DNA of 40,408 nucleotides from assembly GCA_003153275.1 (NCBI GenBank), contig PLXX01000089.1, positions 156 to 40,563 of the forward strand. The letters run 5' to 3'. Shown piece by piece: positions 1-40,408 of the stretch. The stretch comes from Nitrospiraceae bacterium. GTDB lineage: Bacteria > Nitrospirota > Thermodesulfovibrionia > Thermodesulfovibrionales > UBA6898. The notes under the pieces were generated by a model. The model searched no databases. It was not told where the DNA came from and was given only the letters and a program-made list of their open reading frames with translations. Positions within the stretch are counted from its first letter, which is position 1; every line of letters starts with the position of its first letter. Both the position numbers and the translations under genes were made by a program.

Positions 1-79
1 CGGCATATCCTGCCGCTAAGATATTTCTTGCTCCTACATGATCGGCATTCGCCATACAGTGGCACCTGATACATTTGAA
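1..79 (-). pseudogene. C-terminal remnant of an IS200/IS605 TnpB protein (cut by window edge)
   Basis: The minus strand reads an open fragment of 26 codons that begins just after an in-frame TAG (80-82) and runs off the left edge. It contains a zinc-ribbon half (CIRCHC) followed by NADHVGARNILAAG, which matches the end of TnpB/OrfB proteins, where an Asn-Ala-Asp then Ala-Arg-Asn motif forms the third RuvC part. The rest of the gene is absent: upstream of the stop lie only a hairpin (94-113) and the end of panD. TnpB is an RNA-guided nuclease of IS200/IS605 elements, but this copy lacks the first two RuvC motifs and a start codon within the window, so it is read as a decayed end. What lies beyond position 1 is not visible. 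Confidence 0.6.
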
Positions 80-93
80 CTAACGTCTGATAT

Positions 94-117
94 CCCCGTC
101 CTGAACGGCGGGGTTTT
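94..117. repeat. GC-rich hairpin next to the TnpB remnant
   Basis: CCCCG (94-98) pairs with CGGGG (109-113). The stem can be extended by T99-G108 and C100-G107 around a six-base loop, and TTTT follows on the plus strand. Hairpins of this kind are common at ends of IS200/IS605-type elements, and on the plus strand it could also act as a weak terminator. Its place beside a TnpB fragment favours an element remnant. Confidence 0.4.
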
Positions 118-229
118 ACGGCAATTTCCGGATTGTTACGTAGGGACAACGCAGAATCTCAGCAGAAAGAATACGGCACGTGGGGATGTGATTGTTACCG
201 ATACACGGTCCTGCAGACAGGATGCAGAG

Positions 230-580
230 CTACAGTTTTATCCTGTTGTTGCTGTCAAGTTTGATGATCTTCGGCTTGAGGGCCTTTGCCTTGCTGTCTT
301 CGAGATAGCTGTAACAAAATATGATGATCTTGTCGCCGACAACGCCTTTGCGGGCTGTCGGCCCGTTAAGGCATATCTTCCCGGAGTTTTTCTTTCCGGA
401 AATAACATAGGTTTCAAAGCGCTCGCCGTTGTTCATATTACTGATCATCACCTGTTCGTACGGCAGAATCCCGGCCTTCTTAAGCAGTGTTTCATCAATC
501 GTAATACTCCCTTCATAGGCGAGGTTCGATTCTGTCACCGTCGCCATGTGGAGCTTGGTCCTCAACATACATCTCAGCAT
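230..580 (-). CDS. panD: Aspartate 1-decarboxylase proenzyme
   Basis: PanD decarboxylates L-aspartate to beta-alanine for pantothenate and coenzyme A synthesis in the cytoplasm. The 116-residue protein has the family's normal length. The self-cleavage site is visible as YEGS with the Gly24-Ser25 bond, the same position as in Escherichia coli; Ser25 would become the catalytic pyruvoyl group. The RFETY stretch carries the conserved Arg, Thr and Tyr that assist processing and substrate binding. The start ATG at 580 is preceded by GGGAGG at four bases. The gene follows gatC by 46 bp and is probably cotranscribed with it. Maturation factors such as PanM are not visible here. The next thing downstream is a transposon remnant, so the operon may have been cut there. 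Confidence 0.95.
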   Translation of the reverse strand: MLRCMLRTKLHMATVTESNLAYEGSITIDETLLKKAGILPYEQVMISNMNNGERFETYVISGKKNSGKICLNGPTARKGVVGDKIIIFCYSYLEDSKAKALKPKIIKLDSNNRIKL

Positions 581-626
581 GATGCCTCCCGCGAAACAAC
601 AATAACGAGCTGCATACCCGTCAGAT

Positions 627-905
627 TCATTCGATTATCTTCGGTACACGGTAGAATTCAGAAGTGCCGTCAGGCGCATTGAACAAGGCCTCTTCCCGTG
701 ACAGTGATCTGACAAGGACGTCTTCCCTGACAACATTGGAAATCGTAATAACATGTGACGTAGGCTCTACATGTGTCGTATCCAGTCCGTTCAGGGTATC
801 CACATAACTCAGGATGTTCTCGAGCTGCAACCCGAAGATATTCTTTTCATCTTCAGAGAGTGATAGCCGCGCAAGCCGGGCCACCTGATTGATCGATATC
901 TTCAT
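627..905 (-). CDS. gatC: Aspartyl/glutamyl-tRNA amidotransferase subunit C
   Basis: GatC is the small subunit of the GatCAB complex that converts Glu-tRNA(Gln) and Asp-tRNA(Asn) to the amidated forms; it wraps around GatA and stabilises it. The 92-residue length, the N-terminal VARLARLSLSEDE helix motif and the C-terminal region ending FYRVPKI are typical. The gene begins 11 bp after the helicase stop and no strong ribosome binding site is seen, so coupling to the helicase gene is likely. gatA and gatB, often next in line, are not here: panD follows, then a transposon remnant. They may lie left of the window or elsewhere in the genome. Confidence 0.93.
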   Translation of the reverse strand: MKISINQVARLARLSLSEDEKNIFGLQLENILSYVDTLNGLDTTHVEPTSHVITISNVVREDVLVRSLSREEALFNAPDGTSEFYRVPKIIE

Positions 906-916
906 AATCAGGACCG

Positions 917-3052
917 CTATATCTTGGTGAGGTTGGCCAGTTTCAACGAAAGCCTCTTCATTCCGATATTGGGAAAGTTTACCATCACCTTCTGGTCTTC
1001 GCCATCTCCATAACAGTCGCGAATGACCCCGATGCCCCAGACCGGATGTTTCACCCTGCAGCCGGAGGCGAAGAGAGGTTTCACCTTTGCTATCTCAACT
1101 TTTTTATTGTCCCTGCCGCTTCTGAGCGACTGCGGGTCGGTCACCTTCTCGATCCAGTGACAGTAATCCCTCGGCAGGTTCTTCAGAAACCGGGACGGCT
1201 CCTGTTCCTGTACCCTCGAGTAAAGCCGTCTCTTTTTTGCGCCGGAGAGCAGGAGCAGGTCGCGCGCCCTAGTCATGCCGACATAGAAGAGTCTCCGCTC
1301 CTCAGCGATTTCATCTTCTTTACCGATCGCCTTGAAATACGGCAACACCCCTTCCTCAATCCCTGTGACAAAAACAACGGGGAATTCAAGGCCCTTGGCA
1401 TTATGTAGCGTCATCAGCGCTATATGGTCACCGGATTCATTTTCACGCAGATTGGTCAGCAGCGATACCTTATCAAGGAAGTCACTCATGCCTTTGCCTT
1501 CTGCAGAGGTGATCAGCTCAAGGACGTTCTGCCTGCGATCGTCTTCCAGCCCCTCGCTCAGCCCAGTCTGCTCTGCAATATCTCTCAGTATATCCGCAGC
1601 ATTCCTGGTCTCATTACCCGCCTGATGGCCGGTCTGATGGGCCGCAAGCTGCTCAACCAAGGCCACAAAGCTCTCAAGTTTTTCCCTCGTGGCAGATACA
1701 ATTCCGCTGCTCTTTATGCAAGCCTTGAGGCTATCAAAAAGACAGGCTGACTTTTTCTTGGCCTCGCTCTCTATCTTTGAAAGCGTCGCAGCTCCGATGC
1801 CGCGTGGAGGGCAGTTAATGATCCGCCTGAGGCTCACATTGTCACCATGATTGAAAACAAGGCGAGCATACGCAATGAGGTCCTTAATCTCTTTCCGCTG
1901 ATAAAAGCTGACTCCGCCGACAACCTTATAGGGAAGGCCCCCATCTCGCAGAGCATCCTCTATAGCACGGGACTGCAGGTTGACGCGGTAAAGTATCCCG
2001 ATGTCCTTATAGGCAAATGCTCCCTTGAGATACAGCTCCCTGATAATCTTCGCAATATGTCTAGCTTCTTCTTCTTCATTATTAAGCCAGCAGAAATGGA
2101 CCTTCTCCCCTGGGCCCTTATCGGTCCAGAGTTTTTTGTCATTCCGGTTGGTGTTCTTCGAGATCACAGCATGCGAGGCGTCAAGGATATTCTGGGTCGA
2201 CCGGTAGTTCTGCTCAAGCCTGACAATCCTGGCCCCTGGAAAATCTTTCTCGAAGTTCAAGATATGCTGGACATCAGCACCGCGGAAGCGGTAGATGCTC
2301 TGGTCGTCATCCCCAACCGCACAGATATTCTTATGCTGTTTTGCCATCAGCTTCACGAGCTGGTACTGTGAAAAATTCAGGTCCTGAAATTCGTCGACCA
2401 TGATATATACAAAAAGCTGCTGATATTTTTTCAGGACCTTTGGATGCTCCTGAAACAGCTTCACCGTCAGCATGATCAGATCGTCAAAATCAAGGGCGTT
2501 CGACCTCTGCAGCTCGTCCTGGTACCGCACGTAGACCTTTGCCAGCTTCTCATCAAAGCCAAACCCATCGCCTGCCGTAAGAAACTGGTCAGGCCCCACG
2601 AGCGAGGCCTTGAGGAAGTTTATCCGGGATGAAACACCTTTATAGAGCGCTTCATAGATCTTGAAATCCTTCAGGATATGTCGTATCAAATTACAGCGGT
2701 CGTCTTCGTCGTATATCGAAAAGTCGGGGGAATACCCGAGATGTTTGATCTCCCTGCGGAGAATCTTCCCGCATTGTGAATGGAGCGTACCGATCCAAGA
2801 ATCGCGAATGTCATTTGAAATGAGCCCTGCAATCCGAGCTTTCATCTCTTCTGCAGCCCTGTTCGTAAACGTGACGGCCAAAATCGCATCGATTGGATTC
2901 TTCTGGGTCTTGATGAGATAGGCGAACTTGTGGGTAATTACCTTTGTTTTTCCGCTACCTGCACCGGCGAGGACCAGAAGGGGACCATTGATGTGTTGCA
3001 AGGCTTCTTTCTGCTGGGGATTGAGATCCTGCATTAACCCTTCTTTAGACAT
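917..3052 (-). CDS. pcrA: PcrA/UvrD-type superfamily 1A DNA helicase
   Basis: This is a 3'-5' ATP-dependent DNA helicase of the UvrD/Rep/PcrA group, used in nucleotide excision and mismatch repair and in clearing replication blocks. All SF1 motifs are visible in order: Walker A GAGSGKT (residues 30-36), motif Ia AVTFTNRAAEEM, Walker B VDEFQD, motif III GDDDQSIYRFRGA, motif IV LEQNYRST, motif V TLHNAKGLEFPVVF and motif VI RRLFYVGMTRA. The C-terminus (GCRVKHPVWGIGVI onward) is the Tudor-like domain that in PcrA contacts RNA polymerase. The length of 711 residues is normal. ATG at 3052 has GGAG about 12 bases upstream; the in-frame ATG at codon 7 has a better placed AGAAGG and is an equally good start. 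A palindrome GTTATtctATAAC lies in the upstream gap. Confidence 0.93.
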   Translation of the reverse strand: MSKEGLMQDLNPQQKEALQHINGPLLVLAGAGSGKTKVITHKFAYLIKTQKNPIDAILAVTFTNRAAEEMKARIAGLISNDIRDSWIGTLHSQCGKILRREIKHLGYSPDFSIYDEDDRCNLIRHILKDFKIYEALYKGVSSRINFLKASLVGPDQFLTAGDGFGFDEKLAKVYVRYQDELQRSNALDFDDLIMLTVKLFQEHPKVLKKYQQLFVYIMVDEFQDLNFSQYQLVKLMAKQHKNICAVGDDDQSIYRFRGADVQHILNFEKDFPGARIVRLEQNYRSTQNILDASHAVISKNTNRNDKKLWTDKGPGEKVHFCWLNNEEEEARHIAKIIRELYLKGAFAYKDIGILYRVNLQSRAIEDALRDGGLPYKVVGGVSFYQRKEIKDLIAYARLVFNHGDNVSLRRIINCPPRGIGAATLSKIESEAKKKSACLFDSLKACIKSSGIVSATREKLESFVALVEQLAAHQTGHQAGNETRNAADILRDIAEQTGLSEGLEDDRRQNVLELITSAEGKGMSDFLDKVSLLTNLRENESGDHIALMTLHNAKGLEFPVVFVTGIEEGVLPYFKAIGKEDEIAEERRLFYVGMTRARDLLLLSGAKKRRLYSRVQEQEPSRFLKNLPRDYCHWIEKVTDPQSLRSGRDNKKVEIAKVKPLFASGCRVKHPVWGIGVIRDCYGDGEDQKVMVNFPNIGMKRLSLKLANLTKI

Positions 3053-3136
3053 CGATTTTTTGCTCCGTGGTTTTTCGACTAGTTATAGAATAACAAATAT
3101 AGGCCTTTTAAATCCAGCGTGCATAGCATCCTGAGG

Positions 3137-4963
3137 TCATTCGACCGTCACACTCTTCGCCAGATTCCGCGGTTGATCAACGTCGCAGCCCCTGAGCACA
3201 CCGATATGATAGGCAAGGAGCTGCAGCGGCACCACAAGCAAAATCGCCAGGAGATACGGGTTCGTCTCAGGGACCAGAATACAGCGATGCGAAATGCCGC
3301 AAACATCCTCGCACGCCTGCGACGCAACGGCGATCACCTTCCCTCCACGACTCTTCACCTCCTGGATACTCGTCAGCATCTTCTCATAGAGACCGTCTTT
3401 CGCCACCAGGATGACAACCGGGAGGTCCTCGTCGATCAGGGCAATCGGACCATGCTTCATCTCTCCGGCCGCATATCCCTCCGCATGGATATAGGAAATC
3501 TCCTTTAGTTTCAGCGCGCCCTCGAGCGCCATGGGGAAGTTGATCCCCCGGCCAAGGTAGATAAATCCGCGTGCCCTGCTGAACTCACTGGCAATGCCTT
3601 TGACTGTGTCATCCAACGACAGCACTGTTTCGATCTTGCCGGGGAGCATGAGCAAATCCTGAAGTAATGCACGCGACCGTTCGCCGTCGAGCAGGCCCTT
3701 CACTTGCCCAAAGGCTATCGCCAGAAGATAGACCGCGGCGAACTGTGCCACAAATGCCTTGGTCGAGGCAACCCCGATCTCAGGCCCGGAATGCGTATAA
3801 AAAACAGCCGCTGCTTCCCGGGCCGACGTGCTTCCCACGACATTACAGATACTTAACATGCAAGCGCCAAGCCGCTTTGCCTCCCGCTGGGCAGCCAGGG
3901 TGTCGGCTGTCTCACCGGACTGGGTGATAACGACCATCAGGTTCTCATTATTGATAAGAGGCCGCCGGTGCCGGAATTCTGATGCAATGTCGACCTCCAC
4001 CGGTATCCGGGCAAGTTCCTCAATCATATACTTGGCGGCAAGGGCAGCATGCCAGGATGTACCGCAGGCAACGATGAATATCTTTTTGACCGGCAGCAGC
4101 ATCTCACGGGACAGCCCGAACTCGTCAAGACTGACCTCGCCAGTCTCCATTGAAAAACGCCCTCTGATCGTATCTTCCACGGCGCGGGGCTGCTCGAATA
4201 TCTCCTTTAGCATAAAGTGACGATAACCGCCTTTCTCTGCCATTGCGGGACTCCAGGTGATCGAGACGACCTCTTTCCGGACCGGCTCACCTTCAAGCGT
4301 TGAAATAACCACGCCATCATTGGTGAGGACAACCATCTCTCCTTCATCCAAGAAGATAACATCCCGCGAATAGTGCATGAACGCAGGAACATCTGAGGCA
4401 ATAAAAGATTCTCCGTCGCCGAGACCGACCACAAGCGGGCTGTCCTTCCTCACGCCGATGATCTTGCCCGGCTCCTTCTCGTTGATCACCGCGAGCGCAT
4501 AGGCACCCTTGACCTCTTTAAGCGCAGCCCTGACCGCATCTTCTGTAGACATAGTGCAGGCATAATCATTAATGAGGTGGCAGAGGACCTCCGTGTCGGT
4601 GTCCGAGCTGAAGGTATGTCCCCTGTCCGACAGCATTTGCTTAAGGACGAGATAGTTCTCGATAATCCCGTTATGAACAACGACGATGCCGCCGGACCGG
4701 TGCGGGTGCGCATTTTCTTCAGACGGCTTCCCGTGTGTCGCCCATCGGGTATGACCGATGGCGGTTGTCGCCGATAGCTTTTCCGCCTCCACGATTGCAG
4801 CCAGGCCCCGTATCTTTCCCTTGCACCGCCTTACTTCTATTCCTTTGTCAGAGAAGAAGGCGACACCCGCAGAGTCATAGCCACGATACTCCAGCCTTTT
4901 CAACCCCTCAAGGACGACCGTCACCGCGTTCTTGTTCCCTATATACCCGATTATGCCGCACAT
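3137..4963 (-). CDS. glmS: Glutamine-fructose-6-phosphate aminotransferase (isomerising)
   Basis: GlmS makes glucosamine-6-phosphate from fructose-6-phosphate and glutamine, the entry step to UDP-GlcNAc for peptidoglycan and lipopolysaccharide. The N-terminal Ntn glutaminase begins MCGIIGYIG with the nucleophile Cys2, and contains HTRWATHG and the glutamine-binding SDTDTEV region. Two SIS isomerase domains follow (CGTSWHAALA; TQSGETADT; LGRGINFPMALEGALKLKE), and the protein ends with DQPRNLAKSVTVE, the conserved C-terminal loop. At 608 residues it is full length. It lies 64 bp after glmU in the same direction, so two steps of the same pathway are probably coexpressed. I saw no glmS ribozyme in the short upstream gap. 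Confidence 0.97.
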   Translation of the reverse strand: MCGIIGYIGNKNAVTVVLEGLKRLEYRGYDSAGVAFFSDKGIEVRRCKGKIRGLAAIVEAEKLSATTAIGHTRWATHGKPSEENAHPHRSGGIVVVHNGIIENYLVLKQMLSDRGHTFSSDTDTEVLCHLINDYACTMSTEDAVRAALKEVKGAYALAVINEKEPGKIIGVRKDSPLVVGLGDGESFIASDVPAFMHYSRDVIFLDEGEMVVLTNDGVVISTLEGEPVRKEVVSITWSPAMAEKGGYRHFMLKEIFEQPRAVEDTIRGRFSMETGEVSLDEFGLSREMLLPVKKIFIVACGTSWHAALAAKYMIEELARIPVEVDIASEFRHRRPLINNENLMVVITQSGETADTLAAQREAKRLGACMLSICNVVGSTSAREAAAVFYTHSGPEIGVASTKAFVAQFAAVYLLAIAFGQVKGLLDGERSRALLQDLLMLPGKIETVLSLDDTVKGIASEFSRARGFIYLGRGINFPMALEGALKLKEISYIHAEGYAAGEMKHGPIALIDEDLPVVILVAKDGLYEKMLTSIQEVKSRGGKVIAVASQACEDVCGISHRCILVPETNPYLLAILLVVPLQLLAYHIGVLRGCDVDQPRNLAKSVTVE

Positions 4964-5027
4964 ATTCTATTCACCTGCCCCTCTCTCTACAAATGACAAT
5001 AATCTTTTCAAAAAATCCCGGACTCTG

Positions 5028-6455
5028 CTATGTTTTCTTCTTTCTTCGTTTTTTCGCCCAACCCGGAATGTGCTGCTGCGCCACCCGGCTGACCGCAAGG
5101 GCCTCCCGTGGTACATCTTTCGTAATGGTCGATCCTGCGCCGACATAAGCGCCCTTACCGATCCGGACCGGGGCAACGAGCTGGGAATCGCTCCCGATAA
5201 AAACCCCGTCCTCTATGACAGTCAAATGCTTATTTACTCCGTCATAGTTGCAGGTGATCGTGCCGGCACCGATATTGACACCCCGACCGATCTGCGCATC
5301 CCCCAGATAACTCAGGTGCGAGGCCTTGCTCGCTTGCCCGACCTTTGTTTTCTTCAGCTCGACGAAATTCCCGATGCGGGCATTCCGTCCCACTACCGAC
5401 CCCGGCCTGATATGCGCAAAAGGACCAATCATCGCAGCATCGTTAATTGAAGACCCCTCAATGACCGACGAGTCCTTTATCATCACGCGGTTCCCGATCC
5501 GGCTGTCCTTTATTCTCGCATTCGGATAGATGACCGAGCCCCTGCCGATTGTGGTCGAACCTTCAAGATAAACATTCGGATAGATTGTGGTCGTCGCGCC
5601 GATGCTGACCGTGTGATCGATGTACACCAGACCAGGATCAATGAAATCAACCCCCTTTTCGATCAGCAGGGCGATGATCTTCTTTCTCATGAGTCCTGCG
5701 GCCCTGATGAGTTCAAAACGGGTATTGACCCCCATGAACTCCTCCTCCAGGCCGATGCAGCAGGCAGATGCCCTAAGGCCTTTCTTCCCCGCAAGAGACA
5801 CAATGTCAGTCAGATAATATTCCTTTTTTTGCAGGTTCAACGGTATAGCATCGAGGATCCTGAGTGCAGCGCTACTTAAAACATAAACACCGCTGTTCAC
5901 CTCGGTAATCTTCCTCTGTTCCCCGTCGGCATCCTTTTCTTCCACAATCGCTGAGACATTCCCTGCGCTGTCCCTGACAACTCTGCCGTATGCCTCCGGG
6001 TTGCCGGCGAGGAAAGAAAGAACCGTAATATCATTTCTCCGCTGACGATGCTGTTTCAAAAGGCTTCTGATCGTTTCTGCCCTTACAAGTGGGGTATCAC
6101 CGTTCAGCACCACCAGATCCCCCTGAAGCCCCTTCAGCTCGGGAAGGGCGCAGAGCACCGCATGTCCGGTACCCAGCGGCTCCGCCTGCAGGGCGAACGA
6201 AATGCCCCCTGCATCGGTCCCTGAATAAATCCCTGAATCAATTGCTGACCCCGGCGATGGACCGATAATCGCATCACGTATCAGTTCCAGATGCCTCCCT
6301 GCCACCACCACAATCTTATCCGGTCGCATCTGCCTGACCGTGCCGAGCACTGCACCAATCATCGGCATCCCGCAGATCCGGTGGAGGACCTTGGGGACGG
6401 CGGACTTCATTCGCTTTCCCTCACCTGCAGCGAGTATTACAACCGCAGTCTTCAC
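5028..6455 (-). CDS. glmU: Bifunctional GlmU: GlcN-1-P acetyltransferase / GlcNAc-1-P uridyltransferase
   Basis: GlmU acetylates glucosamine-1-phosphate and then couples it to UTP, giving UDP-GlcNAc. The N-terminal half is a nucleotidyltransferase (LAAGEGKRMKSAVPKVLH, a slight variant of the usual GxGTRM loop; VLNGDTPL binds the metal). The C-terminal half, from about residue 255, is a left-handed beta helix of hexapeptide repeats with the acetyltransferase signature residues in FVELKKTKVG, SHLSYLGDA and GAGTITCNYDG. The tail is short and lysine/arginine-rich (KKRRKKKT). Translation starts at a GTG that overlaps the DUF502 stop in a GTGA, so the two genes are coupled. The 475 residues fit the family. 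Confidence 0.96.
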   Translation of the reverse strand: MKTAVVILAAGEGKRMKSAVPKVLHRICGMPMIGAVLGTVRQMRPDKIVVVAGRHLELIRDAIIGPSPGSAIDSGIYSGTDAGGISFALQAEPLGTGHAVLCALPELKGLQGDLVVLNGDTPLVRAETIRSLLKQHRQRRNDITVLSFLAGNPEAYGRVVRDSAGNVSAIVEEKDADGEQRKITEVNSGVYVLSSAALRILDAIPLNLQKKEYYLTDIVSLAGKKGLRASACCIGLEEEFMGVNTRFELIRAAGLMRKKIIALLIEKGVDFIDPGLVYIDHTVSIGATTTIYPNVYLEGSTTIGRGSVIYPNARIKDSRIGNRVMIKDSSVIEGSSINDAAMIGPFAHIRPGSVVGRNARIGNFVELKKTKVGQASKASHLSYLGDAQIGRGVNIGAGTITCNYDGVNKHLTVIEDGVFIGSDSQLVAPVRIGKGAYVGAGSTITKDVPREALAVSRVAQQHIPGWAKKRRKKKT

Positions 6456-7072
6456 TCGTGGGCCTCACCAATCCTGTTCGGCGCGGCAATGCCTCCCGAT
6501 AATATAATTTTGATCCCCTCGTCAATCGGAATGTCTGTATAAAAAAGATCGTTGTCGCAGACCAGCACAATCTCCCCCAGGTAGAGGTTGTTCGTCGGCA
6601 CATAGACCGCGCGCAGGACCGTTTCCCGGTTGCTGCCCGCAATCACGGTACTCTCTTTTGTCAGAAATCCGAAGGTGTACATGCCCTGACGGGGATATTC
6701 GATGATCACGAACTTTTTGAACGAGGCGTTTTTGCTCTCGGGAGAAAAGGCATCAACAAGCTGTTTGACTGCAGTATAGAACCCCTTAAAAACCGGAAGC
6801 CTCAAAAAGATATTTTCGAAAATCGCGATTATCTTCTTGCCAAAGACATTCGTCGAGATGATCCCCACAATAAAAATCAGGACAATGGCAGAGATGAACC
6901 CGAGCCCCGGCGTATGATATCCGAGGAACTTGAAATAAAACGGTTCGAGCAGGCTGTCGACAAAGGCAACAAACTTGCCGATCACCAGCACCGTAATGAT
7001 AGCCGGGATTGAGACGAAAAGCCCGGCAATAAATTTCCGTTTGAAGCTTGCGCTGATCGTCGATCTTGTCAT
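6452..7072 (-). CDS. DUF502 family inner-membrane protein
   Basis: This 206-residue protein belongs to the DUF502 family of membrane proteins, whose molecular function is not established. Two hydrophobic segments are visible near the N-terminus (about residues 14-38, FIAGLFVSIPAIITVLVIG, and 58-80, LGFISAIVLIFIVGII), followed by the conserved PVFKGFYTAVKQLVDAFSP stretch and a soluble domain of beta character with GFLTKES and VYVPTNNLYLGE. It sits between a YebC-family gene (18 bp gap) and glmU (4-base overlap), which suggests one transcription unit, but this gives no clear functional clue. Confidence 0.85.
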   Translation of the reverse strand: MTRSTISASFKRKFIAGLFVSIPAIITVLVIGKFVAFVDSLLEPFYFKFLGYHTPGLGFISAIVLIFIVGIISTNVFGKKIIAIFENIFLRLPVFKGFYTAVKQLVDAFSPESKNASFKKFVIIEYPRQGMYTFGFLTKESTVIAGSNRETVLRAVYVPTNNLYLGEIVLVCDNDLFYTDIPIDEGIKIILSGGIAAPNRIGEAHE

Positions 7073-7090
7073 AGCAATTGGAGCAGCCGG

Positions 7091-7846
7091 TTACTTGCCA
7101 AGTCTTTCCGCAACATCATCAGGGATATCAAAGTTCGCATACACATTCTGGATATCGTCATGCTCTTCAAGGGCATCCATCAATCTGAGCATCTGCTCGG
7201 CGGCCTTTTCATCAAGGACCACATAGTTCTTCGGAAGCATCGTCACTTCAGCCGACGCGATCGGCACCGAAGCCTTTTCAAGCGCTTCTTTGACCACAGG
7301 CAAATCTTCGGGAAACGTTATGACCTCAAAGCTTTCCTCCTCCGGCTCGTTCCGCATATCTTCAGCGCCCGCATCGAGCGCAACCGACATCACCGTATCT
7401 TCTGACGCCGCTGTCTTGTCGATAAGGATATACCCCTTCTTCTCAAACATCCATGAAACGCACCCGGTCTCGCCCAAGTTGCCGCTGTTTTTCGAGAGAA
7501 TAAACCGTATCTCAGGAAGCGTCCTGTTTTTGTTATCGGTCAGTATCTCCATGATAATCGCAACACCGGCAGGGCCGTAGCCTTCATACACCGACTCCTC
7601 ATAGGTGACCCCCGGAAGCTCGCCGGTCCCTTTCATGATCGCCTTCTTGATATTGTCATGGGGCATGTTTACTTCCTTGGCGCTCTCTATGGCAGTCCTG
7701 AGCCTCGGGTTTCCTCCCGGATCACCGCCTCCAATCCGCGCCGCGATTGAGATCTCCTTGACTATCTTTGTGAAAACCTTGCCCCTCTTTGCGTCAGTGT
7801 TGGCCTTCTTATGCTTAATCTGAGACCATTTTGAGTGTCCAGACAC
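7091..7846 (-). CDS. YebC/PmpR (TACO1-like) family protein
   Basis: Members of this family act in translation of difficult proline-rich stretches or as DNA-binding regulators; which role applies here cannot be told. The protein begins [20 protein letters not shown] and has the three-domain arrangement of the family, with [21 protein letters not shown] and a C-terminal region ending DVAERLGK. I set the start at the GTG at 7846: it is preceded by GGGAGG seven bases upstream and places the family's usual (M)SGHSKW at the N-terminus. An ATG at 7861 would add five residues encoded by the ribosome binding site itself. The protein is then 251 residues, a typical length. Confidence 0.93.
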
Positions 7847-8073
7847 GTAAAAACCTCCCATAAAGATAATTAATACTGTTTATATTTTTGTCCTTGCCGC
7901 TTTTCTTTTTCAGCAGCTCGTCCAGATGCTGTTTTGCAATTGACCCTCGCGGGATTTGGGAAATAACGAAAAAAAAGATGTATACCTCAACAATAATACC
8001 AGGGATTTCCGCATTACTTTTATAATAATTCCAGGGGGTTGAAGCTGTCAAGGCTTTGGCAATCGCCCATGGA

Positions 8074-8952
8074 TCAAAGAGGGGGCAGATAGTGCGATAG
8101 AAAAGTCTCTAGGCCATCAATATAAGCCTTGCCCGAGAGTAAGAATCCTTCGTTGTGTCCCCCGTTAATAGTGAGAAACTCCTTCGGCCCTGCCGCCTTA
8201 TCAAAAAGCCTCACTCCCTGCTCAAAGGGCAGAACCTCATCCTCTCTGCTATGGATAAAAAGCTTCGGCACCCTGATTTTTCCGACCTTTTCTATTGATG
8301 CATACTGGTATCGCGCGAGAAGCCTGACCGGCAGATAAGGAAATAACTTCTTCCCCAACTCAGGCACTGAGGTAAATCCGGATTCCATAATGAGAAGACC
8401 CGCCTGTTTGCGATTAGCCATCTCCGCGGCAACGGCACTACCCAGAGAACGCCCGAAGAGGACTATCGTTTCCGGCTTTATCCCAAGGTCCCCGACAAGG
8501 TATTCCCATGCTGCTTCAGCATCCCGATAGGTCCCTTCCTCGTCCGGAGAACCCAGGCTCTTCCCATATCCGCGATAATCAAAAATGAGCACGCTGAGGC
8601 CGAGACGGTGAAATATTTGAATTGAGTCTAGCCGGTGAGAGATATTACCCGCGTTTCCATGACAAAAGAGCACGAAACCCCGGGCATCCTCTGCCGGGAT
8701 GTACCACGCAGATATATCTACATTGTCCCGGGTCCGCAACGTCAACTCCTGATATGCCAGCCCGATGTTGCGAGGAGTTGCCTCTATCACCTTTGAAGGA
8801 ACAAAAAGCATGGAGCCCTGCCGTAGATAGACAAAGACAACGAGGAGGAGATAGGCGATCGCAAATCCGGCAACAATCAGCTGCAGCATTCTCCCTGCTC
8901 TAATGGAGAAACTTACCCGCAAGAACAAAGAGAGACGTGTGATTCCGAACAA
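8074..8952 (-). CDS. Membrane-anchored alpha/beta hydrolase (YfhR/BEM46-like)
   Basis: A serine hydrolase of the alpha/beta fold with an N-terminal membrane anchor (LIVAGFAIAYLLLVVFVYL, about residues 25-43). The core shows FCHGNAGN (oxyanion region), FDYRGYGKS, the nucleophile elbow FGRSLGSA with Ser169, a likely acid in HSREDEVLP and the catalytic His in GGHNEG. The substrate is unknown; relatives are called YfhR/BEM46-like peptidases or esterases. The first possible start is the TTG at 8952, four bases downstream of the GGDEF/EAL stop; an in-frame ATG at 8889 (residue 22) is an alternative that still keeps the membrane segment. It is probably the last gene of the GGDEF/EAL transcript. Confidence 0.85.
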   Translation of the reverse strand: MFGITRLSLFLRVSFSIRAGRMLQLIVAGFAIAYLLLVVFVYLRQGSMLFVPSKVIEATPRNIGLAYQELTLRTRDNVDISAWYIPAEDARGFVLFCHGNAGNISHRLDSIQIFHRLGLSVLIFDYRGYGKSLGSPDEEGTYRDAEAAWEYLVGDLGIKPETIVLFGRSLGSAVAAEMANRKQAGLLIMESGFTSVPELGKKLFPYLPVRLLARYQYASIEKVGKIRVPKLFIHSREDEVLPFEQGVRLFDKAAGPKEFLTINGGHNEGFLLSGKAYIDGLETFLSHYLPPL

Positions 8953-8955
8953 GCG

Positions 8956-11598
8956 TCATGTGCGATCACTACGCGTCAGTTCCGGGGAAGGTCTGCCGAT
9001 GTAATATCCCTGGCTGTAACCGATACCGATCTGTTTTACCGTCTCCAGTATTTTTTCGTCCTCGACACATTCAGCAACGGTTTGTATACCGAATTCCCTG
9101 GCGAGTATCGACATGGTTTTCACAAATGCCAAATCCTTCCTGTCCGCAATCATATTTCTTATAAACTCGCCCTCGATCTTCACAAAATCAATGGGGAAGC
9201 GCTTTATGTAGTGGAATGAGGAGAAGCCCGCGCCGAAATCGTCAATAGCGAACTTGAAGCCCTCGAACTTCAGATCATGAACGAATTTTTCAAGCAGGGA
9301 GATGTTCCTGCCCGTCTCTCTCTCTGTTATCTCAAATACAATGGTGCGGTGGTCTATATTGTATTTGTCTGTCAGTTTTAGCACACTGGGGATGAATTCC
9401 CTGATGATGAGGGACTTCGGCGAGAGATTGATGAAAAGGTTCCCTTCGTATCCCTCGTCTTTCACCTTCCGGAAGACTTTCTCCATCACAATGGAGTCGA
9501 GTCTGCTCACTACCCCGAGCCGCTCGGCAACCTCAATGAACTCTTTGGCGTCCAAAATGCCTTTGTCCGTCCTGATCCTGCTCAATACTTCATGGCCTTC
9601 GACCCTCCCGTTCTCCATATTGACAATGGGCTGGAAGTAGGGAATAATCGTCTTCCCTTCTATCGCGTTCATGACGATAATAGTCTTTTCCCCCGTCGCC
9701 CTGAATACTTCCACAACGTCCTCTTCGGTGGGGATGATAACGGTGTTTTTGCCTTCGCTCTTGGCCTTGTACATCATGTTGTCAGCAAACAGAAAGAGGT
9801 CCTTGGCGCTCACGGCATGGACAGGGAAAACAGCGAACCCGATGGAAACGGTCGCCTTGATCTTCGAGCCGTCAAGCGCGGCGATGGAGAATCCCCCGAC
9901 GCTCTCCAGTATCCTGGTCGCAATGAAATACACCTGCTCTTCATCGGCGTCGGGAAGGATCACGACGAATTCATCCCCCCCATACCGTGCAAGGATATCC
10001 CCATCCCGTAGTGCGCTGTGTATAACATCGGCAATGCCGGTCAAAAAGCGGTCGCCGGAGAAATGCCCGTGAGAATCGTTGATATCCTTGAAGTTGTCGA
10101 GGTCGATAACGAGCACTGAGAATTTTTGGTCATGCCGCTGCGCCCTACCGATTTCATATCCGAGCAGCTCCCAGAACAGTCTCTGGTTGTAGAGATTGGT
10201 CAGCGGGTCTCTCGTTGCATAGTATTCAAGATCCCTGGTGTATTTATATATGGCCTTGATGGAACCAACCACGTTCAGCAGCGTGGTCAGAACACCATCG
10301 ATAACCAGGGACCGTATAGCGTCTTTTGTCATTTCCGATTGGACACCTATTCCCACCACCCCTCCTATCTGGGGGTTCTGAAGAATAATCGATTTGGTCT
10401 GGAGCTCTATGTCCTCTTCGCTGAGGTCGGCCGGTGCCGGAAAACTGCCTGATATATTATGGTTGATTTTCATCTTTGCGTTCGCGAGACGTTCGTTCTC
10501 ATCGACGATTTTCCGTCTGATGATCCGCTCACTCTTCCCCTTGAGCTCTTCGGACGGTGTGTGCGTCCAGAAGATCTCGAGGTCGCAGACCTCTTCATCT
10601 ACCTGGAAGATGGAAAAAAGGGTGTAGACCTTGATCACCTTGTTGATTTCCAGAAGCAGGTGCATAACGTGCTCTTTCCAGTCTTTCACTACGTCGGAGG
10701 TGATGATGAATTTCTCCAGCAGCCTGAGTTCGAATTCCAGGACCTCCCTGTCCACTGCTACATTCCTGATCCTGTTTGCAAATCCCGTGAATTCAAGCAA
10801 AATGGTATTGAATTCGGCAAACCCGGTCTCCCCAGTGCTAAAGTTGTTCAGTTTCGTCAAATCCCTGATACTGTTTATCTCGCTGACCTTCTTATGGAAA
10901 AATCCCGTGGAACGCTTTATTCTTGCATTCAGAAATAAGGATACAGCCCCTGCCATCAGAAAAGGGATGGGCAAAAGTATGAAGAAAAACAGGTTGAATT
11001 TTCTTTTCGCTTCATTTATTGCAGGGCTGATATCCTGCTGGACTTTCATGACGCCAAGGACTTCTCCTGCGCGCGCGTTTGCATGGCACTTCAGGCATTT
11101 GTCTTCAGCCTTGATCGGATAGATATTTATAATAAGCGGATATGGCTTGTAGGTGATGACATCGCCGGTCTGAAACGACTCCTGGATAAACCTCCCGATT
11201 TCGGGCTGCTCTATTTTGCCGTAATCCCTCTCGACCGCTTCTCCCCTGAATATTTCAACTTTGATCGGTAGTTGCCCGCTCATCCCTTTGACTGATGCCA
11301 GAAATTCCCTGAGTTCATCTCGTGACCAGCCGCGCTGCATAAGCTGGAGCATCGAGGTATGTATCTGGTGAGCTACGGCATCGGAAACTTCGTCGGCAAT
11401 TTTTATGAATGAATGCCGGTAAATGGAGGATACTACCAGGTAGGTCGCGTTAAAGCTTATATACGATGCGATCAAAACCGCAACACAGACAAATGCTTTT
11501 AAACGGAACTGCGTGCTGACCAGTCTCCTGACCACCGGTATTTTTTCAAGCACTTCAAGGACTGCTTCGCCTATCTTTTCTGACAAGTTCCTGGCCAT
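8956..11598 (-). CDS. Membrane diguanylate cyclase/phosphodiesterase with CxxCH haem-type sensor
   Basis: An 880-residue c-di-GMP turnover protein. A transmembrane segment (about 33-55) and a second (about 203-225, FFFILLPIPFLMAGAVSLF) enclose an extracytoplasmic sensor with CLKCH (Cys168, Cys171, His172), a c-type haem attachment motif of the kind found in DUF3365-like sensors. A GAF-like cytoplasmic region follows, then a GGDEF domain with intact GGDEF (540-544) and the inhibitory RxxD site (RDGD) exactly five residues before it. The EAL domain has EVL (Glu670) in place of EAL, and keeps NLSP, EITERE and the DDFGAGFSS loop, so phosphodiesterase activity is possible. Both activities therefore look intact. 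A dedicated promoter lies about 310 bp upstream. The ligand or redox signal is inferred, not shown. Confidence 0.92.
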   Translation of the reverse strand: MARNLSEKIGEAVLEVLEKIPVVRRLVSTQFRLKAFVCVAVLIASYISFNATYLVVSSIYRHSFIKIADEVSDAVAHQIHTSMLQLMQRGWSRDELREFLASVKGMSGQLPIKVEIFRGEAVERDYGKIEQPEIGRFIQESFQTGDVITYKPYPLIINIYPIKAEDKCLKCHANARAGEVLGVMKVQQDISPAINEAKRKFNLFFFILLPIPFLMAGAVSLFLNARIKRSTGFFHKKVSEINSIRDLTKLNNFSTGETGFAEFNTILLEFTGFANRIRNVAVDREVLEFELRLLEKFIITSDVVKDWKEHVMHLLLEINKVIKVYTLFSIFQVDEEVCDLEIFWTHTPSEELKGKSERIIRRKIVDENERLANAKMKINHNISGSFPAPADLSEEDIELQTKSIILQNPQIGGVVGIGVQSEMTKDAIRSLVIDGVLTTLLNVVGSIKAIYKYTRDLEYYATRDPLTNLYNQRLFWELLGYEIGRAQRHDQKFSVLVIDLDNFKDINDSHGHFSGDRFLTGIADVIHSALRDGDILARYGGDEFVVILPDADEEQVYFIATRILESVGGFSIAALDGSKIKATVSIGFAVFPVHAVSAKDLFLFADNMMYKAKSEGKNTVIIPTEEDVVEVFRATGEKTIIVMNAIEGKTIIPYFQPIVNMENGRVEGHEVLSRIRTDKGILDAKEFIEVAERLGVVSRLDSIVMEKVFRKVKDEGYEGNLFINLSPKSLIIREFIPSVLKLTDKYNIDHRTIVFEITERETGRNISLLEKFVHDLKFEGFKFAIDDFGAGFSSFHYIKRFPIDFVKIEGEFIRNMIADRKDLAFVKTMSILAREFGIQTVAECVEDEKILETVKQIGIGYSQGYYIGRPSPELTRSDRT

Positions 11599-11899
11599 CG
11601 TTACGGTCTCTTAATGCTTCTCCTTTAACTGCAGGTCGGGTTTATCTCTCCAGATTTCCTGACAAGCCGGAGTCCACCTTTTACTCCTCTTTAAAATTCG
11701 GCACGTTTTGACCTTTTCAGCCTCTAACACTTTATCGGAGTTCTATGTGCAGGCACGTGAGGAATGAGTATCTATGGATTCTTGGGAATGATCCTGGATT
11801 TTGCAATCTATCACATCATCGTTACATCGGCTTTATCCACAGCAGAGTAGCATAAAAGCTTTACCGAATAACCTATTCCTCGGGTAATTTGCATGATGC
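11599..11899 (-). promoter_or_regulatory. Long 5' leader of the GGDEF/EAL gene
   Basis: From the predicted transcription start near 11899 to the ATG at 11598 there are about 300 untranslated bases. The leader opens with a hairpin (11861-11887): TTACC/GGTAA arms enclosing GAATA-ggt-TATTC. An AAAGGAG lies about 20 bases before the ATG, farther than usual. I tried to fit c-di-GMP-I (GEMM) consensus pieces and did not find them. A 27-codon ATG frame near the 5' end has no ribosome binding site. No known riboswitch class is claimed. Confidence 0.35.
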
Positions 11900-11905
11900 C
11901 AATTA

Positions 11906-11961
11906 ATACTATCCATTTGTGATATTTTTGTCAAGATCGTATTGACAACAGATCGTATTGA
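11906..11961 (-). promoter_or_regulatory. Sigma-70-type promoter with tandem 12-bp direct repeats upstream
   Basis: On the minus strand TTGACA (11934-11929) is followed after exactly 17 bases by TAGTAT (11911-11906). Directly upstream lie two identical copies of TCAATACGATCT (11961-11950 and 11945-11934) separated by four bases, so the second copy touches the -35 box. Two identical sites 16 bp apart, on nearly the same face of the helix, are typical of an activator or dimeric regulator binding site. It points at the GGDEF/EAL gene. Confidence 0.6.
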
Positions 11962-12095
11962 TTACATCGCGGACTGAACGTCAGTTTCTAGAGCCCCTCT
12001 TTATTGCCCAGGCAAGTGAATGCCGTCGGAACCTGTTACTATTTGTCCTTCCCAGCCGCTTACGCCGCCGCGAATTGTCGGAGAGGAACTATTTC
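11962..12095. other. Intergenic stretch downstream of the accessory operon
   Basis: Together with the promoter and leader to its left this completes the roughly 500-bp gene-free gap between the S26-type peptidase and the GGDEF/EAL gene. It holds a small inverted repeat ACTGA-ACG-TCAGT (around 11972-11985) and an open minus-strand frame without a start codon. No strong intrinsic terminator is seen. Confidence 0.4.
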
Positions 12096-12596
12096 TTAAG
12101 TTTTCTTTAAAACAACGCCTGAAAGAAGGAAATAGGCCCGAGTCTTAAAAAAAACCCTGGCAGCGATCGAAAAATTCATACATCGGTAAAATACGGAATT
12201 CATATCAATATGAGTGGTCTTGCCTGACTGCGTTGGTCTTTCGATCCGCAGGACCTTGCCCAGCACGTTGTCTTCGCGTATCTCCGCATCAAAGGACATC
12301 AGCGCATCCCCCCTGGTCTGGAGGATAATGTCATCCCCAGTACTCCCTCTCTTTCTGACAATTCTGTGGAGTATTGGAAAACCATTGGGATTTTCAAAAA
12401 AAATAAGGTCGCCTATCCGCAAGTCCGAGCAGGGGACTTTCTTCACGATAACGACTTCACCTCCCTTAAGAAAAGGGACCATGCTCTTACCTGTCACTTT
12501 AACACGGAGACTAAGTCCCCTTCTTAATATCTCGCCGAAAAAGGCCGTCACCTCGGTCTTTTCTAAAGAGGCCGTGTCAGTCAGACGCTGTAACAT
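12096..12596 (-). CDS. S24/S26-type signal-peptidase-like serine protease, last gene of the RiPP-type operon
   Basis: The protein (166 residues from the chosen start) shows the signal peptidase I/SipW/LexA fold signature: VTGKSMVPFL with candidate nucleophile Ser38, then DLIFFENPN and LHRIV with His77, and TRGDAL later. A Ser-His arrangement, with no obvious general-base lysine at the bacterial position, resembles archaeal or SipW-type signal peptidases. No clear N-terminal transmembrane helix is present. I chose ATG 12596, which is one base after the HprK-like stop (TAA-T-ATG), implying translational coupling; an ORF extended to 12662 would overlap that gene by 65 bases. In this cluster it could remove a leader or a signal sequence, but the substrate is not known. 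Confidence 0.8.
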   Translation of the reverse strand: MLQRLTDTASLEKTEVTAFFGEILRRGLSLRVKVTGKSMVPFLKGGEVVIVKKVPCSDLRIGDLIFFENPNGFPILHRIVRKRGSTGDDIILQTRGDALMSFDAEIREDNVLGKVLRIERPTQSGKTTHIDMNSVFYRCMNFSIAARVFFKTRAYFLLSGVVLKKT

Positions 12597-12597
12597 A

Positions 12598-13485
12598 TTA
12601 TGCTGAGACAAATTTTTCAATCGTATCAACCACCTCTTTACCCGGTTTGAACTGTAACACATATGAAGGTACTTTGGAGATCAACTCACTGACAAGCGAA
12701 AGTGCCCCTGAAATGGAGTCCCTGTCGTACCACGGCACTGACAGTACCGACATGAATCTCCTTAACGCCTCTGCCTCATCTATTTGCTGAATAACGTTAT
12801 CGGTACTCTTCTCAAGGAAAAAAACCCCTTTAAGCGATGTCGATTTATTCACTGCGATTCCTGCATCACCCGGCCACGGCGTGCCGTAGATCATAAAGGC
12901 ATCGGCCTTTTTTCTGACGATTATCCTGTCGTCACTCAGGAGCATGATATTATCCCCTCCTGACAGACTTTGTGAGATAGTTGACTTTCCGGCCCCGGAG
13001 AATCCCGGGAAGAGATACCCTCTGCCATCGATATCTATCCCGGCGGAATGGGCTATCACGCCCTCATGTTTGACGAGGTATTGCATAAGAAGGATCTGGT
13101 CGAGCGGATAAGGAGCGGGACTGTAAGCTCTGCCATCAGCATCTATAAAATCACCGTTGCAGAACAGTTCAACCTTGCTAATGTCATGGCTTACGCGAGC
13201 AGTCATGTAGGGCTCTCCTGGTTCCTCCCCGTGAAACTTGAGAAGATAGTTGTCTCCCTCCCGAAATAAAGACCACGACTCTCCGGTCTCAAAACAATCT
13301 TTCAAATTCTTTATATTGTGTATCGGACCGAAGGAGACATCAATGCAGATTTCGGCAGACCCGGCATCTCCTGATATTTCATTGTAAAGAAATTCACGAT
13401 AGGAAGGGTCAGGCAGAAAAAGTTCGATTCCCTGCGGGCAGTATATCGCCAGCCGCACATCGCCTATAGATAACACATGCCCCAC
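12598..13485 (-). CDS. HPr kinase-like (HprK-related) P-loop protein of a RiPP-type cluster
   Basis: A 295-residue protein with the C-terminal kinase half of HPr kinase/phosphorylase: Walker A GFSGAGKST (161-169), LLSDDRIIV with a paired aspartate, and GTPWPGDAGIA, which resembles the region following the HprK signature. The N-terminal 140 residues are specific to this subgroup. Proteins of this kind recur beside PqqD-like and radical SAM or lasso-peptide genes rather than phosphotransferase genes; the one acting in paeninodin biosynthesis phosphorylates the C-terminal serine of its precursor. The precursor here also ends in serine. Translation begins at GTG 13485, 15 bp after the peptide gene; a GTG three codons later is an alternative. 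Confidence 0.82.
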   Translation of the reverse strand: MGHVLSIGDVRLAIYCPQGIELFLPDPSYREFLYNEISGDAGSAEICIDVSFGPIHNIKNLKDCFETGESWSLFREGDNYLLKFHGEEPGEPYMTARVSHDISKVELFCNGDFIDADGRAYSPAPYPLDQILLMQYLVKHEGVIAHSAGIDIDGRGYLFPGFSGAGKSTISQSLSGGDNIMLLSDDRIIVRKKADAFMIYGTPWPGDAGIAVNKSTSLKGVFFLEKSTDNVIQQIDEAEALRRFMSVLSVPWYDRDSISGALSLVSELISKVPSYVLQFKPGKEVVDTIEKFVSA

Positions 13486-13500
13486 CGAATGAAGGTTCTG

Positions 13501-13659
13501 TTAGGAGCCGCCGTTTGAACTACATTTACGTGCATTGCAGGGAGTCCCACCCGGAGCGCTTCTAATGTTTGACTTGCAACCTGCAGCCATGACCTCATCG
13601 GCCTTAAGTTCAATCGTCCTTAGTTGGGGTTTCGTATATTGCTTTTTCTTTATCTCCAT
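13501..13659 (-). CDS. Putative RiPP precursor peptide (52 residues), small gene
   Basis: This ATG-started frame begins on the base after the radical SAM stop codon and has an excellent ribosome binding site, AAAGGAGG five bases upstream. It encodes a basic, charged leader (MEIKKKQY, then KPQLRTIELKADEVMAAG) and a small core with Cys28, Cys41 and Cys46, the stretch SAPGGTPC and the ending CSSNGGS. A leader of the form KPxLxxIxLxxxEV followed by a small-residue junction and a Cys-containing core is a recurrent design of precursors handled by PqqD-like and radical SAM/SPASM proteins. Its position between the modifying enzyme and the kinase-like gene supports this. It has no signal peptide of the Sec type. 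Product structure and activity are unknown. Confidence 0.82.
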   Translation of the reverse strand: MEIKKKQYTKPQLRTIELKADEVMAAGCKSNIRSAPGGTPCNARKCSSNGGS

Positions 13660-14751
13660 CTAAGCCTCCTTTGCTAGCAGTTCCTTTTTCATTATATCAT
13701 TATACCGCGCAGTTCCTGAACTGCAAAGATACTCCGAAGCACGATTTTCATCGCCGTTTTCGAGTAAAAAGAAGGCGGGGCAATATCCGCATAGTGCTAT
13801 CTTCTCGCAGCCGACACAACGGTTTGAAGGGTCAGTCTTCTTTTCATTAAGGTTCGTCATGGAGTTCCATCCTTCATCAAAGCCACTGGATGAAAGGTCA
13901 AAACAGCCCTCACTAATCATCAGGCATGGCATAAGGAATCCTGACGCATCGATATGGAAGTTCGTGACACCGGCGCCGCAGCAGTAAATCCTGTCGCTGA
14001 GCCTGAACTCACCATGTGAGTTCAGGAATTTTCTCCAGCTTTTGATCCTTTCGGGATCAGACATATCGAAGGCCACCGCATCTTCGGTCGGGATCCTCAG
14101 TGCAAGCGGCATGCGGTCACCATCAAAACGCGGAAATATGTCCGAATCAAAACGGAACTTTGCCCCGTACTGCTTCGCTATGTTTTCGATCTCGAAAAAC
14201 TCATGCAGGTTAAGAGACATAAGCACTGTCTTCAGACCGGTTTCAATGCCTCGGTCAAGAAGACCCTCAATACCTCTTATACATGAAGCATATGATCCCA
14301 GGACACCGGTTACAGCTTCGTATGTCCCGGCCGTTGCGCCGTAAAGACTGATCTCGACAGATTGTGGAGGAAGGTCCGAGAAGAGATCAAGGATCTCTTC
14401 ATTTACAAGCGTTCCGTTTGTAAAGATCGTGATAAGCATACCATTTTTTTTAGCCCGCTCATAAACCTTCCCGAAGTCAGGCCTCAGTAAGGGTTCACCC
14501 CCGGTAATAAGCAGACTGAGACACCCAGCATCACGGATTTCATCCATTAGTGCGAGGACCTTTTCCGTTCCCATTTCAGGTCTTGCGGCTGCGGAGCCGG
14601 TTCTCTCCGACCCGAGATAACAATGGGCACATCTCAGGTTACACCGCTTCGTTAATTCGAGGCCACCCGAGACAGGGATCCTGTTTAACTCCATCTTCGT
14701 ATTGAAATATCTCAGATACTCAAGCACACTTGCTGAAGAGGTGCATTCCAT
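13660..14751 (-). CDS. Radical SAM/SPASM peptide-modifying enzyme
   Basis: A 363-residue radical SAM enzyme. CNLRCAHC (Cys37, Cys41, Cys44) binds the SAM-cleaving [4Fe-4S] cluster, and TGGEPLLRPDF is the GGEP motif contacting SAM. The C-terminus has a SPASM arrangement: CCGAG, then PCLMISEGC, CVGCEKIALCGYC and a final Cys near SEYLC, enough to hold auxiliary iron-sulphur clusters. Such enzymes make thioether, carbon-carbon or epimer modifications in ribosomal peptides. The start ATG overlaps the PqqD stop by one base (TGATG), and the putative substrate gene starts on the base after this gene's stop. The reaction type cannot be read from the sequence. Confidence 0.92.
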   Translation of the reverse strand: MECTSSASVLEYLRYFNTKMELNRIPVSGGLELTKRCNLRCAHCYLGSERTGSAAARPEMGTEKVLALMDEIRDAGCLSLLITGGEPLLRPDFGKVYERAKKNGMLITIFTNGTLVNEEILDLFSDLPPQSVEISLYGATAGTYEAVTGVLGSYASCIRGIEGLLDRGIETGLKTVLMSLNLHEFFEIENIAKQYGAKFRFDSDIFPRFDGDRMPLALRIPTEDAVAFDMSDPERIKSWRKFLNSHGEFRLSDRIYCCGAGVTNFHIDASGFLMPCLMISEGCFDLSSSGFDEGWNSMTNLNEKKTDPSNRCVGCEKIALCGYCPAFFLLENGDENRASEYLCSSGTARYNDIMKKELLAKEA

Positions 14752-15074
14752 CAGGCGCCGGCTTCCTCTATGAGACCGGCTCCGAGGAGTTCCGCAATGA
14801 ATTCCCGGAGGTCCGACGCAGCATCTGCCCTTTCAACCTCAAAGTCTTCGATGACCTTCGCAAGAATAACCTGGAGGTCCTGCCTCCCGTCGATCTGGCT
14901 CCAGAGAAAAGCCGCTACCGGGCTGAGAGAAAAGATCCTCTGCATGTCGGCAAGGTTTCCCCTCACAGGCACGAGGATCGTCTCACCGGCGATGTCCCTT
15001 GCCACGATTTCACCGCGTTTCCTGAATACGCCCTCCAGGTCGCCTGTCTCCCTTTTTTCGGTAAACAGTGACAT
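14751..15074 (-). CDS. PqqD-like peptide-recognition (RRE) protein
   Basis: The 107-residue protein has the PqqD fold pattern: a beta-rich start (GEIVARDIAGETILVPV), LSPVAAFLWSQIDG as the conserved helix after the beta segment, and a helical C-terminus with FIAELLGAGLIEE. PqqD proteins are stand-alone RiPP recognition elements that bind the leader and deliver the peptide to the radical SAM partner. The gene starts 6 bp after the stop of the giant secreted protein and overlaps the radical SAM gene by one base. It is probably the chaperone that binds the leader of the peptide at 13501-13659. Confidence 0.88.
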   Translation of the reverse strand: MSLFTEKRETGDLEGVFRKRGEIVARDIAGETILVPVRGNLADMQRIFSLSPVAAFLWSQIDGRQDLQVILAKVIEDFEVERADAASDLREFIAELLGAGLIEEAGA

Positions 15075-15080
15075 GATCGC

Positions 15081-18000
15081 CTATTTAAGCCTCAAAGCAG
15101 GGTTTCTAAGCCTCAAAGCGGGGTCTCCGAGGATATTTAATAGGTTCAGCTCATAGGAGGCCCTGCCTGCGGCCTTGTAAGCAGCCATAGCCTTTCTGAC
15201 CGCATCCCCCATCGTTACCACATCGGGCTGGTAGACTGCCGTATAGAAGCCCTCGCCAAGTATTTTGGCATCGGCATTGTATGACCAGTCAGACGGAGCA
15301 TAGGAAGATACAATGCCACCGCCGCTTTTTACTATAAGGGCCTCCATCAGAGAGTCAAACCCGGGCAAAGCATACATACCTGAAGAGCACGTCAGTGCAG
15401 TCATCAAGGGATAAATGCTATTCGAGAGCCATGCTGCATCGTCCATCGTAAGCAACCCGCCGTCCGAAAAACGATCGAGAGCGCCATGACCCAGATAGTT
15501 GATAAATTTGGCACCAGCGGACATACCGTCAAAAAGGGCTGCCCTTGCCTGGGCAAGCGTATAATCAGACAGGTATATCTTCTGGACAGGATGACCCGTG
15601 AGTATTTGCGCGATATCGTTACTGTCTTGCGGGAAGTCTCCGCCACCGTCAGGGTTGTCTGCAAGAAGTATGATCTCGTTCTGACTCGTTGCTTCAAAGG
15701 CAATGATCTTGTTTAGTACGGTCTGAAGTTCCGTGGAACTCAGCACCGGAATTCTGCCTATGATGATCTCAGGTATGTTGTCCGCGTTAAAATCACCCAG
15801 GACATTGTCTGACGGGGAAAGACCCCAAGGAGATCCGACCATCAACGCCGGCACGAGATTGCCTCCATAGCCGATGTTATTCTTATAGTCGTAGGTACCG
15901 CTTCCTACAAGCACGGCATAGCCCGGTTTCGTCTGCCAGTTGTTATAGGCATACTGGAGGAAACTCCTTATGGCATTTGGATCATACATGCCAAAGTTGA
16001 ATGTATCCATAATGTCTTCGACCAGGGCTACCTTCACCGTCAACCCTTGTGATCTTCTGTAGTTCGCAAGGAGCGTTGCCCCGTCCTGTAATACCGCAGG
16101 AGTGATCACGATATAATCCGCAGCATTGTTCGTGCTTTTCAGGTCTGAAGGCAGGGCCGCAATCGCAGTGGCCTTTTGCACCAACGGAGACACAAAAGCT
16201 AAATACGATGCATTGCTGGCGGCAGGGTAGAACATCACTGCATAATTGCCAGCCTGCACGCTGATCGCCGTTGCTGTAATCAGCTTCGGCTTTAGAGTAT
16301 CTGAGATGTCGAAGACCGAAATATACGGCGATGTAAACCCTTGAATACTTATACTGGAGCTTCCTTCCGATTTGAAGCTCAGAAGGTTATTGGCCGCCTC
16401 AAGCTTCCTCGTATACTCAATATCAAAGGAATCTATAAGCAGGAAACTATAGGAGATATCGGCATCAAGCACGCCCTTCACACTAAGTGTGTTATCACCT
16501 TCCATAAGGAGTCCCTGATCGACATTCACAACAACAGTATGAGGATCAGTGCCAGTCCATGTTTCATCTGCGACTTGTGTCCCATTAAGACTTATCTGGG
16601 CGTGGCTGCGATCAGTGGTTATGGACTGCATCTTCACACTGATTTGAGCGGTACTGGCGGAAGTTGATACTGAACTCACCTTAAAACTGAAATCCTTACT
16701 GTCGTAAGGCGAATAACCAGCGATAACATAATCCCAGAACCAATAGTCGGAGTTCGGATCACTCGTAACGGTCGGGTATGCAAGAAGATCCTGCTCAAAA
16801 TGCTGAGTGTCGGTAAAGGAATTCTTTAGCCTCCCTGTCAGAACCGCTTTGCTCCCATCGACAGATGCCATCTGAAGTCCAGAACCATTGTTCAGCCAGT
16901 ATATGTTCTCATTTGTGTATATGCTATTGACGGCCGCACCATAGAAGAAAATTCCGCTATTATCGTCGGAAGGCATATAAGAGACCTGCCCGTTGCCTGT
17001 GGACAAGGCAAAGAGACCGTCTTTTATCATCTGCTGCACAGTCTGAACGGGTATGTTAAGCATTGCGGCGATGTCCACAGAGTCTATGTAATAAACATTG
17101 TTCTCAGAGACCGTGACCTTTACGGAAGTGCCTGTCAGGCTGGCTATGCGCAGTCTGGCCTGACTCTGTTCAGCCTGGGCAGAGGCCAATCTTGCCACTG
17201 TATCCGGAGAAACTGCACGGGCCGTTCTGCTAAAGGTGCTTGACACCGACTGGAAGGCCAGTCCCGAAGTTGCCGAGACATTGCGGACCGTTGTTGCCCC
17301 ATTTCCCGTGATCGTGATAATTGCAGTGCCGTCAGCGGCAATCTGCTTCACTATTTGGCCGGTATTGGAACCGAGGTCAACCTGGTACGGCCCGTAACTT
17401 ATAAGATTACCTTTGGAGGTGGCCTCAATCAGTTTGTAGATCTGCTTGCCATAAGGAACAGCCGTTTCATCGACCAACCGGTAAAACCCACCTGAAGGAG
17501 ACAGGACAAGTCCGGGAAGAAGTTTGTTGTTCAGACGGACATATGTACCGGTCTTCTCGTCATACCTCTCTACGTAGAAACCCACGGTATCATGTTCTGA
17601 AACTGTTTCCCATTCGGCAATAACCTGGCCTCCTTCTACATGGACTCCGCCACTGGAGAACATGATACGGGTTGGGGTGAAAGTGGCGCAACTCTGGTCA
17701 TTTGTTGCATTTGTATCCGAAGGCACCGAAGACGTCAGTACCGCGCAGTTCTGGGTCAGATCACTGCCTATGACAGTTGCAGTGATAGAATGAGTGACAG
17801 AACCGTTTGCAGCGATACTTCCAATAGACCAGAGGCCGGTTTGATTATTGTAGGTGCCGCTGCCGGTGTCCGACCGCCAGCTTAACTGAGAGGGCAGGGC
17901 ATCGGTTACCGTGGCCGAAGTAATGGTAGTCGATCCAACATTAGTAACCGTTATCAAATAGGTGATACCGCAGGTGCCTATATCACAGGGGTTGTCAATC

Positions 18001-21000
18001 GAGCTTATTACCTTTGTCACACTAAGATCAGTTGTTCCCTGGATCGGGTTCGTCACAGACGCAGCCTTTGGATGTGGGGACTGGGTACTCGTCACAGTTG
18101 CGATGTTAGAGATCTGTGTGACACTTGGATCAAGAGAGCTGTTCACCGTGACACGGTAGGTGATCGTCAGAATTTGGTTCTGCTTCAGGGTAAAGCCGTC
18201 ACCAGCAGCTACCAGATAATAAGGTGAATTGGACGGATCCCCATAGGTCAGGTCCGGATAGGTGCCCCCAGGTATATTGTCCTTTGTCACAACCGGAATG
18301 GTGGTAGTTGCAACCGTGCTGTTGGCTACATATGTGGTATTGGCCGGAACCGGGTCGGTAACGGCAATTCCCGTCTGCTGGGTTGCGGAAGTGTTCGTAA
18401 CCGTAACGGTATAGGTAATCTGCTGCCCTGCGGCCACCGCTCCGGAGGGGTTCGCCGTCTTCGTTATGGTAAAGGTCCCTACACCGTTGTAATAGCCGAA
18501 GTTCAGGTTCTGAATAAAGGTGTTGAGACCGGTACCGCTGACCGTAAGCGGATCGCTTGCAGTTGTGCGAGTCAAACCACTTAGGACCGACTGAGTCCCG
18601 TCTACATAGACGAAGTATGTACCTGGTGCGGAAGGCGCAGCAAAGGCATAATTACCGTTTGCATCGGTCGTTTTAGTATCTATCAGTGTATCCGTGAGCT
18701 CGAAAGTGCCATTCCCGGTGTCTTGATACAACTTCACAGTTACACTTGATATGCCGGTCTCTCCAGAATTAATCACCGCATTGCTGTTGAAATCATTCCA
18801 TACCGTGCCGCTCAGCCCATAAGACGATGGGCCAAAGCCGAAGTTGGCATTGAGATAACTGTTATTGAGATTCAGCAACACCACCGTCATCTGTGCGCCA
18901 GGTGCGGTTGGGCCGGTCTGGTCATCGGTTGTGGTAAGGGTAAGCCCGTTTAAGGCGGTCTGCCCGTAGTCGACGTTTACAAAGAACCTGCCGGCCTGTG
19001 ACACCTGGAACATGTAATCACCGTTTGCGTCGGTAGTCTTGGTATCGATCAGCTGATCGACCGAGGGGTCGAAGATACCGTCACCGTTTGTGTCTATATA
19101 AAGCTTAACGGTTACGTTGGGGATCCCCGCTTCGCCTGTATCATACAAACCATTTTTATTGGCATCTAGCCATACCCTGTACCCGATTCTGCCAGGGGCG
19201 TTGTAACCAAAATTGGTTCCGTAAACACTGGAGTTGGAGATCGTAACGGACCGTGAGCCGGTCTGTGCCGATGGGGTAGTCCCTGTAAATCCGGCCAGCT
19301 TCCCGTCGGCGTCTTCTATCTTGACCGTATAGCTGCCGTTAGGAAGACCGGTAAAACTGAAATTACCGTTTGGATCGCTGGTTGTCACCGCAACGACCTT
19401 GCCGGCACTGAGGAGTTTCACGGTAACGCCGCTTATGCCCGGTTCACCCGAATCGACTGCCCCGCTGCCGTTTTGATCAAACCATACCCTGTCGTTTATT
19501 GAAAACAGCGAGGCATTATAAAAACCAAAGTCCATATACATAATGCTGTCACCAGAGGCTACGGTTATCGGGCCGCCTGTTTTGCTGCCGACGCTCTGGT
19601 TCCCTGTTGTCACCGTATAGCCGGTCAGAATATTTCCGGTGTCGGCCTTAACGATATAGGTCCCCGGAGCTACCCCGGTAAAGAGGTACGTGCCAAAGGC
19701 GTTGGTGGTTGTAGTGGCGACAAGTACGTTGCCCGGGCTGGTCAGAAGCTGCATGGTAACACCATTAAGACCGGCTTCGCCGGGGTCCTGAAGGCCATTG
19801 CTGTTGGCGTCGCTCCAGACATAGTTTCCTATGATCGCACTGACGCTGCTATTTTTATACCCGAAGTTGACATTGGAAAACACCTCCTGGCTGGTTATGG
19901 CCTTGGAGGCACTCGGGTTGACATTGTTGATTGTAATCGTCAGGCCCGCAGGTAACGTAGTCTCGTCAACATGAACTTTATAGGTCCCGGCAGGCAGGCC
20001 TGTAAATATATATTTGCCGTCGGTGCCTGTGAGCGTCTCGGTATAGACAAGACCGTTATTGTTTTGTTCCAGCCATACCCTTATATTTGACAGGCCAGGC
20101 TCTCCATAATCAACGAAACCGTTTATAGTTGTATCAAGCCAGACCAGGCCGTCTATTGACCCGCCGGTACTGACAGTGTCTATTGTGGTCGAAGAAGAAG
20201 GCGGGGCCTTCTCAAAGCTGGTTGCAGTTGCGATATTGACTATGCGCGTCTCATTTACAGGGTTGTTGACCAGCACATTATATGTCACGGTGAGTGTCTC
20301 GCCAGCAGCAAGTGCAAAGCCATCACCCGGAACAACGAGACTTGGCAGGACCCCGTTTAACAGGTCGGCATAGGTCCCCCCAGAAATATTATCTTTTGTT
20401 ACATTAGTCACTTCATTTGTCTTGATCCCCACATTGTCTACGTAGAAGTAGTCACCTGCGTTTGCGTAGCCGCTGGATACTCTGAAACGCACTGTCGTGG
20501 TTGCCGAGATGTAAGTTGAAATATCATAGCTCTTGGAGCCGGAAGTCTCTCCGACGACATTTGTGAAGGAAGTGCTATCGATAGTGGTCCAGGACGTGCC
20601 GCCGTTGCTCGACATCTCAACCACTATTGCGTCCGTGGCAACGACTGTGGGGCTGGTGCGATAATTGAAGCTCAAAGTTGCAGATGCATAGTTCTTGCCG
20701 GTAACTCCGGTCGTGAGGTTTACAGTCCTCGCCGCAGTTGATCCGGCGGCAGTGAGGGCCAACGTTCCATTTGTTACCTGGACTGTACCGGCGGTAATCC
20801 AATTGCCTGCCCAACTAGACGGCCCATCGTTGTTACTGTATAAAAGAGCATTGAACTTGTCCATCACGGAAGTCAGCATCGGGCCTGTAACGGTAGTACT
20901 GTTTGGCACATACGTAGTGCCGGCAGGCAGAGGGTCGGTCAACTGTATCCCCGTCTGCGGTGTGGATGACGTATTGGTGACCGTTACGGTATAGGTGATC

Positions 21001-24000
21001 GTATCCCCAGGCTGCACGCCGCGACCGTTCTTGCTTGAAGTCTTGGTTGTTTGAAGGACACCAGCCTGCACAAGGTTCGTTACAGTATTTAAGAAGATTT
21101 CCGATACAGAAGAGACCTGGGCATTGTTAGTCACAAAGCTGGTGCCAAGAGAAAGGCGAGTATTTACAGTAGCCTGGTAAACGACGTAAATATCCTGCCC
21201 GGGCACAAGCGTTGAGACGACACCGGGTACAAGGTTGAACCCGCCCTCATCAAGAGGAAACCGCGTGGCAGGAGAGGTATTGTCCGAGACAGGGTTACCG
21301 TTGACGGTTGTCGTGTTGGCAACATAGGTCAAATTAGCATCCATTGTGTCAAGCAGATTTACAGTCGTTATCGCCATTATGCCGCTATTATGCACCCTGA
21401 TCGTATATTGCAGCAGTTCCCCGGGGTCTAGTCCCCCGTTGTTATTATAATCTCCTATCAGCGCGGCTGTCTTATAAGCCACAAGCGAAGGATACGGAAG
21501 AACGGCCGTACCAAGGTCGAGTTCCGTAGGCTGATTTGGGGAGGAGGAAGCGCCATCCTGTCCCCATGCGGCCGCTATCCTCGTATTGTCAACGGTATAA
21601 ATTCTGTATCCGGTATGATCGTAGGAACCGGCAGGCCCAGGTGAAAATATCCTCTGGGACTGAAGGGCTGCAATAGAGTAAGAGACATCATATTTGTTTC
21701 CCTTCGGATCTGTATTGGGGCCTTTCGTCGGGTCACCGCTATAGTTGACGTAGATCGTTGTACTGGCAACAGGCGTCACCCATACGGGATTGGCGTCATG
21801 CCCCTTGTCTGTCGCGCCAGGAGACCAGCCGACGATTACCGACGGTGTAAGCATATTCTCAGGGATAAGATTAAAGCCCCAGTTGTGGACCGTGGCATTA
21901 ATATCTATCGCGGCAAACCCATAAAAGTTTTCGCCTCCCGCGCTCCAGACTTTTACACCCGTGAGTGGGTCTGTTGTCGTAGGAGACAAGGGGAGCAGAA
22001 TCATCACGGTCTGTTTGGAATTCACCGTCTGAGAACCGGGACATCCCACAGTTCCGGTCATACAGGCCACATTGACCGTTATCGTACCGGGATTAGGATT
22101 ATAGAGGAATATGTTGTTGTTGACCTGATAACCCGAGCGAGTGCCATTCACTTGTTCCATATTGGTGGAGACAGGACAATAGTATGTGTTTCCAATTTTA
22201 TCTATGGGAAGCAGGCTGTAAAGACGCCCGTCATAGGCAGAACCCGGTGTAGCCGTCAACATATCAACCTGAACAGTGCCGCCAGTAGCAGTAACGTTTG
22301 CCCCGACCTTTATCCCTTCTACATAAAGGGTCTGTCCTTCATTCAATGTTTGTGTAACGTTGACCGAAAGATCAGGGTTCGTCACAGTCACCGAGGTACC
22401 ATCCTGGTGGGCCATAATTGAGAGCGCAGTATAATTGAATGAAACCTGGCCGAAGTCTATACCCACAGGAACCTGGAAACTGCCGCCCCATTTGCTCGTT
22501 TCCCAGACTTCGACGGCGCCTGCAAGCTGAGCCCCCACAAGGTAAGGTGCTCCGACAGGCCAGAAGGCCCTTGTCACCACAAGCTGCTGGGTCGCGCTGA
22601 TCTTGTCGCCACCATCGAAGAACATTGTCCCCTGGTCCCTTACGCCACCCGGAACTGGGATATCGGATTGAAGAGTGATAACCCTTCCGGCATTTATCCT
22701 GTCACAATCGCAGTTCGTGGCTGAAACGCAAGTCGGTGGTCCGGTCATGCCGACAGAGCATCCGGGAGGAGCGCCATTGGTGATATCGCCGTCTCCCCAT
22801 ATCTGTGTCGTGCTCTGCACAGGGTTGGCAATGTCAGCCTCGTATCCGTCTTCCCATTGGTCGTAATATATTAGTGTGCCGTCGAAGGTGGCGGTGATCG
22901 ATATGACGGAACGTACCGTGTCGGATTCACTGCTCGGATCGGACTGCGCCCTCGCGTAGAGTCTGAACTGCGGTTCTATTATCGGCACATAATACGTCTG
23001 GACAATAGATCTTACCACCACAGGATTAACAGTCGTGTAAGAGAACTGGTAGGGGCTCGCCATAGTGTTTCCGGACACATCGCTTACGCCTGTGGATACA
23101 GTCACGGTGTACGGCGTATTGTTGTGCTGCGCGCTTGTGCCGAATACGGCCTGGCTGCCCGAACATGATAACATTGTCCAGCCGTCTGCGTTTATCGTTA
23201 TGTTCGTTGTGTTGACCGTTGCGCAGTTGATATTTTCATTCCAGTTGATCGTTACACTTGAATTGAGCGCAACGCCCGTTGAACCGCTTGTCGGCATGGT
23301 GGTGCTTACGGAAGGAGCGAGGGTGACCGAAAAGATTCCGGTGCCCGTTCCTGCAAGACTACCGTCATTGTTATTTACTATGACATCTCTCGCTCCTATG
23401 GCTGCGCTGGCCGAAATCGTAATCTTTGCAGTAAGATGTGTTGCGTCGACATAGGTTGTACTGATAACGTTTATGCCTGTGCCGCTGAAAGTCACGGCCG
23501 CTCCACTTACGAAGTTATTGCCGTTGATCGTGACATTCAGGTTTGTTGCTCCCTGACCCAGACTGCTCGGACTTGTTGATGTCACTTTTAAAAAGACCCA
23601 GTTGACATTATTGCCGCCATTATTATTCGTGCCGTTGTTTGCGTTAACCGCCGTGCCGCCGGTCGCATCGGAAAAAGACGGTGAAACATAGGATATCGAT
23701 TGGGTTGCCGGTGCGTGAAGGAGCCATGCAGTGCCTGCAGTGGGCTGCAAAGTCAAAAGATTTCCTAAAGCGCCTGTTAAGGTTAAAGAATTTGAGACTG
23801 TCTGAAGCGCGCCGCTCGCCAAGGAAACCGTTCTTCCGCCCCCGGTGATTGCCAATCCATACCACACGTTTACGCTGTTTATGGTTTGGACGCCTGCACC
23901 GTTGAATGTCACCGTGCCGGCGCGTGCGTTAAAACCTGTGGCGCCCCCCGGCGTATTGGTCCAATTGCCCTTGACGTTCAGGGCATAGTTGCTTGCGCTG

Positions 24001-26039
24001 ACATCCAGCAGCGTTCCTGCGGAAATATTCAGATTGCCGTTGACTGTTGTTGCTCCGCCCAGGGTCTTTATTCCGACCCCTGAAATAGTAAGATTTTGAT
24101 ATGGGGGTGTTTGAGAGACTGTCTGCGCAACGCCCGACGCATACTCAACCGTTGTGCCTGCGGAAATATTCATTGTGCCAAAAGCAGGAAAAGTAGTCGC
24201 CGCACCGACCGACCCAAGCTTGAATGTGCCCGAGGTCAGATTGAGCGTCCCTGCTGAGGTTACCTGAAGGCCGCCATCGCTGAAAACGCTGTTTGCCGTC
24301 ACATCGCCGATTGTGAGAGTTGTTACCGCAGGCACAGCGGCGCCAAGTGTTACTCCCGCTGCATTATTAATTTTAAGTGTTGCGTAAGCCGTACCGAGCG
24401 CTGTTTGGGCGATTGTACCGTTATAGTTGACTGTGTTTCCGGCAGCGTTTGCGGTCAAAGTGGTAATCCCGGAAGTGCCGCCGATATTGAGAGTTGCACT
24501 ATTAGTTAAAGTCCCTGCGCCCGCCAGCGCAGTTCCAACCGTTAATGTCCCGGTGTTTGTGTACGTTCCACTAACTGTGACGCTTTGTATCAAAATAGGG
24601 TTTATTCCGCTTATGGTCTTTGCTGCTCCCGAAAAAGTATGCACACCTGTGCTGGCAGTGTAAGTTCCATTATTCGTAAGATTCGAACCAAACACAAGCT
24701 GGGCAGCAGCAGTCTCTGTTATAGCGCCGCCGGTATTGATTGTTACGTCGCCTGTAAAGGTCTTGGTCCCCGTGACGTTAGTTATTTGCAACGTCCCGCT
24801 CGCTCCATCCCCAACGATCGTCGTGCCTGTTACGGTAAATGCATAGGCCCCACCAACGCTCAATGTCGTTCCATCATGAATAAGTAGATTGCCCGACATG
24901 ACCCTGGCTGCCCCCTCAGTCCATGTCTTTGTTCCCGAACCGGAAGTGCCTAAATAAGAATAGGCAACGTCTATTACTGTCTGACCGCCTGCGCCGGTGT
25001 AATTGACCGTGTTTCCGACAGCGCCTACAGTAAGAGTGGTAATAGTAGGGGTAAGATCGATGATATTAAGCGTGCTTGCGGCGGTAGAGTTATTAAAATT
25101 GGTGATTGTGCCTGAATTGGTAAGGTTAACTATGCCGCCGGTGCCGTTGGTAATGCCGGTAATTGCGCCTGACCCTTGGAGATTAAGTGTGCCGGTGTTG
25201 GTAAAATTGGCAAGGGCAGTGGAAATTGCGCCCACGCCGGTGATGGTTGCTGTTCCTGAATTGGCAAGAGTGGTAATAGAGGAAGTCCCGCCAATATTGA
25301 GAGTTGCACTATTAGTTAAAGTCCCTGCGCCCGCCAGAGCAGTTCCAACCGTTAATGTCCCGGTGTTTGTGTAAGTCCCGTTAATCGTTACGTATGAAAT
25401 CGATGTTACAGTTGTCCCGCTGAGTGTCTTGGCTGCACCAGTAAAGGTATGCACTGCCGTCGCGTTATTTTGGGCAGTGAAAGTTGTCGCATTGTTTGTT
25501 AAGTTACCGCCAAAACTGAAACTAGCAACAGCCCCAGTAGCAGTTTCATTCCATACGGCGCCACTATTGAGCGTAACGTTACCGGTGAACGTCATGAGAC
25601 GCGAGGTTCCGTTGGTAGAGCCGAAGTTTATCGTGCCGGTTATATTTGTGGCACCAGTAACGGTAAATACACGCCACATTGTAAGCGTAGCTCCACTGTT
25701 GATAGTGAGAGCTGCGCACGTTATTGTGCCGCTGGTCGTAACTGCGCCAGCGCCAGTTGTTGCAATGATTACGGTGTCACCCGCAACTGGCGGAATATTG
25801 CCAACCCATGTTCCATTTGTTGCCCAATCACCACCAGCTGCCGTGCTGGTTATAGTTGCTGCCTGGGCCTCCTGTGGCCCGAACCATCCCCCGAGCATGA
25901 AAACACTCAACAGCATGGCGAAGATCAGGACCATACTGACCCTCGACATGCGGCTTGCATGATTTATATTCTTGTCGACTGTACCGGATTTATGACGCAG
26001 GCAATCCATTCTTTTTATTGATAGACCTGATTTTTTCAA
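15081..26039 (-). CDS. Giant secreted mosaic protein ending in a gingipain-type C25 cysteine protease
   Basis: A 3652-residue exported protein. The N-terminus has a signal peptide with hydrophobic core MVLIFAMLLSVFML and the likely cleavage after EAQA (about residue 60). Next come about 750 residues of Thr/Gly/Asn-rich short repeats of beta-helix character, an IPT/TIG-like domain (about 818-905), a Big_5-like domain (907-1008), an unassigned 500-residue region (YYVPIIEPQF, IYYDQWEDGYEADI), two DUF11-like domains, a jelly-roll-like insert, five SdrD B-like domains (about 1960-2520), two more DUF11 domains and a fibronectin-like segment. The C25 catalytic domain fills about 3295-3652 with His3518 (LGHGA) and Cys3551 (LTCSSG). 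Their 33-residue spacing equals that of the RgpB dyad. Start is a TTG with AGGGGG nine bases before; ATG at residue 11 is an alternative. Confidence 0.85.
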   Translation of the reverse strand: MKKSGLSIKRMDCLRHKSGTVDKNINHASRMSRVSMVLIFAMLLSVFMLGGWFGPQEAQAATITSTAAGGDWATNGTWVGNIPPVAGDTVIIATTGAGAVTTSGTITCAALTINSGATLTMWRVFTVTGATNITGTINFGSTNGTSRLMTFTGNVTLNSGAVWNETATGAVASFSFGGNLTNNATTFTAQNNATAVHTFTGAAKTLSGTTVTSISYVTINGTYTNTGTLTVGTALAGAGTLTNSATLNIGGTSSITTLANSGTATITGVGAISTALANFTNTGTLNLQGSGAITGITNGTGGIVNLTNSGTITNFNNSTAASTLNIIDLTPTITTLTVGAVGNTVNYTGAGGQTVIDVAYSYLGTSGSGTKTWTEGAARVMSGNLLIHDGTTLSVGGAYAFTVTGTTIVGDGASGTLQITNVTGTKTFTGDVTINTGGAITETAAAQLVFGSNLTNNGTYTASTGVHTFSGAAKTISGINPILIQSVTVSGTYTNTGTLTVGTALAGAGTLTNSATLNIGGTSGITTLTANAAGNTVNYNGTIAQTALGTAYATLKINNAAGVTLGAAVPAVTTLTIGDVTANSVFSDGGLQVTSAGTLNLTSGTFKLGSVGAATTFPAFGTMNISAGTTVEYASGVAQTVSQTPPYQNLTISGVGIKTLGGATTVNGNLNISAGTLLDVSASNYALNVKGNWTNTPGGATGFNARAGTVTFNGAGVQTINSVNVWYGLAITGGGRTVSLASGALQTVSNSLTLTGALGNLLTLQPTAGTAWLLHAPATQSISYVSPSFSDATGGTAVNANNGTNNNGGNNVNWVFLKVTSTSPSSLGQGATNLNVTINGNNFVSGAAVTFSGTGINVISTTYVDATHLTAKITISASAAIGARDVIVNNNDGSLAGTGTGIFSVTLAPSVSTTMPTSGSTGVALNSSVTINWNENINCATVNTTNITINADGWTMLSCSGSQAVFGTSAQHNNTPYTVTVSTGVSDVSGNTMASPYQFSYTTVNPVVVRSIVQTYYVPIIEPQFRLYARAQSDPSSESDTVRSVISITATFDGTLIYYDQWEDGYEADIANPVQSTTQIWGDGDITNGAPPGCSVGMTGPPTCVSATNCDCDRINAGRVITLQSDIPVPGGVRDQGTMFFDGGDKISATQQLVVTRAFWPVGAPYLVGAQLAGAVEVWETSKWGGSFQVPVGIDFGQVSFNYTALSIMAHQDGTSVTVTNPDLSVNVTQTLNEGQTLYVEGIKVGANVTATGGTVQVDMLTATPGSAYDGRLYSLLPIDKIGNTYYCPVSTNMEQVNGTRSGYQVNNNIFLYNPNPGTITVNVACMTGTVGCPGSQTVNSKQTVMILLPLSPTTTDPLTGVKVWSAGGENFYGFAAIDINATVHNWGFNLIPENMLTPSVIVGWSPGATDKGHDANPVWVTPVASTTIYVNYSGDPTKGPNTDPKGNKYDVSYSIAALQSQRIFSPGPAGSYDHTGYRIYTVDNTRIAAAWGQDGASSSPNQPTELDLGTAVLPYPSLVAYKTAALIGDYNNNGGLDPGELLQYTIRVHNSGIMAITTVNLLDTMDANLTYVANTTTVNGNPVSDNTSPATRFPLDEGGFNLVPGVVSTLVPGQDIYVVYQATVNTRLSLGTSFVTNNAQVSSVSEIFLNTVTNLVQAGVLQTTKTSSKNGRGVQPGDTITYTVTVTNTSSTPQTGIQLTDPLPAGTTYVPNSTTVTGPMLTSVMDKFNALLYSNNDGPSSWAGNWITAGTVQVTNGTLALTAAGSTAARTVNLTTGVTGKNYASATLSFNYRTSPTVVATDAIVVEMSSNGGTSWTTIDSTSFTNVVGETSGSKSYDISTYISATTTVRFRVSSGYANAGDYFYVDNVGIKTNEVTNVTKDNISGGTYADLLNGVLPSLVVPGDGFALAAGETLTVTYNVLVNNPVNETRIVNIATATSFEKAPPSSSTTIDTVSTGGSIDGLVWLDTTINGFVDYGEPGLSNIRVWLEQNNNGLVYTETLTGTDGKYIFTGLPAGTYKVHVDETTLPAGLTITINNVNPSASKAITSQEVFSNVNFGYKNSSVSAIIGNYVWSDANSNGLQDPGEAGLNGVTMQLLTSPGNVLVATTTTNAFGTYLFTGVAPGTYIVKADTGNILTGYTVTTGNQSVGSKTGGPITVASGDSIMYMDFGFYNASLFSINDRVWFDQNGSGAVDSGEPGISGVTVKLLSAGKVVAVTTSDPNGNFSFTGLPNGSYTVKIEDADGKLAGFTGTTPSAQTGSRSVTISNSSVYGTNFGYNAPGRIGYRVWLDANKNGLYDTGEAGIPNVTVKLYIDTNGDGIFDPSVDQLIDTKTTDANGDYMFQVSQAGRFFVNVDYGQTALNGLTLTTTDDQTGPTAPGAQMTVVLLNLNNSYLNANFGFGPSSYGLSGTVWNDFNSNAVINSGETGISSVTVKLYQDTGNGTFELTDTLIDTKTTDANGNYAFAAPSAPGTYFVYVDGTQSVLSGLTRTTASDPLTVSGTGLNTFIQNLNFGYYNGVGTFTITKTANPSGAVAAGQQITYTVTVTNTSATQQTGIAVTDPVPANTTYVANSTVATTTIPVVTKDNIPGGTYPDLTYGDPSNSPYYLVAAGDGFTLKQNQILTITYRVTVNSSLDPSVTQISNIATVTSTQSPHPKAASVTNPIQGTTDLSVTKVISSIDNPCDIGTCGITYLITVTNVGSTTITSATVTDALPSQLSWRSDTGSGTYNNQTGLWSIGSIAANGSVTHSITATVIGSDLTQNCAVLTSSVPSDTNATNDQSCATFTPTRIMFSSGGVHVEGGQVIAEWETVSEHDTVGFYVERYDEKTGTYVRLNNKLLPGLVLSPSGGFYRLVDETAVPYGKQIYKLIEATSKGNLISYGPYQVDLGSNTGQIVKQIAADGTAIITITGNGATTVRNVSATSGLAFQSVSSTFSRTARAVSPDTVARLASAQAEQSQARLRIASLTGTSVKVTVSENNVYYIDSVDIAAMLNIPVQTVQQMIKDGLFALSTGNGQVSYMPSDDNSGIFFYGAAVNSIYTNENIYWLNNGSGLQMASVDGSKAVLTGRLKNSFTDTQHFEQDLLAYPTVTSDPNSDYWFWDYVIAGYSPYDSKDFSFKVSSVSTSASTAQISVKMQSITTDRSHAQISLNGTQVADETWTGTDPHTVVVNVDQGLLMEGDNTLSVKGVLDADISYSFLLIDSFDIEYTRKLEAANNLLSFKSEGSSSISIQGFTSPYISVFDISDTLKPKLITATAISVQAGNYAVMFYPAASNASYLAFVSPLVQKATAIAALPSDLKSTNNAADYIVITPAVLQDGATLLANYRRSQGLTVKVALVEDIMDTFNFGMYDPNAIRSFLQYAYNNWQTKPGYAVLVGSGTYDYKNNIGYGGNLVPALMVGSPWGLSPSDNVLGDFNADNIPEIIIGRIPVLSSTELQTVLNKIIAFEATSQNEIILLADNPDGGGDFPQDSNDIAQILTGHPVQKIYLSDYTLAQARAALFDGMSAGAKFINYLGHGALDRFSDGGLLTMDDAAWLSNSIYPLMTALTCSSGMYALPGFDSLMEALIVKSGGGIVSSYAPSDWSYNADAKILGEGFYTAVYQPDVVTMGDAVRKAMAAYKAAGRASYELNLLNILGDPALRLRNPALRLK
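24484..24563. repeat. Internal direct repeat, copy 2 (in-frame, 80 bp)
   Basis: This 80-bp segment matches 25294-25373 with one mismatch that I could see. The copies are 810 bp (270 codons) apart and in frame, encoding the repeated stretch TLTVGTALAGAGTLTNSATL in the beta-helix-like part of the giant protein. Such near-identity points to recent duplication or gene conversion within the gene. Confidence 0.85.
25294..25373. repeat. Internal direct repeat, copy 1 (in-frame, 80 bp)
   Basis: First copy, in coding order, of the 80-bp repeat also present at 24484-24563. It encodes the same stretch nearer the N-terminus of the giant protein. Confidence 0.85.
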
Positions 26040-26101
26040 AATGTAATGCCCCCTTTGGTACTATTTAAATACATATCACTACTAAAATAAAGCCGCATAG
26101 C

Positions 26102-26213
26102 TTGTTATTCCGAAAACGCAGGGCGTCGGCAATCCTTCTGAAAACAAGGAAAGATTCTAGATACCAAAACCCCGATACCCAGATATCGGCACAGACGAGC
26201 CGCAATGACAAAA
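26102..26213. repeat. REP/MITE-like element with imperfect terminal inverted repeats
   Basis: The left end reads TTGTTATTCCG; the right end, reverse complemented, reads TTGTCATTGCG, matching at 9 of 11 bases. Between them lie an AATCCTT/AAGGAAAGATT pair and the hairpin CCGATA-cccaga-TATCGG (about 26172-26189). The style (ends like TCATTGCG, an internal TCTAGA) resembles dispersed intergenic repeats of many environmental bacteria. Only one copy is in the window and I see no clear target duplication, so mobility is inferred. Confidence 0.4.
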
Positions 26214-26584
26214 CATGTGAAGATGCTGCCTTACTTCCATTATTATTATTAATTTATTAATATTAATAATCTTTAATTATACCATATTACTGCTATTTGC
26301 TTCTGTATTGATTAACTGCACCGAGGCCTTCCATAACTGGATGCAATCTTTTCGACTCAAATGTTATGACGAGTAAGCCCATAAATATTTAAATTAAGTA
26401 TAATTAATATAGCAATATTCATGCCTTCGTGATTTGAAATGAGAATTTATTTGCCTTTCTCCGGATACCGACGACTACTGTTGCATCCCGCGATACGGCA
26501 CGGTAAAAGATATTGAAACTAAAGGAAATTCCAGAGCAACGTCTCCTGGTTTGCATATCACCGGAAAGGTAACAGCATGGCGCT

Positions 26585-26644
26585 TCAAAGCGGACACTTC
26601 AGGATAGTGACAAATAAGATAATAGATATGGTGATTGTTGACAT
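26585..26644 (-). CDS. Possible hydrophobic micro-ORF (19 residues)
   Basis: After the nitroreductase stop a purine-rich run containing GAGGGGG precedes an ATG at 26644 by about seven bases. The frame encodes MSTITISIILFVTILKCPL, a single hydrophobic segment. Small membrane peptides look like this, but length and lack of any comparison make chance likely. Confidence 0.15.
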   Translation of the reverse strand: MSTITISIILFVTILKCPL

Positions 26645-26675
26645 AATATGTCCCCCTCGCCCTTTTTAACTCCTT

Positions 26676-27197
26676 TTACCATGCTTCCCAATGAATATTT
26701 TCTTCCTTGAATTTATCAACCACCTTTCCTTTGTCCTTTGGAATCCCAATCGGGACAACATTCAGCGGAATAATATTCGGGGGGATATTCAATATCTCTC
26801 TTACATCTTTTATTCTTTCTTCGTCAACATACACCGCTGTCCAGACGGCACCAAAGCCTAGGGCATGACAAGCCAGCAGAATATTTTCTGTAGCAGCTGA
26901 GCAATCCATGACCCAATAATCCCGGCTGAAGACTTCATCTTTATCCGGAATACCGCAAACAATAATAGCGGCCCCGGCTTTGCCGAGCATCTTTGCATAC
27001 GGAAGCTTCTCACACAGTGCATCCAGGACTTCCCTTTTTGTCACAGCGATAAATGACCACGGCTGCACATTGACGGCTGAAGGGGCCGACATTCCTGCCC
27101 GCAAGATTTTGATCAGCGCATCGCGGCTGATTAATTCTCCGGTAAAGGACCTTACGCTTCTTCGGGAATAAATAGTCTGTAGTGTTTCGTTTTCCAT
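26676..27197 (-). CDS. Nitroreductase-family FMN flavoprotein
   Basis: A 173-residue member of the nitroreductase family, which uses FMN and NAD(P)H to reduce nitro groups, quinones or other electron acceptors. The FMN-binding RRSVRSFT begins the protein, APSAVNVQPWSF forms the next phosphate/isoalloxazine contact, and GFGAVWTAVY lies in the C-terminal half. The end (PLNVVPIGIPKDKGKVVDKF) is typical of the short subgroup. ATG at 27197 has AGGGAGG a few bases upstream. The gene follows the DUF116/fmt/def cluster on the same strand after 57 bp. The natural substrate is unknown. Confidence 0.9.
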   Translation of the reverse strand: MENETLQTIYSRRSVRSFTGELISRDALIKILRAGMSAPSAVNVQPWSFIAVTKREVLDALCEKLPYAKMLGKAGAAIIVCGIPDKDEVFSRDYWVMDCSAATENILLACHALGFGAVWTAVYVDEERIKDVREILNIPPNIIPLNVVPIGIPKDKGKVVDKFKEENIHWEAW

Positions 27198-27226
27198 ATT
27201 ATCCTCCCTGTTAGTATTGCAGTATA

Positions 27227-27240
27227 CACCGGGGCCGGTG
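27227..27240. repeat. Short perfect inverted repeat between DUF116 and nitroreductase genes
   Basis: CACCGG-GG-CCGGTG is a 6-bp-arm inverted repeat in the 57-bp gap. It has no following T run on the minus strand (the Ts lie before it), so a terminator role is weak; a protein site or RNA hairpin is possible. Confidence 0.3.
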
Positions 27241-27254
27241 AAAAATTCTCTCCC

Positions 27255-27779
27255 CTATGCCTTCACAAAAAAATCAATAGCAGCCCTCACCTTATTCAGG
27301 TCCACGCGGGTATTGAGGCAGGGGCCAAAGGGACGCTCGTTCGGGATGCCGAGAACCGGCATCGGATAGGTATCGACGACCCCGCTCGACAGATCGCGTT
27401 CGCAGGCAACCGCAATAATCGCTTCCGGCTTGGCCTCCATCACAATCTTCCGGGCAAGCGTCCCGCCGGTTGCAACAAAGAGGTTCAGCTGATATTCCTC
27501 AGCAAGGCCAATCAGGTCCTTCACCTCGCACCGGCCACACCGCTTGCAATTGAAGATATTGTGCGTGAGACGGATCTGGCAGTCATCGACCTGTATACAG
27601 TGCGGGAGCAGGAGAAGTATATTTTTCGTGTTGTACCTGTTTTTCTTCACCAGGCGGTTATTCAGCTCAATCGTCAGCCGCTGAAAACGCTCTTTATTGC
27701 CTTTCATAAACGCGCTGAGGAGCATCAGCATCGGGTAGAAGACTTTAAGGACAAGCCCTCTGATAAGGTTATAGGGCAT
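27255..27779 (-). CDS. DUF116 family cysteine-rich protein
   Basis: A 174-residue DUF116 protein; the family's function is not established. After a hydrophobic N-terminal stretch (VFYPMLMLLSAFM) comes the conserved core with LLPHCIQVDDC and NCKRCGRCEVKDL, a clustered set of cysteines that could bind a metal or iron-sulphur cluster, then VATGGTLARKIV, AVACERDLSSG and PVLGIPNERPFGPC. The start overlaps the end of fmt by 11 bases, so it is translationally coupled to it. fmt-DUF116 adjacency is frequent in Nitrospirota and Geobacter-like genomes as far as I know. Confidence 0.9.
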   Translation of the reverse strand: MPYNLIRGLVLKVFYPMLMLLSAFMKGNKERFQRLTIELNNRLVKKNRYNTKNILLLLPHCIQVDDCQIRLTHNIFNCKRCGRCEVKDLIGLAEEYQLNLFVATGGTLARKIVMEAKPEAIIAVACERDLSSGVVDTYPMPVLGIPNERPFGPCLNTRVDLNKVRAAIDFFVKA

Positions 27780-28701
27780 CGAACTGCATTCCCTCCCGAA
27801 TGCGTCTGCCGTTTACAAAATCTGCAGACAACATCGCCTTCTTTCCTTCCGGCTTAAGCTCGAGGATCGACAGGATACCATCACCAGCCTGCACCTGAAT
27901 TCCCCCGGCCACCAATTCGGTAATAACACCTGGAGGTCCCTGTCCCATAGAATCACCCACCGCCGCCCGGAGGACAGCAATCCGTTCGTTATTCAATAAG
28001 CAGTATGCCCCGGGCCAGGGAAAGGTCCCCCTGATGAGGTTGAATATCCTTTGCGCAGGCCAGCTCCAGTCTATCCTGCCATCTTCCTTTTTAAGCGGTG
28101 GGGCGAACGTAGGCTCACCGGTCTGAGGGGCCGGACTAACCGTCACTTCGCTAAGCCGGTCAATTGTTTTCACCAAAAGTGATGCCCCGATCTCCGCGAG
28201 TCTGATGCTCAGGGACAGGGTTGTATCGTCGTTGCCTATCAGCGTTTCTTCCCGGAGCAGGATATCACCGGTATCGAGCCCTTCGTCCATCAGCATCGTT
28301 GTTATGCCCGTCTCCGAGTCCCCGTTGATAATCGCCCGCTGGATCGGGGCAGCACCACGGTATTTCGGAAGGAGCGATCCATGCACATTGATACAGCCGA
28401 GAGCCGGAAGATGTAGAATTCCGGCCGGAAGAATTCTGCCATAGGCAACGACCGCAATAAGGTCCGGCCTTAGAGCCTTCAGTTCCTCGAAAAATTCTGA
28501 CGTCCGAATGTTTTGAGGCTGCAAAACCGGAATACCCCGTGCAAGCGCATACTCCTTGACCGGAGGCGGGGAGAGGACGTGACCCCGTCCCTTGAGCCTG
28601 TCGGGCTGGGTTACGACAGAAACCACCTCTTTGCCGGCGTCAATAAGGGCCTTCAGTGACGGAACAGCAAAGGCAGGGGTCCCGAAAAAGATAATGCGCA
28701 T
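27769..28701 (-). CDS. fmt: Methionyl-tRNA formyltransferase
   Basis: Fmt formylates Met-tRNA(fMet) with 10-formyltetrahydrofolate so that translation can initiate. The N-terminal Rossmann part begins MRIIFFGTPAFAVPSL, the catalytic NVHGSLLPKYRGAAPIQRAI carries the conserved Asn and His, and MDEGLDTGDIL has the conserved Asp. A C-terminal OB-like tRNA-binding domain follows (RIDWSWPAQRIFNLIRGTFP, then GDGILSILELKPEGKKAM). At 310 residues it is full length. It lies 6 bp after def, and its 3' end overlaps the DUF116 gene. Confidence 0.96.
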   Translation of the reverse strand: MRIIFFGTPAFAVPSLKALIDAGKEVVSVVTQPDRLKGRGHVLSPPPVKEYALARGIPVLQPQNIRTSEFFEELKALRPDLIAVVAYGRILPAGILHLPALGCINVHGSLLPKYRGAAPIQRAIINGDSETGITTMLMDEGLDTGDILLREETLIGNDDTTLSLSIRLAEIGASLLVKTIDRLSEVTVSPAPQTGEPTFAPPLKKEDGRIDWSWPAQRIFNLIRGTFPWPGAYCLLNNERIAVLRAAVGDSMGQGPPGVITELVAGGIQVQAGDGILSILELKPEGKKAMLSADFVNGRRIREGMQFDAL

Positions 28702-28707
28702 GCGGCC

Positions 28708-29217
28708 TCAGACGGCAGTCTTCTGCTTTTTCTTGAATTTCTTCTTGATAAATTCCCGTTTGATCGGACTGAGCCGGTCGATAAAGAGTATACCGTCGAG
28801 ATGATCAATCTCATGCTGGACCGCAATAGAGAGGAGCCCGCCGGTCTCAATCTCGACCTGGTTTCCCGAGCGGTCAATCGCCGTAAGTACGAGATTTTCA
28901 GCGCGTTTTACCTTCGCCGTATAATCAGGGACGCTCAGACACCCCTCTTCAAACTCGATCTCTCCCTCCTGTTTCAGGATGACCGGGTTTATAAGGACAA
29001 GGAGCGGGACCGATTCCTCCCGTGCGCTGATATCAATCACCGCAAGACGCTTTGAGATGCCGACCTGTGGCGCAGCAAGACCCACTCCGGGCGCGGCATA
29101 CATCGTCTCGATCATATCGTCTATGAGCTGCTGAAGCTCATCATCGATCACCGCCACGTGCGCTGCTTTATGCTTCAGCACCCGTGCGGGATATTTTTTT
29201 ATGTCCAAAATCGCCAT
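28708..29217 (-). CDS. def: Peptide deformylase
   Basis: Def removes the formyl group from new proteins, the counterpart of Fmt whose gene follows 6 bp later. All three metal-site motifs are intact: GVGLAAPQVG, EGCLSVPDY (Cys ligand) and QHEIDHLDG (two His ligands and the catalytic Glu). The 169 residues fit the type 1 enzymes, with a lysine-rich tail. The start lies next to a 22-bp inverted repeat in the divergent region shared with rsmB. Confidence 0.96.
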   Translation of the reverse strand: MAILDIKKYPARVLKHKAAHVAVIDDELQQLIDDMIETMYAAPGVGLAAPQVGISKRLAVIDISAREESVPLLVLINPVILKQEGEIEFEEGCLSVPDYTAKVKRAENLVLTAIDRSGNQVEIETGGLLSIAVQHEIDHLDGILFIDRLSPIKREFIKKKFKKKQKTAV

Positions 29218-29223
29218 TTTTTA

Positions 29224-29245
29224 TTATAAAACATTTGTTTTATAA
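29224..29245. promoter_or_regulatory. Perfect 22-bp inverted repeat, candidate operator before def
   Basis: TTATAAAAC-ATTT-GTTTTATAA has two 9-bp perfect arms and lies seven bases before the def start codon. It includes TATAAA- and TATAAT-like boxes on both strands, so it could be a dimer-binding operator over the promoter or the start-site region of def. Confidence 0.4.
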
Positions 29246-29389
29246 ATTGGGTTGTCGCAGCAGGTCACGGGCAACGTCCAATTTGCACGTTATGTTTCAT
29301 TGTATAATTTAGGCATGCTGCTATCGCTGACATCGGAAGCGGTCTGTTGCATTTTATCGGAGACAGTGGCATTATTTAGTACTAAAACA

Positions 29390-29554
29390 ATGTATATTCA
29401 CGGACTCGCTACCAGACAACTGCCACGCATTACTCTTTCCCTGATAGCCCTATCAGCCCTGATCTCGTGTGTAATTCCGGACATGAAGGCACGGGCCTTA
29501 AAAAACAAATTCCCTGTTTCAGGAAGAAAAACGCCTGAAGAGGATGAGCGTTAA
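29390..29554 (+). CDS. Possible small lipoprotein-like ORF upstream of rsmB
   Basis: A 54-codon ATG frame encodes a basic start (MYIHGLATRQLPR), a hydrophobic stretch ITLSLIALSALIS directly followed by Cys27 (ALISC fits a lipobox) and a charged tail ending TPEEDER. It ends nine bases before rsmB. There is no visible ribosome binding site and I do not recognise the protein, so it may be chance. Confidence 0.25.
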   Translation: MYIHGLATRQLPRITLSLIALSALISCVIPDMKARALKNKFPVSGRKTPEEDER

Positions 29555-29563
29555 CCGCTCTTC

Positions 29564-30898
29564 ATGCCGACGAGCACCCGTCTTCAGGCAACAGAGGTCC
29601 TTGTTCGCATATTCAACGGCGACACCAGGCCCAAGCCCGCAATAGAAGCGACCGCGGCAGCGCTCGACCGGCGTGACCGCGCCTTTCTGATGGAAATAGT
29701 CTACGGGGTCCTGCGATACCGCGACGCGCTCGACTGGATACTCGGCCACTTTCTGAAGAAGCAATCTTCTCTGGGGATGATGACGATCAACAATCTGAGG
29801 ACCGCTCTGTATCAGCTTTATTTCATGAGGGTCCCCGAGCGGGCGGTCGTTAACGAAGCAGTCGAGGTGGAGAAGTCTTTTGGACGAAAAGACCGCAATG
29901 GGCAGCCCTCACTCGTCAATGCAGTATTGCGGAACGTTGTCCGGCAGAAAGATAGGTTTCTGATGCCGTTCATCGGCGAACATCAAGACTCGCCAGCATC
30001 TGACATAGCCCTTAACACCTCCCATCCGCGCTGGCTGATACGGCACTGGTTAAAACGTTTTGGAGAAGAAGAAACCAGACTTCTGGCAGAAGCGAACAAT
30101 AAAAGACCGCCCTTCACCATCAGAACCAATACCCTCCGCATCACGAGGGATGCGCTGATAGACCATCTCCTTCGGGAAGGAATTTCTGCAGCCCCGACCC
30201 GCTATGCCCCGGAAGGTATCACTTTGGACGAGCAGGTGTCATACGAAGACCTCTCTGGTGCGGCCGGCCTGTTTGCCGTCCAGGACGAAGCCTCGCAGCT
30301 GATCACCTGTCTGCTCAATCCCCTGCCGGGAGAGAGGATACTTGACGCCTGCGCAGCGCCGGGCGGCAAGACAACCCATATCGCCCAGATGATGCGTAAC
30401 GAGGGGGAAATCGTGGCTGTCGAACGAGACTTCACCAGGATGGCCCGTCTCATTGAAAATATAAACACATTGGGTCTCACGAGCATAAGCCCGATGAATG
30501 CCGATGCCAACGAACTGGGAGATGCCGAGACCTTTGACCGGATTCTGCTCGACGCACCGTGCTCTGCCACCGGGGTCATACGGAGAAATCCGGATGTCAA
30601 ATATCGGTATAAGGCGGCCGATATGCTACAGTTCAAGGACAAACAGCTGCATCTATTGAAGACCGTCTCACGTCTCCTGAAAAAAGAAGGGAGACTGGTC
30701 TATGCCGTTTGCTCGACGGAACCTGAGGAAGGCGAACAGGTGATCGAGGAATTCTTGAAGACGGACAGTGAATTCCGTATTATAGATGCTGATACGCCGT
30801 TATTAAAGGAATTTCTCTCAGGGGGCAGAATGAGGACTTTTCCTCACAGACACAACATGGATGGTTTTTTCGGAGCAGCGCTATGCAGAAGAGACTGA
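29564..30898 (+). CDS. rsmB: 16S rRNA (cytosine-5) methyltransferase RsmB/Sun
   Basis: RsmB methylates C967 of 16S rRNA using S-adenosylmethionine. The N-terminal 130 residues are a NusB-like RNA-binding domain (ATEVLVRIF, then VNAVLRNVVR). The methyltransferase domain has the SAM loop LDACAAPGGKTTHIAQ, the catalytic DAPCSATGVIRRNP, and VYAVCSTEPEEGE with the second cysteine. The 444-residue length is normal. An in-frame stop three codons before ATG 29564 fixes the start. The following PASTA gene overlaps its 3' end by 16 bases. Confidence 0.95.
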   Translation: MPTSTRLQATEVLVRIFNGDTRPKPAIEATAAALDRRDRAFLMEIVYGVLRYRDALDWILGHFLKKQSSLGMMTINNLRTALYQLYFMRVPERAVVNEAVEVEKSFGRKDRNGQPSLVNAVLRNVVRQKDRFLMPFIGEHQDSPASDIALNTSHPRWLIRHWLKRFGEEETRLLAEANNKRPPFTIRTNTLRITRDALIDHLLREGISAAPTRYAPEGITLDEQVSYEDLSGAAGLFAVQDEASQLITCLLNPLPGERILDACAAPGGKTTHIAQMMRNEGEIVAVERDFTRMARLIENINTLGLTSISPMNADANELGDAETFDRILLDAPCSATGVIRRNPDVKYRYKAADMLQFKDKQLHLLKTVSRLLKKEGRLVYAVCSTEPEEGEQVIEEFLKTDSEFRIIDADTPLLKEFLSGGRMRTFPHRHNMDGFFGAALCRRD

Positions 30899-31590
30899 GC
30901 AGTCTCATCCGCATTCCCCTTGCCCTTGCCGCTTTTATACTCCTCGGGCTGGTCTTCGGCTATATCACGTTCAACATCCTGAGCTTCAGCCGTACCGTTG
31001 AGGTGCCGTCTCTGGTGAACATGTCGCTCGTGGAAGCCAACGAGGCACTGAACAAGGCCGGACTCCACCTGAATATCGAGGGGGAAGACTACGATTCCGT
31101 TGTCCAGGTCGGAAAGATTGTACGGCAGGATGTCCCGGCAGGCAACAAGGTAAAAGAGCGCCGATCTATCAAGGTATTCGTCAGCAAAGGACCACGGGTC
31201 CTGTCTGTACCGGTGCTCGTCGGTGAAATACTCGCCGATGCCGAGTCCATCCTCATACAAAAAGGGTTGCGGATCGGGAAAGTGATCACAGTCCACTCTG
31301 ACAGCATAGAGAAAGGCAAGATAGTAGCCCAGCGGCCTGAGCCTGATGAACAGCTGACCGATATGATCACGGTACTGGTAAGCGCAGGTCCTCATGAGAT
31401 GAGCTACACCTGTCCCGATTTTATAAACAATCCGCTGGAAGAGGCTAAGGAACTGGCAAGAAAGATGGGGCTTGTCGTGGAAACAAAAGGCCCGGGGACT
31501 GTTGTTGCAGGCCAGAAACCGAAGCCGGGAGCAGCAGTCAGGAGCGGCGACACGATTTATTTTGATATGAAAGAGGTGAGCACCCTATGA
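30883..31590 (+). CDS. Membrane-anchored protein with three PASTA domains
   Basis: A 235-residue protein with one N-terminal transmembrane helix (PLALAAFILLGLVFGYITF, about 12-30) and three extracytoplasmic PASTA repeats beginning at VEVPSLVNMSLVEA, LSVPVLVGEILADA and YTCPDFINNPLEEA. PASTA domains bind muropeptides or beta-lactams, but here no kinase or transpeptidase domain is attached, so it is likely a cell-wall-sensing or scaffold protein. It overlaps rsmB (16 bases) and rpe (ATGA), which implies tight cotranslation; this rsmB-PASTA-rpe order is one I associate with Nitrospirota and related groups. Confidence 0.9.
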   Translation: MQKRLSSLIRIPLALAAFILLGLVFGYITFNILSFSRTVEVPSLVNMSLVEANEALNKAGLHLNIEGEDYDSVVQVGKIVRQDVPAGNKVKERRSIKVFVSKGPRVLSVPVLVGEILADAESILIQKGLRIGKVITVHSDSIEKGKIVAQRPEPDEQLTDMITVLVSAGPHEMSYTCPDFINNPLEEAKELARKMGLVVETKGPGTVVAGQKPKPGAAVRSGDTIYFDMKEVSTL

Positions 31591-32246
31591 TCAGGATATC
31601 CCCATCAATTCTTTCGGCAGATTTTTCGCGGCTTGCTGAAGAGGTCAGGGCCGCAGAGGATGCAGGAGCGCATATGCTCCATATCGATGTAATGGACGGC
31701 CACTTCGTCCCGAATATCACCATCGGTCCGGCGGTTGTCGAATCGCTCAGAAAAGTGACAAAACTGCCGCTCGATGTCCATCTGATGATCGAAAACCCTG
31801 ACCGGTACCTACCTGATTTTATCAGCGCCGGCGCTGACATATTAACCGTCCATATCGAGGCTGCAACCCACCTCCACCGGTCGGTCCAGAGCATCAGGGA
31901 AAAGGGGGTGCGAGCGGGGGTCTCGATAAATCCGGCAACGCCCGTCTCTCTGCTTGAGGATATCCTTCTTGATCTTGACATGGTTTTGGTCATGTCGGTC
32001 AATCCCGGATTCGGCGGACAGGCGTTCATTCCCCATACACTGGACAAGATACGGCAGCTCAGGGAGATGATCGCCGTCCGCGGGCTGTCTGTTGAGATAG
32101 AAGTTGACGGCGGGGTAAAGCCGGACAATGCCAGGGAAGTGGCTGATGCCGGGGCCGGAATACTCGTCATGGGGTCCGCTTTCTTCAGGTCAGGGGACTA
32201 CAAAGCAACCATGGAAAAAATACGGAGGGCACTGGGCAATGCGTAA
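31587..32246 (+). CDS. rpe: Ribulose-phosphate 3-epimerase
   Basis: Rpe interconverts ribulose-5-phosphate and xylulose-5-phosphate in the pentose phosphate or Calvin-type pathways. The TIM barrel shows SPSILSADF, HIDVMDGHFVPN (metal-binding His and catalytic Asp), DVHLMI, VMSVNPGFGGQ and EVDGGV (second catalytic Asp). The 219 residues match the family. The start codon overlaps the PASTA stop in an ATGA. Confidence 0.97.
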   Translation: MIRISPSILSADFSRLAEEVRAAEDAGAHMLHIDVMDGHFVPNITIGPAVVESLRKVTKLPLDVHLMIENPDRYLPDFISAGADILTVHIEAATHLHRSVQSIREKGVRAGVSINPATPVSLLEDILLDLDMVLVMSVNPGFGGQAFIPHTLDKIRQLREMIAVRGLSVEIEVDGGVKPDNAREVADAGAGILVMGSAFFRSGDYKATMEKIRRALGNA

Positions 32247-33309
32247 AACATTTTCTCAGGCAGAGGATCTCAGGCAGAAGAGTGAGTATGTAAAAGCACG
32301 GGTGCTGTTTCATAAGGCCCTGAAGGGATTTGAGTCGATAGAAGACCTGCAGGGAATGCTCGACTGCCAGATGGCGATCGGGGACGTCTCGAGGATGACC
32401 GGCGATTTTGACCTGGCCCAGCAGCAGTATCACGAGGCGATAGAGATCGCGCGCCGTCTGAAAGATCCTGTCTCGGTTGCAGATGCCCGGATCAATATCA
32501 GCCTCTCATTCCGCGGCAGAGGCGACTGGAAAAACGCATTGACCGTCGCAAAAAAAGCGCTCAGCTTTTATGTGACGAAAAACGACGCACCTGCCGCGGC
32601 ATTTGCACTCTGGGCCATTGCCGGCACACTCAGAATCAAGGGCGATATCCCTTCGGCTATCAGCACCTACAAGGAATCTCTCCAGCTTTTTCTTAAATTG
32701 AAATCAAAAGCATCCACTGGTTATTGCCTCTGCGGGCTGGGAGGCACGCACCGAATTGCAGGCCTGTTCAGGGAATCACTAACGTACTATGAGACAGCAA
32801 ACAAACTCTTTACCGGCATAAAAGACCGCTTCGGTTTGGCATACTCATTTTGCGGCACCGGCAATGCCTTTCGTATGCTTGGCGACTATAAAAAAGCGCT
32901 TGCCTGTTTCAAAAAAGCCTCGACCATCTATAATAAAATCGGCGATCGCGTCAGCTACGCGTATACCGTCTGGAGCATCGGGACAACGCATAAAATGCTC
33001 GGCAATCACGATGAAGCAGTCTCGGCTTTCAAACAGGCCGAGGAGTTTTTTAAGCAGACGAAAGATCCGCGCGGCATCATATATACACAGCTCGGCATGG
33101 CCGAAGTAGCCCTGCTTCAAGGCAAAAAGAAGACAGCTGTCAAACTTGCCGAAGTGGCGGTATCCGCAGCCCGTCGCTATGGTTTCAGCGTCGAGCGGTG
33201 CCACGCGGAGGTGCTGCAGTCCTTTCTGGCGGGAAAGATAAAAACCGGCTGTTACCAAAAGCTCGGCCTGGAACTTGATTTCACAGAGCCGCCGTTCAAC
33301 ATCCCCTGA
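32239..33309 (+). CDS. TPR-repeat protein
   Basis: A 356-residue protein built almost entirely of tetratricopeptide-type helical repeats of about 40 residues (for example GDFDLAQQQYHEAIEIARRL, GDYKKALACFKKASTIYNKI and GNHDEAVSAFKQAEEFFKQT), rich in positions fitting Tyr/Gly-Asp repeats of the kinesin-light-chain type. No signal peptide or enzyme domain is visible, so it should be a cytoplasmic protein-protein scaffold. I took ATG 32239, which overlaps the rpe stop by eight bases and follows GGAGG by eleven bases; a longer frame back to 32128 would run through rpe. Its partner is unknown. Confidence 0.88.
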   Translation: MRKTFSQAEDLRQKSEYVKARVLFHKALKGFESIEDLQGMLDCQMAIGDVSRMTGDFDLAQQQYHEAIEIARRLKDPVSVADARINISLSFRGRGDWKNALTVAKKALSFYVTKNDAPAAAFALWAIAGTLRIKGDIPSAISTYKESLQLFLKLKSKASTGYCLCGLGGTHRIAGLFRESLTYYETANKLFTGIKDRFGLAYSFCGTGNAFRMLGDYKKALACFKKASTIYNKIGDRVSYAYTVWSIGTTHKMLGNHDEAVSAFKQAEEFFKQTKDPRGIIYTQLGMAEVALLQGKKKTAVKLAEVAVSAARRYGFSVERCHAEVLQSFLAGKIKTGCYQKLGLELDFTEPPFNIP

Positions 33310-33340
33310 CCGTGGTGACTGTCATGCCAGAGGATAGCCG

Positions 33341-33892
33341 GTGCACGTTCTGAATATACCAAACACGTTGACGATTGCGAGAATCGTGATTATCCCGGTC
33401 TTTGTGACGGCGATCATCTACGGGGAATTCAGGATTGCACTGTATCTCTTCATCGGTGCCTCGGTGACCGACCTTCTGGATGGGCTCCTGGCCAGACTCA
33501 CAAACCAGAGGACTGAGCTTGGAACGTTTCTCGATCCGCTTGCGGACAAGATTCTGCTCGTTACCTCATTCATCCTCTTCTCAATCTATGGTTGGGTCCC
33601 AAAGTGGCTCACCATCGCCGTTATCAGCAGAGACCTGATCGTGGTGATCGGATGGCTTCTTCTGACCGTTATTTTCCATACATCAAAGATCGAACCTGTC
33701 CTGACAGGCAAAATGGCCATAGCATCGCAGATGATACTGCTGGCATACGTGCTCCTGAGTGTTACCGTCTCATCAGTTCCTCCGGTCTATAGTTATTTTG
33801 TATATTTCACTGCGGCCCTGACCGCGATTTCAGGAGTTCAGTATCTCTACAGAGGATTAAAACTCACCCATGGCAACGAAAAACGGCATTGA
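33341..33892 (+). CDS. pgsA: CDP-diacylglycerol-glycerol-3-phosphate 3-phosphatidyltransferase
   Basis: PgsA makes phosphatidylglycerol phosphate in the membrane, the first step to phosphatidylglycerol and cardiolipin. The CDP-alcohol phosphotransferase signature is complete: DLLDGLLAR followed after eight residues by G, then LDPLAD, giving DG-AR-G-D-D with both final aspartates. About five hydrophobic segments are visible across 183 residues. Translation starts at GTG 33341 with AGAGGA nearby. The 3' end overlaps the DUF512 gene by 23 bases. Confidence 0.93.
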   Translation: MHVLNIPNTLTIARIVIIPVFVTAIIYGEFRIALYLFIGASVTDLLDGLLARLTNQRTELGTFLDPLADKILLVTSFILFSIYGWVPKWLTIAVISRDLIVVIGWLLLTVIFHTSKIEPVLTGKMAIASQMILLAYVLLSVTVSSVPPVYSYFVYFTAALTAISGVQYLYRGLKLTHGNEKRH

Positions 33893-35162
33893 AATAGAAG
33901 AGCTGCTGCCGGACAGTCCGGCAGACCGCGCGGGACTGAAGCCAGGAGATATGCTGATAGCGGTCAACGGGTACAAGCTCCGGGATGCTATCGATCTGAT
34001 GTTTTATAAAGGGGATGACGCCATTGACTTCATCTACGAGCGGGACGGCGCGCGGCAGGACCTGCATATTCCCGCGCCTGAAGATGAGGACCTCGGGATT
34101 ACGATCAGACCGTTTAAGGTAAAGACCTGCAAGAACAACTGCATCTTCTGCTTTGTGAAGCAGCTTCCGAAAGGACTCAGGAAATCGCTGTATCTCAAGG
34201 ATGAGGACTATCGGCTCTCCTTTCTGCACGGCAACTACATGACCCTCTCGAACCTCGACAAAAAAGAAAGAACGAGGATTGTAGAGCAGCATCTGAGCCC
34301 GCTTTATCTTTCGGTCCATACCACCAATACCGAACTCCGCAACCGGATGCTCGGTACGCCGAAGGGATGCGATATCCTCAAAGAACTCGAATTCTTTGCC
34401 TCACACAAGATCAGGATGCATGCGCAGATCGTCCTCTGCCCGGGATACAACGACGGGAAGGAACTGCATAACACGATCAGGGACCTTTACCGTTTTTTTC
34501 CGTATGTCACCTCGATCGCCGTTGTCCCGGTCGGTCTGACAGCGCACCGGCGTCAGCCCCTGACTGCGGTTGGTGCGGATGACGCAGTAAAGGCGATTCA
34601 GACGGTCTCCGCCTTTCAGAAGCGGTTTATGAAGAAGCATGGAGATCCGGTCGTCTTCTGCTCTGATGAAATGTTCATCAAGGCAGATATGGCCTTTCCG
34701 CCTCTCAGGGAATATGGAACACTTCCCCAGATCGAAAACGGCGTCGGCATGGTGCCGCTTTTTCTCAGTCAGGCAAAGAAGATAAAAATCCCCAAAGACC
34801 AGAAAGCAGCCGGCAGCTTTGTCACGATCACCGGCCAGTCGTTTTACCCGTTTCTGAAAAAGTTCGTTGGGAAACTGAAGGAGAAAGAGGCGTTTCCTAT
34901 CGACGTCATGCCTGTCGACAATAATTTTTTCGGTACGAGCGTTACCGTCACCGGCCTTCTGACCGGACGCGATATTATCCGGACATTGCATGACAATATG
35001 GACGACTACGACACATTGCTGGTCCCTGACACGGCGTTGAAAGAGGATGAGGATATCTTTCTGGATGACGTCACCCTGAGGGATGTAGCAGAGGCGACCG
35101 AGCTCAGCGTGCTTCGCGTTGTGGCCACCCCGCAGGGGTTGATTGATGCAATAACTGCCTAG
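33870..35162 (+). CDS. DUF512 protein with PDZ-like and radical SAM regions
   Basis: A 430-residue protein of the DUF512 family. The N-terminus is a PDZ-like domain (ELLPDSPADRAGLKPGDML). A radical SAM-type motif follows, CKNNCIFCF (CxxxCxxC), with LHGNYMTLSNL and YLSVHTTN after it, and the C-terminal half is the DUF512 domain (GQSFYPFLKKF, then DNNFFGTSVTVTGLLTGRDI). The reaction is not established; a role in peptide or protein modification has only been guessed for the family. Its start lies inside the end of pgsA. Confidence 0.9.
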   Translation: MATKNGIEIEELLPDSPADRAGLKPGDMLIAVNGYKLRDAIDLMFYKGDDAIDFIYERDGARQDLHIPAPEDEDLGITIRPFKVKTCKNNCIFCFVKQLPKGLRKSLYLKDEDYRLSFLHGNYMTLSNLDKKERTRIVEQHLSPLYLSVHTTNTELRNRMLGTPKGCDILKELEFFASHKIRMHAQIVLCPGYNDGKELHNTIRDLYRFFPYVTSIAVVPVGLTAHRRQPLTAVGADDAVKAIQTVSAFQKRFMKKHGDPVVFCSDEMFIKADMAFPPLREYGTLPQIENGVGMVPLFLSQAKKIKIPKDQKAAGSFVTITGQSFYPFLKKFVGKLKEKEAFPIDVMPVDNNFFGTSVTVTGLLTGRDIIRTLHDNMDDYDTLLVPDTALKEDEDIFLDDVTLRDVAEATELSVLRVVATPQGLIDAITA

Positions 35163-35260
35163 ATTAAGATCCCTGAAAAACCTCACCTGTTCAAGACATC
35201 TATCACAACTGCCGAATTTAAGATAACATATCAGTAACCTATCACCTGAAGGAGGTTGTT

Positions 35261-35300
35261 ATGATTAAGTTGGTTTCCGTACTGAACAGTTGTTGCAGTA
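35261..35300 (+). pseudogene. Frameshifted signal-peptide start of the hydrolase gene
   Basis: An ideal ribosome binding site (AAGGAGG) precedes ATG 35261, whose frame reads MIKLVSVL and then leaves the hydrolase frame. Dropping one A near 35284-35286 would join it to TVVAVVLLIAGSASA followed by EPK, a textbook Sec signal peptide with an ASA cleavage site. The start region therefore looks broken by one inserted base, either a real mutation or an assembly error. Confidence 0.6.

Positions 35301-40408: not shown

Follow-up and report, generated by a model that had tools for sequence, protein, structure and literature searches.

An operon predicted to make a radical-SAM-modified, C-terminally phosphorylated peptide with a partner C25 surface protease in a Nitrospiraceae bacterium

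What does a 52-residue reading frame encode when it is lodged between a radical SAM gene and a gene for an HprK-like kinase, and which neighboring genes act with it? The frame lies in a 40,408-nucleotide stretch of a Nitrospiraceae genome (hereafter the window). An initial annotation read the interval 12096-15074 around it as one biosynthetic unit making a modified peptide. Our analysis of gene order, conservation and homology leads us to favor, on balance, an operon that makes an RRE-guided, radical-SAM-modified and C-terminally phosphorylated peptide together with a partner surface protease.

Gene organization of the locus

The six genes lie on the minus strand in the 5' to 3' order giant C25 protein, PqqD-like RRE, radical SAM/SPASM enzyme, precursor, HprK-like kinase and S26-type peptidase. 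The first gene (15081..~25949; PF01364, E=3.5e-70) encodes a giant secreted protein; its frame is open from a TTG at 26039, and the ATG at 25949 is the likelier start. Its stop is 6 nt from the start of the PqqD-like gene (14751..15074; PF05402, E=9.6e-16), which has one junction base (14751) in common with the radical SAM/SPASM gene (13660..14751; PF04055, E=1.5e-21). The precursor gene (13501..13659) begins with an ATG at 13659, straight after the radical SAM TAG, and its ribosome binding site AAAGGAGG (13665..13672) is separated from the ATG by a 5-nt spacer. The kinase gene (12598..13485) starts with GTG. The S26-type peptidase gene comes last (12096..12620); its frame is open from an ATG at 12662, and the TTG at 12620 is the more likely start judging from the homologue in another locus (L044). 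The initial annotation had correctly described the ATG frame and its near-perfect ribosome binding site, their placement between the radical SAM/SPASM and HprK-like genes, the PqqD gene just upstream and the S24/S26-type peptidase at the end. The genes in its interval are as it stated, but the interval stops short of the first gene of the operon, the C25 gene. The genome of the window carries a second cassette on another contig (C93), and a further contig (C110), which opens with a C25-S26 pair, may be the continuation of that cassette.

The precursor peptide and its distribution

The frame encodes 52 residues with three cysteines, MEIKKKQYTKPQLRTIELKADEVMAAGCKSNIRSAPGGTPCNARKCSSNGGS, and matches no NCBIfam or Pfam model. 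It is more than a chance frame because a homologue from the same genus is 61% identical, because the third codon position varies most in the closest pair (13, 15 and 29 nucleotide differences at positions 1, 2 and 3), and because dozens of genomes have it in the same place, flanked by the same genes. The dN/dS ratio for this pair was uninformative, with saturated synonymous sites. Taken together, these comparisons indicate that the precursor gene is real.

We searched for the precursor in 101 relatives and in 396 genomes of the phylum. The matches lie between the same neighbors, and the order PqqD, radical SAM, precursor, HprK and S26 is kept in most loci. Named organisms were reached by a search with the kinase alignment, in which the precursor was not the query. 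This search gave 80 loci in MAGs labelled Nitrospirae, Desulfobacterales and other Deltaproteobacteria, Aminicenantes, Acidobacteria/Vicinamibacteria, Chloroflexi, Planctomycetota, Omnitrophota, CSSED10-310, Verrucomicrobia/Lentisphaerae and WOR-3, the closest named relative being Nitrospirae bacterium NC_groundwater_1885 (L083). A profile detected a precursor-like ORF in 76 of the 80 loci (a few are probably spurious overlaps), and RRE, radical SAM enzyme, precursor and kinase are all present in 63, which we refer to as the complete named loci. The gene set recurs in about ten bacterial phyla. Wherever the contig reaches, the precursor is accompanied by the RRE and radical SAM genes, and tandem precursor copies occur in six loci (L063, L065, L070, L075, L077 and L080). 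A dedicated exporter is absent from most cassettes, which counts against our reading. Some cassettes without C25 adjoin polysaccharide-export, ABC-2 transporter or nucleotidyltransferase genes. A plasmid search returned only a distant Prevotella HprK-S26-PqqD trio.

The 112 distinct precursors have in common a [Y/W]xxPx[L/V/I] motif, an acidic stretch and a variable core. In the window, the motif is YTKPQL (residues 8-13; 13621..13638). The acidic stretch mostly ends with Gly-Cys-Lys or Ala-Cys-Lys, and the conserved Gly-Cys-Lys of the window peptide (residues 27-29; 13573..13581) marks the start of the core region. The core carries two further cysteines; the usual spacing between them is 4-6 residues, and they mostly lie 5-6 residues before the C-terminus. 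Exactly three cysteines follow YxxP in 94 of the 112 precursors. The leader motif and the three core cysteines had been noticed in the window alone, with conservation of the frame and its cysteines proposed as a check, and the relatives that keep the neighboring genes do keep the frame, the motif and the cysteines. The last residue is Ser in 106 of the 112 precursors and Thr in 4, as against a terminal Ser in 28 of 353 neighboring proteins (8%); the profile used to find the precursor ORFs included the C-terminus, which gives this count a mild bias. The terminal Ser/Thr is kept although YxxP lies anywhere from 35 to 74 residues from the end.

Predicted modification and processing

The PqqD-like protein was closest to the lasso RRE TbiB1 (E=2.5e-12), ahead of the PQQ protein PqqD (1.5e-6), when its sequence profile was compared with solved structures. 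YxxP is a known recognition motif of such RREs, including lasso RREs and others (PMC12710340). From this homology and the motif, the YxxPxL leader is very probably bound by the PqqD-like protein, which would thereby present the peptide. BsfB1, an RRE protein, makes its kinase work faster (PMC10368454), so the PqqD-like protein could, by analogy, serve both the radical SAM enzyme and the kinase.

The radical SAM enzyme has an invariant CxxxCxxC motif (C37, C41 and C44) and an invariant full set of SPASM cysteines (C258, C276, C312, C315, C321, C324 and C343), and its closest solved structure is the sactisynthase SkfB (2e-31). Because of the SPASM set and the likeness to SkfB, thioethers are favored among the possible products, and we lean slightly toward an enzyme that modifies the three-Cys core in this way. 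Radical SAM/SPASM enzymes perform other chemistry besides, which counts against the thioether reading.

The HprK-like kinase gives weak but consistent matches to the HprK family. Its score against TIGR00679 (HPr kinase/phosphorylase), 21.6 bits, is far below the cut-off of 240, and it has only the fold superfamily in common with that family. The kinase model adopts the PEPCK/HprK fold (pLDDT 92). A fold search gave PEPCK and HprK, and the lasso kinases were not among the matches listed, an absence that is uninformative. In the alignment, H146, K167 and D185 are invariant and position 186 is Asp or Glu, so that the His-Lys-Asp-Asp residues of the lasso-precursor kinases are present; the P-loop is GFSGAGKST (12979..13005). 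The target of the lasso kinases is a highly conserved Ser at the C-terminus of the precursor, and PsmN reportedly attaches hexoses to it (PMC9266682). We infer that the kinase is likely to phosphorylate the hydroxyl of the C-terminal Ser, as PadeK, ThcoK and SyanK do on lasso precursors; in the window, the proposed site is Ser52 (13504..13506). A terminal Ser does not accompany HprK-like RiPP kinases as a general rule: in the SynChlorMet loci, used as a control, by our reading only 1 of 9 precursors beside the kinase ScmC is Ser-terminal.

The S26-type peptidase scores above the TIGR02228 cut-off (63.2 versus 51.85 bits). Ser60 and His99 (numbering of the 188-aa frame) are invariant, its closest solved relatives are SEC11A/C, and no N-terminal membrane anchor was seen in it. 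The domain is fused to a PF14907 nucleotidyltransferase in four loci, and six acidobacterial-type loci have it at the N-terminus of a DUF11/C25-type giant, where it precedes a hydrophobic, signal-like segment. Both fusions suggest that the peptidase works in the cytosol, which is why we take it for a putative leader protease and not for a signal peptidase. We give about an even chance that it removes the leader there. Cleavage directly before the first core cysteine is not favored, because the preceding residue varies (G, A, S, H, N, F, T, K or M).

The C25 protease as a probable partner

The giant protein consists of a signal peptide, DUF11 and SdrD_B repeats, and a C-terminal peptidase C25 domain of the gingipain type. 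Its catalytic dyad is conserved across the loci (His in 62/62, Cys in 61/61), and an alignment of 62 C25 domains places the codon of the invariant active-site Cys at 15387..15389 in the window. The C25 gene adjoins the cassette in 45 of the 63 complete named loci, mostly upstream of PqqD and in others downstream of HprK; the gaps mostly measure -35 to +60 nt. No C25 was detected in the other 18, some of whose contigs end too early. Within the taxonomic order of the window, PF01364 is matched strongly in 19 genomes, of which G032 is the only one without the cassette. Distances between C25 proteins correlate with radical SAM distances at r=0.86, much as the kinase distances do (r=0.85), with permuted pairs at or below 0.26; common descent contributes to this tracking.

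By its spacing and recurrent adjacency, the giant C25 gene is part of the peptide operon. The initial idea of one biosynthetic unit is supported but was incomplete, having missed this gene, the conserved C-terminal Ser with its link to the kinase, the S26 fusions and the second cassette. We regard the exported C25 protease as probably a true partner of the peptide cassette. A specific role can be proposed more tentatively. The first core cysteine is followed by Lys in all 64 precursors with C25 in the locus (where that cysteine was found) and in 47 of 55 without C25, a pattern compatible with a cut behind Lys, though phylogeny is a confounder. Outside the cell, the protease may perhaps trim the peptide by a cut behind its conserved Cys-Lys.

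Alternative explanations

The simplest alternative, that the small protein is an unmodified regulator or a small structural protein, would agree with the absence of a known product and of any matching precursor family. We consider it highly improbable in view of the conserved leader with its RRE-type motif, the Cys-containing core of variable length, the tandem copies and the constant company of RRE and radical SAM genes. The cassette might instead make a free secreted peptide, such as a signal or an antibiotic, with C25 as a frequent neighbor that has no functional tie to it. Cassettes lacking C25 do exist in the other genomic settings mentioned above, and C25 proteins without the cassette occur in other families of the phylum. 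The operon spacing, the recurrence in many phyla, the near one-to-one presence in the order of the window, the S26-C25 fusions and the tracking of distances argue against this reading, and we judge it unlikely.

A third possibility retains the modified peptide and has the kinase act on a different residue, on the C25 protein or on some further partner, with the terminal Ser kept, for example, for recognition by the radical SAM enzyme or for receptor fit. In its favor, BsfK phosphorylates Ser3 rather than the terminal Ser (PMC10368454), and the precursors linked to ScmC are not Ser-terminal as a rule. On the other hand, Ser or Thr is terminal in 110 of our 112 precursors despite very different core lengths, and among the HprK homologues from RiPP clusters the best-studied ones modify precisely the C-terminal Ser (PMC9266682). 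We therefore rate this possibility as rather unlikely and continue to prefer phosphorylation of the terminal Ser. A more elaborate and speculative extension, for which we would claim only a minor probability, is that the crosslinked and C-terminally phosphorylated peptide is a dedicated ligand of the giant C25 protease, as an activator, an inhibitor or a covalent phosphoserine adduct, in a widespread two-part surface system whose parts would come from one operon, in some lineages beside exopolysaccharide genes. If true, the peptide would be a RiPP that controls an extracellular protease or matrix rather than a free antibiotic. With C25 next door, the function becomes a testable question, namely how a peptide-making operon and a giant surface protease are connected.

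Comparison with known systems

A search for defence systems with PADLOC turned up nothing beyond weak P-loop matches and a general viperin/radical SAM likeness, and this assignment was rejected. The nearest named relative of the cassette is SynChlorMet (TIGR04248-TIGR04251), which also has a PqqD-like RRE, the HprK-like ScmC, radical SAM/SPASM enzymes, an S26-type peptidase and precursors with YxxPxL leaders. It differs in having two or three radical SAM genes (L202-L206) where the window has one, Gly/Cys-repeat cores and precursors that seldom end with Ser. The window proteins score 31 bits against a cut-off of 125 for ScmC, 29 against 100 for ScmD, 87.5 against 400 for ScmE and 87.4 against 400 for ScmF; these scores and the gene number rule out membership. 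One locus (L205) carries a SynChlorMet and a window-type cassette side by side.

The clusters of phosphorylated lasso peptides (paeninodin with PadeK, ThcoK, SyanK, and pseudomycoidin with PsmK/PsmN) resemble the cassette in their YxxP leader, discrete RRE, HprK-homologous kinase with His-Lys-Asp-Asp, conserved C-terminal Ser and, in a subset of loci, a nucleotidyltransferase. Unlike them, the window system is without a B2 protease or an adjacent Asn-synthetase-type cyclase and has the radical SAM/SPASM enzyme, S26 and C25 instead. The B2 leader protease (PF13471) was not found in 28 of 29 cassette genomes, and the remaining one (G405) has a single partial match far from the cassette. The cyclase (PF00733) had no match in the window's own genome, and elsewhere its matches are on other contigs or tens of kb away (e.g., G014:C20). 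A lasso peptide cluster is ruled out on these grounds. Sactipeptide systems, such as the sporulation killing factor with SkfB, are alike in the radical SAM/SPASM enzyme with an RRE and in the Cys-bearing core; the window system differs by its kinase and C25 partner, and no sactipeptide family cut-off was reached.

No description of the cassette, and no product with this core, was found in the open-licence papers searched; the initial annotation likewise knew of no such product. RRE-Finder recorded about 300 lasso-type RREs beside radical SAM genes and counted them as false positives of its lasso model (PMC7470986), so part of the present family was probably seen in bulk before. The text of that paper mentions neither a kinase nor S24 and uses "peptidase" in other senses only; the precursor, the kinase and the C25 partner are not described in it.

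The locus has an encoded precursor with a conserved leader and variable core and a PqqD-type RRE, as RRE-dependent RiPPs do; a SPASM radical SAM enzyme with a Cys-bearing core, as in sactipeptides and ranthipeptides; and the catalytic His-Lys-Asp-Asp with a putative substrate bearing a conserved C-terminal Ser, as in the PadeK/ThcoK type. We conclude that the system is best read as an RRE-guided radical SAM RiPP type with a lasso-type kinase and a C25 partner. For specialists, the YxxPxL leader, three cysteines and terminal Ser provide a search motif, and the C25 protease next door an operon rule, with which the family can be found in uncultured Nitrospirota, Desulfobacterota, Acidobacteriota, Aminicenantes and others. 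The system would unite two RiPP toolkits that are usually described apart: one supplies the leader, RRE and kinase known from phosphorylated lasso peptides, the other the radical SAM chemistry by which thioether peptides are made.

Additional cassettes and gene-content variants

The genome that carries the window contains a second cassette on contig C93 (G000:C93, loci L002/L061), comprising PqqD, radical SAM, precursor, and HprK genes. Its precursor differs from that of the window and has the C-terminal end ...CKVCGLALGS. A C25-S26 gene pair lies at the start of contig C110 of the same genome (G000:C110, L163), and may be the continuation of the C93 cassette.

Tandem pairs of differing precursors are found in the cassettes of L063, L065, L070, L075, L077, and L080. 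Loci L069, L070, and L071, from one other family of the window's phylum, have multiple radical SAM genes with an HprK-like kinase, and their precursors are longer, end in RPS or RAS, and lack the Lys after the first Cys. This group includes a PF14907 nucleotidyltransferase (scan made in L069).

Neighboring genes and domain fusions

In the Nitrospirota loci L049, L052, L053, L062, L063, and L077, the cassette adjoins exopolysaccharide export and chain-length genes. Small Cys-rich secreted proteins ending in SPSxF or SPASF also adjoin the cassette (L049:11735, L052:10453, L062:10311, L063:7868, and L077:11127). In L138, L149, and L156, the S26-type peptidase domain continues into a Wza-like polysaccharide-export protein. 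In acidobacterial-type genomes (L142, L147, L148, L150, L152, and L157), a single reading frame encodes both the S26-type domain and the giant DUF11/C25-type protein.

Relation to known systems

A distant HprK-S26-PqqD trio occurs in Prevotella sp. oral taxon 299 (L207, NC_022111.1), which suggests an older module made up of this set of genes. At L205 (G016:C6, 7556-15001), a cassette of the present family adjoins one of the SynChlorMet type, its nearest named relative.
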